Source: Spongiibacter thalassae
GTDB lineage: Bacteria; Pseudomonadota; Gammaproteobacteria; Pseudomonadales; Spongiibacteraceae
Direction of reading: 5' to 3'
DNA length: 64,000 nucleotides
Assembly (NCBI RefSeq): GCF_012272835.1
Contig: NZ_JAAWWK010000001.1
Span: 496,001-560,000, forward strand
The notes beneath the pieces are model-generated. The model was not told the origin of the DNA. It did not search any database and saw nothing but the letters and a program-made list of their open reading frames with translations. The translations under genes were made by a program, and so were the position numbers. Position 1 is the stretch's first letter. Each line of letters opens with the position of its first letter. Positions 1 through 64,000 of the stretch are shown here, piece by piece.

Positions 1-135
1 CAACAGCGCCAGTTCGTCGTCCAGCCGCAGTGAAAAATTGCCGCTGGTCGCGGGTACCCAGCCCCGGTCATACAGTTCGCTGCCGGCAGCGGCCAGGGCG
101 ATGGCTTTGTCGTAAAAGGTTTTGGTTTTCTTCAT
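1..135 (-). CDS. mtnB: Methylthioribulose-1-phosphate dehydratase, N-terminal fragment
   Basis: Only the first 45 codons lie in the window; the gene runs off the left edge. The translation contains YDRGWVPATSGNFS, the signature N-terminus of MtnB, a class II aldolase-fold zinc enzyme. MtnB dehydrates methylthioribulose-1-phosphate to diketomethylthiopentyl-1-phosphate in the methionine salvage pathway. The start codon shares one base with the stop codon of mtnA (TAATG), so the two genes are translationally coupled and encode consecutive pathway steps. The identification is firm despite the truncation because motif and neighbour agree. Confidence 0.85.
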   Translation of the reverse strand, partial: MKKTKTFYDKAIALAAAGSELYDRGWVPATSGNFSLRLDDELALL

Positions 136-1217
136 TACTGGGCATCCTCGGCGGCATTCAGATGGGCGAGAACGCGCTCGCGATCTGGCTGGTAAATAAC
201 GCCGTGCTCGGTAACGATGGCGTCAATGAGGGCGGCGGGGGTAACGTCAAAGGCCGGATTGCTGACCTGACAGCCCTCCGGGGCCACGCGTTGGCCGTAG
301 CTGTGGGTAATTTCCTCGGCAGGGCGTTGCTCGATGGGGATTTGAGGCCCATCGATGTTGCGGTCGAAGGTGCTTGTCGGTGCGGCAACCATCACCTTCA
401 CGCCGTGATGTCGGGCGATGATGGCCAGGTTGTAGGTGCCGATTTTGTTGGCGGCATCGCCATTGGCGGCGACCCGGTCGGCGCCGACAATGACCCAGCT
501 GGGGCGCAACTCCCGCATCAACTGTGCGGCGGCGCCCTCTATGGCTAGGGTGACCGGAATATTGTCCTGCATTAATTCCCAACTGGTGAGGCGGGCACCC
601 TGCATCCACGGGCGGGTTTCCCCGGCGATAACGCCGCGCAGCCGTCCGTCGCGCCAGGCTGAGCGGATGACACCCAGCGCTGTGCCGTAACCGCCGGTGG
701 CCAGTGCACCGGCATTGCAGTGAGTATAAACAATGCTGTTTTCTGGTATGAGGCTTGCCCCGTGGTCGCCGATACGCCGGTTGATATGAATATCTTCAGC
801 GTGGAGCGCCTTGGCCAACTCCAGCAGTGCGCCGGCAACATCGCCGCCATTGCCATATTGCTCAATGATGCTGTCGCAGCGCTGCAAGGCCCAGAACAGA
901 TTTACCGCGGTGGGACGGCTGTCGGCCAGCGCTCTGCGAGGTGTGTCGAGGGCCTGTGTCCAGGCCGCCACACTGGGTTGTGAGGTGCAGCGCCGGGCGG
1001 CGAGAGCCATGCCGTAGGCGGCGGTAATACCGATGGCGGGGGCGCCACGTACCACCATATCGCGAATAGCCGTGGCGACGGACTCTGCATCGTCGTAGCT
1101 CAGGTAGTCACAATGAGCCGGCAGGCGGCGCTGATCGAGCAGTTGCAGTTGGTCGTTGTGCCAGCGGATTGCATCGGGTGTAGACAAGGGGCAGCCTCCG
1201 TTTTTCAGGGGCGCCAT
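135..1217 (-). CDS. mtnA: S-methyl-5-thioribose-1-phosphate isomerase MtnA
   Basis: 360 aa, normal length for the family. MtnA isomerises methylthioribose-1-phosphate to methylthioribulose-1-phosphate in methionine salvage and belongs to the eIF2B alpha/beta/delta-like fold. Visible signatures are RGAPAIGITAAYG near residue 57, THCNAGALATGGYG with the catalytic Cys167, and GADRVAANGD with the catalytic Asp247. The product of this enzyme is the substrate of the downstream, overlapping mtnB. The first Met is used here; the family homology begins around residue 17, so a slightly later start is possible. Confidence 0.95.
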   Translation of the reverse strand: MAPLKNGGCPLSTPDAIRWHNDQLQLLDQRRLPAHCDYLSYDDAESVATAIRDMVVRGAPAIGITAAYGMALAARRCTSQPSVAAWTQALDTPRRALADSRPTAVNLFWALQRCDSIIEQYGNGGDVAGALLELAKALHAEDIHINRRIGDHGASLIPENSIVYTHCNAGALATGGYGTALGVIRSAWRDGRLRGVIAGETRPWMQGARLTSWELMQDNIPVTLAIEGAAAQLMRELRPSWVIVGADRVAANGDAANKIGTYNLAIIARHHGVKVMVAAPTSTFDRNIDGPQIPIEQRPAEEITHSYGQRVAPEGCQVSNPAFDVTPAALIDAIVTEHGVIYQPDRERVLAHLNAAEDAQ

Positions 1218-1290
1218 TATAAAGCAGGGTGTCTTCGGCTCATAGCAGGTAAAATAGCGAATTTCGTATGCTGGAAACGGGTAAAGGGCG

Positions 1291-1758
1291 ATGATGGAAT
1301 CGGTGTGGTTTTGGTTGGTACTGGCCGGGGTGATTATTTTGGCTCTGGCCGCCTACGCGGGGTATTTATTGTTGGCGCTGCGCCGCCAGAAACAAGCTGC
1401 GGCAGCGGTGGTGCAGATACAGCAACCTGAGGCGGCGCCTGCAAGTCAGTCGCTGGATGCGGTGGAATCTGTAAAGGTGCTGGCGCGCTGTTTCATCGAC
1501 GGTCAGGTTGGGGCGAGCGAGGCAGCACTGCGTATTGCCGTATTGCTGGACCAGCCGCAGGTGCCCGCCGCGGTGGTGGCTCAGGGGCAAGTATTTCGCG
1601 ACGTGGCGGCGGCGCTGGCACATATTCCCACCCACCAGCAGTGGCGGGAATTGAGCCGCGAACAGCGGGATCAGTTTCGCGCGGAGATGGACAGTATCGA
1701 GGAAAACAGCAAAGCACAGATGCTGGAGGCTGCACAGCGTCTGGGAGCGAGCGCTTAA
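1291..1758 (+). CDS. DUF2489 domain-containing membrane-anchored protein
   Basis: 155 aa with one N-terminal transmembrane helix (about residues 5-28), a basic stop-transfer (RRQK) and a soluble helical cytoplasmic domain. The sequence resembles the DUF2489 family of gammaproteobacteria, whose function is not known. The gene starts ATGATG at 1291 and converges with the TetR gene, the two ends overlapping by 4 bp (1755-1758). Family assignment is from recognition of the overall pattern, including the conserved RCFIDGQVGASEAALRIAVL segment near residues 66-85. Confidence 0.7.
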   Translation: MMESVWFWLVLAGVIILALAAYAGYLLLALRRQKQAAAAVVQIQQPEAAPASQSLDAVESVKVLARCFIDGQVGASEAALRIAVLLDQPQVPAAVVAQGQVFRDVAAALAHIPTHQQWRELSREQRDQFRAEMDSIEENSKAQMLEAAQRLGASA

Positions 1759-2360
1759 TCCCGCTTGGGGAACTTTTCCACCAAACGGTTCAGTCCGCTT
1801 ACCAGGCTGTGTTGCAGCTTAAGCTGGTCGTCCAGCGACTCCTTTTGCAGGGGGTCGAAACCAAAAATTGATTCGTGCAGGGGAGCGAGGGTGACGTAGC
1901 CGAGAATCATGCAGTGGAAGGCCATTGCGGTCGGCACATTAATCCATTCGCTGTCCGGGTTGTTGGCACTGTCGCTGATAAAGGAAAAAAAACGGCGATA
2001 CCAACGGTCGCTAAGCAAGTCGAGGGTTTCGTCCCTGGCGAGGGTGGCGTGTTGCACTAGTCTGGCAATATTGGGTTTGGTGCTTAACTCAGTCATTACC
2101 ACTTGAATCTGTTGACTCATTTCGTGGAAGTTCGATGCGGCGTCCAGCTTGTCGGTGGCTTCCGCCAGAGGGGCCATCAGGCGCCCGCAAACCTCTTCGT
2201 ATATCGCCAGTTTGTTGTTGTAGTGCTTGTAAATGCCGGGACTGCTGATTCCCACCTGAGCCGCAATTTCACTGACTGATGTGGCGGCAAAGCCCTGCTG
2301 GGCAAACAGTTCCTCGGCGACTTGGAGTATGCGCTCTTTGGTATTGCGGCGCCTGGCCAT
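1755..2360 (-). CDS. TetR/AcrR family transcriptional regulator
   Basis: 201 aa. The N-terminus is a typical TetR helix-turn-helix: KERILQVAEELFAQQGF followed by TSVSEIAAQVGISSPGIYKHY at about residues 8-46. The remainder is an all-helical ligand-binding and dimerisation domain without recognisable specificity. It sits just downstream of the GIDE/LemA pair on the same strand (13 bp gap to the GIDE gene), so it may be co-transcribed with them. Ligand and target are not evident from sequence. Confidence 0.9.
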   Translation of the reverse strand: MARRRNTKERILQVAEELFAQQGFAATSVSEIAAQVGISSPGIYKHYNNKLAIYEEVCGRLMAPLAEATDKLDAASNFHEMSQQIQVVMTELSTKPNIARLVQHATLARDETLDLLSDRWYRRFFSFISDSANNPDSEWINVPTAMAFHCMILGYVTLAPLHESIFGFDPLQKESLDDQLKLQHSLVSGLNRLVEKFPKRD

Positions 2361-2373
2361 GATGCTTTCCTAT

Positions 2374-3276
2374 TCAGTGTGTCAGTGGCGCGATAGTGCG
2401 CTCTTGCAGTAGGAGCCAGGCCAATCCGGCGGCGCAGGCGAGGCTGAGGATAAGCAGCCCCAGGGATTGCCAGCGGTAGCGGCGGCTGAGGGATTCCGGC
2501 TCCGAAGTAGCAATGATAAACGGTTGTTGGCGGCTCGGCGAATAGCTCAGCATATTAATTGCGTCGGCGGGGGGCTGGTTGCGGCGTTCCCGCTCCGCTT
2601 TTCGCAGGGCTTCACGACGGGCGAGTTCCCACTCCTGCAGGTCGATATTGCCGTCGCCGTCGCGGTCAAACCGGGCAATCAGACCGTCGTAGTCCTGCTT
2701 CCACTCGTTGAGTATGTCGGCCATGCGCTGCTGATTCAGCTCACTGTCGCTGGGGGGGTGCCGGGTCTGGAAATAACCCAGGGCATAGATCAGGTCGTTG
2801 TCACACAGCAACTCCTCGGTATAGCGATAGCGGGAGCCGAGCAGGCCCGAGAGTAGTCCGCCATCGTCGGTGCCGGGGTAGCGGGAATGCCCGTGCCAGA
2901 CCCTTTTACGATGACTGCTGATGTCGGCGCGTTGGGGCTGCACGTAGCACTGGCCTGTGCCGTCGCTGAGGATAAAGGCGCGCTCGCTGCTTTTGCTTTC
3001 CAGGGTGCGCCAGCTGGAATTCTTGCCGCGGCGCTCGTAGCGTTCAATACGGTAGCGAAACCACTGGCAGGGGGTGTTGCTCAGGCGGCTGAGCAGTGGG
3101 GGCGTGTTGTCCTCGCGGCTGATGTGCCCCATCAATTCGACATAGCCCTGAGGGGCGGAGCGAATTTTCGATGTTGGGGTGTCTTCGATCAGGCGGGCGC
3201 GGGTCAGCCGCCGAATACTGAACCAGGCGGCCAGCGGGGCGATCAGACCGCAGATAATATGGGGGAGGTAGTCCAC
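2374..3276 (-). CDS. GIDE-domain membrane protein with an EF-hand loop
   Basis: 300 aa. There is an N-terminal hydrophobic segment (residues 5-20), a GIDE-like central domain (about 40-175; E3 ubiquitin ligase-like fold of unknown bacterial function), and a C-terminal transmembrane helix near residues 272-292. Between them residues 204-215 form a textbook EF-hand calcium loop, DRDGDGNIDLQE, with all ligand positions present. The gene is 12 bp downstream of lemA, and GIDE-family proteins frequently neighbour LemA. The EF-hand insertion suggests a calcium-responsive version. Role in the cell is unknown. Confidence 0.75.
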   Translation of the reverse strand: MDYLPHIICGLIAPLAAWFSIRRLTRARLIEDTPTSKIRSAPQGYVELMGHISREDNTPPLLSRLSNTPCQWFRYRIERYERRGKNSSWRTLESKSSERAFILSDGTGQCYVQPQRADISSHRKRVWHGHSRYPGTDDGGLLSGLLGSRYRYTEELLCDNDLIYALGYFQTRHPPSDSELNQQRMADILNEWKQDYDGLIARFDRDGDGNIDLQEWELARREALRKAERERRNQPPADAINMLSYSPSRQQPFIIATSEPESLSRRYRWQSLGLLILSLACAAGLAWLLLQERTIAPLTH

Positions 3277-3288
3277 GCCGACGCAGCC

Positions 3289-3864
3289 TTAGCTGCGAAA
3301 CAGCGATTTCATATCCACGTCGGTCAATTCGCCCTTGTCGAACTGCAGCAGGTCAAAGGCTTTAAAGTTAAACCAGCGGGCAATAATGACATCGGGGAAT
3401 TGCTCAATGCGCACATTGTTGTTATTGACCGCCTCGTTGTAGACCTCGCGGCGGTCGGCAATGGCATTTTCCAGGGCAGAAATGCGCGTCTGCAGTGACT
3501 GGAAAGCACTGTCGGCCTTGAGGTCAGGATAGTTCTCTGCCAGCGCAAACAAGCTGCCGAGGTTGGCGCGCAGCCCGGTTTCTGCCTGGCCCAGCGCGGG
3601 CATGTCGTGGCTAGCCTGGGCGGTGGCCACCTGTTGCCGTGCCTTGATCACCTTTTCAAGAGTGTCCTGCTCAAAGGTCATATATTGGCGGCAGGTTTCC
3701 ACCAGTTTAGGTAGTTCGTCGTGGCGTTGCTTGAGCAATACGTCAATATTGGCGAGGTGTTTGGAGACGTTGTGCTTCAGATTCACCAGACCGTTATACA
3801 TCATGACCAGGTACAGGACGGCAAACACTACCACAGCGAGAAATACCATAGTGCCAATTTCCAT
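3289..3864 (-). CDS. lemA: LemA family protein
   Basis: 191 aa, the usual size. A single N-terminal transmembrane helix (residues 5-24, including YLVMMYNGLV) is followed by the conserved LemA helical domain: ANIDVLLKQRHDELPKLVE, ENYPDLKAD and RREVYNEAVNNNNVRIEQFP. LemA proteins are membrane proteins with an exposed coiled helical domain; their biochemical function is unresolved. Immediately upstream of the GIDE-domain gene on the same strand, a recurrent pairing. Confidence 0.93.
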   Translation of the reverse strand: MEIGTMVFLAVVVFAVLYLVMMYNGLVNLKHNVSKHLANIDVLLKQRHDELPKLVETCRQYMTFEQDTLEKVIKARQQVATAQASHDMPALGQAETGLRANLGSLFALAENYPDLKADSAFQSLQTRISALENAIADRREVYNEAVNNNNVRIEQFPDVIIARWFNFKAFDLLQFDKGELTDVDMKSLFRS

Positions 3865-4008
3865 ATCGCTCTCTCTTTTGTCTTATGTCTATCGGGGTTG
3901 CGGGGGCTGTTCACATGCGCTGCGTCGCCACGATGGCCTCTGTAACGGCGAATAGCAGTATGTAGTATATCCAAGCAGGTGCTGCACTAAATCCTTGCTG
4001 GCGGAAAT

Positions 4009-4034
4009 GCCGCAAAAAAAGTCTGTTTTGCGGC
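4009..4034 (-). terminator. Hairpin downstream of cysteine synthase
   Basis: A perfect 9-bp stem, GCCGCAAAA at 4009-4017 and TTTTGCGGC at 4026-4034 with an 8-nt loop, lies 18 bp past the stop of the cysteine synthase gene. It has no long T-tract beyond the stem, so terminator function is inferred from position and stem strength. Confidence 0.5.
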
Positions 4035-4051
4035 GCCTGTCGCGGTTGAGC

Positions 4052-5053
4052 TCAGTTTATTTTCCAGCTTGGGGTCGGCAAACCCATATTTTCAAGGAAT
4101 ACCGGGTTGTAAAGCTTGCTTTTGTAGCGATCGCCGTAGTCGCAGAGGATGGTCACAATTGTGTGCCCCGGCCCCAGTTCCCGCGCGAGGGACACGGCCC
4201 CGGCGATATTCACCGCAGAGGAGCCACCCAGACACAGCCCTTCGTTTTTCAGCATATCGAAAATATAGGGCAGGGCTTCGGCATCGGTGGGCTGGCAGGC
4301 GAAGTCTACTTCGGCCAGACGGAGGTTATCGGTAATCAGGCTGATACCGATGCCCTCGGCAATGGAGCGGCCTTCGCCGTGCAGCTCGCCGGTAGTGTAG
4401 TAGTTGTACAAGGCAGAGCCCTGGGGGTCGGCGATGCCGATACGGATATCCTTGTTGCGGGCTTTCAGGGCCCGACTCACCCCGGCCAGGGTGCCGCCGG
4501 TGCCAACCGCGCAGATAAAGCCATCGACCTTGCCGTCGGTCTGTTCCCAGATTTCCCGACCAGTGGTTTCTTCATGGATTCTGGCGTTGGCGGTATTGTC
4601 AAACTGGCGCGCCCAAATGGCGCCGTTTTCTTCGGTCTCGTTCAGGCTTTCTGCCAGTCGTCGAGCAGTGTGTATGTAGTGATTCGGGTCGCTGTAACCC
4701 GTTGCCATAACAAGGCGCAAATCGGCGCCGTACAGGTCCAGCAGTTCAATTTTTTCCCGGCTCTGGCTTTGGGGCATGACGACCACGGTTTTGTAGCCGA
4801 GGGCGTTGGCGATCAGCGTGAGGCCAATACCGGTGTTGCCCGCGGTGCCCTCGACAATCGTGCCACCGGGGCGCAGCGTACCGTTCTGTTCTGCATCACG
4901 GATAATACCGAGAGCGGTGCGATCTTTTACCGATCCGCCGGGGTTCAGAAATTCCGCTTTGCCAAGAATGGTACATCCGGTGAGTTCAGACACTTGTTTG
5001 AGGTGGATCAGTGGGGTGTTGCCGATCAACTCCGGCATGCTCTTATAAGTCAT
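4052..5053 (-). CDS. cysK: Cysteine synthase A (O-acetylserine sulfhydrylase)
   Basis: 333 aa from ATG at 5053; the reading frame stays open further upstream but homology begins at MPELIGNTPL. This is a PLP fold-type II enzyme that makes cysteine from O-acetylserine and sulfide. Lys43 in NPGGSVKDR is the expected Schiff-base lysine. EGTAGNTGIGL is the substrate loop and GTGGTLAG the phosphate-binding loop. The length and the C-terminus (LCDYGDRYKSKLYNP) fit the longer CysK-like subgroup rather than CysM. Divergently transcribed from the DoxX-like gene. Confidence 0.88.
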   Translation of the reverse strand: MTYKSMPELIGNTPLIHLKQVSELTGCTILGKAEFLNPGGSVKDRTALGIIRDAEQNGTLRPGGTIVEGTAGNTGIGLTLIANALGYKTVVVMPQSQSREKIELLDLYGADLRLVMATGYSDPNHYIHTARRLAESLNETEENGAIWARQFDNTANARIHEETTGREIWEQTDGKVDGFICAVGTGGTLAGVSRALKARNKDIRIGIADPQGSALYNYYTTGELHGEGRSIAEGIGISLITDNLRLAEVDFACQPTDAEALPYIFDMLKNEGLCLGGSSAVNIAGAVSLARELGPGHTIVTILCDYGDRYKSKLYNPVFLENMGLPTPSWKIN

Positions 5054-5300
5054 TGGCCTACAATACTCCGTATAGATAGTTGCATGGTATCGGTGCGGGC
5101 GCGGGGCGACAAGCACGGACGTGTATTTAGCGCGCCCGAACTGCACGATCGGTTTGGCAAACGTAGCGCAAGAGGCGATACTGGGGGAACTTGTGTTCAC
5201 GCGTTGGGCGATGGACGGCTGACCGGGATGGTCGGTGATAATCGGGGTGTTGGACAATTGCCCTGTTGGCGGCGATTTGGGGCGTAATGTGAAAAGTGTA

Positions 5301-5699
5301 ATGCGTTGGTTGATCCTGTTGTTTTTTATTAGCGGTGGACTGGCGCACTTCCTGTTTGTCGATGATTTCGCGGCGATTGTGCCGCCGATGCTGCCCTTTC
5401 CCAAGTGGGTCGTATGGGCGACCGGAGTGTTTGAACTCGCCATTGCCCCGCTGATTTTCGTGCTCTCGCTGCGGGTAAAGGTGGGGCGTGTGATGGCGCT
5501 CTATTGTCTGGCGGTGCTACCCGCCAATATCTATCAACTTTATCTGGAGTCCGGTGGGCCAGACTCTGACACCACCTTGTTATGGCTGCGTATTCCCCTG
5601 CAATTTGTGCTCATTGGCGCGATTCTATGGGCCACGGGCGATGATCGTCGCCGAGTGATCCGCCTCAATGATAATAACGTAACAACAACACGAGGCTAA
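5301..5699 (+). CDS. DoxX-like small integral membrane protein
   Basis: 132 aa from ATG at 5301, chosen because it begins directly at the first hydrophobic helix (MRWLILLFFISGGLAHFL). Four transmembrane segments are predicted by eye. The pattern HFLFVDDFAAIVPPMLPFP followed by VVWATGVFELA resembles DoxX/DoxD-like proteins, a family without an agreed biochemical role. The stop codon is 3 bp from the ECF sigma gene, so the three genes at 5301-6925 probably form one operon and this protein may belong to the stress response controlled by the sigma/anti-sigma pair. Confidence 0.75.
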   Translation: MRWLILLFFISGGLAHFLFVDDFAAIVPPMLPFPKWVVWATGVFELAIAPLIFVLSLRVKVGRVMALYCLAVLPANIYQLYLESGGPDSDTTLLWLRIPLQFVLIGAILWATGDDRRRVIRLNDNNVTTTRG

Positions 5700-5702
5700 T
5701 TC

Positions 5703-6263
5703 ATGGCAGATGATGTTGATACTGCCCCAATTAACGGCGCCTTTTGGGCGGACTGTATGGAGCGGGTTGCGCAGCAGCGCGACAAAGAGAGCTTTATGCA
5801 GATTTTTGATCACTTTTCCCCGCGGGTAAATTCCTATCTTCAGGGACAGGGGGTCGAAGCCTCTGCAGCGGAGGACCTGACCCAGGAGGCCCTGTTGGCC
5901 CTGTGGAACAAGGCCCACCTGTACAAGCGCGAGAAGGCGGCGGTGAGTACCTGGTTGTTTCGGGTGGCGCGAAATCTATGGATAGATAAATTGCGTAAAC
6001 AGCGCGGCATTGCCTATGAGTCGGAGGACGAAATCAGCGAGCTGGTGGATTACGACCCGACTCTGGACGCTGATGGCGACCGCTTGTTGGCGGTAATGGG
6101 CGATTTGCCCGGCAATCAGGCCAGTGTTGTCTACAAGTCATACTACGAGGGGAAGAGTCATAGTGAAATTGCTGAGGAAACAGGCATGCCCCTGGGAAGT
6201 GTGAAATCGAGTTTGCGGCTGGCGATACGAAGTTTTCGGCAGCATTTTTTAGAGGCTGAATGA
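5703..6263 (+). CDS. ECF RNA polymerase sigma factor (ChrR-associated type)
   Basis: 186 aa. Sigma region 2 contains AAEDLTQEALLALWNKAHLY and VSTWLFRVARNLWIDKLRKQRG. Region 4 ends with SHSEIAEETGMPLGSVKSSLRLAIRSFR, the DNA-binding helix-turn-helix. No further domains, as expected for the ECF class. The stop overlaps the start of a ChrR-type zinc anti-sigma gene (ATGA), the arrangement known for RpoE-ChrR of Rhodobacter, which responds to singlet oxygen. That the same signal applies here is inference. Confidence 0.9.
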   Translation: MADDVDTAPINGAFWADCMERVAQQRDKESFMQIFDHFSPRVNSYLQGQGVEASAAEDLTQEALLALWNKAHLYKREKAAVSTWLFRVARNLWIDKLRKQRGIAYESEDEISELVDYDPTLDADGDRLLAVMGDLPGNQASVVYKSYYEGKSHSEIAEETGMPLGSVKSSLRLAIRSFRQHFLEAE

Positions 6264-6925
6264 TGAGTAAGATTGTCCATCATCCCACTGACGAGACGCT
6301 ATACAGCTATGCTGCTGGTTCGCTGCCTGCCGCAATGGCCCTGGTTGTCGGCTGTCACCTGCAAAACTGTCAGCGGTGCAAAGGTGAGCTGGCCAGGGCG
6401 GAATCTGTGGGTGGCGAATTAATGGCCTCCCTTGAGGCCAAGCCCTTGGGAAATGATCGCCGCGAAGCGGTGCTGGCGATGCTTGATGAACCCTCACCCG
6501 AGCCTGTGCGTCCTGTTGTCGCTGCCCCTGTTGCCGAGACGGCGGGAGAGATTCCGCCAATGTTGTCGAAATTGTTACCCGCTGAGCGTTATGACGACCT
6601 GCCGTGGAAAACCATTGTGCCGGGAATGAAGCAGTTAAAAATTGCCTGCGATGAGGGAGATGCCTTTTTGCTGCGCATCGCCGCGGGCAAGAAAATGCCG
6701 GTGCACAGCCATCGTGGCAATGAGTTGACCCTGATTCTGCGCGGCGGCTACAGTGATGCACTGGGCAAATTCAATGCCGGTGATTTCGCCGACCTGGATG
6801 GGTCGGTTGAGCACCAGCCCATTGCCGATGACGACGAAGACTGTATTTGTCTTGCCGGAATGGACGCACCGTTGGCGTTCAGAGGCATTATCGCCAGGAT
6901 GCTACAACCCTTTATTCGAATCTGA
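6260..6925 (+). CDS. chrR: ChrR-family anti-sigma factor with C-terminal cupin
   Basis: 221 aa. Residues 33-40 (H33-x3-C37-x2-C40) form the zinc anti-sigma (ZAS) motif, with an earlier His7/His8 as probable further ligand. A proline-rich linker (about 77-97) leads to a cupin domain with HSHRGNE and a later acidic/His set (DGSVEHQP), the ChrR cupin-like layout. The protein would hold the preceding ECF factor inactive until the inducing signal disrupts the complex. Overlaps the sigma gene by 4 bp. Confidence 0.88.
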   Translation: MMSKIVHHPTDETLYSYAAGSLPAAMALVVGCHLQNCQRCKGELARAESVGGELMASLEAKPLGNDRREAVLAMLDEPSPEPVRPVVAAPVAETAGEIPPMLSKLLPAERYDDLPWKTIVPGMKQLKIACDEGDAFLLRIAAGKKMPVHSHRGNELTLILRGGYSDALGKFNAGDFADLDGSVEHQPIADDDEDCICLAGMDAPLAFRGIIARMLQPFIRI

Positions 6926-6932
6926 TACCTGA

Positions 6933-6962
6933 CGGAAGAGCTCTGGACACAGAGGTCTTCCG
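6933..6962. terminator. Hairpin between convergent chrR and TonB-receptor genes
   Basis: CGGAAGA at 6933-6939 pairs with TCTTCCG at 6956-6962, with an inner TCTG/CAGA pair. It lies between two convergent genes (stops at 6925 and 6980), so a bidirectional terminator is plausible, although no T-tract is present. Confidence 0.45.
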
Positions 6963-6979
6963 CCGGTCTCCTGCCCAGC

Positions 6980-9505
6980 TTAATACTGATAGATGATATC
7001 GACACCATAGGTGCGGGGTTCGCCCCAAATTACCGAGCGATCGCTGTGGGGCAGGTTGTCGATAGCAGTGATTTCATACTCTTCGTCGAGTAGATTTTTT
7101 CCCCACAAGCCGATATTCAGAGCGCCGTGTTTGCCAGCGGGCATATCGTTGAGGCTCAGTCTTCCATTCAACAAGCCGTATTCGCCAATAAAGGTATTCA
7201 CCGCATTGTGGCTGCGCACACCGCCGTTGCGCTCGGCCATGTAGTTGTAGCTGATATTGGCAGACATAGCACCCCAGTCGCCCGCGGCCAGGGTGATGTC
7301 GGCGGCGGCGGTATAGCTGTGTTTGGGGGCTGAATAGAAACCAAAGCTGTCGGTCACATCGTTGCCCTGACGATCGGTCGCCTGGGTGACCTCGGCGTCG
7401 AGGAAGGCGTAATTGAGCATGAGTACGATGGTGTCGGTCGCAATAAAGGTGACATCAGCTTCCAGACCGCGCATTTCCGCTTCGCCGGCGTTGGTGACCT
7501 TGGTGTCGGCGACGGTACCCGCGAGGATGAAATTCAGCTGAATATCGGTGTATTCGCTGTAGAAAATATTGGCGTTCACCCTTAGCCGGCGGTCCATCAG
7601 TTCGCTTTTAATCCCCGCCTCGATGGAATCCACGTGCTCTTCCTCGAAACCATCGGCAAAACCAAAGCCGTAAACAATACCATCCGGGGCCTCTGAGTCG
7701 GTATCGTCGCCCCGTCCCTCGGGGGTATTGGGCCCGGAGGCCTCGCCGGTACTGCCGCGCTGGGGATCGCGGGTGTTAAAACCGCCCGACTTGTACGCCT
7801 GAATAAACTTGCCGTAAAGGTTGATGTCCTCGGTGAGGTCGAACTCGGCGATGAAGCTGAAGGAGCTGTCGGTGAAATCCTGGGCTGCAAACACATTGTC
7901 AAAGGCGCGGTCGCCGGGAAGCAGAAAGCCGCCCGCGGCCAGTACCGGTTGCAGCGCGCCGGCGTCCTGCATATCAAAGGCGGTATTGCTGTTACGCAGC
8001 TCAAGGTAGGTTTTGTCGGTCTGGTTTTTGAGCGCCTGCCGGTGGTCCTTGGAGTAGCGCGCACCAAAGGTCAGATGTATTCGATTGTCGAGGATGTTCG
8101 GGGTCCAGGTGAACTGCCCGAACACCGCTTTGGCGGTATTGGCGATATCGTAGCGTTGCGACAGCATATTGACGATGCGGGCATCGCCGCCACTCAGCAG
8201 CACGCCCCCCACCGCGGGAACAGGGAACACCCCCTCGCTGATTTTTGAACTGAACTGGTGGTGTATCGGAGCATTGTCTTCGGTGGCGTCTTCCTCGAAA
8301 TAGTAGAGGCCGACGATATAGTCGAGACTGTCGTCAAACAGTACACCACTGAGCTGAAGTTCGTGGGAGGTTTGCTCCTGGGAAATCTCCGGTACCACCA
8401 AGGGCAGGCAGTCCTGACCGGTTTGTGCCCGGGCGGCGGGGCCGCAATACTCGTTGGAATCGACACGGTAGTCTTCCGAGCCAAGGCCGCCGCCAAGATC
8501 CGCGTAGGCGGCGTCAAATAATTCGCGGTAGGCGCCGACGTATTTGAACTGAAAGTTCTCGAAATCCTTGGTGAAGATCAGCGCATGCCCTTCAATCTCA
8601 GTGATAGAGGGCTCGAAGGCGCGGGCCGTCGCCATATGCGTGAAGCGCTTGTCGCTGTGCTTTGACTCTGACACCGCGTACTCGCGCACCGGTTCGGCCT
8701 GTCCCTTATTCTGTACTGCGGGGCGTATCGATTGATAATTGTAGTTGTAGTACTCGTAGTCGGAGCTGTCGTAGGCGTAGTCGAGGGTAGTGCTGTCATT
8801 GATGTCCCAGCGCAGGTCGATGCGGAAACCATCCACCTCGCGGTCGCCGAAATCTCCCCCGGGCCCGGTATTTTCAATGAAACCCTCCATTTCGGTGTGT
8901 AAATACGCCAATTTAGCGGCGACTGTGTCGGAGATGGGTACGTTTGCCGAGGTTTTGGAGGTGAGCAAGCCACGGTTTCCAAGGGTGAATTTCTGCTTTA
9001 GCTCAAAGGCTTCGGTCGTTGGTCGCTTGGTGACCAGATTGATCGCACCACCGGTGGTGTTACGGCCGTAGAGCGTGCCCTGTGGCCCCCGCAAGACTTC
9101 GATCCGCTGCAATTCCGCCACGTCCAGCGCGGTGCCAGTGGAGCGCGCGATGTAGACGCCGTCGACGTAGATGCCTATAGGCGGATCCTGGGTGACTTGC
9201 ACGTCGGAGATGCCAATGCCGCGGATAAAGATTCGCAGGGTGGCATTGTTGATGGGAAAAGGCTCGATGGTCAGGCTGGGCACTTTGGAGCCAATATCAA
9301 CCAGACTGCCGATGCCATCGATTTCCAGCCGCTCTTCCCCAAACGCGGTCAGTGAAATTGGAGTGTCCTGGAGCGACTCGGTTTTTTTCTGAGCCGTAAC
9401 GATAACCTCCTCTAAAGTGCGTGTAGCAGATTGGGCGATGACGTGCGAGCTGGCTGATGCGGCGATCAGGCACAGCCCGGCAGTAACAGGTAGAGTTCTC
9501 TTCAC
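6980..9505 (-). CDS. TonB-dependent outer-membrane receptor
   Basis: 841 aa with a signal peptide ending near AQS (residue 26). A TonB box-like EEVIVTAQK follows. The plug domain (about 40-165) contains the family motifs IFIRGIG, PPIGIYVDGVYIAR and IEVLRGPQGTLYGRNTTGGAINLVTKRP. The remainder is a 22-stranded barrel ending in an aromatic residue (IIYQY). It belongs to the large environmental group of receptors without a siderophore-specific label; substrate cannot be read from sequence. Single gene with its own promoter region. Confidence 0.93.
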   Translation of the reverse strand: MKRTLPVTAGLCLIAASASSHVIAQSATRTLEEVIVTAQKKTESLQDTPISLTAFGEERLEIDGIGSLVDIGSKVPSLTIEPFPINNATLRIFIRGIGISDVQVTQDPPIGIYVDGVYIARSTGTALDVAELQRIEVLRGPQGTLYGRNTTGGAINLVTKRPTTEAFELKQKFTLGNRGLLTSKTSANVPISDTVAAKLAYLHTEMEGFIENTGPGGDFGDREVDGFRIDLRWDINDSTTLDYAYDSSDYEYYNYNYQSIRPAVQNKGQAEPVREYAVSESKHSDKRFTHMATARAFEPSITEIEGHALIFTKDFENFQFKYVGAYRELFDAAYADLGGGLGSEDYRVDSNEYCGPAARAQTGQDCLPLVVPEISQEQTSHELQLSGVLFDDSLDYIVGLYYFEEDATEDNAPIHHQFSSKISEGVFPVPAVGGVLLSGGDARIVNMLSQRYDIANTAKAVFGQFTWTPNILDNRIHLTFGARYSKDHRQALKNQTDKTYLELRNSNTAFDMQDAGALQPVLAAGGFLLPGDRAFDNVFAAQDFTDSSFSFIAEFDLTEDINLYGKFIQAYKSGGFNTRDPQRGSTGEASGPNTPEGRGDDTDSEAPDGIVYGFGFADGFEEEHVDSIEAGIKSELMDRRLRVNANIFYSEYTDIQLNFILAGTVADTKVTNAGEAEMRGLEADVTFIATDTIVLMLNYAFLDAEVTQATDRQGNDVTDSFGFYSAPKHSYTAAADITLAAGDWGAMSANISYNYMAERNGGVRSHNAVNTFIGEYGLLNGRLSLNDMPAGKHGALNIGLWGKNLLDEEYEITAIDNLPHSDRSVIWGEPRTYGVDIIYQY

Positions 9506-9617
9506 AAATGCGCTCCGACTGGTTTCATTATTGTTATGCAGCAGGGCTTAGTTAAATCACATTAACTATAGTGGGGCCATAAGCCATTTGTACTAGGGCC
9601 GGCTCACGCTATTAGAT

Positions 9618-10361
9618 TCAACGCTGCCGGGGGCGGGCGAGAATTTGCGCGATGGCGCGGTGCACGGTGGGGTTCCAGGCGAAACCAAGGTGGCTGGAGC
9701 GCACCGCAATATTTTCAATATTGTCGCCATTCAGACAGGCAATCTCCGGCGACACAATACCGTCGCAGGGGCTGTAGAGCACGGTGGTGGGAACGCTTCG
9801 AGGGCCGTTATTGTGGTGTGTCCAGCCGGCAATATCATGATTGGCGTCGTCGGTGGTGCTGCGATTGAGGCGTTTGAGCACCGCCCAGGCGGCGGTGCCC
9901 CGGGGATCGCCAAAAGGGGTGCCAAGGGTAATCACCTGGCGCAGGTGTTCGGGGTGGTGTTGGGCCAGAGCGTTGGCGTACAGGCCGCCGAGGCTCCAGC
10001 CGATAAGGCTGACCTGTTCACCGCTGTGCCGTGCCAGCGTCTCGATACGCCGGGCGAGAGCCGCGACCTTGCTACGTTGGAATTCCTGCATTTGTTCCAG
10101 TTGGGTAATGCGCTCTGCGGGCATGTTTCGCCCCAATCCCCAGGGTTCGGCTCGATAGTGCCAGCGTTTCAGCCAGTAGCGCAGGGCCAACATGCAGCCG
10201 TCGGCGCCGCCGTAGCCGGGGATGCACAGCACCGGGTGACCGTCGCCCATGGGTTGTGCGGCGAGCTGCCGGTATTCACTGGCGAGGCGACGACATTCGC
10301 TGCTCGCGCGCCAGAATTCCGCGAGGGAATCGCCCAGACAGGGTGGAGATATGGTGGTCAT
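9618..10361 (-). CDS. Alpha/beta hydrolase (lipase/esterase-like)
   Basis: 247 aa. The catalytic triad is visible: nucleophile Ser123 in GWSLGG, Asp200 in YSPCDGIV and His224 in SSHLGFAWNP. The oxyanion segment is PVLCIPGYGG (residues 43-52). There is no signal peptide, so it is probably cytoplasmic. The pattern resembles PGAP1/lipase-like hydrolases. Substrate unknown. It stands alone between the TonB receptor and the GGDEF regulator. Confidence 0.8.
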   Translation of the reverse strand: MTTISPPCLGDSLAEFWRASSECRRLASEYRQLAAQPMGDGHPVLCIPGYGGADGCMLALRYWLKRWHYRAEPWGLGRNMPAERITQLEQMQEFQRSKVAALARRIETLARHSGEQVSLIGWSLGGLYANALAQHHPEHLRQVITLGTPFGDPRGTAAWAVLKRLNRSTTDDANHDIAGWTHHNNGPRSVPTTVLYSPCDGIVSPEIACLNGDNIENIAVRSSHLGFAWNPTVHRAIAQILARPRQR

Positions 10362-10606
10362 CGGCGTGTCTCGTTGTGGTTATTCATATCCGATTACGCG
10401 CTGCCGCATCGAGTTTATTTAATCCGAGTATATTAATCCTAAATCATGGGATGTCTAAGCAGCTGTGTTGCGTATAGACAGGGGGAGAATAGTCTGCTTG
10501 TCGAGCGGCGTAAAAAGCGGCTCAAACGGCGTTTATGCTGAATAAATGCCGCGTCTTTGCCGGTTTAGTCTGGCCGATGGCTTCAACAACGACACATAAT
10601 AGGCTG

Positions 10607-11494
10607 CTAGTCGTCGAAAATGACGCGATTGCGACCTTTTTGCTTGGCGGTGTAGAGGGCTTTGTCGGCCCGTTCGAACAGCGACAGAGGTGTTTCGTTG
10701 CCGTTGCGGACTTCCGCCAAGCCAATACTCACGGTCAGAGGAATCGTCTCGGCGTCGCTGATAATTGCCGGTGAGTATTGAATGGATGAGCGAATGCGTT
10801 CGGCAATCCCCCAGGCCGAGCTTTTGTCGGTGGAGGGCAGCAACACCACAAATTCCTCGCCACCGTAACGACCTACCTGGTCGTACTCACGCAGGTTCTG
10901 GTTGAGTATGTCCACCGTGTGCTTGAGGGCGATGTCGCCACTGGCGTGGCCGTAGGTGTCGTTCACGTTTTTGAAGTGGTCGATGTCGATCACCATCAGT
11001 GTCAGCGGCGTACCCTTGCGGTTTGATTCCGCAATGGAAGAGCTCATCAGCTCGTCGATCATGCGCCGATTCCAGCACTGGGTGAGGGCGTCGCGCGATG
11101 CCAGCTGGTTCAGTGTTTGCTCCAGGCGGACAATGCGGCTGCCTGCTCCCAGGCGAACTTTCAGTATGCGCGGATCAAAGGGCTTGCTGAGGAAGTCATC
11201 GGCGCCGGACTCCATTGCCTCGACGACGGCGTCGTTACCATCTTTGCCGGTGAGCATCAGAATGTAGAAAAACTGGCCGTCCGGGCGTTCGCGCAGCTTT
11301 TTACACAGCTCGGGCCCGCTCATGCCGGGCATCGACCAGTCAATGATAAGTAAATGTGGCGGGGTGTCACCCGACAGGAGTCTGAGGGCGTCTTCTGCGT
11401 TGCCGGCGACCAACGGAACAAAGGACCATTCCTCTACTGCCGCGCACAATGCCAGGCGGGTGATGGGGTCGTCGTCAACAATCAAGATATCCAT
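10607..11494 (-). CDS. Response regulator with GGDEF (diguanylate cyclase) domain
   Basis: 295 aa from ATG at 11494, chosen because it starts the receiver domain (MDILIVDDDP) 5 bp after the stop of the upstream kinase. The receiver has phospho-acceptor Asp52 (IIDWSMPGMSG) and a conserved KPFD. The GGDEF domain has an intact active site, GRYGGEEF, and an inhibitory RxxD (REYD) five residues upstream, so c-di-GMP synthesis with product inhibition is expected. The genetic coupling to the hybrid kinase indicates that this is its output. Confidence 0.93.
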   Translation of the reverse strand: MDILIVDDDPITRLALCAAVEEWSFVPLVAGNAEDALRLLSGDTPPHLLIIDWSMPGMSGPELCKKLRERPDGQFFYILMLTGKDGNDAVVEAMESGADDFLSKPFDPRILKVRLGAGSRIVRLEQTLNQLASRDALTQCWNRRMIDELMSSSIAESNRKGTPLTLMVIDIDHFKNVNDTYGHASGDIALKHTVDILNQNLREYDQVGRYGGEEFVVLLPSTDKSSAWGIAERIRSSIQYSPAIISDAETIPLTVSIGLAEVRNGNETPLSLFERADKALYTAKQKGRNRVIFDD

Positions 11495-11499
11495 AGACG

Positions 11500-14148
11500 T
11501 CAGATACCTGCCAGAACTTTTAATTCGTCGCTCATCTGGCCCAGTTTGTCCTTTGCTGCCTGCCACTGTGTCGTCCACTCGCTCAGATCCTGACATTGGG
11601 CGTTGGTTTCCAATTCAGCAACTTCGTCATAAAAGGCCTTCGACGAAAAATTGCCGAGTGCGCTTTTTATTCGGTGTACTGATGAGGATAGCTGTTTTCT
11701 GTCACCTTGGGCGAGGACGCGGTCTATTTCATCTGTCATTTCAGGGAGTTCGCTGAGGAAAAGCTGCGCAATTGTCGCAATCAAGGCGGGCTTGTTATGG
11801 GTGATATCCCTTACGCGGGCTTCATCTAGAATCATTTGCAGCATGTCCTTTGGCACTAAGCCCTCGCAATTGGCCGGCGTTAGTGGCATTTCATCAGTCG
11901 GATAAGGGAGGCCCTCAACCTGGTGTATCAATTGCTCCGGATCAATCGGTTTACTTAAATATTGGCTCATACCTGCTGTAATACAGCGCTCTTTATCATC
12001 GGCCATGGCATGGGCAGTAAGGGCAATGATGGGTATATGATGCCCGTTTTGGGGCTCAAGTTCACGGATTTTGCGCGATGCGGCTAATCCGTCCATGACT
12101 GGCATTTGCACGTCCATGAGAATTTTGTCGAAGGGCTGTGACTGAAACTCCCGAACCGCCTCGGCGCCATTGCTGACGATGGTCAGTTTATGCCCTCGGG
12201 ATGCCAATAAGTCGCTGATGATGCGCTGGTTCACTGTATTGTCTTCGGCGATCAGCAGTGACAGGGATTTCCGTGCAGGTGCGGGCTTTTTGCCGGGCAA
12301 AAGCGTTAAATGGGGGGGCGGCGACGGCGTGCTTTGGGCGGCATTAAGGGGAAGGCGAAGGATAAATGTGCTGCCCTTGTTTACCGCGCTGTCGCAAAGT
12401 ATCTGCCCCTGCATTTGCAGTACCAACTGATGAACAATGGACAGTCCCAGACCGGTGCCTCCGGCTCTCCGTGTAAGACTGCCATCGATCTGGGTGAACG
12501 CATCGAAAATTTTGTCGAGATCCTGTTGCTCTATGCCAATGCCTGTGTCGCGGACGGTAAACTCCAGTTGCTCGCCTTCCTGTCGAAGGCTGAGGCTGAC
12601 GCCGCCGCGCTGGGTGAACTTCAGCCCATTGCCGATAAGGTTGACCAAAATCTGCTTCAATCTGACCGGGTCGCCGTGTACCCAGCGGGGTGCTGAGGGC
12701 TCGATCTGCAGTTCCAGACTCAGCTGTTTGCGGGCTGCGGTATCGCGGAATTCCCTTATGAGCAGCTGTAACTCCTGATGCAGATCAAAGTCAGATTGGC
12801 TCAGTTCCAGCTTGCCACTGCGCAGTTTTGACAGATCGAGAATATCGTTAATGATGACCAATAGTGAGCTGCCGGAGTGTTCGAGAATATCAATATATTC
12901 GAGCTGTTCTTTGCTGAGTGGCGTGGTTTTAAGCAGATTGGCGACACCGATGATGCCGTTCATCGGTGTGCGGATTTCGTGGCTCATATTGGCGAGAAAT
13001 TCCGACTGCATTCGGGTTTTTTCCTCGGCGCGCAAGCGCGCTGCGTGGGCCTCGGAAGTGCGCTGTTCGACGATTTTTTCCAGCTCGGCATTGTCCTGGG
13101 TGAGGCGGTCGATCATTCCGTCCATGGCGCGGGCAAGGATGCCGATCTCGCCGAGATCGCGGAAGTTGGCCCGCTGGCTGAGGTCGCCGGACTGCACCGA
13201 TCTCGCCAGCGTGGCAAGTGCGCGAATGGGGGCGTAAATATAACTGGCGACCTTGTAGGCGAAAAAAACGGCCAGTGCAGCAATGATAAGAATTGCCGCG
13301 TTCAGGCGCGCCAGAATGGCATTTGCCGGGTGCAGTATCTCAGCGACATCTTTTTTAACCATGATTCCCCAACCCAACTCGGGCAAAACCCGGCCGCTGG
13401 CCATGACGGCTTCGCCGCGATAGTCGAAGGCATCGCTGTATTCCATACGTTGCGCGGAAACAGGCTGGTTTAGTGGGGCTGCGCGAAGTGAATTGCCCGT
13501 GGCGAACCGAAGCGGATGCAGGGGAGTCACCTGGCCAGCGTTGTCCAGCTGAAACAATATCGACTCGCCACTTTCGCCAAAACCGTTGTAGGTGGTGAAA
13601 ATACGGGTGAAATAGCGCGCGTCGGTGGTCACACTGAGGCTGCCCACTTTGTCGCCAAAATGCATAACGTCCTGAGTCAGGTGAATTTCACTGCGTTCGG
13701 CATCGAAATCGAGTTCAACCGGGGGCTTGGAGGCGTTCGCTTCGATATGCGCTTCGTCGTTGCTGATCGTTCGCCCGGGGGCGACCACTGAGGTGATAAG
13801 GCGGTTGTCGAGGTCGTAAATACTGACCGCCTTGACGCTGCTGATCGCCATAATGGCGTTTTCCAGACTGACGGCAACGCGACCGGTGTCGATCTGGCCC
13901 TCATTGGCATAGTCGTATAAATAGCTTTTCAGGTCGGGGTTGCTGGCAATGAGTTGAACCCGGTCGCGGTGCTGGTTCAGCTGGCCATGCAGGCGCTCGA
14001 CCTGAATGGCACTGATCGCATGGAGTTCGTTCAAGGCCGAGGATTTCAGGTAGCGTACGGAATGTGAGTAGTCGACGGCACCAAAAATGATAAGCGGAAG
14101 CAGGGCGAATATGCAAAAGCTGAGTACGAGCTGCTTCAGTAGCGACAT
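11500..14148 (-). CDS. Hybrid sensor histidine kinase (sensor-HAMP-HisKA-HATPase-REC-Hpt)
   Basis: 882 aa. Transmembrane helices at about 5-25 and 281-300 bracket a periplasmic sensor region (dCache-like by size). HAMP follows at about 300-352, a coiled coil to 385, HisKA with His390 (SHEIRTPMNG), and HATPase with N-box (NLIGNGLKF), DTGIGI and GGTGLGLS. A receiver has Asp679 (ILMDVQMPVMDG), and a C-terminal Hpt domain has His825 (VHRIKSALGNF). The architecture is a BarA/ArcB-like internal phosphorelay. The next gene, a GGDEF response regulator, is the obvious recipient. The signal is unknown. Confidence 0.93.
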   Translation of the reverse strand: MSLLKQLVLSFCIFALLPLIIFGAVDYSHSVRYLKSSALNELHAISAIQVERLHGQLNQHRDRVQLIASNPDLKSYLYDYANEGQIDTGRVAVSLENAIMAISSVKAVSIYDLDNRLITSVVAPGRTISNDEAHIEANASKPPVELDFDAERSEIHLTQDVMHFGDKVGSLSVTTDARYFTRIFTTYNGFGESGESILFQLDNAGQVTPLHPLRFATGNSLRAAPLNQPVSAQRMEYSDAFDYRGEAVMASGRVLPELGWGIMVKKDVAEILHPANAILARLNAAILIIAALAVFFAYKVASYIYAPIRALATLARSVQSGDLSQRANFRDLGEIGILARAMDGMIDRLTQDNAELEKIVEQRTSEAHAARLRAEEKTRMQSEFLANMSHEIRTPMNGIIGVANLLKTTPLSKEQLEYIDILEHSGSSLLVIINDILDLSKLRSGKLELSQSDFDLHQELQLLIREFRDTAARKQLSLELQIEPSAPRWVHGDPVRLKQILVNLIGNGLKFTQRGGVSLSLRQEGEQLEFTVRDTGIGIEQQDLDKIFDAFTQIDGSLTRRAGGTGLGLSIVHQLVLQMQGQILCDSAVNKGSTFILRLPLNAAQSTPSPPPHLTLLPGKKPAPARKSLSLLIAEDNTVNQRIISDLLASRGHKLTIVSNGAEAVREFQSQPFDKILMDVQMPVMDGLAASRKIRELEPQNGHHIPIIALTAHAMADDKERCITAGMSQYLSKPIDPEQLIHQVEGLPYPTDEMPLTPANCEGLVPKDMLQMILDEARVRDITHNKPALIATIAQLFLSELPEMTDEIDRVLAQGDRKQLSSSVHRIKSALGNFSSKAFYDEVAELETNAQCQDLSEWTTQWQAAKDKLGQMSDELKVLAGI

Positions 14149-14181
14149 AGGGTCTCAGTGAGCCTGATTAAGTCATTGGGT

Positions 14182-14211
14182 TGCCACAGCGACAGGTGCG
14201 TCGCTGTGGCA
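14182..14211 (-). terminator. Perfect 12-bp hairpin upstream of the hybrid kinase gene
   Basis: TGCCACAGCGAC at 14182-14193 pairs exactly with GTCGCTGTGGCA at 14200-14211 across a 6-nt loop. It sits 3 bp past the stop of the possible small gene at 14214-14366 and upstream of the kinase gene. There is no T-tract. Terminator or mRNA-processing element are both possible. Confidence 0.45.
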
Positions 14212-14213
14212 TA

Positions 14214-14366
14214 CTAGCCGTGGGTCGCTGAGATGCAGACTAACACCACCGTCACGACAGCAATAACAGGCGCCAGCCCCACGCCGAGCTGAGTAAGTCC
14301 GCCAGTCACGCCCAAGAGGGCGATATTGGCGATAAGGGGGAGGCCCAGAGATTGATTGCTTCTCAT
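14214..14366 (-). CDS. Possible small (50 aa) hydrophobic protein
   Basis: A 50-aa frame beginning MRSNQSLGLPL at ATG 14366. Most of its length is hydrophobic with two short helices separated by GGLTQLGVG, so it could be a small membrane protein. The ribosome-binding site is weak (AAGG very close to the ATG). The stop is directly followed by a strong hairpin. I do not recognise a family, and chance cannot be excluded. Confidence 0.35.
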   Translation of the reverse strand: MRSNQSLGLPLIANIALLGVTGGLTQLGVGLAPVIAVVTVVLVCISATHG

Positions 14367-14530
14367 TTCCTTGCCTGCTGTTATTAACTGAGTTAGCAGT
14401 GAGTATATCTTTCGCGTCAATTTTTGGGATTCGCGATAATACTTAGACGTATCAGGGAGATAACAGTTTCTTCCGGCGGCCTGATAGGACAAAACAGTCT
14501 AAACGTCGCTAATTTTATTCTGGAAAACCC

Positions 14531-15304
14531 ATGTGGCCGTCTTTTATCCCTATAGAACCCTCGTTTGCCGCAATGCTGATTGCCCTTGGGATTGCAGCGG
14601 GCATCATTAACACCTTGGCGGGGGGCGGCTCTAACCTCACCCTGCCCGCCTTGATGGTGATGGGTTTGCCCGCCGATGTGGCCAATGCCACGAATCGGGT
14701 AGGGGTGTTGTTACAGTCGCTGGCGGCGGTAAGGGGGTTTTCCAAACGAGCGGTAATGCCCCTTGACGATGCCCCGGCGATCGTGACGCCGACACTCATT
14801 GGTTCGCTGCTGGGCACAGTCGCTGCTGTTGGCGCGCCTCAGGAGTTATTAAAACCGGCACTGTTGCTGGCCATGGTGGCGATGAGCCTGCTGATTTTGC
14901 TCAAACCGGACACCATCGCGCCGCCGCCGGGTACACCTCCGACCAAGGTCGCCGATTCGCGGTCGGCCTGGTGGGTGCTTTTTTTGGCGGGCATTTATGG
15001 TGGCTTTGTGCAGGCCGGCGTGGGCTTTATTCTGATTGCGGCGCTGGCCGGGTCGCTGCGCTACGATCTGCTGCGAAGCAACGCGCTGAAAATGCTTTGC
15101 ACCAGCGCCTTAACGGTAGTCGCGTTGGCGATCTTTATCTGGCAGGGGCTGATTGAATGGGTGCCGGGTCTGGTATTGGCCCTGGGCACGGTGGTGGGAG
15201 CTCGCCTGGGGGTGAGAATTGCCATGCGTACCAGTCAAACGGCGCTGAAGTGGTTTTTGTTCGTAATGACCGTGGTCGCCAGCGTGGCGGCACTGTTGAA
15301 TTAG
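14531..15304 (+). CDS. Sulfite exporter TauE/SafE family permease
   Basis: 257 aa with about eight transmembrane helices. The N-terminal GIAAGIINTLAGGGSNLTLPAL and the mid-protein repeat GGFVQAGVGFILIAAL are the duplicated TauE/SafE (DUF81) signature. These carriers export sulfite or other organosulfur anions; the actual substrate cannot be assigned. Converges with the HDOD gene, with 35 bp between the two stops. Confidence 0.88.
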   Translation: MWPSFIPIEPSFAAMLIALGIAAGIINTLAGGGSNLTLPALMVMGLPADVANATNRVGVLLQSLAAVRGFSKRAVMPLDDAPAIVTPTLIGSLLGTVAAVGAPQELLKPALLLAMVAMSLLILLKPDTIAPPPGTPPTKVADSRSAWWVLFLAGIYGGFVQAGVGFILIAALAGSLRYDLLRSNALKMLCTSALTVVALAIFIWQGLIEWVPGLVLALGTVVGARLGVRIAMRTSQTALKWFLFVMTVVASVAALLN

Positions 15305-15339
15305 GGTTGGCCGCCGCGGGGGAATGGCTGGGGTCGGGC

Positions 15340-16197
15340 TTAATCACTGATAAAGGCGGTTAATAAGCTGTCTGCCTGTTGTTTGCCAATGTCGATAAGC
15401 TCGCCAATCTGTGAGCGGGCAATGCCCAGTTGGCTCCATGCGCCGTCGCTTATGGCGGGTACCTCCGGGTTATCCGTGCTATCAGTCTCACACAGCATCG
15501 CGAGGCTGTTGGCCATGTGTACCACCATTGTCAGGTCACTGGGGTGGCCCAGTTTTTCCGGCTGATGGTGGCTGTATATTGACTCCTGCAGGGAACGTGG
15601 CAGCTGCCATTGCAGCGCGAGTTCCAGCCCGACGTTGGTGTGGTCGAAGTCGAACACGTCCTGTTCAATGACGTGGCTGGGGCTGGTCTCATGTGGGTCG
15701 CGGCTACGGGCTACACACTCTTCAACCTGCTCACCGACAGTGCTGTACATGATGAGCTGGCCGACATCGTGGAGCAGTCCGGCGGTGAAGGCTTCGCCCG
15801 GTTCCACCGATTTGCAGCGCTCGGCGATGGCGTGGGCGACCAGAGCGGTGTAAATACTGTGTCGCCAGAAATCTTCCATAGAGATCAGTTCATTGTCGAT
15901 ACCATCGAAGCTGCGTGCCACTTCGATGCTCATCACCAAGTCCAGCATTCGGCGTGAGCCGATGCGACCAATCGCTTTCTCTACGGTATTTACCGGGTCG
16001 AGGTTGCGCAGCAACACACTATTTCCGAGTTTCAGTATCTTTGCGGTCAGTGCGGTATCCGCTTCAATAATGGCAGCGACATCTTTCAAACTGCAAAGAG
16101 GCTCTTTCAGCTGGCGATTGACCTCCAGTGCGACACCGGGCAATGAAATCAGGTTGCCGGCACGGGCAACCATGGTTTTGGCATCCAGCATATACAA
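15340..16197 (-). CDS. HDOD domain-containing protein
   Basis: 285 aa. The whole length is an HDOD domain: LPGVALEVNRQLKEPLCSLKDVAAIIEADTALTAKILKLGNS at the N-terminus, then YTALVAHAIAERC, FTAGLLHDVGQLIMYS and HHQPEKLG. HDOD proteins are phosphodiesterase-fold relatives that usually act in signalling or cell-cycle control without demonstrated hydrolase activity. Some metal-binding residues of the HD fold (HDVGQ) are retained. No partner domain is present. Confidence 0.85.
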   Translation of the reverse strand: MYMLDAKTMVARAGNLISLPGVALEVNRQLKEPLCSLKDVAAIIEADTALTAKILKLGNSVLLRNLDPVNTVEKAIGRIGSRRMLDLVMSIEVARSFDGIDNELISMEDFWRHSIYTALVAHAIAERCKSVEPGEAFTAGLLHDVGQLIMYSTVGEQVEECVARSRDPHETSPSHVIEQDVFDFDHTNVGLELALQWQLPRSLQESIYSHHQPEKLGHPSDLTMVVHMANSLAMLCETDSTDNPEVPAISDGAWSQLGIARSQIGELIDIGKQQADSLLTAFISD

Positions 16198-16297
16198 CCC
16201 CTCGGTTTTTTCTAAGCATAGCCGAGGTGAGGTAAAAGCGTTGTCTTTGTGTCAGTAGGGAGTAACAAGCCCTGACCTGTGAGGAGGAGCGGCCGAT

Positions 16298-16711
16298 TTA
16301 CTCGGTCACCTTGCCGCGAAGAGACTTTATGCGGCTGTGCTTGGTCTTTTTATCCATGCGCTTGGCCTGGGAACTTTTGCTCGGTCGCGTTGGCCTTCGG
16401 GTTTTGCGCACCACCGCGACGCTGCGAATCAGCGCTTGCAGGCGCTCCAGTGCGTCCTCCCGATTTTGCTCCTGTGTGCGATGCTGCTGAGCTTTGATCA
16501 CAATTATGCCGTCCTTGCTGACGCGCTGGTCTTTCAAATTGAGCAGCTCGGTCTTGTAGAATTCAGGCAGTGACGACGCGCGAATATCAAAGCGCAGATG
16601 GATGGCCGAAGACACCTTGTTGACGTTTTGTCCACCGGCCCCCTGGGCACGAATAGCAGTAAGCTCGATCTCGTTGTCGGGCAGGGCGACGGCGTTGGAT
16701 ATAACTAGCAT
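16298..16711 (-). CDS. arfB: Alternative ribosome-rescue factor ArfB
   Basis: 137 aa from ATG at 16711; the frame is open further upstream but ArfB proteins begin at this position ([17 protein letters not shown]). The catalytic GGQ is at residues 26-28 ([11 protein letters not shown]). The basic C-terminal tail ([18 protein letters not shown]) inserts into the empty mRNA channel in the known structure. ArfB hydrolyses peptidyl-tRNA on stalled ribosomes. Length matches the E. coli protein. Confidence 0.92.
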
Positions 16712-16895
16712 GGGCTCCGATCCGGTTGGTGTGGTGAGTGCCTGTGAGTGGTTGGACACTGGGGCGTAGTCTGGCAGAGAGAGCGGGGCAGCTCAAATGG
16801 CAATATATCCGGAACCTTTTGGCTGACCCTGCATTGACGGCCTGTTTTGCAGCGATGGCGGGGCAATTTCCCTCTTGGTTTGAACTGCCATTTTT

Positions 16896-16913
16896 CTGAC
16901 ATACCAGTGTCAT
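16896..16913 (+). promoter_or_regulatory. Pho box upstream of phoD
   Basis: CTGACATACCAGTGTCAT fits the PhoB-binding architecture: two 7-bp direct repeats (consensus CTGTCAT) separated by 4 bp, with one mismatch in each repeat. It ends 53 bp before the phoD ATG. A -10-like GAATACT lies about 10 bp downstream, the spacing seen at PhoB-activated promoters, where the box replaces the -35. It would place the three-gene phosphatase operon in the phosphate-starvation regulon. Confidence 0.6.
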
Positions 16914-16966
16914 GTTGTCATGGAATACTTTCGGCCCATTACGCGAACAGCATTACGGAGTATCTC

Positions 16967-18721
16967 ATGGGTCGTCGAAAATCCCGCCGGGGGCTATCTC
17001 GCCGCCGGTTTTTGCAGCGTCTGGGTTTTGGCAGTGCGGTGGTTGGCGCCGGTTTGACGAGTGCCGGTTCCGTTGCGGTAGCCAGCGCCAACAGTCGCCC
17101 GGGTATCGCGCGCTCGCAGGCAGAGTCCCCCTTTCAACATGGTGTCGCCAGCGGCGACCCGCTGGTGGATTCGGTAATTATCTGGACCCGGGTGACCATT
17201 GACCCGGATCTTGCCGCCGAAGTGCGTTGGGAGGTGGCGACCTCCGCGACGTTCGCCTCAGTGGTCGCTCAGGGAGTCTTCACCACCGACGGCAGCCGAG
17301 ACCATACCGTCAAGGTCGATGTGGCAGGTTTGTCACCGGCGACGACGTATTACTATCGTTTCCAAGCGCTGGGTTTTCGCAGTCAAACCGGCAGAACCCG
17401 CACTTTGCCCGAGGGTGAGGTCGATCACCTGCGTTTTGCTGTGATGAGCTGCGCGAGCATGCCCCACGGTTTTTTCAATGCCTACCGGCGCGTGGCAGAG
17501 CGGGCTGACCTCGACTGTGTGATCCACCTTGGTGATTATCTCTACGAATACGGTAACGATGGCTACGGCAGCAATGTACAGGCGGGGGGGCGACTCTATG
17601 ATCCTCCCCACGAAATGGTCAGTCTGTCGGATTATCGCCGTCGCCAAGCACACTATAAAAAGGATATTGACCTGCAGCGCTGCCACCAGCAGCACCCGTT
17701 TATATGCGTGTGGGATGACCACGAGCTGACCAATGATGCCTGGCGCGAGGGCGCGGAAAACCACACCGAGGGGCCAGAGGGTGTTTGGTCCCAGCGGGCG
17801 GCCATTGCCACTCGAGTCTACAACGAGTGGATGCCCATCAGGCTGCTAGAGCCGGGACGCCATGACCGCATTTATCGCCGTTTTCAGTTTGGTGCGCTGA
17901 TGGATCTGGTGATGCTGGACACCCGCTTTATTGGCCGCGACGAGCAACTGGCCGGCCAGACGCCCAGTCAGGTGCCAGGGGTTGGCGGTTTCGGCTTCAC
18001 CGACAGCGGCGAATTTGCCGACCCCGAGCGGGGGCTGTTGGGCGATGCTCAGCGCGGTTTCCTCGCTGCCAGCCTGCGGGAAAGCACAGCGCGCTGGAAG
18101 TGTATTGGCCAGCAGGTGATGTTCTCCCAATTAAAGCTGGTGGGCTTGCCCAATGCGGCGAACCTGCAAAACCCCGGCGGCCAGGGAGGGGTTTTTCTCA
18201 ATGCCGATCAGTGGGATGGCTATCCCCGTGAACGGGAGAGGGTGTGGCGAATGATTCGCGGTGAAGAGGGTGAGCCGCCGGTAGACGACGTGGTGGTGCT
18301 CACCGGGGATATTCATACCGCCTGGAGTATGGATATCAATGAAGATCCCAATAATATCGCCGCCTATAACCCTGGCAACGGGGAAGGATCGATGGCGGTG
18401 GAGTTTGTGGCGACATCGGTGTCCTCGCCGGGGCTGGACGAGGTCGGTCAGGTCGGGGAAGAGGGCCTGAAACTGGAAAACCCGGCGATGAAATACATCA
18501 ATCTGCGCGACCACGGCTACCTGTTGCTGGATATTACCGAGGAGCGCTGCCAGGGCGAACACTGGTTTGTAGACACTGTCGCCGCCCCTTCCACCGGTGA
18601 GTCGCTGGGCGCCGCCCATTTCAGTCGTTCCGGCGACAATCGCCTGCAGGCCAGCGTCGAGGCCAGTCCTGCCAAAACCAACCCACCGCCGTTGGCGCCC
18701 TATGAGGGAGTTCCACTATGA
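16967..18721 (+). CDS. phoD: Alkaline phosphatase D (PhoD), Tat-exported
   Basis: 584 aa from ATG at 16967, chosen because it gives a complete twin-arginine signal peptide: SRRRFLQ at residues 11-17, then a hydrophobic stretch and an AxA site near residue 41. The PhoD metallophosphatase core follows, with an N-terminal Ig-like domain (SPFQHGVASGDPL) and metal-binding motifs HLGDYLYEYG, WDDHELTND and LTGDIHTAW. PhoD is a Ca/Fe-dependent phosphodi- and monoesterase folded in the cytoplasm and exported by Tat. Overlaps the next phosphatase gene by 4 bp and has a Pho box upstream. Confidence 0.93.
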   Translation: MGRRKSRRGLSRRRFLQRLGFGSAVVGAGLTSAGSVAVASANSRPGIARSQAESPFQHGVASGDPLVDSVIIWTRVTIDPDLAAEVRWEVATSATFASVVAQGVFTTDGSRDHTVKVDVAGLSPATTYYYRFQALGFRSQTGRTRTLPEGEVDHLRFAVMSCASMPHGFFNAYRRVAERADLDCVIHLGDYLYEYGNDGYGSNVQAGGRLYDPPHEMVSLSDYRRRQAHYKKDIDLQRCHQQHPFICVWDDHELTNDAWREGAENHTEGPEGVWSQRAAIATRVYNEWMPIRLLEPGRHDRIYRRFQFGALMDLVMLDTRFIGRDEQLAGQTPSQVPGVGGFGFTDSGEFADPERGLLGDAQRGFLAASLRESTARWKCIGQQVMFSQLKLVGLPNAANLQNPGGQGGVFLNADQWDGYPRERERVWRMIRGEEGEPPVDDVVVLTGDIHTAWSMDINEDPNNIAAYNPGNGEGSMAVEFVATSVSSPGLDEVGQVGEEGLKLENPAMKYINLRDHGYLLLDITEERCQGEHWFVDTVAAPSTGESLGAAHFSRSGDNRLQASVEASPAKTNPPPLAPYEGVPL

Positions 18722-19863
18722 AGCCCGTATTAAGTATTGTTGGTTTGGCCGCGTTGTTAACCGCCTGTGGTGGCGGCTCATCCAGCCCTGCACCCAGCGA
18801 ACCGCAGATGCCACCTTCGGCAGACCAGGCTGAAAAGGTGCTGCGCTTTATTGCGATTGGCGATACGGGCACCGGCGATGATGGCGATCCGGAGCACTTG
18901 CAATACCAGGTGGCGGATATGATGCGCAAGGTGTGCGCCTTGCGCGGCTGTGATTTTGCCGTGCTCGCCGGTGACAATATGTATGAAAGCGGCGTAAACG
19001 GCACCGACGACCCACTGTTCCAGGATGCCTTTGAAATACCCTACGGCGATATGGGTATTCCCTTCTATGTCGCGTTGGGCAATCACGATAATGCCATGTC
19101 GCCCATCGGTGAAGGCGCCGCCAATGCCAAGGGCGATTTTCAGGTGGCCTATACCGAGGTGTCTCCCTCCGGGGCGTGGAAAATGCCGGAGCGGTTTTAC
19201 GCCCAGGACATTGTTGAACCCGATCAGGGAGAAGTGTTTGCCCAGTTACTGGTGTTGGACTCCAGCCCCATCAGCCACTTTTTTGACGACCCCAATGCCG
19301 AGTGGCGGGGCGATGCACTGGATGCCTATATTCTGGGACAGGCCAATTATTTTCAGCAACAAATTGCAGCCAGTGATGCACCGTGGAAAATCGCCCTGGC
19401 CCACCATCCCTATGTCTCCAATGGCCAGCACGGCAATGCGGGAAGCTATGATGTAGACGCCAATCCCGACCCCTGTATTGGCGCAGGCGGCGTGCCGCTG
19501 AGCGATTCCTGTCGCGGTGAGGAGTACAAGGCCTTTCTGGAAAACACCATTTGTGACAAGGCCGATCTCTTTATTGCCGGTCACGATCACGAGCTCTATT
19601 GGTTGATGCCCCAGGCCGAGTGCGGCAAAACCCAGTTTATAGTCTCGGGTGCCGGGGCGAAAAGCCGCGATGTGGTCGATGCCACGCGCAACCCGGCGTA
19701 TTTTCAAATGGGTGCAACCTGGGGTTTTTTCTGGGTTGAATTGCGCGAGGACCGGCTGACAGCGGCGGCCTATGCCCTGTATCCCGACGGCACGGCCTAC
19801 AACGCCACCGACGCGCAGCAACCGCTGCCGGTGTTTGAACATGTTGTGAGCAAACAACCGTGA
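18718..19863 (+). CDS. Lipoprotein metallophosphoesterase (purple acid phosphatase-like)
   Basis: 381 aa. The signal peptide ends in the lipobox LLTAC, Cys17, followed by GGGSSS, so it is a lipoprotein. All five metallophosphoesterase blocks are present: GDTGTG, AGDNMYESG, LGNHDN, LAHHPYVSNGQHG and AGHDHELYW. The arrangement GDNMY and HHPxxSxGxHG is that of tartrate-resistant/purple acid phosphatases. Translationally coupled to phoD (ATGA) and to the following small lipoprotein (GTGA). It probably releases phosphate from organic esters in the periplasm or at the outer membrane. Confidence 0.88.
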   Translation: MKPVLSIVGLAALLTACGGGSSSPAPSEPQMPPSADQAEKVLRFIAIGDTGTGDDGDPEHLQYQVADMMRKVCALRGCDFAVLAGDNMYESGVNGTDDPLFQDAFEIPYGDMGIPFYVALGNHDNAMSPIGEGAANAKGDFQVAYTEVSPSGAWKMPERFYAQDIVEPDQGEVFAQLLVLDSSPISHFFDDPNAEWRGDALDAYILGQANYFQQQIAASDAPWKIALAHHPYVSNGQHGNAGSYDVDANPDPCIGAGGVPLSDSCRGEEYKAFLENTICDKADLFIAGHDHELYWLMPQAECGKTQFIVSGAGAKSRDVVDATRNPAYFQMGATWGFFWVELREDRLTAAAYALYPDGTAYNATDAQQPLPVFEHVVSKQP

Positions 19864-20384
19864 ACGCTTATCGGATGGGGCTGAGCTGGCTCACGGTGCT
19901 ATTGTTGATTTCCTGCACTGATATGGGGCGGGTCTATCGCCATTCGGCCCATAATTTTGCCGTGCAGTTGCCGTCTGGCTGGTCCGCTGCCGAGCAATAT
20001 CTCGGCAGTGACTTGTATCTATCGCCCCCTGCCGGACAAGCCAGCGCCTTGCGCTACATCAGTATCAACGCCAATCCTGTCAATGCCGACACCGGGGGCA
20101 AGGGGCAGGGCCTGGGCACCTATGTCGCCTTTCGTGAAGGACAAATACATCGATTTGCCAGCAACTACCAGACCCTTGCACGCGAGCGTCAGACCTTGGC
20201 TGACAAGGAGGCTGAGCGGATACTGGCCAGTGTGAAAATGGGCAGTCAGCGCTCGGTACATCTCACCTATTATGTGGTCGCGCAGGGTGTTGGCTATTCC
20301 CTGAGCGCGGTGCTGGCACCGAACTACTCCGACGCTGATATGCGCCGCGCTGAGCGATCTTTGCGAAGTTTCTCCCCTGGCTGA
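19860..20384 (+). CDS. Small putative lipoprotein of the phosphatase operon
   Basis: 174 aa, GTG start overlapping the preceding stop (GTGA). The signal peptide ends in a lipobox-like LLISC (Cys19). The mature part (FAVQLPSGWSAAEQYLGSDLYLSPP) looks like the PsbP/DUF1795-type fold that recurs in small secreted proteins, but I do not recognise a specific family. Context suggests an accessory to the two phosphatases. No catalytic motif seen. Confidence 0.7.
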   Translation: MNAYRMGLSWLTVLLLISCTDMGRVYRHSAHNFAVQLPSGWSAAEQYLGSDLYLSPPAGQASALRYISINANPVNADTGGKGQGLGTYVAFREGQIHRFASNYQTLARERQTLADKEAERILASVKMGSQRSVHLTYYVVAQGVGYSLSAVLAPNYSDADMRRAERSLRSFSPG

Positions 20385-20416
20385 TACGACGTTTTAAGCC
20401 CTGTTAAATGAGTACT

Positions 20417-20442
20417 GTGGGTTAACGCAAGCGTTGGCCCAC
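20417..20442 (+). terminator. Hairpin after the phoD operon
   Basis: GTGGGTTAACGC at 20417-20428 pairs with GCGTTGGCCCAC at 20431-20442 (two G-T wobbles, very tight loop). It is 33 bp past the last gene of the operon. No strong T-tract, so function is inferred from position. Confidence 0.4.
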
Positions 20443-20655
20443 TTAGTGCATTCTCCTTTTATGTAAAAACCCTTCGACGACGCTTCAGTGCACGGGAACA
20501 AAGTTCTCGATGAATCGAATTCGGCGCGGAATTTGTCTGTCATTAACGGGTCAACTACCAGTGCTACGCTGCTGGGCAAATAGCTGCTTTTCGGTGGTGC
20601 GGGTGCTCATTTATTGTGCGCGAGTGGAATTACTGTGGTTTTCGGGAGAGTGCGA

Positions 20656-22236
20656 ATGAAGGAACTGGATTTAAGTAAATCCCAGACGATTGCGGCCCTG
20701 CGTGGCCGGCGTGTACTGATAACCGGTGCAACCGGATTTCTGGGCAAGGTCGTGATGGAAAAACTGATTCGCACGGTGCCGGATGTCGGCGGTATTTACT
20801 TGTTGATGCGCGGCAATCGTCACTACAAGGATGCGCGCAGCCGGTTTTTGCACGAGATAGCAACCTCGTCGGTGTTTGATGCCCTGCGCGAAGAGCGGGG
20901 TAAATGGTTTGAGGAGTTTTGCGAACACCGGGTTCACTGCGTGACCGGAGAGGTGACCGCGCCGCGTTTCGGCTTGTCGCGGTCGGCGTTTAACACGCTT
21001 GCCTCGGATGTCGATGCCATTATCAACTCTGCAGCGAGTGTTAACTTTCGCGAAGAGTTGGACAAGGCGCTGGAAATCAACACCCTGTCGCTGAATAACA
21101 TTGCCGAGCTGGCCGAAGCGTCGGGAAATGTGCCGCTGATCCAGGTGTCCACCTGCTATGTCAACGGCTTCAATCAGGGGGAAATTAAAGAGCAGGTGCT
21201 GGCGCCCCAGGGTAAGGAGCTGCCTCGGCACGAGCAGGGCTACTTTGAAATCTACAGCTGTGTTGCCGCGTTGCAGGAAAAAATTGAGCACGTTCGTGGG
21301 CAATTTGAAGGGCGGGCGTTGAAGGGGGCACTGATCGACCTGGGTATTGAGGAAGCACAGGCCGCCGGGTGGAACGATACCTACACCTACACCAAATGGC
21401 TGGGTGAGCAGCTTCTGCTCAAAATGCTGCGTGGCTATCCCATGACTATTGTGCGCCCGTCCATTATCGAAAGCACGCTGCGCGAGCCCAAGCCGGGCTG
21501 GATCGAGGGGGTAAAAGTGGCGGACGCGATACTGCTGGCCTATGCTCGAGGCAAGGTGTCATTTTTTCCGGGCAAGCGCAGCGGTGTTATCGATTTGATT
21601 CCCGCCGACCTGGTTGCCAATAGCATTTTACTGGCCCTGGCGGAGCAGTTTATCGACCCTGGCAAGCACCGTATCTACCAGTGTTGCAGCGGTGGTCGAA
21701 ATCCCCTGACCATGGGTAATTTCATCGACCATATCACCGCAGAGGCCAAGGAAAACTACCAGCACTACGACAAATTGTTCCAGAAGCCGCCCCAGCGCGA
21801 TTTCAAGGCGGTGGACAAGCGCCTGTTTACGCTGGTCATCTCGACGGTGCGACTGGCATTGGCGCTGTTTAATCAGTGCCTGAGTAAGCTGGGCCTGCGC
21901 AAAAAGGTGCGGGCGAAGAAAAATATCGATGCGGCGATCGAACTGTCGGCCATCTTTTCCTTCTACGCGGTGCCCAAGTATCGCTTCCATAACGACCGCC
22001 TGTTGTCGCTGTCCAAGGCGATGGGGGCGGTGGATCAGGTATTGTTCCCGGTGGACTCCGGCGCCATAGACTGGCAGGACTACATTCGCAATGTGCATAT
22101 CGCCGGACTCAATCACTATGCCCTCAATGGTCAGGCCCATAGTACCCGCAGCACCAGCTCGGCAATTGAGGCCGCGGCCAAAGCCATTACAGAAAAACAG
22201 CCCCAACGGGTACCGGCAAAAGGGGAGAAGGCGTGA
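20656..22236 (+). CDS. Fatty acyl-CoA reductase (alcohol-forming, FAR type)
   Basis: 526 aa from ATG at 20656, preceded by GGGAGAG. The N-terminal Rossmann domain has TGATGFLG (residues 23-30) for NADPH and the catalytic pair Tyr242/Lys246 (YTYTK), with VRPSIIESTLREPKPGW typical of the NAD_binding_4 (male-sterility) family. A C-terminal FAR domain follows (about 400-500; YAVPKYRFHNDRL). The size and order match the shorter bacterial FARs of Marinobacter, which reduce long-chain acyl-CoA to fatty alcohol for wax esters. No wax synthase gene is in the window. It stands alone and is followed by a strong hairpin. Confidence 0.88.
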   Translation: MKELDLSKSQTIAALRGRRVLITGATGFLGKVVMEKLIRTVPDVGGIYLLMRGNRHYKDARSRFLHEIATSSVFDALREERGKWFEEFCEHRVHCVTGEVTAPRFGLSRSAFNTLASDVDAIINSAASVNFREELDKALEINTLSLNNIAELAEASGNVPLIQVSTCYVNGFNQGEIKEQVLAPQGKELPRHEQGYFEIYSCVAALQEKIEHVRGQFEGRALKGALIDLGIEEAQAAGWNDTYTYTKWLGEQLLLKMLRGYPMTIVRPSIIESTLREPKPGWIEGVKVADAILLAYARGKVSFFPGKRSGVIDLIPADLVANSILLALAEQFIDPGKHRIYQCCSGGRNPLTMGNFIDHITAEAKENYQHYDKLFQKPPQRDFKAVDKRLFTLVISTVRLALALFNQCLSKLGLRKKVRAKKNIDAAIELSAIFSFYAVPKYRFHNDRLLSLSKAMGAVDQVLFPVDSGAIDWQDYIRNVHIAGLNHYALNGQAHSTRSTSSAIEAAAKAITEKQPQRVPAKGEKA

Positions 22237-22271
22237 GCTGACAGGCAGCGGCGCCTCAATCCCTCCAGCCT

Positions 22272-22322
22272 CTGAATTGCCCTTGTGCTGTTATTTCAGC
22301 CAGAGGCACAAGGGCAATTCAG
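22272..22322. repeat. Perfect 17-bp inverted repeat after the acyl-CoA reductase gene
   Basis: CTGAATTGCCCTTGTGC at 22272-22288 and its exact complement at 22306-22322, with a 17-nt loop. It begins 36 bp after the reductase stop. A transcription terminator is the simplest reading, but the loop is long and no T-run follows. Confidence 0.6.
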
Positions 22323-22379
22323 TGATTTGTCCCCCGGTGACTGCTTAGCCTCGTTTATTTGAACCTGCCACACTATACT

Positions 22380-22432
22380 CACTGCGCAGCACCCGCGACT
22401 GGATGAGCTCCGGTCGCGGGTGCTGCGCAGTG
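22380..22432. repeat. Perfect 20-bp inverted repeat (extended GC-rich hairpin)
   Basis: CACTGCGCAGCACCCGCGAC at 22380-22399 and its exact complement at 22413-22432. Inner bases (one wobble, then GGA/TCC) lengthen the stem to about 24 bp with a 5-nt loop. It is the strongest hairpin in the window. No T-tract on either side. It lies 57 bp after another perfect inverted repeat and about 300 bp before the antiporter operon. Confidence 0.65.
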
Positions 22433-22735
22433 GTTGGGCATGTTGTTTCTGAAAAACCTACTAAAATCAACATACTTATTTATTACGCAATTATTCCAGG
22501 CCACAGATACTAACAAATATATCAATGACCGATTTTGCTGGACTCAGCGAGATAACCTTTTTTACAATCGGACTCGCCCGAGCCCCGACAACGCGTTATT
22601 TGTTGGGCCATCAGGGCGATATAGACAGTATCCAATAGCGAATAAAAGTCAGGCTGTATCGCGTTTCTGTTCCAGGCGGGAAGTCCTGCGACAGCGCGTA
22701 GACCTACGGTCAAATCCCTTGCTACAAGGAGAGTT
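22433..22735 (+). promoter_or_regulatory. AT-rich leader of the antiporter operon
   Basis: About 300 bp without a convincing gene, clearly AT-richer than its surroundings over the first 130 bp. It must hold the promoter of the nine-gene antiporter operon and ends in a good ribosome-binding site (AAGGAGAG) before the ATG at 22736. The length leaves room for a structured leader or an ion-responsive riboswitch, but I could not match a known class by eye. Confidence 0.35.
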
Positions 22736-23206
22736 ATGAAACATACCGCCAGTGTGACGTTAGTACTGACGGCCATATGGTTGGCAAATTCCGGCCACTA
22801 TACTGCTCTGTTACTGGGCTTTGGTGTTGTTTCTATTGCCCTGGTGGTCTGGATTGGACATCGCATGGATGTCGTCGATCACGAATCCCAGCCCCTCCAC
22901 TTGACCGGTAAACTTCCGGGCTACTATCTGTGGTTGTTGAAAAATATTATTGCCAGCAATATCGACGTGGTGCGCCGAGCATGGGTGGGCCCCTCGGCCA
23001 TCAGCCCACAGTTTGAAACCGTTCCGGCAGACCAAAAAACTGATATCGGCCGAGTAATTTATGCCAATTCCATTAATCTGACGCCCGGCACGCTTTCGGT
23101 GGAAGTGGGTGAGGATACGATATTGGTGCATTCACTCACCCGGGAGGGCATGGTCAGCCTCAAGTCCGGAGAAATGAACCGCCGTGTGTGCGGGCTGGAA
23201 GAATGA
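22736..23206 (+). CDS. mnhE: Na+/H+ antiporter subunit E (MnhE/MrpE; MbhA-like)
   Basis: 156 aa. Two or three transmembrane helices at the N-terminus are followed by the MrpE signature: YYLWLLKNIIASNIDVVRR, then VIYANSINLTPGTLSVEV and ILVHSLTREG. MrpE is a small membrane subunit of multisubunit cation/proton antiporters. First gene of a tightly overlapping operon; its stop overlaps the mnhF start (ATGA). Confidence 0.93.
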   Translation: MKHTASVTLVLTAIWLANSGHYTALLLGFGVVSIALVVWIGHRMDVVDHESQPLHLTGKLPGYYLWLLKNIIASNIDVVRRAWVGPSAISPQFETVPADQKTDIGRVIYANSINLTPGTLSVEVGEDTILVHSLTREGMVSLKSGEMNRRVCGLEE

Positions 23207-23484
23207 TGCTCACAGTAACCACAATTACCCTGCTGGTCGTGATGGCTATGGCACTGTCCCGGGCGTTTGTTGGCCCCACGGTGTTTGACCGTATACTCGC
23301 CGCCAACGTATTCGGCACCAAAACGGTGCTACTCATTGCCGTTGTCGGCTTTCTGTTTGGTCGCCCGGAGTTTCTCGATATCGCATTGGTGTACGCGCTG
23401 ATTAACTTTATTGGCGTTGTCGGCATGTTGCGACTGATCGAATACCTGGAAGAAGACAAGCAGTCAACGGAGGACGGTCGATGA
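23203..23484 (+). CDS. mnhF: Na+/H+ antiporter subunit F (MnhF/MrpF; MbhB-like)
   Basis: 93 aa from ATG at 23203, which overlaps the mnhE stop; a second ATG follows directly. Three transmembrane helices and the family motif RAFVGPTVFDRILAANVFG, then LDIALVYALINFIGVVG. The normal length for MrpF. It overlaps mnhG by 4 bp, consistent with translational coupling through the operon. Confidence 0.92.
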   Translation: MMLTVTTITLLVVMAMALSRAFVGPTVFDRILAANVFGTKTVLLIAVVGFLFGRPEFLDIALVYALINFIGVVGMLRLIEYLEEDKQSTEDGR

Positions 23485-23819
23485 GCCCGCTGGAGATTAT
23501 CAGTGCCGTCCTGTTGGCGATAGGGAGCTTTCTCGTGCTTTCGGGTGCCATCGGCCTGCTGCGCTTTCCCGATGTATACAGCCGTATGCACGCGGCGGGC
23601 ATTACCGATACTCTGGGCGCGGTAGCCATTCTGTTGGGGTTGATGTTCCTCGCTGGTTGGACCCTGGTCCTGGCCAAGCTAATAATGATTTTGTTGTTTC
23701 TGCTACTGACGGGTCCCACTGCCAGCCATACCCTCGGCAAGGCGGCGTGGAAGTCTGGCTTGCAGCCCCTCACTGATGGTCGCGAGCCTGCCGGTGATAG
23801 CGGGAAGGGGGCTGAATAG
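23481..23819 (+). CDS. mnhG: Na+/H+ antiporter subunit G (MnhG/MrpG; MbhC-like)
   Basis: 112 aa, three transmembrane helices. The MrpG signature is clear: GAIGLLRFPDVYSRMHAAGITDTLG, then LIMILLFLLLTGPTASHTLGKAA. Its TAG stop shares one base with the GTG start of the next gene. Subunits E, F and G stand in the order EFG at the head of the operon, as in Mbh-type rather than classical mrpABCDEFG clusters. Confidence 0.93.
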   Translation: MSPLEIISAVLLAIGSFLVLSGAIGLLRFPDVYSRMHAAGITDTLGAVAILLGLMFLAGWTLVLAKLIMILLFLLLTGPTASHTLGKAAWKSGLQPLTDGREPAGDSGKGAE

Positions 23820-24811
23820 TGGAATTGTTACTGGATATCAGCCTGCTCAGCATGTTGGTGGCCACGGCCATCGGTATTGCGGTAAGTCGGGATTTGCTGG
23901 CGGCGGTTATGCTGTCGTCAATTTACGGCCTGCTCTCAGCCAACTTTTTCGTCACCATGGATGCGGTGGATGTCGCCTTTACCGAGGCCTCAGTCGGCGC
24001 GGGGATTTCACCCCTGCTGATGTTCGCCACCCTGGCCATTGTCGGGCGTTTTGAACGCTATCCCCATCAGCGGGCGCTGCCGGCGTTGCTGCTGGTCGTT
24101 CTCACCGGCGCGATGCTGATTCTCGCTACCCTCGATATTCCAGCCTTTGGCGACCCCAATGCTCCGGCTCAGACCCATGTGGCACCGCGCTTCATCAACG
24201 AGTCCGGTACGGAGATTGGCATACCCAATATGGTGACGTCCGTGCTGGCCAGCTACCGAGGCTTCGACACCTTTGGCGAGGTGACCGTGGTTTTTGCTGC
24301 GGTGGTCGGCGTGCTTGCCCTGTTGGGTAGCAGTCTGCCCGCAGCGGGACGCAAACTGCCGGACACCCTGCTTCAGGCCAGTAATCACCGTATATTGCGC
24401 ATCGTCAGCAAAATATTGGTGGCGCCGATCATGCTGTTCGCCCTCTACGTTCAGTTCCATGGGGACTACGGCCCCGGTGGTGGCTTTCAGGCAGGGGTGA
24501 TTTTTGCGGCAGCGATAATCATCTACACCATGCTGTTTGGCCTGGAGGCTGCGATGAAGGTGATTAACGTGACCGTGTTGCGGGTGCTCGCCGCCTTTGG
24601 CGTATTGCTTTACGGCTCGGTGGGCCTGGTGGCCATGCTCAATGGCAAGAATTTTCTCGATTACGATGCCCTCGCCGCAGACCCGGTACACGGGCAGCAC
24701 TACGGCATTATTGTTATCGAGCTGGGTGTCGGCATTACTGTGGCAGCGGTAATGATGCTGATTTACTTTGCCTTTGCCGGCCGATTGATTGACCGGAGTC
24801 ACAAGTCGTGA
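23819..24811 (+). CDS. Fused MrpA C-terminal (DUF4040/MbhD-MbhE) and MnhB subunit
   Basis: 330 aa, GTG start. Residues 1-80 resemble DUF4040/MbhD (AVMLSSIYGLLSANFFVTMDAVDVAFTEASVG with the conserved acidic residues). Residues 85-165 correspond to an MbhE-like helix and linker, and 185-325 are MnhB (VAPIMLFALYVQFHGDYGPGGGFQAG). In classical Mrp the DUF4040 part is the MrpA C-terminus and MrpB is separate. Here they form one polypeptide in the place held by mbhD-E-F. About nine transmembrane helices. Overlaps mnhC by 4 bp (GTGA). Confidence 0.85.
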   Translation: MELLLDISLLSMLVATAIGIAVSRDLLAAVMLSSIYGLLSANFFVTMDAVDVAFTEASVGAGISPLLMFATLAIVGRFERYPHQRALPALLLVVLTGAMLILATLDIPAFGDPNAPAQTHVAPRFINESGTEIGIPNMVTSVLASYRGFDTFGEVTVVFAAVVGVLALLGSSLPAAGRKLPDTLLQASNHRILRIVSKILVAPIMLFALYVQFHGDYGPGGGFQAGVIFAAAIIIYTMLFGLEAAMKVINVTVLRVLAAFGVLLYGSVGLVAMLNGKNFLDYDALAADPVHGQHYGIIVIELGVGITVAAVMMLIYFAFAGRLIDRSHKS

Positions 24812-25179
24812 GCGTGTTGTTTTCACACTATAACTACTGGGTGGTCATCGTATTGATGATGATCGGATTCTATATCGTGATCGCCCAGGGCAATCTGGTA
24901 AAGAAGCTGATTGGCCTCAATATTTTTCAGACCTCTGTTTTCATCCTGTATATCAGTGCCGGTAAGGTTTCGGGGGGCACCGCGCCCATTCTTGCCGATG
25001 GCATAACCCTCTATTCAAATCCCTTGCCCCATGTGTTGATTCTTACTGCGATTGTTGTGGGCATTGCGACGACGGCCCTTGGTCTGTCGCTGATTATTCG
25101 CATCCGCGATACCTACGGCAGTGTGGAGGAGCAGGATGTGAGAGCCGCAGAGGGCAACAGGAAACAGGAATCGTGCTAA
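24808..25179 (+). CDS. mnhC: Na+/H+ antiporter subunit C (MnhC/MrpC; NuoK-like)
   Basis: 123 aa, GTG start overlapping the previous stop. Three transmembrane helices with the NuoK/MrpC pattern: GLNIFQTSVFILYISAGKV and DPLPHVLILTAIVVGIATTALGL-like sequence (here NPLPHVLILTAIVVGIATTA). Homologous to NuoK of complex I. Overlaps the following D-type subunit by 7 bp. Confidence 0.92.
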   Translation: MSVLFSHYNYWVVIVLMMIGFYIVIAQGNLVKKLIGLNIFQTSVFILYISAGKVSGGTAPILADGITLYSNPLPHVLILTAIVVGIATTALGLSLIIRIRDTYGSVEEQDVRAAEGNRKQESC

Positions 25180-26675
25180 GTCATTTACCAATATTACAGG
25201 TTATTCTGCCACTGCTTGGCGCGCCCGCTTGCCTGATACTCTGGCGGCCGCGAATTGCCTGGGCTTTTTCGTTTTTCATCAGCGCCCTGGCGTTTATTAT
25301 CAGTGGCCTGTTGCTGAAACAGGTGTGGCAGGGCGGCGAAATCGTCTATGCGCTTGGGGGCTGGGAAGCACCCTGGGGTATCGAGTATCGCATCGACCTG
25401 CTCAATGCCTTTTTGCTGCTGATCGTCTCCGGCCTGAGTACGGTCGTGCTGGCCGGCGCGAGACAAAGTGTTGCCAGAGAGATTCCCGCTGAAAAACAGA
25501 CGCTTTTCTATGTCGCGTGGTTGCTGTGCCTGGCGGGCCAGCTGGGCATTCTTGCTACCGGCGACGCCTTCAACGTATTTGTGTTCCTGGAAATCTCCTC
25601 GCTATCAACCTATACACTGATTTCCCTGTCCCGTCAGCGCGAAGCCCTGTGGGCGGCGTTCCAATACCTGATTGTCGGTACCATTGGTGCGACCTTTGTT
25701 CTGATCGGCATCGGCTTGATGTATATGATGACCGGCACCCTGAATATGGCGGATCTGGCCCAGCGCCTGCCGGAGGTGGCTGATACCCGTACGGTCTTCG
25801 CTGCCTACGCCTTTATCATTGTGGGTGTGTGTTTGAAGCTGGCACTGTTTCCACTCCACGCCTGGTTGCCCAATGCCTACACCTTCGCCCCTTCGGTGGT
25901 GACCGCGTTTCTGGCGGCAACCGCGACCAAGGTGGCGGTGTATCTGCTGATTCGCTTCAGTTTTACTGTTTTTGGAAAAGATTTTTCCACCTTTGATGTG
26001 CCGCTGCACTCCATATTCATTGGGCTGGGTTTGATCGCCGTGTTCAGTGCCTCGACAGTGGCGATCATGCAGCGCAACATCAAGCGGGCCATTGCCTATT
26101 CCAGTGTTGCCCAGATCGGCTACATGATAATTGGTCTCGGGCTGGGCAGTGTGCTTGGCCTGCAGGCAACGCTGCTACACCTCTTTAACCACGCATTGAT
26201 GAAAGGCGCCTTGTTTATGGCCATGGTGGCTATGATGCTGCGCATCGGCGGAATTACCGTTGACGATATTGCCGGTCTGGGCAAACGCATGCCGGTTACC
26301 GCACTGGCTTTTGTTACCGGTGGTCTGAGCCTGATCGGTGTGCCGCTCACAGTCGGCTTTGTCAGCAAGTGGTATCTGGTGAGCGCGGCCTTCTCTCAGG
26401 GTATGTGGCTGGTGGCACTGCTGGTGGTACTCGGCTCTTTGCTGGCGGTGATGTATATCTGGCGTCTGGTGGAAATTATGTACTTCCGCGAGTCACCGGA
26501 ACAGGCACCGAGAGGGGAGGCGCCGTTGACGGTGCTGCTGCCCTTGTTGCTGTTGGTGCTGGGTAATATCTACTTTGGTATTGATACGCGCCTGCCGGTG
26601 TCGGTCACCGAGGCTGCTGCGAGTTCACTGCTTGTTGAAGCCTACCAGGGCGTCCAGGTGGGAGGTGCAAAATGA
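25173..26675 (+). CDS. mnhD: Na+/H+ antiporter subunit D, copy 1 (MnhD/MrpD; MbhH-like)
   Basis: 500 aa, GTG start. About 14 transmembrane helices of the proton-conducting NuoL/M/N family. Key residues are visible: the glutamate in FVFLEISSLSTYTLISL, the lysine/histidine region KLALFPLHAWLPNAYTFAPS, and LLHLFNHALMKGALFMAM. First of three antiporter-type subunits in this operon. Ends with ATGA overlap to the next gene. Confidence 0.9.
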   Translation: MLSHLPILQVILPLLGAPACLILWRPRIAWAFSFFISALAFIISGLLLKQVWQGGEIVYALGGWEAPWGIEYRIDLLNAFLLLIVSGLSTVVLAGARQSVAREIPAEKQTLFYVAWLLCLAGQLGILATGDAFNVFVFLEISSLSTYTLISLSRQREALWAAFQYLIVGTIGATFVLIGIGLMYMMTGTLNMADLAQRLPEVADTRTVFAAYAFIIVGVCLKLALFPLHAWLPNAYTFAPSVVTAFLAATATKVAVYLLIRFSFTVFGKDFSTFDVPLHSIFIGLGLIAVFSASTVAIMQRNIKRAIAYSSVAQIGYMIIGLGLGSVLGLQATLLHLFNHALMKGALFMAMVAMMLRIGGITVDDIAGLGKRMPVTALAFVTGGLSLIGVPLTVGFVSKWYLVSAAFSQGMWLVALLVVLGSLLAVMYIWRLVEIMYFRESPEQAPRGEAPLTVLLPLLLLVLGNIYFGIDTRLPVSVTEAAASSLLVEAYQGVQVGGAK

Positions 26676-28126
26676 ACGCTGCACACCTGCTGAACTGGAC
26701 CCTGCTGATACCGCTGCTGGCGGTGGTGGGAATTGTACTGTGCTCCCGCTGGGAAAACCTGCGTGAAACGGCGTCGTTGGGTGCGGCGGCAATATTATTT
26801 GCGGTGGTTTGTACCCTCTACGGGAATTTGCGTGACGGCGTCGAACTGGCGGTTCACTGGATAGAAATTCTGCCCGGCCTGGCAATTTCCTTCCGCGTTG
26901 ACACTATGGGTATGGTGTTTGCGTTGATCGCCAGCTCGCTGTGGTTTGTCACCGTGCTCTATGCCATAGGCTATATGCGCGGCCACGACGAACAGAATCA
27001 AACCCGGTTTTACGCCTGTTTTGCGGTGGCGATCAGCGCGGTGATGGGCATCGCCTTTGCCGAAAACCTGTTTACCCTGTTTGTGTTCTACGAAGTATTG
27101 TCGCTGTGTACTTATCCGCTGGTGACCCACGCCGGTAATGAGAAGGCGAAAAACGGCGGCCGGATTTATCTGGGTATTCTGCTCGGTACGTCTATTGCCC
27201 TGTTTCTGCCGGCGATTATCGGCACATGGATGCTGTCGGGTACGCTGGACTTTACCCCTGGTGGGGTCTTCCCTGAGGGTACCTCTCCGGTGCTGTTATC
27301 CGTGTTGCTGGTGTTGTTTGCCTTCGGTATCGGCAAGGCGGCCTTGATGCCCTTCCACCGGTGGCTGCCCGCGGCCATGGTTGCGCCGACGCCGGTATCG
27401 GCCTTGCTGCACGCGGTAGCGGTGGTAAAGGCCGGTGTGTTTTCGGTGGTCAAGGTGGTGGTGTTTATCTTTGGCATCGACACTGTGGCGGATCTGCCGG
27501 TTACCTCCTGGCTGGTCTACCTCGCCGGGGCGTCAATTCTGCTGGCGTCGCTGGTGGCCATGCGCCAGGACAACTTCAAATCCCGGCTGGCCTATTCCAC
27601 CGTCAGCCAGCTCGGCTATATTACCCTGGGCGCCTTTATGGCCAGCCAGGCCGCGATCGTCGGCAGCATGTTGCACATCACCATGCACGCCTTTGGCAAA
27701 ATCACCCTGTTCTTCTGTGCCGGGGCAGTCTACGTCGCCCACCATAAGAGCGAGATCAGTCAGCTCGACGGTATGGGACGGGTAATGCCGGTGACCTTTA
27801 TCGCCTTTACGCTGGGGGCGCTGTCGATTATTGGCCTACCGCCCTTGGGCGGGGTGTGGAGTAAGTGGTTCCTGATGATGGGCGCCCTGGACAGCGGTTA
27901 CCTGATAATGCTGGCGGTGCTGTCGATCAGCTCCCTGCTCAATATTGTCTACCTGCTGGAAATTCCCGCAAGGGCCTTCCTGCGTCCCGCGCCCGCTGGC
28001 GCAAGCCTGCAGGAGGCTCGCCCCAGCTCGGTAGTGGCAATGGTGATTACCACCCTTATGTGTATTGCACTGTTTATCTATGGCAGTGACCTCTATGAAT
28101 TCATTCGCTCAGCGAGGCTCGTCTGA
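26672..28126 (+). CDS. Antiporter-type membrane subunit, copy 2 (MrpD/NuoN-like)
   Basis: 484 aa, about 14 transmembrane helices. Same proton-translocating family: FAENLFTLFVFYEVLSLCTYPLVTH carries the conserved glutamate, then GKAALMPFHRWLPAAMVAPTPVSALLHA and LHITMHAFGKITLFFCAGAV. The sequence differs clearly from copy 1, so this is an old paralogue rather than a recent duplication. Overlaps its neighbours on both sides (ATGA, TGATG). Confidence 0.88.
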   Translation: MNAAHLLNWTLLIPLLAVVGIVLCSRWENLRETASLGAAAILFAVVCTLYGNLRDGVELAVHWIEILPGLAISFRVDTMGMVFALIASSLWFVTVLYAIGYMRGHDEQNQTRFYACFAVAISAVMGIAFAENLFTLFVFYEVLSLCTYPLVTHAGNEKAKNGGRIYLGILLGTSIALFLPAIIGTWMLSGTLDFTPGGVFPEGTSPVLLSVLLVLFAFGIGKAALMPFHRWLPAAMVAPTPVSALLHAVAVVKAGVFSVVKVVVFIFGIDTVADLPVTSWLVYLAGASILLASLVAMRQDNFKSRLAYSTVSQLGYITLGAFMASQAAIVGSMLHITMHAFGKITLFFCAGAVYVAHHKSEISQLDGMGRVMPVTFIAFTLGALSIIGLPPLGGVWSKWFLMMGALDSGYLIMLAVLSISSLLNIVYLLEIPARAFLRPAPAGASLQEARPSSVVAMVITTLMCIALFIYGSDLYEFIRSARLV

Positions 28127-28386
28127 TGTCATCTGATCAACACGGTGAACGTCCACGCTGGCTGGACCGGCCGGAAACCGTCACCCTGATCGTCCATTCG
28201 TTGTGGGTGATTTGCGCCGCGCTGGTGGTGGCGGAATTTTTCTACCACAAGCATCCCTATTTTCGTTTTGATGGCAGCTTTGGCTTCTACGCCATTTTCG
28301 GTTTTGCCGCCTATTGCTTTATTGTGCTCAGCGCGAAAAGGCTGCGTCGATTAATCAAGCGGGAGGAGGGCTACTACGATGAGTGA
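28126..28386 (+). CDS. Small two-helix membrane protein of the antiporter operon
   Basis: 86 aa. Two hydrophobic helices (about 21-40 and 52-70) separated by a short loop YHKHPYFRFDGSFGF, with a charged C-terminus KRLRRLIKREEGYYDE. The family is not one I can name. It is locked into the operon by overlaps with both flanking antiporter subunits, so it is probably an accessory subunit of the complex. Confidence 0.75.
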   Translation: MSSDQHGERPRWLDRPETVTLIVHSLWVICAALVVAEFFYHKHPYFRFDGSFGFYAIFGFAAYCFIVLSAKRLRRLIKREEGYYDE

Positions 28387-30073
28387 GTTGCTACTCAATC
28401 CTGCCATTTTGATGATGGCCGCTGGCCTGGTAGCGCTGGTATTGCCCCGGCGTGCGCTGGGCATCTGGGCGGTTGCGGTGCCTCTGGCGACACTGTGGCT
28501 GCTGTGGACCCTGCCCCAGGGTGAGGCGGGTCGGTTAACGGTTTTTGGTATCGAACTGATTACTCGACGCATTGACGGTCTGAGTTTCGTCTGGGCAGTG
28601 ATCTTTCATATTGCGGCCATTCTTGCCGGTCTCTACGCCTGGCATGTGCAGGACAGGGTGCAGCAGGTCGCGGCGCTGATCTATGCCGGCTCGGCCATTG
28701 GTGCGGTATTGTCCGGTGATTTACTGACCCTGTTCCTCTACTGGGAACTGACAGCCCTGTCCTCGGTGTTGTTGATCTGGGCCTCGCGGAACCCCACCGC
28801 GACAAAGGTTGGTTTTCGCTATCTGGTGATACAGGTGATTTCCGGTCTGCTGCTGATGTGCGGCGCACTGGTGCTGTACCGTGATCAGGGTACTGTAGCC
28901 TTTGGACATATCGGCCTGGAAGGTTTGGCTGGTTGGCTGATATTTATTGCCTTCGGCATTAAATGTGCCTTCCCGTTGCTGCACAACTGGTTGCAGGATG
29001 CCTATCCACAGGCGACACCGACCGGCACTGTGGTGTTGTCGGCCTTTACCACCAAGCTGGCGGTGTATGCCCTGGCCCGTGGCTTTGCCGGTGAGGAACT
29101 GCTGATTACGATCGGCGCGGTAATGACTGCTTTCCCGATTTTCTTTGCTGTCATCGAAAACGACCTCCGCCGGGTGCTGTCCTACAGCCTCAACAACCAG
29201 TTGGGCTTTATGGTGGTCGGGGTTGGTGTCGGCACCGAGCTGGCGCTGAACGGGGCGGCAGCCCACGCCTTTGCCCATATTCTCTACAAGGCTCTGCTGT
29301 TTATGTCGATGGGGGCCGTGCTGCACCGTGTGGGCACGGTGAAGGCCAGCGAGCTGGGCGGACTTTACAAGTCGATGCCGGTCACCACGATTTTCTGCAT
29401 TATCGGCGCGATGTCTATCTCGGCCTTTCCGCTGTTTTCCGGTTTTGTCACCAAGTCGATGATTCTTACCGCCGTGGGTGGTGAGGGCTATTGGGTGATC
29501 TGGACAGTGCTGCTGTTCGCCTCGGCCGGGGTACTGGACCACTCCGGTATCAAGGTGCCATTTTTTACCTTCTTCTTCCACGATGCTGGCCATCGAGTGA
29601 AGGAAGCGCCGTGGAATATGCTGCTGGCGATGGGTATCACCGCCTTTCTGTGCATTGGCATCGGCGTTTATCCCGAGCCGTTGTACGCGATTTTGCCCTA
29701 TCCGGTCGACTACGCGCCCTATACCGCTGCCCATGTGATAACCCAGCTGCAGCTACTGATGTTTGCCGCACTGGCCTTTGCGGTGCTGATGCGCAAGGGC
29801 TGGTACCCGGAGGAAATACCATCAACCAACCTCGATACCGACTGGCTCTACCGGCGTTTACTGCCGAGAGTCATTCGCTCGCTGTTGAATGGTATGTGGG
29901 CCATTGATCGCGGGGCCAGAGCAGGGGCTATGGCAGTGGTGAATGGCGTTGTTGAGCGTATGGCGAAAAGCCACGGCCCTGAGGGATTGATGTCGCGGAA
30001 TATTTCAATCGGGGCAATGGTGAGCTGGGTGTCCTTGTTTCTGGCGATCTACCTGTTTCTGAGCTTTTATTGA
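28379..30073 (+). CDS. Antiporter-type membrane subunit, copy 3 (MrpD/NuoL-like)
   Basis: 564 aa. Complex I NuoL/M-type core: LTLFLYWELTALSSVLLIWASR with the key glutamate, GIKCAFPLLHNWLQDAYPQATPTG and AHAFAHILYKALLFMSMGAVLH. A longer C-terminal part (after about 470: RKGWYPEEIPSTNLDTDWLYRR, then a last helix) resembles the extended subunits found in Mbx/Mrp-like clusters. Third proton-channel-type subunit of the operon and its last gene, overlapping the small membrane protein by 8 bp. Confidence 0.88.
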   Translation: MSELLLNPAILMMAAGLVALVLPRRALGIWAVAVPLATLWLLWTLPQGEAGRLTVFGIELITRRIDGLSFVWAVIFHIAAILAGLYAWHVQDRVQQVAALIYAGSAIGAVLSGDLLTLFLYWELTALSSVLLIWASRNPTATKVGFRYLVIQVISGLLLMCGALVLYRDQGTVAFGHIGLEGLAGWLIFIAFGIKCAFPLLHNWLQDAYPQATPTGTVVLSAFTTKLAVYALARGFAGEELLITIGAVMTAFPIFFAVIENDLRRVLSYSLNNQLGFMVVGVGVGTELALNGAAAHAFAHILYKALLFMSMGAVLHRVGTVKASELGGLYKSMPVTTIFCIIGAMSISAFPLFSGFVTKSMILTAVGGEGYWVIWTVLLFASAGVLDHSGIKVPFFTFFFHDAGHRVKEAPWNMLLAMGITAFLCIGIGVYPEPLYAILPYPVDYAPYTAAHVITQLQLLMFAALAFAVLMRKGWYPEEIPSTNLDTDWLYRRLLPRVIRSLLNGMWAIDRGARAGAMAVVNGVVERMAKSHGPEGLMSRNISIGAMVSWVSLFLAIYLFLSFY

Positions 30074-30136
30074 CGAAGCGGGAAACGCTTGATGGGAGGA
30101 TTTTTGCGTCTCCCGTCACACTTCTCCCGCATTACA

Positions 30137-30406
30137 TCAATGGGCTTCGAAAGCCTGCACGCAATAGCCCTTGGTCAGGGCCTGCTGAATCTGCGGGTCT
30201 TTCATCAGCGTGTCATCGACCTTGATTTGACGCCGCTTCAGAATTTTCACTTCGCGAAAGCCCTCACGCATCACAAACAGCGTGGCCAATTGCTCGGCGC
30301 CAAACAAATCCTTGAAGTCGATGTAGACGATAAACGGCACATCTTCGCCCTTGCGAAAATCGCCGTAGCTTTCCTTGGCCACGGCATTTAAAGAAAACAG
30401 GTACAT
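30137..30406 (-). CDS. Conserved hypothetical protein
   Basis: 89 aa, soluble, no signal peptide or transmembrane helix. The sequence has an alternating strand/helix pattern (VPFIVYIDFKDLFGAEQLATLFVMREGF) and a Cys near the end. I do not recognise the family. It is the gene just downstream of rapA on the same strand (31 bp), so co-transcription with rapA is likely. Confidence 0.65.
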   Translation of the reverse strand: MYLFSLNAVAKESYGDFRKGEDVPFIVYIDFKDLFGAEQLATLFVMREGFREVKILKRRQIKVDDTLMKDPQIQQALTKGYCVQAFEAH

Positions 30407-30437
30407 GTAGACTCCGATAGTGCTGCCCGAGGGCCTG

Positions 30438-33308
30438 CTAGCTCACAATGGCGAGGCGCAGGGCGTTGAGGTTCAACTGCAATTGTGACAGATATTGCTG
30501 GCCTTGTTCGGTGCTGGTGTCAAAGTGTTGCAAGGCTTCTTCACCAATATCGGGGTTGCGCTGAGCCAGTGCCTGCAAACGCGAACGCTCGCTGTTGCGT
30601 TGCTTGTTGTAGTTCTCCAGGGCCTGCTGGCGCCAGGACGACTCGGTGACCTTGCCCTGGGCTTCCACAGTGTTCAATAACTCGGTCAAGGGATCTCTGA
30701 TCTGCCGCATCAATGCGGGTATCAGGCTGCGCTTGAGTTTCTGGCAGAGGCCGTTTAACTGCTGGTGGCTGACCTTGTCGGCGAGATTCCGTCCTTTCGC
30801 ATCCATCAGCAAACGCTCGCTGTGGGTGGGCAGGTAGCGGTCGAGTTGCAGGCTCACCGGGGCGCGCACTGCGGGGCTGTAGTAGGCCTCAAGCAGCAGG
30901 GTGCCGGGTGGCAAGCCCTTTACTGACAGGGTGGCAATACAGGCGCTGCCAAAGTCACCATTGGCGATCAGATCCATCGCGTCCCGCAACAGGGGATGTT
31001 CCCAGGTGAGAAAGGCCATATCCTCCCGGCTGAGGGCGCGACGGCGATCAAAGGTGCCGGTCAGTCCCTCCTCGGGGAGCTGGCTGAAAGCGTCACTGAT
31101 CATATGGTCGCCGGGGCGAAGAATGATGGTATTGTCGCTGTGGTCTTCGTGCTCCAGCCCGAATTGATCGGCAAGCTGCTCGACATAATCGGCGAGCTCG
31201 CCACTGCGCTGTTCCTCTTCGACCTGTGCGACAAGGCGCTGTGCGACGGCCTTGCGACAGGAATTCAGTTCCAGCAGGCGGTTGCGCCCGGAGTGCAACT
31301 CCGCGCGCAGCTCGGCGGCCCGCTGGGCACCTTGGGTAATCAATGCGCCAACGTCGGTGTTGCTGGTCAGACACTGCTGCAACCGGGCGTCGAATTCATT
31401 CACCATTGCGCTGCCGATAGTGCAGGGCTCATCGAATATTGCGAGGGCGTCCCGGTACCAGCTGAGCAGGTCCTGCTGGGCAGAACCGCTGTAGTAAGGC
31501 ACATGGATATTGACCTCACCGACACGACCGATGCGGTCCAGACGACCAATGCGTTGCTCCAGCAGGTCGGGATTCAGCGGCAGGTCGAACAACACCAGAT
31601 TTTCGGCAAACTGGAAGTTGCGGCCCTCACTGCCGATTTCCGAGCACACCAGCAACTGGGCGCCATCGTCGGGGTCGGCGAAATAGGCCGCGGCGCGGTC
31701 GCGCTCAAGCAGACTCAGCTCTTCGTGGAACACCGCACTGGCAATGCCCCGGCGCAGGCGCATAAACAGCTCCAGCTCCCTGGCGGTTTCGGTATTCGCA
31801 CAAATCAGCAGGGTGCGGGCGTCGGGTTCCTGTAGCAGGAGTTTTTCCAGCCACTGTACTCGGGGGTCACTGCTGGTCCAGTCTTCGCCGAGAACCAGTT
31901 CAGGCTGTAACTGTGCGGCGAGTTCCAGCTCCGGGGCGACCTGTGCATACAGCGCGGGGGCTTCGAGAGGGTGTTCGTGGAGGCGTCTGGCGGGAAAGCC
32001 GCCCACCGAGGCGCGGCTGTTACGGAACAGACTGCGCCCGGTGCCGAAGCGGTCGAGCAGTGCCGCTATGGCATCGTCGACGGCGCTGTCGCTACCCTGT
32101 TGCAGGGCGCTGAGCAAATCAGTGTCGAGGTACTCGGCCAATCGCGGGTTGGCCAGGGCCGCCGTGGCGTCTTCCTGCAGGCTGCCGATCAACTCACTGA
32201 TGTCACTGTAGCTGCTCTGCTCCTGACGGAAGGCGTTCAGGTCGCTGTAACGCTCTGGGTCGAGCAGGCGTAGTCGCGCGAAGTGCCCTTCGATTCCGGC
32301 ATTCTCCGGTGTCGCGGTCAGCAGTAATACCGAAGGAATGCTGGCGCACAGCTTTTCCAATAGCTGGTAACCCTTTGAGCTGTTGCCGTCTTCCTGCCAT
32401 TGCAGGTGGTGGGCTTCGTCAACCACCAGTGTGTCCCAGCCCGCGTCGGCCAATTGCTGGCCGCGACGGGGGTGCTCGGCTAACCAATCAACAGAGGCGA
32501 TAATCAGCTGTTCACTCTCAAAGGGATTTTGCTCTATCTCCTTTTCCGCTTCTTCGTCGAAGAAGATCGTGTCGGCGTCGTCCCGATAGGGATCGATTTC
32601 CCGGCAGCGGGCTTCATTAAAGATGCTGAAGTTGAGGTTGAAGCGCCGGCGCATTTCCACCAGCCATTGGTGTACCAGACTTTCCGGCACCAGAATCACG
32701 ATGCGTTTAATGCGTTCGTCTAGGTATTGCTGGTGCAGAATCAAGCCGGCTTCAATGGTTTTACCCAGGCCGACTTCATCGGCGAGAAGCACTCGCGGTT
32801 GAGCCCGCTGGGCCACACTGTCGGCAATATAGAACTGGTGGGGAAGTAATTCCACCCGGGCGCCGAGCAGGCCGCGGCTGTGATTCGCCGCGGCGCGGTT
32901 GCGTTGTTCAATCGTGCTGACCCGTAACTGGAAGCGGCGGGGGTGGTCGAGTTGTCCGGCTAACAGCCTGTCTTTGGCGCTGTGCAGTTGAATCTGCGCA
33001 CTGAGAATTTGCTCCGGCACCGGGTGTACATTGCCCTCGGCGTCTTCGGAAAAATACACCAGGCAACCATTGTGCTCCTGCACTTCGCGGACCTTGAGCG
33101 GCGCCAGTTCAGGAACATTGATCTCGTCCCCGGGCTGGAACTGTACCCGTGACAGGGGCGCACGGTCAGCGGCGTAGGTGCGCTCCTCCTCAACGGCGGG
33201 AAAGGCGATGACCACGCGGCGATTGATGGCTTCAAGAATGATGCCCAGGCCCAGGTCGGGCTCCGGGGTACTGATCCAGCGCTGGCCGGCGATAAAGGGT
33301 TCAGACAT
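30438..33308 (-). CDS. rapA: RNA polymerase-associated ATPase RapA (SWI2/SNF2 family)
   Basis: 956 aa, close to the E. coli length (968). N-terminal Tudor-like domains (GQRWISTPEPDLGLG) are followed by the ATPase lobe, with Walker A GLGKT at 180-184 and DEAH at 297-300. The second helicase lobe contains LLVCSEIGSEGRNFQFA and DLPLNPDLLEQRIGRLDRIG. RapA binds RNA polymerase and helps it recycle after termination or from stalled complexes. Single-copy housekeeping gene; start supported by the conserved N-terminus. Confidence 0.96.
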   Translation of the reverse strand: MSEPFIAGQRWISTPEPDLGLGIILEAINRRVVIAFPAVEEERTYAADRAPLSRVQFQPGDEINVPELAPLKVREVQEHNGCLVYFSEDAEGNVHPVPEQILSAQIQLHSAKDRLLAGQLDHPRRFQLRVSTIEQRNRAAANHSRGLLGARVELLPHQFYIADSVAQRAQPRVLLADEVGLGKTIEAGLILHQQYLDERIKRIVILVPESLVHQWLVEMRRRFNLNFSIFNEARCREIDPYRDDADTIFFDEEAEKEIEQNPFESEQLIIASVDWLAEHPRRGQQLADAGWDTLVVDEAHHLQWQEDGNSSKGYQLLEKLCASIPSVLLLTATPENAGIEGHFARLRLLDPERYSDLNAFRQEQSSYSDISELIGSLQEDATAALANPRLAEYLDTDLLSALQQGSDSAVDDAIAALLDRFGTGRSLFRNSRASVGGFPARRLHEHPLEAPALYAQVAPELELAAQLQPELVLGEDWTSSDPRVQWLEKLLLQEPDARTLLICANTETARELELFMRLRRGIASAVFHEELSLLERDRAAAYFADPDDGAQLLVCSEIGSEGRNFQFAENLVLFDLPLNPDLLEQRIGRLDRIGRVGEVNIHVPYYSGSAQQDLLSWYRDALAIFDEPCTIGSAMVNEFDARLQQCLTSNTDVGALITQGAQRAAELRAELHSGRNRLLELNSCRKAVAQRLVAQVEEEQRSGELADYVEQLADQFGLEHEDHSDNTIILRPGDHMISDAFSQLPEEGLTGTFDRRRALSREDMAFLTWEHPLLRDAMDLIANGDFGSACIATLSVKGLPPGTLLLEAYYSPAVRAPVSLQLDRYLPTHSERLLMDAKGRNLADKVSHQQLNGLCQKLKRSLIPALMRQIRDPLTELLNTVEAQGKVTESSWRQQALENYNKQRNSERSRLQALAQRNPDIGEEALQHFDTSTEQGQQYLSQLQLNLNALRLAIVS

Positions 33309-33673
33309 AGGGTGCTATTTGGCCTGGTTGCGGTTATGCATTTTTTCGGGGCGGGAATGGTACGCGGCATAGCCCGATAGTGGAAGGTTTGCCGTTAAAT
33401 TGGGGCCATTTTTACCACTATGGACGGGGCGGTGGTGAAGGGGCTTGTTCTGAAATGGTGCTTAAAGATGCAGAGTTTATGCACCAATACGTTCATGCCG
33501 GTGCAAAAGCTGGGCGCGCAGCGGGAGCTTAAAGCGTGGGGAAATGGCCTCTTGATGCCAGGAAAATATAAAATATTTTATTTTAAACAATGACTTACAT
33601 TCAATTTTTGTGATTGGCAAGCTCTTTGCTGTGTACCGGGTACTAGCCCAACAGAGTAAGCCGCGATCACCCT
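33309..33673. promoter_or_regulatory. Divergent control region between rapA and the redox operon
   Basis: 365 bp without a gene. It holds the promoters of rapA (left) and of the FAD/cytochrome operon (right). Residues 33570-33620 are strongly AT-rich. An imperfect inverted motif, AAGATGCAGAG at 33465-33475 with TTATGCACCAA at 33477-33487, loosely resembles an NsrR (nitric oxide repressor) site: the left arm matches 8 of 11 positions and the right arm only the ATGCA core. It lies almost 190 bp before the start codon, so assignment is weak. Confidence 0.4.
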
Positions 33674-35686
33674 ATGACCAGCCAAGCCCCCATCATTGAT
33701 GTTGCCGCCAGCTTGCATCCCTCCGTGGACCCGCGGCCAATTATCATTGTCGGCACCGGGCCGGTGGGAATTCGTTGTGCAGAAGAATTGCTCAAGCGCG
33801 GCTGCCAGCGGGAAATCCTGCTGTTCGGCAATGAGCCCTGGGAACCCTACGACCGCATTCGCCTGTCGTCATTGCTGGCCGGAGAAGTGCGTCTGGAGTC
33901 ACTGCAAACTGCGCCGAACCTCGATCAGCAGGGCAGAGTGAACTGTCATTACAACTGCCCGATTGTCGGTATCGACCGCTATCAGCAGCGTATTCTCGAT
34001 GTGGAAGGGCGCCAATACAGCTATTCGGCACTGATCCTGGCGACGGGATCCCAGCCTTTCCTGCCAGGTATTCCCGGCATTGACGCCAAGCGGGTTTACA
34101 CCTTCCGCGACCTGAACGACACCCAGCAATTGATGGCCCGTTTGGCCACCGCTCGCCATGTGGTGGTCATCGGTGGTGGCCTGCTGGGACTGGAAACCGC
34201 ACGGGCAATGAGCCGCTGCGACACCAGAGTCACGGTGATCCAGCAGGCGGATCGGCTGATGAATCGACAACTGGACGGCGATGCGGCGGCATTGCTGGCC
34301 GAGAATATTCGCGCACAGGGGGTGGATGTGCTCCTTGGGGAAGGGGTACGCGAGGTGGTGTGCAATGATCAACGTGGCCGCCCTGAAGTCATCGGAGTGC
34401 GCCTGCGCAGTGGCCAGCTGCTGGACTGCGATACGGTGGTGGTGTCGGCGGGTATTCGGCCCAATATCGATCTTGCGCGCCGTTCAGGGCTTGTGGTGGG
34501 GCAGGGTATTGTCGTTGACGAGGGCCTGGCTACCAATGCGCCGAATATTCACGCCATTGGCGAATGTGCCGAGTTCCGTCAGCAACTGCACGGTCTGGTC
34601 GCACCGGGTTATGAGCAGGCAGCAGTGCTTGCCGCCAATCTTTGTGGTGAGCCGAGTCGCTACCTTGGCTCGGTGGCCGCGACCCAGCTGAAGGTCGTGG
34701 GCCTGCCGGTCTTCAGTATTGGTGAAACCGAGGGTGAAGGTCGTCGCTCCTGGCGTATTGCCGCCTGGCGATACCGCGATGCGGCCACAGGCTGCTATCG
34801 CAAAATTGTGTTGCGGCGTGGACGGATTGTCGGTGCTATCGGTGTCGGCGACTGGTCCGAGGTACGGCGGGTGCAGGCGGCAGTCAGCCGCGGCGACCGG
34901 GTTTCCTGGCTGCAAATCGCTCGTTTCAGTCGCAGCGGTATGCTGTGGGCCGAAGACGACGGTGCCGATGTGGCCAGTTGGCCAGCAACGGCCCTGATCT
35001 GTAATTGTCGCGGCGTCCAGCGCGGCCAATTGACGGCGCTGTATAAGGCGCTCGGAGATAAACAACAGGTGATTGCGCGCTGTGGAGCGTCGACGGTATG
35101 CGGTTCCTGTGCACCACTGGTGGCGGAACTGTGTGGTGAAAAGGCCGGAGCCCAAACCCTGCCAGTGCAACGCAAACTGTTGGCCAGTGGCGTGTTGGCG
35201 TTGCTCGTTGTCGCGCTACTGGCCGCGGTGCCACCTATCGACTTTGCCAGCACTGTGCAGGTGGATATCCCCTGGGATCGCCTGTGGTCAGATGGCCTGT
35301 ACAAGCAAATCAGTGGCTATGCCATTGTGGCGATGGTGGTGCTGGGCTTGTATCTCTCGGTAAACAAGCGGCTGTCGGCGCTGAGTTGGGGGCGCTTCTC
35401 CCTGTGGCGGCTGGTGCACACCCTTACCGGGCTGGCCGGCCTCGGGGTGCTGGTAGCCCACACCGGCCTGCGTCTGGGGGAAAATCTCAATGCGCTGCTG
35501 ATGATGAATTTTCTTCTGCTGGCATTGCTTGGTGCGGTGTCGGCGGGGGTGGTGGCCGCGGAGTCGCAGTTTAGTCCACGCTGGGGCAAGCGGCTGCGTC
35601 GGCTGTGTACCTGGGGGCACTTGTATCTGGCGTGGCCAATACCGGCCCTGCTCGGCCTGCATATTTTCTCGGTGTATTACTTCTGA
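33674..35686 (+). CDS. NirB-like FAD oxidoreductase fused to BFD [2Fe-2S] and a four-His membrane domain
   Basis: 670 aa. Residues 22-330 form a pyridine nucleotide-disulfide-type oxidoreductase: FAD motif GTGPVG (27-32), NAD(P) motif GGGLLG (167-172) and second FAD motif HAIGECAE. Residues 441-490 are a BFD-like [2Fe-2S] domain with CNC (443, 445) and CGSC (476, 479), as in the NirB large subunit, but the sirohaem domain is missing. Residues 503-670 are a membrane domain with about five helices and conserved-looking His582, His596, His649 and His663, compatible with two b-type haems. The stop overlaps the multihaem cytochrome gene (TGATG). Likely role: moving electrons from cytoplasmic NAD(P)H into the membrane. 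Confidence 0.82.
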   Translation: MTSQAPIIDVAASLHPSVDPRPIIIVGTGPVGIRCAEELLKRGCQREILLFGNEPWEPYDRIRLSSLLAGEVRLESLQTAPNLDQQGRVNCHYNCPIVGIDRYQQRILDVEGRQYSYSALILATGSQPFLPGIPGIDAKRVYTFRDLNDTQQLMARLATARHVVVIGGGLLGLETARAMSRCDTRVTVIQQADRLMNRQLDGDAAALLAENIRAQGVDVLLGEGVREVVCNDQRGRPEVIGVRLRSGQLLDCDTVVVSAGIRPNIDLARRSGLVVGQGIVVDEGLATNAPNIHAIGECAEFRQQLHGLVAPGYEQAAVLAANLCGEPSRYLGSVAATQLKVVGLPVFSIGETEGEGRRSWRIAAWRYRDAATGCYRKIVLRRGRIVGAIGVGDWSEVRRVQAAVSRGDRVSWLQIARFSRSGMLWAEDDGADVASWPATALICNCRGVQRGQLTALYKALGDKQQVIARCGASTVCGSCAPLVAELCGEKAGAQTLPVQRKLLASGVLALLVVALLAAVPPIDFASTVQVDIPWDRLWSDGLYKQISGYAIVAMVVLGLYLSVNKRLSALSWGRFSLWRLVHTLTGLAGLGVLVAHTGLRLGENLNALLMMNFLLLALLGAVSAGVVAAESQFSPRWGKRLRRLCTWGHLYLAWPIPALLGLHIFSVYYF

Positions 35687-37056
35687 TGGGCGGGCGTAGC
35701 AGTACGGGCACAGGCCCGCAGCGTGGTTTAGCCTGGCTATGGTGTGTCTGGGCGGTTGCCACTGTGGTGGGGCTGTTATGGTTTGTCTGGCCCTTGTTGG
35801 TGGATGAGCCGCCGGAACAGTTTCTGCCGGGTCCGACCAGCCACGGCCATCATCAGATCGAAATGGCATGCGGCGCCTGCCACAGCGACGCGTTTGGTGG
35901 CGGCGAGGTGCTGCAAAGCGCCTGTATCAGCTGTCATGGCGATGAGTTGAAAGCGGTGAGGGACTCCCACCCGAAGGCGAAATTTACCAACCCTCGCAAT
36001 GCCGATCGTATAGAGCAGCTGGATGCTCGCTACTGTGTGACCTGTCATGTTGAACACCAACCTGACAAAACCGAGCACATGGGTGTCACGATGCCCGAGG
36101 ACTTCTGCTACGAGTGCCATCAGGATGTCGCCGAGGTCCGACCCAGCCACGACGGCATGGGCTTCGACACCTGTGCCAGCTCCGGCTGCCACAATTTTCA
36201 CGACAACCAGGCGCTGTACGAAGACTTTCTGCTTGAACATGCCAGCGAGCCGATGTTCAAGGAGGTCGCCGCCATCGTCGCGAAGAACGCGCCGCAGTAT
36301 CACCGTCAGTTACCTCCGGTGACGGTGGCCGATGCCCCCGCGCAGATTGATTCGGCGCCGGAGGTGTTGAATGACTGGCAACACAGCGGTCATGCCCAGG
36401 CGGGGGTAAATTGCTCCTCCTGCCACGCCGACCCCGAAGCGGCAGCGGATGCGCTGAGTTGGGTGGCATCCCCCGATCACACCGTGTGCGCCAGCTGCCA
36501 CAGCGAAGAATCCCGCGGCTTTCTGGCCGGCAAGCACGGTATGCGTTTGGCTCAGGGCCTGCCTGCGATGACCGTTGCCGAGGCGCGAATTCCCATGCAT
36601 GCCGACAGCGCCCATCTGGAGTTGAGTTGCAACAGCTGCCATAGCCCCCACGCCTTTGATGTGCGGCGGGCCGCGGTGGACTCCTGTGTTGGCTGCCATA
36701 ACTCCAACCACGTGCAGAATTTTGCCAACTCTCCCCACGCGGGTCTGACAGAAAATCCGGCGCAGCCGGGCAGCGAGCAGGTCACCTGTGCAACCTGCCA
36801 CATGCCGCGCACCACCCTGCCAAACGGCCGGGTAGTGGTTGAGCACAATCAGAACGCCAACCTGCGGCCCAACGAAAAAATGCTGCGGGGGGTGTGTATG
36901 AACTGTCATTCGCTGAGCTTTTCCATCGACGCGCTGGCCGATCCGGCGCTGATCGACAGCAACTTCAAGGGGCGGCCCAGTGTACATATTCCCTCGGTGG
37001 ACATGGCAGTAGAGCGGGATAAAAACCGCGCAGTAAAACCGTCCTTGTACAACTAA
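35686..37056 (+). CDS. Undecahaem c-type cytochrome, membrane-anchored
   Basis: 456 aa from ATG at 35686, overlapping the preceding stop. One N-terminal helix (about 16-36, WLWCVWAVATVVGLLWFVW) acts as uncleaved anchor, and the rest is periplasmic. I count ten CxxCH motifs (CGACH, CISCH, CVTCH, CYECH, CSSCH, CASCH, CNSCH, CVGCH, CATCH, CMNCH) plus one CX4CH (CASSGCH), so up to 11 haems. The spacing and NrfB/cytochrome c3-type repeats suggest an electron conduit, but no family-specific active site (such as CxxCK of NrfA) is seen. Confidence 0.85.
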   Translation: MGGRSSTGTGPQRGLAWLWCVWAVATVVGLLWFVWPLLVDEPPEQFLPGPTSHGHHQIEMACGACHSDAFGGGEVLQSACISCHGDELKAVRDSHPKAKFTNPRNADRIEQLDARYCVTCHVEHQPDKTEHMGVTMPEDFCYECHQDVAEVRPSHDGMGFDTCASSGCHNFHDNQALYEDFLLEHASEPMFKEVAAIVAKNAPQYHRQLPPVTVADAPAQIDSAPEVLNDWQHSGHAQAGVNCSSCHADPEAAADALSWVASPDHTVCASCHSEESRGFLAGKHGMRLAQGLPAMTVAEARIPMHADSAHLELSCNSCHSPHAFDVRRAAVDSCVGCHNSNHVQNFANSPHAGLTENPAQPGSEQVTCATCHMPRTTLPNGRVVVEHNQNANLRPNEKMLRGVCMNCHSLSFSIDALADPALIDSNFKGRPSVHIPSVDMAVERDKNRAVKPSLYN

Positions 37057-37146
37057 GCGTGTGAGGAGGGAGGTTAATAAAAACGGCGACAGCAGTAGTA
37101 AATCGAGAGTGGTATTGAGCAGTATTAAATCAATCAGGAGAGAGTG

Positions 37147-37710
37147 ATGAAAAAATTAGTGGCGGCATTACCCCTGTGTCTGGTGATGGTCGGTTGTGGC
37201 GGCGAAGCCAAACAGAGTGGGATCGAACCCAAGGTCTACACCGATTCCCTGTTCGCAGTGATGAAGGCGGATCGCACCAACTACACCAAAATGATTATCA
37301 AGCGATTGGGGCCAGCTGGCGCATCGGCCATTGTTCCCGACGAACACTGGGAAGACAAACCCAATGGCGCGCCGCTGCCGGCCCAGATGTTTCGCTACGG
37401 CGCAGAAGCGGTGGCGGAGATGACCAGCGACTTCAGCTACAGCCTGCAATCGCTGTGGCCGGTGAATTCCCAGAACGGGCCGCGAACCGAAGTGGAAAAG
37501 GTGGGACTGACCTATATCAACGATAACCCCGGAGAAAACTTCTATGGCGAAGAGGAGCTGGGCGGCGTGAAGTACTTCACCGCGGTCTACCCCGATGTTG
37601 CAGTTGCCGCGCCCTGTGTTGATTGCCACAACGGCCACAAGGACACCCCGCGCACCGATTTCAAATTGGGCGATGTTATGGGCGGAGTGGTAATTCGCGT
37701 ACCCATGTAA
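37147..37710 (+). CDS. Tll0287-like (DUF3365) c-haem lipoprotein
   Basis: 187 aa from ATG at 37147, with AGGAG six bases upstream; a GTG directly before it is a less likely start. The signal peptide ends in MVGC (lipobox), giving a lipoprotein. The mature part has the DUF3365/Tll0287 haem-sensor fold pattern (VKYFTAVYPDVAVAAPCVDCHNGH), with a single CVDCH haem site near the C-terminus. Such domains bind c-type haem and occur as sensors or small redox proteins. Member of the cytochrome operon. Confidence 0.82.
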   Translation: MKKLVAALPLCLVMVGCGGEAKQSGIEPKVYTDSLFAVMKADRTNYTKMIIKRLGPAGASAIVPDEHWEDKPNGAPLPAQMFRYGAEAVAEMTSDFSYSLQSLWPVNSQNGPRTEVEKVGLTYINDNPGENFYGEEELGGVKYFTAVYPDVAVAAPCVDCHNGHKDTPRTDFKLGDVMGGVVIRVPM

Positions 37711-37735
37711 ACGCCACTTGTCGGGGGCAGCAGCA

Positions 37736-38056
37736 ATGAAAGGGATCAGTGTAATCACTCTGGTGTTGGCAACGGTGCTCAGCGGTTGTGCTGAGGACCC
37801 ACGGCTGGCTCTCGGCGAGGAGGTGTATCGCCAGAACTGTAAAGTGTGCCACGCCCAGGGCATTAACGGTGCACCCATACTGGGTAACAGCAAAATGTGG
37901 GGCCCCCGCCTGGGACAGAGCCACGAGGAGCTGTTGTCCCATGCCCTGTCGGGCTACGGGTTGATGCCCGCCAAGGGCGGCAAAACCCATTTGACTGATG
38001 AACAGGTGTCAAACGCGATTTTTTATATGACATCCCAAGTGGAAATAAGTAACTGA
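37736..38056 (+). CDS. Small class I c-type cytochrome lipoprotein (c5-like)
   Basis: 106 aa from ATG at 37736. The signal peptide ends in the lipobox VLSGC. The mature part is a monohaem cytochrome: CKVCH haem site, GAPILGN and a distal methionine in GYGLMPAKGG, as in cytochrome c5. It would carry electrons between the multihaem protein and a terminal partner in the periplasm. 25 bp after the Tll0287-like gene and 11 bp before the globin gene. Confidence 0.88.
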   Translation: MKGISVITLVLATVLSGCAEDPRLALGEEVYRQNCKVCHAQGINGAPILGNSKMWGPRLGQSHEELLSHALSGYGLMPAKGGKTHLTDEQVSNAIFYMTSQVEISN

Positions 38057-38067
38057 ACGCTGAGGAA

Positions 38068-38499
38068 ATGATGATGACCCCGGAACAGAAAAACCTGGTA
38101 CAGGAAAGTTTTGAAAAAGTCGCGCCGATCTCCGAGCAGGCCGCGGCGATCTTTTACGGCAAGCTGTTTGAGCTGGACCCCAGCCTCAAGCCCATGTTCA
38201 AAGGTGATATCGAGGAGCAGGGTCGCAAGCTGATGACCATGCTGGGTACGGCGGTTCGCTCCCTCGACAATCTGGAAGGACTGGTACCTGTGGTGCAAAA
38301 GCTCGGCGTGCGCCATGTGGGCTACGGCGTGAAAACCAGCCACTACGCCACAGTGGGTACGGCCCTGCTGGACACCCTGGCCGCCGGGCTTGGCGAGGAC
38401 TTTACTCCAGAGGTCAAAGAGGCGTGGACGGTGGTGTATGGCGTATTGTCCAGCACGATGATTGCCGCTGCTGACGAGGCGATGAACGCCAAGGCCTGA
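38068..38499 (+). CDS. Single-domain globin (bacterial haemoglobin)
   Basis: 143 aa; three consecutive ATGs (38068, 38071, 38074), of which the later ones are better spaced from GAGGA. One globin domain: MTPEQKNLVQESFEKVAPISEQAAAIFYGKLF, proximal His83 in LGVRHVGYGVKTSHY and a C-terminal helix. There is no flavin reductase domain, so it is of the Vitreoscilla-type single-domain class. Those bind O2 or NO. Encoded last in the redox operon, which hints at an NO- or O2-related task for the whole cluster. Confidence 0.88.
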   Translation: MMMTPEQKNLVQESFEKVAPISEQAAAIFYGKLFELDPSLKPMFKGDIEEQGRKLMTMLGTAVRSLDNLEGLVPVVQKLGVRHVGYGVKTSHYATVGTALLDTLAAGLGEDFTPEVKEAWTVVYGVLSSTMIAAADEAMNAKA

Positions 38500-38731
38500 G
38501 CCGGCATTTGGCGCTGCGGCTGGCGAGATCGCCCCCCGACTCGCGGTTGCAGCGCCTGTTTTTACGATACCGGACATCGTCGGCCCGATTGGTGTTCTCT
38601 GTGCTCTTATCCCTTGTCCCTGCCTGTTACTGATTCCTCTTCGCCGGATTTCGGCTACCCTGTATCTGAGCTGCGGCACCGGGGATTACCTGCCCGATGC
38701 AATGTCGCCGCGCCGGTATACGGGGGAGCAT

Positions 38732-39604
38732 GTGAAGACTCAGAAGAAGAAACAGCGTCGGTGGTCATACAGCACTCCGGGATGGTTGAGTGTGTGGGGC
38801 CTGTGGCTGATGGTAGCGAATCCAGGGCAGGCCGAAAGCCTGCCTAAATGGGAGTTGGGAGCGGGAATAGCGGCCTTTAGCCTGCCGGATTACCCCGGCG
38901 CAGACCAGCAGACTGAGTACGTATGGCCAATACCCTACGTCGTGTATCGCGGTGAATACCTGCGCGCCGGACGCGGCGGCTTGCGCGGCATGCTGTACCG
39001 AGGTTCCCACCTTGAGCTGGATGTGTCTACCGGTGGCAGCCTGCCGGTGAACAGTGATGACAACGAGGCCCGTCGCGGCATGGAAGACCTCGACCCAAGC
39101 TTTGAACTGGGGCCGTCACTGCGGGTGAAATTTATCGACGATGAAGACCGCCAATTTCAGCTGCGCTTGAACGCCCGGGCGCTGGTGTCGGTGGAAGATA
39201 CCTTGAAACTGGGTTATCAGGGCTGGCTATTGAACCCTGAGCTACGCTGGATCAGCCAGCTCGGCGAAGGCTTGCAGGTCGACGGCATTTTGCAATGGCG
39301 CTACGGCAGCCGGGGTTACCACGATCACTTTTATACGGTGACCGACAAAGACGCCCTGCCAGAGCGCCCGGCCTATCAGGCTGAGCGGGGCCACAGCGGC
39401 TACGGTGCCGGGTTTTCACTGCGCTGGCAGCCTGACCGCGACTGGCGCTGGAGTGTGGGTTATCGTTACTTCGACCTCCACAATGTGGCCTTCGACGACA
39501 GCCCGCTGTTTCGCCAGAACCACGGGCACTACCTCTTTCTGTCCTTTTCCCGAACACTGTGGCGCTCTCAGCGAATGGTGAGCGAACCTGTCAGTGAACT
39601 GTAA
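38732..39604 (+). CDS. MipA/OmpV family outer-membrane protein
   Basis: About 290 aa from GTG at 38732, chosen because GGGGGAG lies 4-5 bases upstream and the product then begins with a signal peptide (charged start, hydrophobic SVWGLWLMVA, cleavage near GQAES). An ATG at 38702 in the same frame is the alternative. The mature protein shows the MipA/OmpV barrel pattern: WELGAGIAAFSLPDYPGADQ, YRGEYLRAGRGGLRG, and the aromatic end YLFLSFSRTLWRS. Function in this family ranges from murein-enzyme scaffolding to porin. Confidence 0.85.
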   Translation: MKTQKKKQRRWSYSTPGWLSVWGLWLMVANPGQAESLPKWELGAGIAAFSLPDYPGADQQTEYVWPIPYVVYRGEYLRAGRGGLRGMLYRGSHLELDVSTGGSLPVNSDDNEARRGMEDLDPSFELGPSLRVKFIDDEDRQFQLRLNARALVSVEDTLKLGYQGWLLNPELRWISQLGEGLQVDGILQWRYGSRGYHDHFYTVTDKDALPERPAYQAERGHSGYGAGFSLRWQPDRDWRWSVGYRYFDLHNVAFDDSPLFRQNHGHYLFLSFSRTLWRSQRMVSEPVSEL

Positions 39605-39704
39605 CAGGGCTGACCGGCCACAAAATTAGAGTTCCTGTTCGGCTATCGGTAAGATACGCGGGTGCTACGGTCAACCGTGACCCTTGGCCTCGATGGGAGC
39701 AGAC

Positions 39705-40211
39705 ATGGCCATAGATTATGACGAATTCCGTCGCTTTATGGATGTGATGATTACATCCAATAAAGGCGATCATTTTAATACCCTGGGCCTGCGGGTGGAG
39801 CGCGTCGATCAGCGCGGAGTGTGCATGTCGATGGGTTATGCCGAGGGATTGATCGGCGACCCGGAAACCGGGGTAATTCACGGCGGTGCGATTACCGCGT
39901 TGCTGGACACCTGTAGCGGCTTTGCCGCGGCCACCGCCCTGGATGACCTCGGCATGACCCCTACCATCGACTTGCGCATCGACTATATGCGCCCTGCCAC
40001 CGTGGGGAGGATGGTCTACGCCGACGCCGAAGTGTACCGAGTGACCGAGTCGGTTATTTTCACCCGTGGTATTGCCCATCACGGCGACTTCGAACGACCG
40101 ATCGCGGCGTCGGTGGGAAATTTTTTTCGGCTTGAGTCTTCAACCTTTGACGAGCTGCGCCGGGAATTTCGCGAGAGCCAGCGACAGCACAGGGAGAATG
40201 GCCGTGGATAA
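39705..40211 (+). CDS. PaaI-type hotdog thioesterase 1
   Basis: 168 aa from ATG at 39705 with GGGAG upstream. The hotdog fold of the PaaI/YigI kind is seen in VIHGGAITALLDTCSGFAAA, where the conserved HGG precedes the catalytic acidic residue Asp, and PTIDLRIDYMRPA. Such enzymes hydrolyse acyl-CoA thioesters. Its end overlaps the start of a second thioesterase by 8 bp, an arrangement that suggests the pair works together. Confidence 0.86.
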   Translation: MAIDYDEFRRFMDVMITSNKGDHFNTLGLRVERVDQRGVCMSMGYAEGLIGDPETGVIHGGAITALLDTCSGFAAATALDDLGMTPTIDLRIDYMRPATVGRMVYADAEVYRVTESVIFTRGIAHHGDFERPIAASVGNFFRLESSTFDELRREFRESQRQHRENGRG

Positions 40212-40611
40212 GGCGAATTTACTCAAATTGCTCGACCGTGTTCCCTACGCCAAAACCCTCGGCATTCAACTCACCGGCGATCCCGAGCGCTGCCTGCTGC
40301 CCGCAAGGAAAAGCAATATCGGCAACCCCACCTTGCCCGCCCTGCACGGGGGGGCCATCGCCGGGTTTATGGAACTGTCGGCGATGAGCCTGGTATTGCA
40401 GCACACCGACGCCGAACGGGTGCCGAAGGTGGTGGATTACAGTGTGGATTACGTCCGCGCGGGTAAATTCTGCGACACCCACTCCCGCTGTGAGCTGGTG
40501 TACCTGGGCCGGCGCATGATTAACGTGCGGGTTTCCGCCTGGCAGGAGGATGAAGCCTCGCCCATTGCGATGGCGCGGGTGCAGTTTTTACTGAAGGACA
40601 CGCCCTGGTGA
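40204..40611 (+). CDS. PaaI-type hotdog thioesterase 2
   Basis: About 135 aa from GTG at 40204, seven bases after AGGGAG; an ATG at 40198 would sit too close to that site. The fold pattern is PALHGGAIAGFMELSAMSLVL then VVDYSVDYVRAGKFCDTHSRCELV. The conserved HGG is kept, while the usual downstream acidic residue is Glu rather than Asp. It overlaps thioesterase 1 and the following flavoprotein gene (GTGA), so all three are co-translated. Confidence 0.84.
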   Translation: MDKANLLKLLDRVPYAKTLGIQLTGDPERCLLPARKSNIGNPTLPALHGGAIAGFMELSAMSLVLQHTDAERVPKVVDYSVDYVRAGKFCDTHSRCELVYLGRRMINVRVSAWQEDEASPIAMARVQFLLKDTPW

Positions 40612-41867
40612 CCTTGCACGGCAAAACCGCTCAGATTATTGGTGGTGGCCCTGCGGGGCTGATGGCGGCAGAGCAATTGGCCGGGGCCGGCGTTAAGGTG
40701 GCGGTGTACGATGCGATGCCATCGCTGGGCCGAAAATTTCTGCGGGCCGGTATCGGCGGCCTGAATATCACCCACAGCGAAGACCAACAACGCTTTCTGT
40801 CCCGTTTTGGCGAGCGCCAAGGGGAACTGGAGCCGCTGCTGGCCCGGTTCGATAGCGCGGCCCTGCAACAGTGGTGCGAAACCCTTGGTGTGACCACCTT
40901 TGTGGGTAGCTCCGGGCGGGTGTTTCCGCTGGAAAAAAAGGCCGCCCCGTTACTGCGCCGGTGGTTGGCGCGATTGCGCGCGACGAATGTCAGTTTTTAT
41001 CCCCGCCACCGCATGGTCGGCTGGAACGACAATGGTGACTGCGTGTTTGACCACCGCGGCCAACAGATCGCTACCAGGGCCGATGTCACGGTATTTGCCA
41101 CGGGTGGCAGCAGCTGGTCGGCTCTCGGGTCAGACGGGCAATGGCTGTCCTTGTTTGAACGCAGGGCGATTGCCTGCGCGCCCTTTAAACCGAGTAATTG
41201 CGGCTTTAACTACTCCTGGCCTGAGCCGCTGATGGCGGAGCATTATGGCCGTCCCTTGAAAAACATCGGCCTCTCTGTGGAGGGTGACGGTGAGCACCGC
41301 CAGCGGGAGGTAAAACAGGGCGACGCCCTGATTAGCCACTATGGCATCGAAGGCAGTCTGGTCTACACCGTCTCGGCGGCGATCCGTGACCAGATAGACG
41401 CCGGGGGCGCTGCGACAGTGTATTGGGATCTGTTGCCGGGCAGCAGCAGCGAAAAAATCAATGCTGTTTTCAGCGGGCGCAAGGCCGGCGAATCGGTGTC
41501 CAACACCCTGCGCAAGCTCGGTATCAAGGGTGCCAAAGCCGCACTGCTGAAGTCGCTGAGCAGCAAAGCGCAAATGCAGGATACCGCCAGTCTGGCCGCG
41601 CTGTTAAAGCGTTTGCCGCAAACCTTGACCAGCTATCGGCCCATCGACGAGGCGATCAGTACGGCGGGTGGTGTGTGTTTCAGCGCCGTTGATGACCACC
41701 TGATGATAAGGTCTGCCCCCGGCTATTTCTGCGCCGGTGAAATGCTCGACTGGGAGGCGCCGACAGGAGGCTATTTGTTAACGGCATGCTATGCAACAGG
41801 GTATGTGGCGGGCTGCGGCGCGGTGGCCTACCTGACAGATTCAGCGGCGGCAAAGGGGCGCGCTTAG
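40608..41867 (+). CDS. BaiN-like / TIGR03862 family FAD-dependent oxidoreductase
   Basis: 419 aa, GTG start overlapping thioesterase 2. The N-terminal FAD-binding motif is IIGGGPAGLMAAEQLAGAG (residues 6-24), followed by RKFLRAGIGGLNITHSE, the HI0933/BaiN family signature. The C-terminal FAD motif is YFCAGEMLDWEAPTGGYLL. The close relatives form TIGR03862, a flavoprotein group of unknown substrate. Linkage to two thioesterases is interesting but does not define a reaction. Confidence 0.85.
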   Translation: MTLHGKTAQIIGGGPAGLMAAEQLAGAGVKVAVYDAMPSLGRKFLRAGIGGLNITHSEDQQRFLSRFGERQGELEPLLARFDSAALQQWCETLGVTTFVGSSGRVFPLEKKAAPLLRRWLARLRATNVSFYPRHRMVGWNDNGDCVFDHRGQQIATRADVTVFATGGSSWSALGSDGQWLSLFERRAIACAPFKPSNCGFNYSWPEPLMAEHYGRPLKNIGLSVEGDGEHRQREVKQGDALISHYGIEGSLVYTVSAAIRDQIDAGGAATVYWDLLPGSSSEKINAVFSGRKAGESVSNTLRKLGIKGAKAALLKSLSSKAQMQDTASLAALLKRLPQTLTSYRPIDEAISTAGGVCFSAVDDHLMIRSAPGYFCAGEMLDWEAPTGGYLLTACYATGYVAGCGAVAYLTDSAAAKGRA

Positions 41868-41888
41868 GTGGTGGCCGGATACGGCACG

Positions 41889-42234
41889 CTACTTAAATAC
41901 CATGGGGCTGGCTTCAAGGGTATTGCTGTCGATGAGTTGGTTCAGCTCGTTCATGCGCTGGGCGATGGCCTGCCGACATTCCGGGGTCAACGAGCCTCTA
42001 TCCAGCAGTTCCTCAATGCAGTAGGTCAGCGCAGCAACTTGCTCAACCCCCAGGGTTGATGAGGTGCCCGCGATGGCATGGAGCTTTCGCTGCATGTTTT
42101 TGATGGTGATCTCGTCCTCGCCGGTGAGTTGCAGCGACTGCCAATCCTGATTGACCGGTGCGATTTTGATGGGCAGCTTGGCGATGTAATCCCGCTGTAG
42201 TTGCGCGAGCTGGACGTTCACCTCCTGTTTTATA

Positions 42235-42251
<17 letters not shown>
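41889..42251 (-). CDS. Stand-alone Hpt phosphotransfer protein
   Basis: 120 aa from ATG at 42251. An all-helical Hpt domain with the phospho-acceptor His58 in KLHAIAGTSSTLG. The start overlaps the end of the response regulator gene by 17 bp. Together with the upstream kinase and receiver it completes a His-Asp-His relay encoded in one operon. The final receiver that accepts the phosphate is not in this operon. Confidence 0.85.
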
Positions 42252-42634
<383 letters not shown>

Positions 42635-42642
<8 letters not shown>

Positions 42643-43783
42643 CGGGTTTCGCCTCGTCGCTAAAGGGGTTTTTCAGGTCGATATAAAACTCTGTGCCTTG
42701 GTGGAGTTCCGAGTGAAAGCTCAAGCTGCCGCCGTGTTGCTCGACAATGGCTTTGGAAATATGCAGTCCCAGCCCGGTGCCGCTGATCTGGCGTTGGTCT
42801 GAACTGTCCGCCTGGGTGAATTTGTCGAATATACGGCTTTTGAACGTAGCCGGAATGCCGCAGCCTTCATCTTTTACACAAATGCGAACACCGCCGTCAC
42901 ACTCCTGTGCCGAAAGCTCAACATGGGAGTCGGGTTTGGAAAACTTGGCGGCATTGGACATCAGGTTGTTCATCACTTGCATCATTCGGTCGGGGTCGGC
43001 GTACATATTCAGTTTCGATGAGCAGTTGCCAAGACGAAATTCAACACTGTGCTGGCTGCCGTAGGCGCGGTTATCACTAATGGCTGATTCCAGAAACGCC
43101 CGCACCGGAATACGGATCATGCGGTAATTCATCTGCTCGGATTCAATCTTCGAAATATCAAGAATATCGTTGATAAGCAGTAGCAGGCGCTCGCTGTTTT
43201 TTCGAGCGATTTCAATAAGGGTACTCACCTGTTCGGGAACAGCGCCCACACTGCCCGAGCGGATCAGCTCCAGAGAACCTTTAATGGAGGTGAGCGGGGT
43301 GCGCAGCTCGTGACTGACGGTAGCGATAAACTCGTCCTTGATCCGCTGTTCATGTACCCGGCGCATCGCGGCGCGCAGCTTTTCCTCGGTTTCCTTGCGT
43401 TGGGAAATATCCCGGACCACACCGGTGAACATACGCTGCTCATTCACCACCATTTCGCTGATCGCCAGCTCCAGGGGGAAAATACTGCCGTCCTTGCGCT
43501 GACCGCTGACCTCCCGACCAATACCGATGATTTTCTTCTGGCCGGTATTCAGGTAATTGCCAATATAGCCGTCGTGTTCGCGCTGATAAGGGTCCGGCAT
43601 CAACATGCTGACATTGCGCCCAATCAGCTCCTCGGCCTGATAGCCGAAGATTTTTTCGGTTGCCGGGTTAACGGTGTCGATCAGACCTTGATGGTCGATA
43701 GTAATTACCCCATCGACGATGGTTTCGACGATAGCTTTGGTGCGATTCAGTAAATCCTTGACGTCTTCCCGGTTGCTCATCAT
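42635..43783 (-). CDS. Cytosolic PAS sensor histidine kinase with FixL-like haem ligands
   Basis: 382 aa without transmembrane helices. PAS domain at about 11-130, then a coiled coil, HisKA with His158 (VSHELRTPLTSIKG), and HATPase with NNLMSNAAKFS, DEGCGIP and GTGLGLHIS. In the PAS domain His70 (REHDGYI) and Arg90 (IIGIGREV) stand 20 residues apart, as do the proximal His200 and distal Arg220 of Bradyrhizobium FixL. This suggests but does not prove a haem-based oxygen or NO sensor. Heads an operon with a receiver and an Hpt protein. Confidence 0.92.
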
Positions 43784-43880
43784 GTGCGCAGACTTATCGG
43801 AGGGGGTTTCCTTTCAGGGTATGCCTGCGTCGGAGCGTCGAAAACCGGGGATTCTACCTACGCCACGGGCCCTGTGGGGG

Positions 43881-43898
43881 GGGGACAGACCCCTAATG
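43881..43898. repeat. Partial copy of the GGGGACAGACCCC repeat at the dnaE2 stop codon
   Basis: GGGGACAGACCCCTAATG, half of the palindrome seen twice at 50465-50636, lies across the end of dnaE2. The TAG stop of dnaE2 (complement of CTA at 43893-43895) is formed at the repeat edge. The 90 bp upstream to the kinase start hold no gene. Confidence 0.6.
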
Positions 43899-46800
43899 AA
43901 AGTCATGGGAATAGCTGTCGAACTTGAACAGCGGGGTAAAGTCGTCGATTTGCATCGCCACCAGGTGAATGACCGGCTCGCTGTTGCCGGCATCACTTTT
44001 TTGCAGGCGCCCCTTAATACGGAGTATTTTGCCCTGCAAAATGGCTTGGCGGAATTGCTGCTGCACGGCGCTCCAGACCACTATATTACTGTTGCCGGTT
44101 TCGTCCTCCAGGGTGATAAACAGCACACCCGAGGCGCTGCCGGGGCGTTGCCGGCAGGTCACCAGACCGGCCACACTGATAAAGCGGCCGTCTTCTATGT
44201 GGCGCAGCTGTGCGGCACAGCGGCAGTGTTTGAAGTCCGGTAGGTGGCGCAACAGGGCCAGCGGATGGCGGCGCAGACTCAGGCCGGTGTGCTGGTAGTC
44301 ATCGGCAATATTCTCCTGTTCGCTGGGCGAGGGCAGCTCCAGCGCACCGTGCCTGGCTGGCAGCTGCGCAAACAGGGGACCGCTGCTGCGGCTTTCAGCC
44401 AATTGCCAATAGCTCTGAAAGCGGTGACTGTTAAAGCAGTGAAAGGCATCGGCCCGGGCAAGGCTGCCCTGTTCGCCCTTGTTCAACGGTACCCGCGCGC
44501 TGAAATCGGCAATGGATTGATACAGCCCCTGTTCCCGGCGGGCGCAGAGCTGTTCGGCGCTGTCGCGGCTCAGGCCTTTTACGATGCGCAGCCCCAGCCG
44601 AATTGCTGCCGGTGCCACATCGTCCTCCAGCTGGTGATCCCAGTGGCTGTGGTTGATACACACCGGGCGCACCTCCACGCCGTGACGGGTGGCGTCCTGG
44701 CACAGCTGTGAATTGGAATAAAACCCCATCGGTTGGCTGTTCATCAGGCCACAGTAAAACTCGGCGGGGTGGTGACACTTGATCCACGCCGAGGCGTAGG
44801 CCAACAGGGCAAAACTGGCCGAGTGTGATTCGGGAAAGCCGTAGGCGCCAAAGCCCTTCATCTGACTGAACAAACGCTCGGCAAAGTCGCGGTTGTAGCC
44901 CCGTTCCAACATACCGTCGATCAGCTTTTGCTTGAAAGTTTCCAGGTGGCCGTTGCGCCCCCAAGTGGCCATGGCGCGGCGCAATTGGTCTGCCTCGCCG
45001 CCGCTGAAGCCCGCCGCCACCATTGCCAGTTGAATCACCTGCTCCTGAAAAATCGGCACGCCGAGGGTGCGTTCCAGTACCTTGCGCAGTTCGGGGCTGG
45101 CGTATTCCACTTTCTCAAGGCCCTGTCGCCGCCGTAAAAACGGGTGCACCATGCCGCCCTGTATCGGGCCGGGGCGGACAATGGCGATCTGAATCACCAG
45201 ATCGTAGAAGCAGCGCGGTTGCAGGCGTGGCAGCATGGTCATCTGGGCGCGGGATTCAATCTGAAACACGCCGATGCTGTCGGCCTTGCACAACATGGTA
45301 TAGGTGGCTTCATCCTTGGGGGGAATGTCCATCATCCGCAGGGGCGTTCGCCGGTGGCGGCTGATATAGGCCAGACTCTTGCGCAGGGCGCTGAGCATAC
45401 CCAGTGCCAGTACGTCGATTTTCATCAACTGCATAGCTTCCAGATCGGTTTTATCCCACTGGATAATACTGCGCTCGGCCATCGCGGCATTCTCCTGGGG
45501 CACCAGGGTGGCAATGGGGTCGCGGCTGATAACAAAACCACCCACATGCTGGGACAGGTGGCGGGGAAAACCGAGAATCTCCTGCAATAACTGTATGAAG
45601 TGCTGCACCAGCGCGCTGTTGCCATCCAGCCCGGCACTGCGCAGGCGCTGGCTGAATTCGGCGGTGTCGTCCCACCAGGCCATATTGCGCGACAGATGGT
45701 TGATAAGCTGCATGTCTAGCCCCAGCGCCTTGCCGACATCGCGCACCGCACTGCGGCGGCGGTAGGTGATAACGGTGGCGGCCAGTGCAGCGCGGCTGCG
45801 GCCATATTTGCGGTAAATATACTGGATCACCTCCTCGCGGCGCTCGTGCTCAAAGTCCACGTCGATGTCGGGTGGTTCGTCCCGCTCTTTGGAAATAAAC
45901 CGCTCGAATAACAGCTGGCTGCGGGCGGGATCAACCTCGGTAATAAACAGGCAGTAACACACCGCCGAGTTGGCGGCGGAGCCCCGGCCCTGACACAGAA
46001 TCTGCTGATTGCGGGCGAACTGAACGATGTCGTAAACGGTGAGAAAATAGTGCTCGTACTGTAACTCGGCAATAAGCCCCAGTTCCTTTTCTATCATTGC
46101 CGCCACTGTGTCTGGCGTGCCATTTGGCCAGCGCTGGGCCGCGCCCATCAGGGTGAGTTCGCGCAAAAACTGGCTGGCGTTCTGGCCCGCAGGCACCACC
46201 TCGTCGGGGTATTGGTAGCGCAGCTCATCCAGACTGAAATGGCATTGTTCTGCAAGGGCGCAGCTTTCCTTGAGCAGCGCTTCGGGGTAGTCGCGCTGAA
46301 GCAGGGCGAGGGGTTTCAGGTAGACCTCGCTGTTGACCAACAACTGCTGGCCAAGTGCCTGCACGGTGCTGTGCAGGCGTATGGCGTAGAGGGTGTCGAG
46401 CAGGGGCTTGCGGTGGCGGCAGTGCATGGCCACGTAGGGACTGGCGACCATGGTGATGTCGTGGCGACGGGCCAGTGCGTAATACTCCCGATAATATTGT
46501 TCCTGCTGGGCCGAGCAGTGCAGGGCCACCCCCAGTCGCAGCCGATCGCCAAAATGAGCCTTCAATGCCATCGCCTGGGCATCGCAGTCGGCTTCATTCG
46601 GTGCCGCCAGCCACACGGCGAGGCACTCCCTGTCGAGGCGCTGAATATCCTGCAAACTCAGCGTATAGCAACCTTTGCTACTGTTCAGGCGGCCGCGACT
46701 GATGATGGCGCACAGTTCGCTGTAGGCGCTGCGGCTGGGGGCGAGCAAAATCAGTCGGGTGCCGTCGTCGAGTACAAATCGCGAGGCGCAGAGGAGTTTG

Positions 46801-46973
46801 ATTGAGTGGTGCTTGCTGGCTTGCCAGGCTTTGACAATGCCTGCCAGCGAGCATTCATCGGCCAGAGCAATGGCCTGGTAACCCAGTGCGGCGGCCTGTT
46901 CCACCAGCTCCTGGGGATGGGAGGCCGACTGCAAAAAACTGTAGTTGCTCTGGCAATTCAAGGCGGCAAACAT
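43893..46973 (-). CDS. dnaE2: Error-prone DNA polymerase DnaE2 (ImuC)
   Basis: 1026 aa from ATG at 46973 (MFAALNCQSNYSFLQSASHP, the conserved PHP-domain start). C-family polymerase alpha subunit: PHP domain 1-280, then palm with CQGRGSAANSAVCYCL and PDIDVDFEHERREEVIQYIY (the catalytic Asp pair), and an OB-fold at the C-terminus (LFITLEDETGNSNIVVW). DnaE2 is the SOS-induced translesion polymerase that acts with ImuA and ImuB. Its start lies 5 bp after the imuB stop. The stop codon lies in a repeat element. Confidence 0.95.
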   Translation of the reverse strand: MFAALNCQSNYSFLQSASHPQELVEQAAALGYQAIALADECSLAGIVKAWQASKHHSIKLLCASRFVLDDGTRLILLAPSRSAYSELCAIISRGRLNSSKGCYTLSLQDIQRLDRECLAVWLAAPNEADCDAQAMALKAHFGDRLRLGVALHCSAQQEQYYREYYALARRHDITMVASPYVAMHCRHRKPLLDTLYAIRLHSTVQALGQQLLVNSEVYLKPLALLQRDYPEALLKESCALAEQCHFSLDELRYQYPDEVVPAGQNASQFLRELTLMGAAQRWPNGTPDTVAAMIEKELGLIAELQYEHYFLTVYDIVQFARNQQILCQGRGSAANSAVCYCLFITEVDPARSQLLFERFISKERDEPPDIDVDFEHERREEVIQYIYRKYGRSRAALAATVITYRRRSAVRDVGKALGLDMQLINHLSRNMAWWDDTAEFSQRLRSAGLDGNSALVQHFIQLLQEILGFPRHLSQHVGGFVISRDPIATLVPQENAAMAERSIIQWDKTDLEAMQLMKIDVLALGMLSALRKSLAYISRHRRTPLRMMDIPPKDEATYTMLCKADSIGVFQIESRAQMTMLPRLQPRCFYDLVIQIAIVRPGPIQGGMVHPFLRRRQGLEKVEYASPELRKVLERTLGVPIFQEQVIQLAMVAAGFSGGEADQLRRAMATWGRNGHLETFKQKLIDGMLERGYNRDFAERLFSQMKGFGAYGFPESHSASFALLAYASAWIKCHHPAEFYCGLMNSQPMGFYSNSQLCQDATRHGVEVRPVCINHSHWDHQLEDDVAPAAIRLGLRIVKGLSRDSAEQLCARREQGLYQSIADFSARVPLNKGEQGSLARADAFHCFNSHRFQSYWQLAESRSSGPLFAQLPARHGALELPSPSEQENIADDYQHTGLSLRRHPLALLRHLPDFKHCRCAAQLRHIEDGRFISVAGLVTCRQRPGSASGVLFITLEDETGNSNIVVWSAVQQQFRQAILQGKILRIKGRLQKSDAGNSEPVIHLVAMQIDDFTPLFKFDSYSHDFH

Positions 46974-46977
46974 GGCA

Positions 46978-48453
46978 TCACCCAAAAAAACCGTGCAGAT
47001 ACCAGCGCTGGCTGAGGCAGTCCTTGAACAGCCAGCACAGGCTGTGGTCTTCCCGCTGGGCAATGTAGTAATCCCTCACCTGACGCTGCTGCCACCAGTG
47101 ACTGTCGATGCGCTCTGGCCCCTGGAGCAAGTGCAGTGCACCCTGGTAATACAACTGACCGTCGCGTTGGGACAAAGGCGCGGGGGCGGGTAGCAACCAG
47201 CTCGGTCGAAGGCCAACGGGGGGCGCAGGGTGGTGGGATACGGGTGAATGGTCGGCGGGGTTGAAGACCCGCAATTGCTGGCTGAACTCGGGAAGGTGAT
47301 TGTTCTGCAAGTGAAGCTGTTGCAGGCAATCGTCACCCAAACGCAGGCGCAGCTTGTCCAGTATGGTGGTCAGGGCTTCCTGTTGATCCAGCAGGGCCTG
47401 TTCGTCGTTAAACAGCTCATTGCTGCCCTGGTTCAATGGCAGAAACTGTTTGCAGTGCAGGGTGAGCATTTCCACCGGGCCTTGCAGTGGGCGTTGCTCC
47501 AGGCCCAGCATTACCAGATCGATCAGCGAGCGGCGGCGAAAAACGCGGTGGCTCAGTGGCATAATCCAGTCTTCGCGGTTGCCGTCTAAATACAATAATT
47601 GCCAGTGCAGCTCGCGATTGAGAAGCAGTCGGCGTTGCAGATAGCTTTCCAGCTCGCTGAGCAGGGCGGATACCGGAAAGCGCAGCTGCTCCTTGCTGTG
47701 CAGGCCGCCGTCGAATTGTCGCTCGCTGTGAAATTCCTCGGCAACGGTGAACAGTGGGCGGGGGTCGTGACAGCGGCCATTCATGCGTTCGAGCAGATCG
47801 GGCAGGGCTTTGCCAAAGCGGCTGCGCAGCTCTGCCAGGGGCAGGCGCTGAACATCGCCAAGGCGGCGCAGCCCCATATTATTCAGCGCTTCCAGTTGCC
47901 GTGGGGGCAGTGGCAGCAGGTGGCTGGGCAGGGCCGCCAGCAATTGCTGGAGCGCCGAGTGTTTTAACTCGCCCTGCCGGTTGGCGGTGTGCTTGACCGG
48001 GGTGTTGCTCAGGCTGAGTAATTCTGCGGCCAGCGGGGTATGGGCCAGGCCGGTATGAAAGACCAGGCCCCGCTGGCGAAATGCGGCAACAAGGCGTCGG
48101 TAAAGTTGGTCGAGGCTCTTGAACAGGCGCAGCGAGCGGCTCAGTTCCAGCAGAATGCCATTCGGCGGCGACAGGCTGACTTCACCACTGAAACGATAGG
48201 CCCACAGCGCCAGATTATGCAGGTGGCGGGCCTCTGCCTCGGCTTGCTGGGCCACACAGACCAGTCCCGGAGCAATGCTCAGGGCGGTGCTTAGCGATTG
48301 TTCCGCTTCAACCCCCTGTTGCTGAGCCTGGGCATTGCACAGCACAATCCGCCCTTTGTCGTGCAGGGCAGCAGGGCCGTCAGCCGGTGGCTTTTCGTTG
48401 GGGGGCAGGGCGTCGAACCCCAGCAGGGGAAAGCGCAGACACAGAAATAGCAT
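46978..48453 (-). CDS. imuB: Y-family polymerase-like protein ImuB
   Basis: 491 aa. Y-family fold with little-finger-type C-terminus: LFLCLRFPLLGFDALPPNEKP at the start, RFGKALPDLLERMNGRCHDPRP near the middle. The catalytic carboxylates of active Y polymerases are not present at the usual positions, as known for ImuB, which acts as adaptor bringing DnaE2 to the beta clamp. Lies 6 bp after imuA and 4 bp before dnaE2, in the classical mutasome order. Confidence 0.92.
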   Translation of the reverse strand: MLFLCLRFPLLGFDALPPNEKPPADGPAALHDKGRIVLCNAQAQQQGVEAEQSLSTALSIAPGLVCVAQQAEAEARHLHNLALWAYRFSGEVSLSPPNGILLELSRSLRLFKSLDQLYRRLVAAFRQRGLVFHTGLAHTPLAAELLSLSNTPVKHTANRQGELKHSALQQLLAALPSHLLPLPPRQLEALNNMGLRRLGDVQRLPLAELRSRFGKALPDLLERMNGRCHDPRPLFTVAEEFHSERQFDGGLHSKEQLRFPVSALLSELESYLQRRLLLNRELHWQLLYLDGNREDWIMPLSHRVFRRRSLIDLVMLGLEQRPLQGPVEMLTLHCKQFLPLNQGSNELFNDEQALLDQQEALTTILDKLRLRLGDDCLQQLHLQNNHLPEFSQQLRVFNPADHSPVSHHPAPPVGLRPSWLLPAPAPLSQRDGQLYYQGALHLLQGPERIDSHWWQQRQVRDYYIAQREDHSLCWLFKDCLSQRWYLHGFFG

Positions 48454-48459
48454 GGCGGT

Positions 48460-49251
48460 TCAGTGGGGAGTGCCGGGCCGGGGGAGGGTGTCGAGGCCGA
48501 GCGGCAAACGTTGCAGCGCGCCCTCTGGCCGCGACGACGCCACCAGATTCAGTCGTCGGCGGGGCGCCTGACGGTATACCGGCCAGCTTGAGGCGGGCTG
48601 TTGCTGCCAAAGCAAGCTGGCGGGGCGGGGCAGTTGCAGCCGCTGCCCGGCGTGGCCGCCACTCTGCTTGAACACCTCAACATGCAGATGCTGCGACGAG
48701 GCGCTCAGGCTCAGACGCAAGGGAGCCGGCGATGTCTGTGGTTGGCAGCGAATATCGCGAAAATGCAGGTGCCAGCAATTGCCCTCCCGTGCGGCAAGGT
48801 GAAGCCGCCGCAATTGGCGGTCTTGCAATGGGCGGCCGTCAAACCAACTCAGCAGGCTGGAAAATGCGCCACTGCGCAGCAGTTCCTCGGCGGCCCACAG
48901 TTGCTCCCTGGGCGTGGTGCAGCGCAGCACATAATGCTGATGACAGGACAGGTTATGTTGCTCCAACGCCGGAGCAAAGGGCAGGTGGGGTGGGTTCAAC
49001 CACAGCACCGGTCGCTGGCGGCTGCGCTCCGCCAGACTGGGTAGCACCAGCTCCAGTTCGCCAATGCCGCTCTGGGAACAAAGCAGTTCGGTACTGCCAT
49101 GCACGGGCCAGCCGCCGAGATGCAGGGCCTGATCCAGTGCGGCAAAGCCGCTGCTGACACTGTGTTGTGTGTTTCGCCGTGCCACGCCTGCACCCCGGGC
49201 GTGCCACAGCTGACGCTCGCTCATGAGTTGTTGAAGGCGTGGCTTGGGCAT
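48460..49251 (-). CDS. imuA: Translesion synthesis-associated protein ImuA
   Basis: 263 aa. RecA/SulA-like core: ALDQALHLGGWPVHGSTELLCSQSGIGELELVLPSL resembles the RecA nucleotide-binding region with a degenerate Walker A, and PVLWLNPPHLPFAPAL the Walker B strand. The protein recruits ImuB and DnaE2 in the known model. First gene of the imuA-imuB-dnaE2 operon and directly behind a LexA box. Confidence 0.92.
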   Translation of the reverse strand: MPKPRLQQLMSERQLWHARGAGVARRNTQHSVSSGFAALDQALHLGGWPVHGSTELLCSQSGIGELELVLPSLAERSRQRPVLWLNPPHLPFAPALEQHNLSCHQHYVLRCTTPREQLWAAEELLRSGAFSSLLSWFDGRPLQDRQLRRLHLAAREGNCWHLHFRDIRCQPQTSPAPLRLSLSASSQHLHVEVFKQSGGHAGQRLQLPRPASLLWQQQPASSWPVYRQAPRRRLNLVASSRPEGALQRLPLGLDTLPRPGTPH

Positions 49252-49271
49252 AACGCTATCGCAATTAAATA

Positions 49272-49287
49272 CTGGTTATATGTACAG
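49272..49287 (-). promoter_or_regulatory. LexA (SOS) box upstream of imuA
   Basis: CTGGTTATATGTACAG is CTG-N10-CAG, the gammaproteobacterial LexA operator. It is 20 bp upstream of the imuA start codon, overlapping the probable promoter. It explains DNA-damage control of the whole mutasome operon. Confidence 0.88.
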
Positions 49288-49333
49288 TATACGAATTGCG
49301 CAGGATGTTCAATTCAGATTTGTCGGCCTGAAC

Positions 49334-50314
49334 TCAGCCTTCCGGTATCAGTGCTGTGCAGTCTGTTTCGTTGCTGCCTGGAAACAGCGCTGCGGCAATC
49401 ACATTGGCCGGTGCGCGCAGGGCCGTTGCATAGTATTTGGCCCGCTCTACCCTGCGCTGGTGCAACAGCGCGTCAAAAGTCATTCCGCTGCTGTCGAAGT
49501 CACCACTGAGCTGGCCCTCTGAGCGGTTCATATATACCGCGAGTTCGTCGAGAGTACAGGTGGAAAAATTCAACCGCTGGTCGATCAGCAGGCGTGCCTG
49601 GTCGAGGAAATCGCGCTGACGCAGCAACTCCCTCTGCATGGTGACAATCCGGGCCTCCAGCATACGCAGCATATTCACATCGCTCCCGGCGAATTGGTAA
49701 TTGAGAAACTCGTCGGAAAAATGAATGGCATCAACAACCTGATTGAAGTGCAGCTCGCAATTGAAGAATGCACGGTAGGTTTGGGTGAAGTTACCGCCGG
49801 GATCAGAAAAGCTAAAACTCACCGCATCGGCATGCCACAACTTGCCGGTGAGCTGGCGCAGCAGCATAAACATCTGCGCTGTGCCAAACACATTGCGCTG
49901 CCGAAAAAATTGGCTGCCAAAGGGGCTGGCGGGCTTGCTCAGGGTTACCTGTCCCGCCATCACACTGTGCTGCCAATAACAGGTGTCGCGATAAAACACC
50001 GGAAATTGCGCGGCCTTATCCAGGCCATTTTCCAGATCCAGACTCAGCGAAAGCACCCTGGCAGGCAGACCAAGCTGCGGCGCCGAAAGCTTGTCGGCAA
50101 CATGCAGGGCAAGATCCTGACAATGGTAATGCTGCGCCATATCCTCCAGCAGATAATTGAGTAAATGACTGGCAGCGAACCTTCCCGGCGGCGCCAGTAG
50201 TCTGGGCGACAAACCCAGACGTTTAAGCGAGTGCTCAAGATCAATGCCCAAAGACCGCGTGGCCTCCTGCAGGGCATGTAAAACAATTTCGTCCTCGGAG
50301 GCGGAAGGCATCAT
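49334..50314 (-). CDS. AraC family regulator, C-terminus shortened
   Basis: 326 aa. Arabinose-binding-type N-terminal domain (about 20-205) and a C-terminal AraC DNA-binding domain. The first helix-turn-helix is visible (TLDELAVYMNRSEGQLSGDFDSSGMTFDALLHQRRVERAK). The second is poor: after APANVIAAALFPG the expected F-RAF-RW block is absent, and the protein ends 20 residues early. I checked the other two frames downstream and saw no match, so a simple frameshift is not supported. DNA binding may be impaired. Confidence 0.72.
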   Translation of the reverse strand: MMPSASEDEIVLHALQEATRSLGIDLEHSLKRLGLSPRLLAPPGRFAASHLLNYLLEDMAQHYHCQDLALHVADKLSAPQLGLPARVLSLSLDLENGLDKAAQFPVFYRDTCYWQHSVMAGQVTLSKPASPFGSQFFRQRNVFGTAQMFMLLRQLTGKLWHADAVSFSFSDPGGNFTQTYRAFFNCELHFNQVVDAIHFSDEFLNYQFAGSDVNMLRMLEARIVTMQRELLRQRDFLDQARLLIDQRLNFSTCTLDELAVYMNRSEGQLSGDFDSSGMTFDALLHQRRVERAKYYATALRAPANVIAAALFPGSNETDCTALIPEG

Positions 50315-50375
50315 GGCACCTGCTCGGTCTGTAGAGAGAATACTGAGGTTTAGCAGATTCTATGCCAGAAAGAGT

Positions 50376-50490
50376 CATTCGCTTGCAGGGCAAGCTCCCA
50401 CCGGGCTCGGTAGTTCCTGCGGGTTGGGCAGCTCACCTGTAGGAGCCAGCCCATCAATGACGCTGGGGACAGACCCCGGGGTCTGTCCCC
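50376..50490. repeat. REPIN-like element, copy 1
   Basis: 115 bp: a REP-like unit in inverted orientation (ATTCGCTTGCAGGGCAAGC, mirror of the classical GGAGC..GCGAA form), a second REP unit (CCTGTAGGAGCCAGCC) and a perfect 26-bp palindrome at 50465-50490, built from GGGGACAGACCCC and its complement. This copy lacks 18 bp that copy 2 has after the second REP (TTGCTGGCGAACCATCCT). Extragenic, downstream of no gene stop. Confidence 0.75.
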
Positions 50491-50503
50491 GATGGGGGAG
50501 TGC

Positions 50504-50636
50504 CATTCGCTTGCAGGGCAAGCTCCCACCGGGCTTGGTGCTTCCTGCGGGGTTGGGCAGCTCACCTGTAGGAGCCAGCCTTGCTGGCGAACCATCCTGT
50601 CAATGACGATGGGGACAGACCCCGGGGTCTGTCCCC
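50504..50636. repeat. REPIN-like element, copy 2
   Basis: 133 bp, same order as copy 1, with the complete second REP stem GCCAGCCTTGCTGGC and the same 26-bp palindrome at 50611-50636. The palindrome ends exactly at the TAG stop of the next gene on the minus strand. The two copies are 13 bp apart. No transposase gene (RayT) is in the window. Confidence 0.75.
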
Positions 50637-51379
50637 TAATGCTGATGCCCGCCCGATAGCGCGTGCCCCTCGGCGTCGTACATACCGGACGCACCGCCTT
50701 TGATAAAGCCCAAACGAATCATTTTCAACAAAAACGGGTCGGATTCGTTGTCGCCAATATCGGCGTAGTCGGTGGTTTGGTAGTCCATGCGTTGCTTGAA
50801 AAACGCGGCGATGTCGCTGAGTCTGCGGTGTTGCTGTTCCAGCTGCCAGTGTTCGCGGTGATCGCCCTGTTCAATGGTCAGCGATTGAATCAGCCGCTGT
50901 TCCGGTCGCCATACCAGCGAGACGCTGCGCTCGCCCTGTTGCTGATGGTAGTGTTCAACGCGCTTGCAGCCGCTGCCCTGACTGCCGGTGAGGGTCATGC
51001 TGCTGAGGCGACTGTTGCTGATTAAATGCACTTTGCTGGACCAGTCATCGTCGTTTTCGGCACCGCCGATTTCATTGCTGGCATATTCGATTCCCCGTTG
51101 GGCGGTGTCGAAGTGGCGGGTAACGCGGGCCTGTTTCGTGGCGTTGCGCTCCCACACCTCTGTGATATGACGGTCGGCGAAATGGTGGGCCACCAGGCCC
51201 TGATAACGCAGCAGCTCCAGTGCGCGAGTGGTGGTGTGATCGCCGTGCCGAGTGCTGATGGAATAGCGGGCCTGCAAGGGCTCGCTGATACAGTCGGTAG
51301 CCGCACTTAAGGCACCGGAACACAGCAGCAAAACAGAGAGCAGGGCAGATCGGAATAAGGTCGATTGAGATAACAGCAT
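50636..51379 (-). CDS. Periplasmic or secreted protein of unknown function
   Basis: 247 aa from ATG at 51379; the product then starts with a signal peptide (STLFRSALLSVLLLCSGALSAA, cut near residue 28). The mature part has a Cys pair and an overall beta-rich, charged composition (GIEYASNEIGGAENDDDWSSKVHLI). No family recognised. It is downstream of the alkaline phosphatase genes on the same strand but is separated from them by two hairpins, so co-transcription is uncertain. The stop codon is formed by the REPIN palindrome edge. Confidence 0.7.
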   Translation of the reverse strand: MLLSQSTLFRSALLSVLLLCSGALSAATDCISEPLQARYSISTRHGDHTTTRALELLRYQGLVAHHFADRHITEVWERNATKQARVTRHFDTAQRGIEYASNEIGGAENDDDWSSKVHLISNSRLSSMTLTGSQGSGCKRVEHYHQQQGERSVSLVWRPEQRLIQSLTIEQGDHREHWQLEQQHRRLSDIAAFFKQRMDYQTTDYADIGDNESDPFLLKMIRLGFIKGGASGMYDAEGHALSGGHQH

Positions 51380-51417
51380 AATGGTCAGTCGCAAAGAAAT
51401 TAATAAACCGGAATACA

Positions 51418-51449
51418 GACGGGCGCCAATGTCATCATCGGCGCCCGTC
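51418..51449 (-). terminator. GC-rich hairpin between phosphatase and downstream gene
   Basis: GACGGGCGCC at 51418-51427 pairs exactly with GGCGCCCGTC at 51440-51449. Directly next to it is a second small hairpin. No T-tract. Confidence 0.5.
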
Positions 51450-51456
51450 GGCAAGT

Positions 51457-51473
51457 CTCCCCATTAAGGGGAG
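51457..51473 (-). terminator. Short hairpin directly after the alkaline phosphatase gene
   Basis: CTCCCC at 51457-51462 pairs with GGGGAG at 51468-51473 across a 5-nt loop. It is 7 bp past the stop of the phosphatase gene at 51480. With the neighbouring hairpin it probably ends that transcript. Confidence 0.5.
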
Positions 51474-51479
51474 GATGGA

Positions 51480-53315
51480 TCAGGGCGTTTGCCTGGCATC
51501 GGCCTTGTTCACCAAGTCGGCGGCAAAGTCCATCACGTGAAAGATCACGCTCTGTTCATTGGTGCCGCTGACCAGTGAGGCGCCGGGGCCGATGGCGTAA
51601 ATGCCCACGTCTTCTCCCGCGTGGGTTTCTGAACCCAGCGGAATCAACGCCTCCTGATGGAAGCCAGGAGCCGTGGTATCCACAAACAGCAGGTCCTGGC
51701 GGCCAGTGTCGATGGCGTGGTTGTAGCTTTCATCGGCGTCGGTTTCGTCACCCAGGTCGCGGAAGCCTGGCCCGTTGGTGTAACCGAGGGTGGTGTAGGG
51801 CATGTTATCGGCGGCCAGCGAGGGCGCATTGGAACCCACCGGCACGACCTTGCCCAAAATCGGGTTGCCGCGCTTGGGGTAGCCCGCAATGGTGAACACG
51901 TGGCTGTGGTCGGCGGTGACGATAATCAGCGTGTCCTCCTGACTGGTCAGTTCAACCGCCTTGGCCACCGCTTCAGAAAGCTCAATCGCGTCGGTGAGCG
52001 CGCTGTAGGCGCTGCCAGCATGATGGCCGTGGTCGATACGACCCGCTTCCACCGTGAGGAAATACCCTTCGCTGTTATTGTCCAGCACCTTGATGGCGGT
52101 TTCGGTCATCTCACGCAGCGAAGGCTCACCGGCTACATCGTTGTGACGGTCGGCCTCATACTGCATATGCGACTCGTTAAACAGGCCGAACAGCTTGGTA
52201 GTGTTTTCGGTATCCACCGCCTTGAAGCCAGATTTGTCGAACACATAGGTGCCAGTGGCGTACTGGGCCTGCCACTCGTCTACCAGGTTGCGACCATCGG
52301 TGCGGTCACCTTCGGTGGCGCTTACCGCGTCGGGGCTGTTGGCAGCGGGTATATTGGGCAGGAAGTGACGGCGGCCACCGCCCATGACTACCTCAATACC
52401 GTCGACATCCACACCGGCGATACGGGCCTCAAGATTGCTCTCGAAATTAATCAGCTGCGAGGCGATATCCTCACAACCCGCCGTCACCGCAGCGGCAGGC
52501 ATATCGCTGATGTCTTCCCAGTTGCGGTCGGCGGATTTGGCGTAGGCTGCAGCGGGGGTGGCGTGGGTAATCCGCGCCGTAGACACAACCCCGGTCGACT
52601 TCCCAGCAATTTCGGCCAGTTCCAGCGCGGTCACCAGCTCATTACCGGCCACGGTGGAGCAGTCGCCCCGCACTACGTCTTCGTCAACGCCAATCACCCC
52701 GGCGTCGGTTTTCACACCCGACATCATCGCCGTCATCGTGCCCGCCGAATCCGGTGTTTGCGCATCCACGTTATAGGTCTTGGCCAGACCGGTGAAGGGG
52801 AATAGGTCGAAACTCAGGTTGTGCTCCTCACCCAGCTTGCCCTTGAGCTGACCTTCCAGAATCCGCGCGGCGGTCACGGTGGAAATACCCATACCGTCGC
52901 CGACAAACAGAATCACGTTTTTGGCTGAGCCGCGAGTGGCACCGTATTGTTGAACCTGGCTCACTCGCTGCTGCCCAGCGGTAAACCAGGCATTGTTTTT
53001 GGTATTGCCGATCAGGTCTACAGGCTCAGCGGCGCTGTGGGGCTGGCAGACATACTCAGTGTTAGTGATTTCGCTGGCGTCGAGTTGGTTGTTGCTGTTG
53101 GCATCCGCGCCGCTGTCGAAGCGAATACCACCACCGGGGCAATTGGCATCGCCTTCGGCCAGCGCCGTTTGGCTAACCAGTGCGTTGCTGCCATTTGCGC
53201 CATCGGCGCCGTTGGCACCGGCGGGGCCCTGTGGGCCAGTATCGCCATCGTCTCCACCACAGGCGCTCAGGCCCGCAATGGCGGCTGCAAGAATTGCGAC
53301 TTTAAATACGTTCAT
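51480..53315 (-). CDS. PhoA-type alkaline phosphatase with collagen-like lipoprotein N-terminus
   Basis: 611 aa. Signal peptide and lipobox (GLSAC, Cys19), then GDDGDTGPQGPAGANGADG, a short collagen-like Gly-X-Y stretch (about 22-43), then a small Cys-containing DUF7151-like segment (DANCPGGGIRFDSG, 56-69). The phosphatase core starts near 130: VGDGMGIST, nucleophile Ser190 in TPDSAGTMTA, and metal ligands in EAGRIDHGHHAGSA and TADHSHVF. Lipid anchoring and the spacer would hold it on the cell surface or in the periplasm. 35 bp downstream of a close paralogue. Confidence 0.92.
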   Translation of the reverse strand: MNVFKVAILAAAIAGLSACGGDDGDTGPQGPAGANGADGANGSNALVSQTALAEGDANCPGGGIRFDSGADANSNNQLDASEITNTEYVCQPHSAAEPVDLIGNTKNNAWFTAGQQRVSQVQQYGATRGSAKNVILFVGDGMGISTVTAARILEGQLKGKLGEEHNLSFDLFPFTGLAKTYNVDAQTPDSAGTMTAMMSGVKTDAGVIGVDEDVVRGDCSTVAGNELVTALELAEIAGKSTGVVSTARITHATPAAAYAKSADRNWEDISDMPAAAVTAGCEDIASQLINFESNLEARIAGVDVDGIEVVMGGGRRHFLPNIPAANSPDAVSATEGDRTDGRNLVDEWQAQYATGTYVFDKSGFKAVDTENTTKLFGLFNESHMQYEADRHNDVAGEPSLREMTETAIKVLDNNSEGYFLTVEAGRIDHGHHAGSAYSALTDAIELSEAVAKAVELTSQEDTLIIVTADHSHVFTIAGYPKRGNPILGKVVPVGSNAPSLAADNMPYTTLGYTNGPGFRDLGDETDADESYNHAIDTGRQDLLFVDTTAPGFHQEALIPLGSETHAGEDVGIYAIGPGASLVSGTNEQSVIFHVMDFAADLVNKADARQTP

Positions 53316-53350
53316 TTCAAATCTCCTGTTATCAGCTCGTAGCAGCCTTG

Positions 53351-54934
53351 TTAATCGGCAATCAGGCCAAGGGCATCGTTAATCAGATGGAATACAAGGT
53401 TTTGCTCAATCACGCCCTGCACCTTTTCGGCACCGGGGCCGGTGGCGTGAAGGCTGATATCTTCACCAGCGTGGGTTTCTGAACCCAGTGGCACCAAAGC
53501 CTCCTGGTGGAAGCCGCTGCTGGTGGTGTCAACGCTGGCCAGATCGTGGCGACCGGCGTTATTGCTTTGGGAATACACCGCGTCGGCGTCGGTTTCGCTG
53601 CCCAAGGTTTGCATCCCCATACCGTTGGTATAACCCAGAGTGGTGTAAGGCATACCATCGGCGGCGGTGGCCGGAGCGGTTTCGCCAATAGCCACCACCT
53701 TGCCCAGAATCGGGTTGCCGCGCTTGGGATAGCCCGCAATGGTGAACACGTGGCTGTGGTCGGCGGTGACCAGAATCAACGTTTCGTCGGGGTTGGTGTT
53801 GTCGACGGCGGCTTTCACTGCGGCGGCAAACTCCACTGCATCGGTCAGGGCGTTATAGGCGCTACCCGCGTGATGGCCGTGGTCGATACGACCCGACTCC
53901 ACCGTCAGGAAAAAGCCGTTGCTGTTATTGTCGAGAATATCGATCGCCTTGGCGGTCATCTGCGACAGTGAAGGCTCGCCGGACACATCGTTGCCACGGT
54001 CGGCTTCATACTGCATATGCGACTCGTTAAACAGGCCGAACAGCTTGGTTGTAGTGCTGGCATCAACGGCGTCGAAACCCGTTTGGTCGAACACATAAGT
54101 GCCGTTCTGATACCGGGTTTGCCACTCGGTGACCAGATTGCGACCGTCGGTGCGATCACCCTCCACCGCGCTGACCGCATCGGGGCTATTGGCGCTGGCA
54201 TCCTTGGGCAGGAAATGACGACGACCGCCGCCCATTACCACATCAATACCATCAACATCGGCGCCGCTAATACGCGCTTCAAGATTGCTTTCAAAGTTCA
54301 CCAGCTGATCGGCAATATCCGTGCAACCCGCATCAATGGCCGCCTGGGGCATATCGCTGATGTCCTCCCAGTTGCGGTCAGCGGCCTTGGCATAGGTGGC
54401 GGCGGGGGTGGCATGGGTAATCCGTGCGGTGGAAATCACCCCCGTGGCCAGGCCTTTCAGTTCGGCCAGCTCGACGGCGGTAATCAACTCATTACCGGCA
54501 ACAGTAGCGCAGTCGCCCCGCTCGACATCTTCATCAACACCAATCACGCCAACATCGGTTTTTACGCCCGAGATCATCGCCGTCATGGTGCCAGCAGAAT
54601 CCGGGGTTTGCGCATCGACGTTATAGGTTTTTACCAGCGCACTGTAGGGAAAGGTTTCAAAGCTCAGATTGTGCTCCTCGCCGCTGCCGCCCAGTGTCTG
54701 GCCTTCAAGAATACGCGCAGCGGTAAGGGTAGAAATGCCCATGCCGTCGCCAACAAACAGAATCACATTTTTCGCGGTGCCCGCCGCCGGAGCAGAGGCC
54801 TTGGCTTCGGTGGTGGTTTTGGCAGAGGTAAACCAGGTGTTGCTGGTTTGGTGAGCGGGCAGCACCGCCGCCGTAGTATGAGACGCAATAACCAGAGGCA
54901 AAGCCCCTGACAATAAAGTGCGTGAAAAGCGCAT
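53351..54934 (-). CDS. phoA: PhoA-type alkaline phosphatase
   Basis: 527 aa with signal peptide (cut near TTAA, residue 23), AGGAG seven bases before ATG 54934. The core is nearly the same as that of the downstream gene: VGDGMGIST, Ser113 in TPDSAGTMTA, ESGRIDHGHHAGSA, TADHSHVF and GSETHAGEDI. The divergent N-terminus lacks the lipobox and the collagen-like part, so this one should be freely periplasmic. The pair is a tandem duplication. I did not find a convincing Pho box upstream. Confidence 0.93.
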   Translation of the reverse strand: MRFSRTLLSGALPLVIASHTTAAVLPAHQTSNTWFTSAKTTTEAKASAPAAGTAKNVILFVGDGMGISTLTAARILEGQTLGGSGEEHNLSFETFPYSALVKTYNVDAQTPDSAGTMTAMISGVKTDVGVIGVDEDVERGDCATVAGNELITAVELAELKGLATGVISTARITHATPAATYAKAADRNWEDISDMPQAAIDAGCTDIADQLVNFESNLEARISGADVDGIDVVMGGGRRHFLPKDASANSPDAVSAVEGDRTDGRNLVTEWQTRYQNGTYVFDQTGFDAVDASTTTKLFGLFNESHMQYEADRGNDVSGEPSLSQMTAKAIDILDNNSNGFFLTVESGRIDHGHHAGSAYNALTDAVEFAAAVKAAVDNTNPDETLILVTADHSHVFTIAGYPKRGNPILGKVVAIGETAPATAADGMPYTTLGYTNGMGMQTLGSETDADAVYSQSNNAGRHDLASVDTTSSGFHQEALVPLGSETHAGEDISLHATGPGAEKVQGVIEQNLVFHLINDALGLIAD

Positions 54935-55482
54935 GTGGAAGCTCCTAGTAAGAAGGTGTTCTATGACCGGAACGGAGAGGTCGCAGGGTTATATCCGCTT
55001 GACGTCTGATTACACCCCGGCCAAAAACCAGCGTCGGAGCACGTAAACGACAGCGGCTTTATCATTTACCGCGTTAGATCCTATGGGCAGATGTTTACGG
55101 TTTTATTGCGTTTTTTTGGCGGTTTGACGACTATCGCGGCGAAATGCGCAGAACACGCCGGAATAGGGGAGGTGTAGCGTCGATTGCGGGGGGGCTAGCT
55201 TTTTTAAAAAATTACATTACAGTGGGGTGGGTAGTACAGGTAGGTACTCAGTGTGTGGCTGCGTTCGCGCCATACCGTCAAACATCGCCGGTTGACTCAG
55301 GGAATGAGAATGCAGAAGTCGATATCAGAAAATTCCTGGCTTCAAAGCGTTGAGAGTGGTGCCTGTTTGGGGTGCTGGGGTGGTTTGTGCGCCTGTCTAA
55401 GATATTACAGTGGCCGCCCGGTAAGAATTTTTGTGAGGCCGGAGGCCGTATTAACGCGCGTTAAACCTCATTTGGAGACCTT
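54935..55482. other. Intergenic region upstream of phoA and the accessory genes
   Basis: 548 bp without a gene I trust. The left part must hold the phoA promoter (minus strand). A perfect 14-bp palindrome, TTAACGCGCGTTAA, lies at 55451-55464, just before the ribosome-binding site of the HEPN-like gene, and could be an operator. Short frames (such as 55144-55353) have no family or initiation signal. Confidence 0.5.
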
Positions 55483-56202
55483 GTGCCAAAGTACAAAAGA
55501 ATATTTGACGCTCCCCCTGAGGTAATAAACCGCTATTACAGACGAAAGTGGACGCGAAAGTACTGGCCTTCGGTTGAAGCTGCAACACTGCGATACTCCA
55601 GGATCGCTTTGACCTTCCGGGAAAGGAAGAAGAATAAAGTTTTGAAGGCCACCCTTGAGACGTTCAAGAGAGAGGCCGAGCGAGCGAACAGTAAGGGGAA
55701 CGAGTGCACACAGGCACTCATGAATATGGGGCTGTTTTACCTGTTGGCCGAGAACGATATTCAGGCTGTCAAAATTGATGCTCTAACTCATCCTGATGAA
55801 TGGAAAAGGAAGTTGTCACTGAGGATTATTCTGCTCACCATCTATGAATGGGACATGGGTAAAGTGGCAGGAAAGAATCTCAAGGCCTTGCTATCTCGCT
55901 CTTCGGTACCCGAAGAAGTACAGAATGAGTTATTCGAATCACTGAGGACGCTAAAAAAGGCACAGCGTAAAGCAGCGAAAATACTTCATCAGCCTAGGAA
56001 TTCTGTTATAGCTCATCGAGATCCAAATGCGTTGGCTCAAGTAGAAACTATCGAAAGCTTGAATGCCAAGGAAGTATTCGGTGCCGCAGAGGACTTTTAT
56101 GCGTCTTCAGATCGATTCATGGGTGCATTCTCAAAAGTACTATTGCAAGCAGGCAGCTTACACGGCTTGCTTGCCTTTATACTCAATAAAAAGAAGGCTT
56201 AA
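55483..56202 (+). CDS. HEPN-like protein of unknown function
   Basis: 239 aa from GTG at 55483 with GGAG five bases upstream. All-helical and basic at the N-terminus. Residues 172-180 read RNSVIAHRD, which fits the RX4-6H active-site motif of HEPN ribonucleases, and YEWD at 121-124 recalls the upstream signature of the AbiU2-type HEPN family. The rest of the sequence is not one I recognise. AT-richer than the core genes. An abortive-infection or toxin role is conceivable but is inference from one motif. Confidence 0.6.
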   Translation: MPKYKRIFDAPPEVINRYYRRKWTRKYWPSVEAATLRYSRIALTFRERKKNKVLKATLETFKREAERANSKGNECTQALMNMGLFYLLAENDIQAVKIDALTHPDEWKRKLSLRIILLTIYEWDMGKVAGKNLKALLSRSSVPEEVQNELFESLRTLKKAQRKAAKILHQPRNSVIAHRDPNALAQVETIESLNAKEVFGAAEDFYASSDRFMGAFSKVLLQAGSLHGLLAFILNKKKA

Positions 56203-56238
56203 AAAGTGGCTGTTGTCGGTTAGCTTTCAAGGATAGAA

Positions 56239-56754
56239 ATGGACACATTTGAGTACGCGCAAATTGCTACAGCGTTTTTTTCTGTGCTTATCGCTCTGGT
56301 AGCGCTTGGGCTAGCGATTTATGAGGGCCATAGTAACAGAAAGCATAATCGGCTTTCTCTAAAGCCTTCTCTAGTTATGGAGACTTCTACTACAAATATC
56401 CCGCCAACCATTAATGCAACGATCGTAAATGCAGGGCTGGGTCCAGCAGTTATTAAAAATATTCAGTTTTTCTATCACGGTACTGAATTAGTGGGTGATA
56501 TTGAATATGAACTAAAGGCGGCAATATCCAATATTTTGGAAAATTTTTTGGTAGAAAGTACTTTAGTATCCCTTATGACCTCCGGTTATGTATTTAGAGC
56601 GTCAAGTGAAAATAATCTCATAAGGATTAAGGTACTGCCGCATGAGTCTACATGTATCGATAATATGAAGGAGCTTCTTGATATTATTGATATCCGCATA
56701 GAATATCAGTCGTTTTACGGGGAACCTGATGCGTATGATTCCAGAGAAAGCTAG
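56239..56754 (+). CDS. Hypothetical single-pass membrane protein
   Basis: 171 aa. One transmembrane helix at about 8-29 (IATAFFSVLIALVALGLAIY), then a soluble domain with the beta-sandwich-like pattern TINATIVNAGLGPAVIKNIQFFYHG that is common in small accessory-region proteins. No known family. 36 bp after the HEPN-like gene on the same strand, so they may be co-transcribed. AT-rich codon use. Confidence 0.65.
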   Translation: MDTFEYAQIATAFFSVLIALVALGLAIYEGHSNRKHNRLSLKPSLVMETSTTNIPPTINATIVNAGLGPAVIKNIQFFYHGTELVGDIEYELKAAISNILENFLVESTLVSLMTSGYVFRASSENNLIRIKVLPHESTCIDNMKELLDIIDIRIEYQSFYGEPDAYDSRES

Positions 56755-56860
56755 CAAGGACAGTAACGGCGACGTATTTTTCGCTCGCATGCGGCAAAAA
56801 AATAACGAGCGTTTTGGCGGCATTAAATGTCTTACCGTACCAACAATGAGAAAAGGAAAG

Positions 56861-57256
56861 ATGATGAAAAAAATAGTTACATTAATAACTTTTGCGACAT
56901 TGGCTTCTGGATGCTCAGTGCTAAATAAGCCAAAACTTTACGGAAATGATTCTTGCAAAAACCCGGATAAGACGGCTTATGTATACTCTAGCGGAAATGC
57001 TGCTGTCTGTTTGAAAGAATCCGCTGTGGCTTACATGATCTGCGCCAGAGAACTGGGAATTTTGTCAGCAAAGTCTTCAGGTGGGATTAAAGGTAAAGCC
57101 ACTGTTGATGTAGCCGGTCAAGGTAAAGCGGATGGTAGTGCAGAAAGTTCAAAAGAAGTGATTGTTATTTACGCTGACAAAGGCCCACTTGCTGTCGCTA
57201 CTGCCGATGCGATTAGAACCTGCATACAAATACATGATAATTACAATGGGGTTTAA
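56861..57256 (+). CDS. Hypothetical lipoprotein
   Basis: 131 aa from ATG 56861 (or the adjacent ATG 56864, better spaced from AAAGGA). The signal peptide ends in the lipobox LASGC. The mature part has four or more Cys (NDSCKNPDK, AAVCLKES, YMICAREL, RTCIQIH), likely disulfides, and a Gly-rich middle (SSGGIKGKATVDVAGQGKADG). I do not recognise the family. Confidence 0.65.
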   Translation: MMKKIVTLITFATLASGCSVLNKPKLYGNDSCKNPDKTAYVYSSGNAAVCLKESAVAYMICARELGILSAKSSGGIKGKATVDVAGQGKADGSAESSKEVIVIYADKGPLAVATADAIRTCIQIHDNYNGV

Positions 57257-57274
57257 CAATGGCAGGCACCGCAA

Positions 57275-57302
57275 CGTCATACTCTAAGTTTCGAGTATGA
57301 CG
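57275..57302 (+). terminator. Hairpin after the lipoprotein gene
   Basis: CGTCATACTC at 57275-57284 pairs exactly with GAGTATGACG at 57293-57302 across an 8-nt loop, 19 bp past the stop. No T-tract follows. Confidence 0.5.
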
Positions 57303-57389
57303 CCCGTGCTCTGGCGTTGAGGCTGTAGGTTTTCTCTTGAATGCCAGTGTATTTTGCTAAGCTAAAGCATCTGATCAGATAGCAATGGC

Positions 57390-57434
57390 ATGCCTAAGCT
57401 CAAACCCTACGACTACAAACAGGAAACGATGTGA
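57390..57434 (+). pseudogene. Transposase N-terminal stub (IS1182-like)
   Basis: The 14-residue frame MPKLKPYDYKQETM followed by TGA matches the conserved N-terminus of IS1182/IS4-type transposases as I remember it (MPKxKxYxYxQ..M). No further transposase sequence follows. The stub would be the leftover of a deleted insertion sequence. A strong terminator-like hairpin lies 29 bp downstream. Confidence 0.5.
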
Positions 57435-57462
57435 AGGGCTTCAGTCATGCAGCCCGCTGACA

Positions 57463-57499
57463 CTCGAGGATGGTCAAAACCATCCTCGAGAGATTTTTT
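57463..57499 (+). terminator. Intrinsic terminator
   Basis: CTCGAGGATGGT at 57463-57474 pairs exactly with ACCATCCTCGAG at 57479-57490 across a 4-nt loop, followed by AGATTTTTT. The best classical rho-independent terminator of the window. It may belong to the lost insertion sequence or end the accessory transcripts coming from 55483-57256. Confidence 0.85.
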
Positions 57500-57532
57500 C
57501 GTGAACAGTAAAATGGCTGATAACGATATTCG

Positions 57533-57975
57533 CTACAGCGCGACATCTTCCTGGTAAGGGCCGGGCAGCAGGCCCTGATTCGGGTTGCGTACCAGATTGG
57601 TGTTCGCCATGGTCGACAGTTTTGGGGTGTTATCGACAATCGAGCCCACAATTTGCGAAACCACCGCGCCAATCAGTGCGCCAGCCAGGCCGCCGCCACC
57701 ATCACTGGACGACTGCTGTGCAAACGCGACTCCGGTCCAAAGCGGCGCGCCGGTTCTGGCGTCCACCAGTTTCAGCTCTGAGTCGACGACGATCACTGAG
57801 GACAGCAGCTGATATTTCTGACCACATTGGCGAATATTGGTGTCACAAGCGGCCTCGATACCGTTGAAATAAAGGTGTAGGGGGCGTTGACGTCGACCGT
57901 TTCATTCAGCGGTGGAATCACTATGTCTTTTCTTGCGGACAGGGCCAAATGGTCTTGCGCTACATGGCTGATATT
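57533..57975 (-). pseudogene. DUF799/GNA1162-family lipoprotein remnant
   Basis: The downstream part (57533-57796) encodes LKLVDARTGAPLWTG, then GGGGLAGALIGAVVSQIVGS, the C-terminal half of DUF799 lipoproteins. Upstream, in another frame (about 57860-57975), one reads KDIVIPPLNETVDVNAPYTF followed by ISTVSRPL, the N-terminal half of the same family. The middle (including the GYYVFP block) is missing, the frame changes near 57840, and no signal peptide or start is left. An internal deletion plus frameshift has destroyed the gene. Confidence 0.72.
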
Positions 57976-58022
57976 TTAGTTATATTAAACACCGGCCTTG
58001 AAGGGTCTCTGTCGGCAATGAC

Positions 58023-59261
58023 TTAGTTTTGACTCAGAATGGTAATGCCAACGGCAGCTTCCTCTACTCCGATAAGACCGCCACTGTTCTCCTGCAAGGC
58101 GATACGGGCACCCTCTACCTGTCTTGCTCCAGCTTCACCGCGTAATTGGGTAACCAGTTCATGTAGCTGGCCAAGCCCTGTGGCGCCAATCGGGTGTCCT
58201 TTTGATACCAGTCCACCCGAGGTATTTACGGGCAGGCGGCCACCAAGCGAAAATTCTCCTCGCTCTGCGGCGGGGCCGCCCTCACCTCTAGGCACAAATT
58301 TCAAATTCTCGACGTGAAAGATTTCACCGGCGGCGGAGGCGTCATGCACCTCAGCCACATTGATGTCTTCGGGGCCTAAGCCTGCGATGTCGTAGGCCTT
58401 TTTCGACGCCAGTGTTTCGCAATGGTTTTCGAAGTCATCCCATTCCCTAAGTGTATAACCGCCAATGACGCTGGCCTTGACAGCGATTGTACGGCGTTTA
58501 TCCGCGCCGATGCGTTTAAGGCCGTATTCATTGCATACAATTATGGCCGCCGCTCCGTCGCTTAGCGGGGCGCACATCGGGAGTGTCAATGGGAAGGTGA
58601 TGGGCGGTGCGGCGAGGACTTCTTCGATACTCATTGCTTGGTTAAATTGTGCCAGAGGGTTGTGCACAGAGTGGTTATGGTTTTTCGATGCGACGGCCGC
58701 AATCTGTCTCTGGCTGGTGCCGTAGCGTTGTATGTGATCGATACACATTGCGGCGTAGATTTTCATGAATAGGCTGTAAGGCCGATCGGACTCTGAGCCC
58801 TCGGGCGCAACAAAACCTTCCGAAAGTTTCGTTAGTACCTTGGCATTTTCTTCGCTATTAGCGACGTCCCAGCCGCCATCGAATACCTTGAATGCGCGAG
58901 CTTTATCAGGAATATGCATTTTCTCTGAGGCGAGAACCAGGGCTGTGTCATAGCTGCCAGCAAGTAATGACTGAATGGCCATATTTAAGCCAATGGTGCC
59001 GGAGGCGCAGGCACCTTCGACGTTCACTATGGGAATGCCTTGCACTCCGCATTTACTCAACACCACTTGGCCTGGAATCGAGGTTTGATCCTGAAGATGG
59101 TTTGTAATTCCTGTGTAATAGGCAATGCCAAGGTCGTTGATAGCGCAACCTGCATCTTTTACTGCCAGTTGGATGGCTTCGTTTGCTAAATGATCTAGCG
59201 AGCATTCGAGGTGGCGGCCAAAGCGTGTCATGCCAATGCCAACTATATAGATACCGTCCAT
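58023..59261 (-). CDS. SCPx-type thiolase (acetyl-CoA acetyltransferase family)
   Basis: 412 aa. Nucleophilic Cys85 in EGACASGT, HDASAAGE (the HEAF-equivalent) and the catalytic His in SKGHPIGATG. This set marks the sterol carrier protein X/lipid-transfer thiolase group, which cleaves 3-ketoacyl-CoA, often with branched or cyclic side chains. It is the last gene of a minus-strand catabolic operon, 131 bp after the SDR gene. Confidence 0.88.
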   Translation of the reverse strand: MDGIYIVGIGMTRFGRHLECSLDHLANEAIQLAVKDAGCAINDLGIAYYTGITNHLQDQTSIPGQVVLSKCGVQGIPIVNVEGACASGTIGLNMAIQSLLAGSYDTALVLASEKMHIPDKARAFKVFDGGWDVANSEENAKVLTKLSEGFVAPEGSESDRPYSLFMKIYAAMCIDHIQRYGTSQRQIAAVASKNHNHSVHNPLAQFNQAMSIEEVLAAPPITFPLTLPMCAPLSDGAAAIIVCNEYGLKRIGADKRRTIAVKASVIGGYTLREWDDFENHCETLASKKAYDIAGLGPEDINVAEVHDASAAGEIFHVENLKFVPRGEGGPAAERGEFSLGGRLPVNTSGGLVSKGHPIGATGLGQLHELVTQLRGEAGARQVEGARIALQENSGGLIGVEEAAVGITILSQN

Positions 59262-59392
59262 TGTTATTCCTTAAAAACTGAAGTTGATCGCAAAAGTCAA
59301 AACGCTGAGTTTGAGGTCTCGGTTTCGCTTATCCGCGGTCATTGTTAGCGTTAACCGCAGCATCTTCGCGAATGATTTCTGTGCGAAATCGG

Positions 59393-60277
59393 TCAGATCA
59401 TGCCGCCCATAAGGCCGCCACTGGCGGCCATAACCTGGCCCGTTACATAATCTGAAAGTGGGGAGCACAGAAAGTAGACAAGGTCAGCGGCTTCGTCGAT
59501 ATGTCCAGCTCGACCAAGTGGAATTGACTGGATTTCGCGTGGGCGGTAAAGATCGTCTGCCGTTGTGGATTTCGCGTCTTCTGCGTTGATGCCAATTGCT
59601 TCAAGTATTTTATCCGGTACTCCCATTTGAATTTCTTCACCGCCAATTTTGATGCGGTTTTGCTCGCTCTGTGGTTGACCGAAGCGAGTTTGGATAATGC
59701 CAAATGCGGCCACGTTCACGTTGATCTTGTGTGGCCCCCATTCCTTTGCCAGGGCTTTGCTCATGCCAATAAGCCCCGCTTTGGCCGCCGAATAATTGGA
59801 TGCACCGACATTGCCAAATGAGGCGGCGAGGGATGATACATTGACGACTTTACGCATGACTTCCCGTCCTGCCTGCGCGTCGCTCTTGGCCGCAGCGAAC
59901 ATGTGTGGAGCTGCAGCACGAAGCAGCCGGAATGGCACCGTCATGTGGATGTCGAGCATGGCTTGCCATTGCTTGTCGGTCATTTTGTGTAATGCAGCAT
60001 CCCAGTGAAATCCGGCATTGTTGACGATGATGTCGGGTGAGCCAAAGCGCTGAACGGTGGCGTCGACTAAGGCTTGTGGTGTGCTTTCATCAAGTAAGTC
60101 AGCAACATGTGCTGAAGCCTGGTTGCCAAACTCCGCTAGCGCTACTTCAGCTGCCGATGCATCCATATCGGCAAACATGACGCGCGCGCCTTCTCCTACC
60201 AACTTTCGAGTGATGGCCATGCCGATACCTTGCGCCCCACCGGTAACGATGGCGGTCTTACCCTCGAGCATTTTCAC
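59393..60277 (-). CDS. SDR family NAD(P)-dependent oxidoreductase
   Basis: 294 aa from GTG at 60277, nine bases after AAAGGAG; an in-frame ATG at 60271 is the alternative. Classical short-chain dehydrogenase: TGGAQGIG (12-19), NNAG, and the catalytic Ser in NVSSLAASFG with YSAAK. It would oxidise a 3-hydroxyacyl-CoA (or other alcohol) between the hydratase and the thiolase steps. 4 bp after the hydratase gene. Confidence 0.88.
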   Translation of the reverse strand: MKMLEGKTAIVTGGAQGIGMAITRKLVGEGARVMFADMDASAAEVALAEFGNQASAHVADLLDESTPQALVDATVQRFGSPDIIVNNAGFHWDAALHKMTDKQWQAMLDIHMTVPFRLLRAAAPHMFAAAKSDAQAGREVMRKVVNVSSLAASFGNVGASNYSAAKAGLIGMSKALAKEWGPHKINVNVAAFGIIQTRFGQPQSEQNRIKIGGEEIQMGVPDKILEAIGINAEDAKSTTADDLYRPREIQSIPLGRAGHIDEAADLVYFLCSPLSDYVTGQVMAASGGLMGGMI

Positions 60278-60281
60278 TTTG

Positions 60282-61052
60282 TTATTCTCCTTTCCATATC
60301 GGGGCGCGCTTTTCGGAAAATGCACGCAGACCTTCTTGTAAGTCATAAGATTGCATGACCGGAGCGACGAGTTCTTCCTGCAGCCGCCAGCCCTCCGCGT
60401 CGCTCCATTGCTCCGTAGCCGAGCGCGAGGCAATCGCTTTTGAGGCTTTAACCGCCATTGGCCCATTACGTACAACTAATGCTGCATAGCGTCTGGCTTC
60501 AATTAGGGTTTGGCCTACGGGGACCATGCTGTTGACGTAGCCTAATTGATGCATGGCAGCAGCTGAGCGTGGTTCTGCGGTAATGATCATCTCCATTGCG
60601 ATGTTATGGGGAATGCGATGCGGGAGCCTGAAGCAACCGCCGCCAATGGCAACAAGGCTGCGCTTGGCCTCGGCCAGCCCGAAGATCGCTTTTTCGGAGG
60701 CAACCACGATATCGCAGCAAAGGGTGAGTTCCATGCCGCCAGCCAGCGCTTGGTTTTCGACCGCAGCGATGAGTGGCTTTGTTGGAGGCTGCGCCATAAT
60801 GCCGAAGCCCCCGCGGCGCGGGGTTGATGAGACCCTACCTGTTTTAGCTGTTTCAATCAGGTCTTGCCCAGCGGAAAAGGTGGGCCCATTTGCGCTAAGG
60901 ATCGCGCAGCGAAGATTCGGGTTCGCTTCGTATTGGTCGATAATGGCTTCCATTTCGTCTGCCATCGCTTGATTGAAGGCGTTGCGCGCCTGCGGCCGAT
61001 CTAGCGTGATGAGCAGGACGTGCTCATCAATATCCGTTTTTATGTAGCTCAT
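60282..61052 (-). CDS. Enoyl-CoA hydratase/isomerase family protein
   Basis: 256 aa. Crotonase fold: oxyanion hole GPTFSAGQDL and ALAGGMELTL, with the first catalytic-position Glu in GGMEL and a second in GLAEAKRSL. Both acidic residues are kept, so hydratase activity is likely. The C-terminus (SEKRAPIWKGE) is typical. Second gene of the operon, between the AMP-ligase and the SDR. Confidence 0.9.
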   Translation of the reverse strand: MSYIKTDIDEHVLLITLDRPQARNAFNQAMADEMEAIIDQYEANPNLRCAILSANGPTFSAGQDLIETAKTGRVSSTPRRGGFGIMAQPPTKPLIAAVENQALAGGMELTLCCDIVVASEKAIFGLAEAKRSLVAIGGGCFRLPHRIPHNIAMEMIITAEPRSAAAMHQLGYVNSMVPVGQTLIEARRYAALVVRNGPMAVKASKAIASRSATEQWSDAEGWRLQEELVAPVMQSYDLQEGLRAFSEKRAPIWKGE

Positions 61053-61076
61053 TGTGGCTGCTTTCCTTGTGCTCGA

Positions 61077-62651
61077 CTAGACACGACGTGTGTGATTACG
61101 CCAGTAGGGCTCGCGAAGTTCGCGCTTGAGTAATTTCCCCATCGTGTTGCGAGGCAGTGAGTCACAGAGTTCAATGGATTTCGGGCACTTGTATGAAGCC
61201 AGCTTGCCCGCTGTGAAGGACATCAAATCTTCCACGCTTACATTGCGACCCTCTCGCAGCTCAACAAAAGCCAGGACTTTTTCGCCAAACTCTTCGTCGG
61301 GTATGCCGATGACGGCGGCGTCTTGTACGTCATCGTGTTGTATGATCGCCGCTTCAATTTCGGCAGGATAAAGGTTGACCCCTCCAGAGATGATCATGTC
61401 CTTAGTGCGGTCGGTGATGAACAGAAAACCGTCTTCGTCCATATGACCGGCATCGCCGATACGGAAGAATCCATCTTTGTCGACGGTATCGGTGCCCAGG
61501 GTTGGCGCATTAATGTAGTTTCGAATTGTGACCGGTGTGCGAACCCAGATTTCTCCGGGCGTATTTGCCGGTAATACCCTACCGTCGTCGTCGCGGATTT
61601 CGATACTGACGTGTCGATGAGGTTTACCGCTGGAGTCAGGTTTTATTTTTTGCATTTCAGGAGAAAGATCGCTAATCATGCCGACTTCGGTTGCGCCGTA
61701 GGATTCGAACAGCACTTCCCCGAAGTACTCGCGAATCCAAGACTTTAGGGATGGTGGAACTGGCGCAGCGCCAATCGCCAAGTTGTTTAGCGATGATATG
61801 TCGTATTTGGCGAGGGTTTCCTCTGGCAACACTTTGAGGCGTTTGAACATAGTGGGTACACCGGTCCAGTAGCTTACTTTATGACGCTCAATCAGGCGGA
61901 GGGTTTCTTCCGCATCAAAGCGTCTTAACATAATAAGCAGGTTGCCGTTGGAGAGTGCTGCACCGACATTCGCTGGCCCTGCAGCGTGGTGCAACGGAAG
62001 TGTTAACAGCATGACATCGCCTGGGTTTAGCTTGCGACTCTGACCGATTGAAGCGTAATACTCGGTCGCCTGTTGGGCGGTGAAATTAGGTGCTACATCA
62101 TTTCTTACCCCTTTGGGCAAGCCGGTGGTGCCGGATGTGTAGATGATTAGCCGAGCGTCGCCAGCCGAGTATAGAGCCGGTGCATCAGCCGCCAACAATT
62201 CATCATAGGATACGAAGCCTTCGGCTGGTACGTCCATTGAGATGCGCAATTTAATGGGCAAGCCATCGAAGGCCGGTATTAACGCGGTGGGTGATTCGTC
62301 GTCGCACACGACAACGGTGGCGCCGCTATTCATCAAGACGTAATTGACTTCACTTGGAGTGAGACGCCAGTTTAGACCGAGAATCGTGCAGCCGATTTTC
62401 GCTGCGGCAGAAGCGAAAATCGCCCATTCATAGCGAATTTGTAAGCGGGTAACAATGATGTCATCGGGGCCAATACCCTGGCGCACGAGCCCCTCGGCGA
62501 GTGCGTCTGCGTAGGTGTTCCATTGCTTATAAGTGAGTTGTCGATTGCCGTCGATAATGGCAGTTGTATTGGGTTTTTGCTGGGCCCAATACTCAATGCT
62601 TCCTGGAGTTGGCTGAATATCTGCTGATACCACTGCGTTGGAAGTGCTCAT
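61077..62651 (-). CDS. Acyl-CoA synthetase (AMP-forming)
   Basis: 524 aa. ANL superfamily: P-loop IIYTSGTTGLPKGV, motif YGATEVG, hinge and A8 loop FRIGDAGHMDEDGFLF and ITDRTKDMI, and the catalytic C-terminal lysine in NTMGKLLKREL. It activates a carboxylic acid substrate to its CoA ester and is the first gene of a four-gene beta-oxidation-like operon. The substrate cannot be named from sequence; SCPx thiolase downstream hints at a cyclic or branched acid. Strong promoter just upstream. Confidence 0.92.
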   Translation of the reverse strand: MSTSNAVVSADIQPTPGSIEYWAQQKPNTTAIIDGNRQLTYKQWNTYADALAEGLVRQGIGPDDIIVTRLQIRYEWAIFASAAAKIGCTILGLNWRLTPSEVNYVLMNSGATVVVCDDESPTALIPAFDGLPIKLRISMDVPAEGFVSYDELLAADAPALYSAGDARLIIYTSGTTGLPKGVRNDVAPNFTAQQATEYYASIGQSRKLNPGDVMLLTLPLHHAAGPANVGAALSNGNLLIMLRRFDAEETLRLIERHKVSYWTGVPTMFKRLKVLPEETLAKYDISSLNNLAIGAAPVPPSLKSWIREYFGEVLFESYGATEVGMISDLSPEMQKIKPDSSGKPHRHVSIEIRDDDGRVLPANTPGEIWVRTPVTIRNYINAPTLGTDTVDKDGFFRIGDAGHMDEDGFLFITDRTKDMIISGGVNLYPAEIEAAIIQHDDVQDAAVIGIPDEEFGEKVLAFVELREGRNVSVEDLMSFTAGKLASYKCPKSIELCDSLPRNTMGKLLKRELREPYWRNHTRRV

Positions 62652-63078
62652 TATTGTTATCTCCTTGGCTGAAATTAGGTTGTGTAGTTGATATTATTTG
62701 CTAAGCGCATAGCAAGTCAATGGTGAAGTTGGTCTCGCCGAGTTGATTTTTTTTAAGGTGTTCAGTGGCGGGTGGTTTTCTCGCAGGACATTTGAGTGCG
62801 CTGCGGTGATGGAATAGCCAGGTTGTGCAAAGGCTCCCTGGTACTGCGCTGTTGAAAAAAAAGATGTGTGAAGGTGGATCGGCTGCAGCTTGTCTTATCA
62901 GTTAATTGGCCTGGAGCTGCTTGCGTGTTTTCGGGAAAAACGGAGGCCGATATACGGCTACATGATCCTTCCAGTTGGCTGGTCGGATCATGCGAGGGGA
63001 ATAAAACTGAGGTGGTAGCGGCAAGCGGAGCAAAGCGCTTTCTATTTGCTCTGGTCGATCAGTTCGATTTCATTGTAA
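62652..63078. promoter_or_regulatory. Intergenic region upstream of the acyl-CoA synthetase operon
   Basis: 427 bp. The part next to the ligase gene holds the promoter and operator described separately. The rest (62730-63078) has no gene that I trust; a 73-codon frame at 62868 lacks a ribosome-binding site and homology. Confidence 0.55.
62691..62720 (-). promoter_or_regulatory. Sigma-70 promoter with palindromic operator
   Basis: On the minus strand, TTGACT (62715-62720) and TAATAT (62691-62696) are separated by 18 bp, a strong consensus promoter with a 5' leader of about 33 nt. The spacer is almost entirely a palindrome, TTGCTAAGCGCATAGCAA at 62698-62715 (one mismatched pair), placed where a repressor would block polymerase. 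The nearby TetR protein is the likely ligand-controlled repressor. Confidence 0.7.
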
Positions 63079-63693
63079 TTATTGGATAACACGGAAGCTA
63101 TTAATCGTGGTGCAAATGAATTGTTCGACTACGGCTGAGGGGTCAAAGTCTTTGCTGGATACTGAAAACATGAGAGCGCCGCGAAGAAATGCGTAGATCA
63201 TTTGTGCGGAAGTTGCTGCATCTATGCTGGACTTGATATGACCTGCGTCGATACCGGCGGTGATCTGCTCTTGCAGTGTTGACGTGCCTTTTGTATTTAG
63301 CTTGGTGAAGGCGCGTCCTACAGATTCGTTCACAGGTGCTTGCGCCAGGAGGAAGGAAAAGGCGCGCATGGAGTCGTCCCCCTTTTTCAGTAAATTTGCA
63401 TATTGGCGGATCATTTCAATGAGCATGGGAAGGCCGCGCTCTGCATGCACGCCAGTCGATAAGCCAGCGTAATAGCGTTCAACAATGTGTTCGGCCACTC
63501 GTTCGATCAGTTGGTCTTTAGATGCGAAGTAATGTACTGGCAGTCCGCGGCTATAGCCCGCAGTCTGGCCAACTTCAGCCAACGTGAAACCTTTAAACCC
63601 GTTATGAGCGATCAATGAGACCGCAGCATCAATTAACTTGGATTCAGCCTCTTCCCTGCGGTCTACCTGGGTGCGTCGCTTTTGGATTGTCAT
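63079..63693 (-). CDS. TetR family transcriptional regulator
   Basis: 204 aa. The N-terminal helix-turn-helix is clear (LIDAAVSLIAHNGFKGFTLAEVG, then TAGYSRGLPVHYFASKDQL). Ligand domain without family-specific marks. Upstream on the same strand as the acyl-CoA operon, 427 bp before it, with a palindromic operator in that promoter. It probably senses the acyl-CoA intermediate and controls the operon and perhaps the divergent gene at 63986. Confidence 0.9.
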   Translation of the reverse strand: MTIQKRRTQVDRREEAESKLIDAAVSLIAHNGFKGFTLAEVGQTAGYSRGLPVHYFASKDQLIERVAEHIVERYYAGLSTGVHAERGLPMLIEMIRQYANLLKKGDDSMRAFSFLLAQAPVNESVGRAFTKLNTKGTSTLQEQITAGIDAGHIKSSIDAATSAQMIYAFLRGALMFSVSSKDFDPSAVVEQFICTTINSFRVIQ

Positions 63694-63985
63694 ATTGATC
63701 TCCCTGTTAGGCTTTTATTCAAATGCCATTTTCTCACAAGCTGGCATTAACTTGTGTGTGATTCAGCAAAATAGTGCAATGGAATTGCCTGTCTGCAGAA
63801 TAAGCTTGACAAGGCCATGGTGAGTCTATAAAACATGCTATACAAATAACAAGTATTTTTTGGCGCGCCATTTTCTCCTTGCTTATTGTTGTGGGTAGCG
63901 ATGAGACTCGAGCAGTTAAACGCATCCATTATGGCAGTAATCTCGCACAGGAAAGTCCGGTCGCCGATCGCAGGAGAGATCATCT
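63694..63985. promoter_or_regulatory. Divergent control region at the right edge
   Basis: 292 bp between the TetR gene and the start at 63986. TTGACA at 63806-63811 and TATAAA at 63827-63832 could be a plus-strand promoter, but the spacing of 15 bp is short. A CACAAG/CTTGTG inverted repeat (63735-63756, 10-bp spacer) is a weak operator candidate. No gene seen. Confidence 0.35.
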
Positions 63986-64000
63986 ATGAATCAAATACTA
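63986..64000 (+). CDS. Start of a gene cut by the window edge
   Basis: ATG at 63986 opens a frame (MNQIL) that runs off the right edge, preceded by AGGAGAG at 63972-63978 with seven bases spacing. The product cannot be identified from five codons. Confidence 0.55.

Follow-up and report, generated by a model that had tools for sequence, protein, structure and literature searches.

A conserved five-gene redox operon of Spongiibacter thalassae with a predicted route for electron export and a possible role in nitrate assimilation

The window analyzed here, a stretch of 64,000 nucleotides from Spongiibacter thalassae, carries five genes on the forward strand between positions 33674 and 38499. They encode a flavoprotein with a membrane domain (FADox), a multihaem cytochrome (MHC), two small haem lipoproteins (Tll and cytc) and an Hmp-like globin:

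33674..35686, + strand: FADox, an NAD(P)H/FAD reductase (NirB-N/rubredoxin-reductase type) with a BFD [2Fe-2S] domain and a dihaem-b membrane domain in a single protein
35686..37056, + strand: MHC, an 11-haem c-type cytochrome anchored by a single membrane helix at its N terminus
37147..37710, + strand: Tll, a Tll0287-like lipoprotein with a single c-haem
37736..38056, + strand: cytc, a c5/CBB3-type cytochrome c lipoprotein with His/Met ligands
38068..38499, + strand: single-domain globin (Globin profile match; conserved Y30, Q51 and H83)
38510..38563, + strand: intrinsic-terminator-like hairpin and T run 3' of the globin gene (-34.2 kcal/mol, z -2.65)

An earlier note had described this gene content from the sequence alone, and we found every gene in its place. 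The reported overlap of the first two genes amounts to one base (TGATG; the FADox stop and the MHC start share position 35686), and the gaps of 90, 25 and 11 bases between the last four agree with the spacing of 11-90 bp given there. Two of 200 shuffled sequences formed a hairpin as good as that at 38510..38563. A simple scanner applied to 33300-38900 did not list this hairpin, probably because its stem is interrupted. A scan of the same region listed no sigma-70-like site on the + strand and one on the - strand (2.0 expected). The five genes would form one transcript.

FADox combines three modules:

33740..34582, + strand: FAD/NAD(P) domain, residues 23-303, Pyr_redox_2
34994..35131, + strand: BFD-like [2Fe-2S] domain, residues 441-486, Fer2_BFD
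35168..35680, + strand: membrane domain, helices from residue 499, two b haems predicted

The protein matches the Pfam models Pyr_redox_2 (8.4e-57), Rubredoxin_C (3.6e-15) and Fer2_BFD (4.5e-6; 27.3 bits against a cut-off of 26), and its FAD/NAD(P) domain folds like putidaredoxin reductase and other FAD reductases. The four cysteines of the BFD domain (C443, C445, C476 and C479) are kept in 87/87 sequences, and so are all four histidines of the membrane domain, which form the pairs H582-x13-H596 and H649-x13-H663. Ten of 15 members of the membrane-domain family match DUF4405 weakly; among solved structures no relative of this domain appeared up to E 1. Residues 23-496 align to positions 1-474 of NirB with 375.6 bits, below the NirB cut-off of 578.35, and the match is confined to these residues rather than extending over the sirohaem/4Fe-4S half.

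MHC contains ten CXXCH motifs and one CX4CH motif (C163-H169). All 11 are conserved in 96/96 aligned sequences (the window, 65 named loci and 30 order loci, two locus sets that overlap in genomes), and the CX4CH spacing is kept in 95/96. Exactly 11 further histidines are conserved at a level of at least 99%, which is enough for bis-His ligation of all 11 haems. None of the 96 sequences contains CXXCK, which we take to mark the catalytic haem with a lysine ligand in NrfA and octahaem nitrite reductase. Despite the 11 other conserved histidines one haem could still be catalytic, and the structural model is weak. No plasmid copy of MHC was matched, and neither MHC nor Tll found a match in PHROGs.

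Both small haem proteins start like lipoproteins. Tll matches PF11845 (3.7e-17; 63.6 bits against a cut-off of 24.1) and keeps its CXXCH in 96/96 sequences; none of these has a cysteine past the first 30 residues, other than those of CXXCH, that could serve as an axial ligand. No Tll relative was found among solved structures up to E 0.1. The c5-like protein matches Cytochrome_CBB3 (8.9e-13), and its methionine ligand M77 is present in 57/57 sequences.

The globin matches the Pfam Globin model (9.1e-19) and, under the cut-off, the Hmp model (2.7e-21). Its residues Y30, Q51 and H83, presumably the B10, E7 and proximal positions, are kept in 59/59 sequences. The globin profile matches 3s1i at 1e-39, an entry which we take to be Hell's Gate globin I. 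Among 72 loci with room downstream of the operon, 44 have this globin only, 13 have a truncated haemoglobin (trHbN) only, and none has both (p 5e-7 for mutual exclusion). The remaining 15 have neither type, so the operon need not include a globin.

Upstream of FADox lie three putative regulatory elements, which were scored against sigma-54 and NtrC consensus sequences as we presume them to be:

33456..33461, + strand: NtrC-like half-site TGGTGC, 159 bases upstream of the sigma-54-like element
33481..33486, + strand: NtrC-like half-site GCACCA, 134 bases upstream of the sigma-54-like element
33615..33630, + strand: sigma-54 (-24/-12) promoter-like element TGGCAAGCTCTTTGCT (score 34.0/35.5; equalled or exceeded in 0/200 shuffles)

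A sigma-54-like site precedes FADox in 40/72 other loci and occurs in none on the reverse strand (shuffle expectation 0.46); eight of 80 loci were excluded for want of a FADox match or of 150 upstream bases. The shuffles for the sigma-54, NtrC and NorR scans preserve base composition only. The NtrC half-site was picked after the sequences had been viewed, and in 14 chosen loci (of 30 regions) it was observed 15 times against 2.76 expected. A full palindromic NtrC site is absent upstream of FADox in the window; GCAC-N7-GTGC occurs only in four genomes of one genus (L057-L060). The NtrC protein itself scores above its cut-off in 32/33 operon-bearing genomes, including that of the window, and NtrC probably activates the operon. 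For 20 genomes sampled from these 33, we also obtained 18 glnA loci. NorR-like sites scored no higher than in shuffled sequences (lowest p 0.15 across 29 regions), and control by NorR was rejected. The upstream stretch AAGATGCA could be read as NsrR-like, a reading weighed by eye only.

Genes of the nrt, nasST, nir or nas type lie near the operon in 33/80 named loci and 10/32 order loci (raw counts, uncorrected for background). In these counts weak matches to ABC proteins were taken out and the NasB query was disregarded because it matches FADox. In two genomes (G026 and G068) the operon is embedded in a large nas cluster. The window itself contains no nas gene: of 16 nas-type queries only NasB matched, and this match is FADox. 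The same genome encodes a separate full-length NirB on another contig (G000:C10:219495-221882), and in its locus L086 the probable start positions of narK (14053) and nirB (14478) flank two divergent sigma-54-like sites (34.5/35.5). Across genomes, NirB is present in 28/31 with the operon and 154/262 others (p 3.4e-4), so that we rejected the idea of the operon as a NirB replacement. A NasA-like protein is present in 24/31 and 132/262, respectively (p 0.004). We use this label since the query (913 aa, from L076) scores under the curated cut-offs of the NasA/NasC and formate dehydrogenase models, and since most of the matches listed for the genus of the window, those in the genome of the window among them, are partial (36-40%). 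NarG shows no association (6/31 versus 63/262, p 0.66), and with NarG as the respiratory marker searched, a link to respiratory nitrate reduction was rejected. Taken together, the sigma-54 promoters, the NtrC-like half-sites and the nrt/nasST/nir neighbors suggest nitrate assimilation as the setting of the operon; both a sigma-54-like site and a nas neighbor are missing from 17/72 loci.

The earlier note had suggested a search for the same gene order in other genomes and named loss of that order as grounds for giving up the idea. The order FADox-MHC-Tll is conserved in 77/80 related loci, in records labeled as several phyla. Contig ends interrupt the operon in two of the exceptions (L163 and L177), and in the third (L170) the best Tll and cytc matches lie elsewhere in the locus. 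Within a single order, 30/31 MHC-bearing genomes encode the FADox membrane domain, against 0/262 of the rest; 15 of 46 genomes whose MHC matches were all weak (E 3.4e-8 or weaker) went into the operon-negative group. Gene distances correlate for six gene pairs (Mantel r 0.57-0.77, each above all 200 permutations). The sequence evidence thus indicates that the five-gene set is a real module, beyond chance. MHC relatives are encoded in 411 stretches of a collection with one genome per species. The distribution is patchy: 4/18 genomes of the window's genus have the operon, and 18/18 have NirB. A cytc match is lacking in 12 loci with FADox-MHC-Tll only and in 23 loci with a globin (divergent cytochromes could be missed). 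The alignments used comprised 27/31 MHC (A1), 22/29 FADox (A2), 23/33 Tll (A3), 18/19 globins (A4), 19/22 cytc (A5) and 15 membrane domains (A6). The residue-conservation sets were restricted to proteins whose length was 0.8-1.35 times that of the reference, and duplicates were removed; L055, L062 and L064 were excluded from some protein sets on account of broken or cut genes.

With a probability of about one half, we propose that the operon is a sigma-54/NtrC-controlled unit in which electron export driven by FADox and removal of NO by the globin protect nitrate-assimilating cells. The unit would be switched on by sigma-54, probably with NtrC, within the response to nitrate or nitrite assimilation. 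On the cytoplasmic side, FADox would oxidize NAD(P)H and pass the electrons via FAD and the [2Fe-2S] cluster to two transmembrane b haems, from which they would reach the membrane-anchored periplasmic MHC and then the Tll0287-like and c5-like lipoproteins. The cytoplasmic globin, or trHbN instead, would remove NO, most likely via dioxygenation to nitrate. Protection from reactive nitrogen would thereby fall to the globin inside and to the periplasmic haem proteins outside. A conduit from cytoplasm to periplasm, as the earlier note had envisaged, is well supported by conserved gene order and by predicted anatomy: flavin, [2Fe-2S] cluster and two H-x13-H pairs reside in one protein that adjoins an N-anchored 11-haem cytochrome. 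The same anatomy suggests that electrons leave the cytoplasm; a periplasmic end acceptor would receive them, and nitric oxide is a plausible substrate. What has changed from the earlier interpretation is the setting. The proposed link to nitrate assimilation is new relative to that note. Bacterial nitrate assimilation is usually drawn as a wholly cytoplasmic pathway (NasA, NirBD). A widespread operon tied to it and exporting electrons would add a periplasmic redox arm with a novel kind of transmembrane flavocytochrome, and would be a testable place to study the handling of assimilation-derived nitric oxide and nitrite. In the open-access literature we found no description of this five-gene system.

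MHC could instead belong to the NrfA/octahaem type of reductases and act on nitrite, NO or hydroxylamine, and the operon could be a periplasmic ammonia-forming pathway for nitrogen nutrition. In its C-terminal half, the MHC profile has stretches with matches to NrfA and to octahaem nitrite reductases (E 5e-9 to 1.5e-8), Cytochrom_C552 scores 24.2 bits and hence barely above its cut-off of 24.1, the promoter is of the nitrogen-starvation type, and Foldseek returned hydroxylamine oxidoreductase and octahaem nitrite reductase as best solved folds. However, these folds were matched by a poor model (mean pLDDT 63) at E of at least 0.0018 and TM ~0.3; with no match at E <=0.001, a fold-based assignment was rejected. 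The lack of CXXCK, the histidines sufficient for all-bis-His ligation and the presence of NirB in most operon genomes also make such a reductase unlikely. Similarly doubtful is the reading in which a hitherto undescribed transmembrane electron line, powered by NAD(P)H and controlled by NtrC/sigma-54, lets nitrogen-starved cells retain or regain nitrogen through periplasmic reduction of NO, nitrite or hydroxylamine. If true, this line would be an assimilatory counterpart of respiratory Nrf, built from a new flavocytochrome (NirB front half plus dihaem-b domain) and from an 11-haem cytochrome family that is likewise new. We find it improbable that the operon is an overflow valve for NAD(P)H, in which MHC would feed a terminal oxidase through the c5-like cytochrome under nitrogen shortage with excess reductant. 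The downstream His/Met cytochrome, the promoter of nitrogen-limitation type and an anatomy that brings electrons to the periplasm would fit, but the many loci without a cytc match do not, and the nrt/nas linkage and the exclusion between the two globins would be left unexplained. Very improbable is an Mtr/Und-like conduit that reduces metals outside the cell or supplies iron for nitrate and nitrite reductases. MHC does score above threshold against the MtrC/MtrF II/IV domain of Pfam (PF22113; 43.0 bits versus a cut-off of 30), matches DmsE below the DmsE cut-off, and has as its top solved-structure match 6r2q chain A (3.7e-9; file name cystathionine beta-synthase), which we take to be the MtrCAB complex; the lipoprotein-like starts of both small haem proteins point the same way. 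Yet the only barrel recognized among ORF clusters that recur in at least 4/33 order regions is an nrt-linked porin; this porin lies near 11/80 named loci, and nrtA accompanies it in 10 of these. Finally, the patchy presence of the cytc and globin genes might suggest five unrelated haem and redox genes side by side by accident, an idea refuted by the conserved order, the co-occurrence and the correlated divergence.

In Bradyrhizobium, the narK-bjgb-flp-nasC operon with NasS-NasT likewise ties a single-domain globin and an NAD(P)H flavoprotein to nitrate assimilation; globin and flavoprotein are reported to protect from NO, with the globin conferring NO tolerance and the NasST genes involved (PMC4724949). 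Here, too, a single-domain globin gene is clustered with the gene of an NAD(P)H flavoprotein, whereas the window lacks the assimilatory nitrate reductase and transporter genes that share the Bradyrhizobium operon. The Bradyrhizobium flavoprotein is reported to be cytoplasmic and proposed to feed NasC from the same operon, which encodes neither a membrane haem domain nor a multihaem cytochrome or haem lipoproteins (PMC4724949). Tll shares PF11845, CXXCH and a stand-alone periplasmic form with Tll0287-like/sCache_heme proteins (PMC12889525); it differs by lacking the axial cysteine, by its place in a redox operon and by the lack of fusion to a signaling domain. A stand-alone Tll0287-type protein tested elsewhere showed no strong NO binding (PMC12889525).

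The operon globin resembles 3s1i and the globin domain of Hmp by its matches, but it is a single domain, sits after Tll or cytc and can be replaced by trHbN. MHC is distantly and locally similar to NrfA, octahaem nitrite reductase and HAO in its C-terminal half; it differs by its 11 haems, the absence of CXXCK and its N-terminal five-haem part with a membrane helix, and its sequence gives no sign of an open catalytic haem. From MtrC/MtrF, MtrA and DmsE, MHC is set apart by haem number, membrane anchor, the adjoining flavocytochrome and the lack of a recognized barrel partner. FADox shares the FAD/NAD and BFD layout of NirB, the assimilatory NADH nitrite reductase, and carries the dihaem-b membrane domain where NirB has its sirohaem half. 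Paired H-x13-H motifs holding two b haems, with the flavin on the cytoplasmic side, are presumably also the design of transmembrane flavocytochromes of the NADPH-oxidase/ferric-reductase type. In contrast to these enzymes, FADox has, instead of an FNR module, a BFD cluster joined to a flavin part from the NirB/rubredoxin-reductase class, and its predicted electron acceptor is a multihaem cytochrome.

The five genes that the earlier note had read between 33674 and 38499 on the forward strand were all confirmed at their coordinates. The first encodes a membrane protein that combines FAD/NAD(P)H, [2Fe-2S] and dihaem-b modules (FADox). It is followed by genes for an 11-haem cytochrome (MHC), a Tll0287-like haem lipoprotein (Tll), a c5-like cytochrome and a globin.

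33615-33630: sigma-54-like element TGGCAAGCTCTTTGCT, 59 bases upstream of FADox; score 34.0 (maximum 35.5), 0 of 200 shuffles as good
33674-35686, forward strand: FADox, 670 aa; pyridine-nucleotide/FAD, Rubredoxin_C and BFD-type [2Fe-2S] domains, membrane domain last
35686-37056, forward strand: MHC, 456 aa; 11 haem motifs, one membrane helix at the N-terminus
37147-37710, forward strand: Tll; lipoprotein-like N-terminus
37736-38056, forward strand: c5-like cytochrome; lipoprotein-like N-terminus

Directly downstream on the same strand, past a terminator-like hairpin, lies a gene for an outer-membrane-like protein that by eye resembles MipA (38702-39604). On the other side of the operon, 28379-30073 encodes a hydrophobic 564 aa protein similar by eye to the proton-pumping subunits of complex I or Mrp antiporters; the genes immediately before it are similar.

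MHC was found at good score in 31 of 293 genomes, from 13 families of the window's order; this count leaves out 15 weak matches among the 46 listed. We read 32 loci from this order: those of G003, G016 and 30 of the 31 MHC genomes. In 29 of them, FADox, MHC and Tll are consecutive and in the same order, and FADox is absent or partial at L061, L062 and L064. One of the 29 is in pieces (L055:5151-8559, genome G188): FADox is split among three frames and MHC between two, from either decay of this copy or sequencing error. The FADox membrane domain occurs in 30 of the 293 genomes, every one an MHC carrier, and the sole MHC carrier without it (G033) is represented by a contig that begins at MHC. 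The distances obtained for the different genes correlate with one another (Mantel r 0.57-0.77). Species genomes were also scanned and gave 411 stretches encoding MHC relatives, from records labelled Gamma-, Beta- and Alphaproteobacteria and from MAGs labelled Verrucomicrobia, Nitrospirota and Poribacteria. Among the carriers are two marine species available in culture, Spongiibacter pelagi and Alcanivorax nanhaiticus. The earlier note had treated the genes as one unit, and the gene order sought in other genomes bears this out, since FADox-MHC-Tll is kept in 77 of the best 80 of these 411 loci (the named set). Downstream, the same best 80 of 411 gave hits for both the c5-like cytochrome and the globin in 27 cases, for the globin only in 23, for the cytochrome only in 15 and for neither in 12. 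The named and order sets partly overlap, as with L108 and the G015 locus.

At loci lacking the Hmp-like globin, its slot is often occupied by a truncated haemoglobin (trHbN, Bac_globin). Downstream sequence of at least 2.5 kb is available for 72 loci of the named set: the globin alone occurs in 44, trHbN alone in 13, neither in 15 and both in 0 (Fisher p 5e-7); the corresponding numbers in the order set are 17, 5, 9 and 0 (p 0.012). A ferredoxin-type NAD(P)H reductase follows trHbN at 11 of its 13 loci in the named set and at 3 of 5 in the order set. That one slot is filled by two globin families argues that globin activity belongs to the module, even though 15 of the 72 loci do without.

How might these proteins be connected? 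Positions 1-474 of NirB, a protein of nitrate/nitrite assimilation, align with FADox, although FADox scores below the NirB cut-off. The AlphaFold model of FADox (mean pLDDT 82) places the membrane domain at its end; the nearest folds are those of FAD reductases (putidaredoxin reductase, for example) and of a tungsten aldehyde oxidoreductase chain. Cysteines C443, C445, C476 and C479 of the BFD domain and histidines H582, H596, H649 and H663 of the membrane domain are invariant in all 87 aligned sequences. Both histidine pairs are spaced H-x13-H, which we take as the mark of two stacked b haems. No relatives of this membrane domain were found among solved structures, and Pfam at E up to 0.1 returned weak DUF4405 matches in 10 of 15 members and cytochrome b561 in 3 of 15.

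MHC contains ten CXXCH motifs and one CX4CH motif. All 11 are present in 96 of 96 sequences, the CX4CH spacing in 95, and CXXCK in none. Besides the motif histidines, exactly 11 others are conserved at 99% or above. These suffice to provide two histidines per haem, so that MHC looks, by its sequence, like an electron carrier; it may also contain an open haem. MHC exceeds the Pfam cut-offs for Cytochrom_c3_2, the MtrC/MtrF II/IV domain, Cytochrome_C7 and Paired_CXXCH_1, and barely that for Cytochrom_C552. The top solved-structure matches of its profile, all local, are 6r2q chain A (presumably the MtrCAB complex, despite a file name of cystathionine beta-synthase), NrfA and octahaem nitrite reductase. 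The fold model is poor (mean pLDDT 63), and Foldseek with this model listed HAO and octahaem nitrite reductase first, at E 0.0018 and worse and TM ~0.3.

In the c5-like cytochrome C35, C38, H39 and M77 are invariant (57/57 sequences). The same is true for globin residues Y30, Q51 and H83 (59/59), which we assume to be the B10, E7 and proximal positions. The nearest solved structure to the globin profile is 3s1i, which we believe to be Hell's Gate globin I, and inspection by eye revealed no signal sequence in the globin. Tll preserves its CXXCH motif in 96 of 96 sequences, none of which has a cysteine past residue 30 outside this motif. Hence, in contrast to Tll0287, Tll lacks the axial cysteine ligand. 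According to the accessible part of PMC12889525, which characterises Tll0287-like domains, a stand-alone form in Pseudomonas putida showed no strong binding of either O2 or NO, and a redox role was assigned to it. By analogy, this assignment fits Tll as an electron carrier.

Several observations connect the operon to nitrate assimilation. At eight order loci, genes for an NrtA-type binding protein, an NrtB-type permease (recorded as an ORF cluster member in seven of the eight), a nitrate-type ATPase (TIGR01184, over cut-off) and an Alginate_exp porin stand just upstream. In G026 and G068 the operon lies within a cluster of narK, nirB, nrt genes, a NasA-like gene and a gene for a NasT-type ANTAR protein. 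With strict identity limits, nas/nrt-type genes are nearby at 33 of the 80 named loci and at 10 of the 32 in the order set, as raw counts; the window has no such neighbours. Across the 293 genomes, NirB occurs in 28 of 31 MHC genomes versus 154 of 262 others, NasA-like proteins in 24 versus 132, and the respiratory nitrate reductase NarG in 6 versus 63. Because these genomes are related, co-occurrence p-values are only a guide.

The nitrate loci show further recurrent features. The Alginate_exp/Opr-type porin recurs beside nrtABC (L086:9097-10305, L063:4203-5450 and like genes) and is a candidate nitrate porin. A second NasA-like molybdoenzyme gene lies between narK and nirB at L075:2449-6603 and L078:5299-9436, followed by a gene that joins a 4Fe-4S ferredoxin to a DmsC-like membrane anchor (Pfam for the L075 pair only). 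A PP2C phosphatase-protein kinase fusion adjoins a narK-like gene in two genomes (L086:10830-12548, L089:11019-12707).

A sigma-54 score of 31.5 is reached by 15 of 30 upstream regions, at a distance exceeding 390 bases in three of the 15. For the named set, 40 of 72 loci reach it within 300 bases, where 0.46 would be expected and the reverse strand gives 0. Control regions upstream of glnA score this high in 10 of 18 cases; glnA of the window's own genome stays below (27.0). Of the 72 loci, 55 are accompanied by a sigma-54-like site, by a nas neighbour or by both, and the other 17 by neither. NtrC is encoded by 32 of the 33 genomes that bear the operon. At 14 chosen loci, the 200 bases preceding the promoter contain 15 TGGTGC/GCACCA half-sites versus 2.76 expected, which is no clean test, as the half-site was picked after viewing the operon and glnA regions. 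GCAC-N7-GTGC palindromes are confined to four genomes of a single genus (L057-L060) and are absent from the window. In the own genome, the interval between the likely narK and nirB starts contains two divergent sigma-54-like sites (14118 and 14373 of L086), and a further one precedes the nearby porin. These sites point to a promoter type common to the nitrate genes and the window operon. Beside the nir cluster, near narK/nirB, stands another gene group preceded by a sigma-54-like site (L086:4580-8881, G000 contig C10). It encodes a DUF3034 protein, a protein of 154 aa that matched no Pfam family, an FMN-binding protein, a PepSY_TM protein and a cupredoxin, and may form a further periplasmic redox line within the nitrogen regulon.

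Judging from the domains, electrons would flow from NAD(P)H through FAD, [2Fe-2S] and two b haems to the 11-haem cytochrome and on to the haem lipoproteins, and the globin would, by precedent, remove NO. Less probable alternatives are that the operon is an assimilatory reductase, an overflow valve or a system for metal reduction. According to the accessible part of PMC4724949, the globin Bjgb and the flavoprotein Flp of the Bradyrhizobium nas operon give protection from NO. This precedent leads us to favour protection against reactive nitrogen, and by this analogy we give a probability of about one half to the operon serving it on both sides of the inner membrane.

The open-access literature searched contained no description of this gene composition, and the accessible parts of PMC9230427 and PMC7096707 describe no such operon. 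What is already known are the parts and the theme of NO defence tied to nas genes; the flavocytochrome, its multihaem partner and the regulatory setting we judge to be new.
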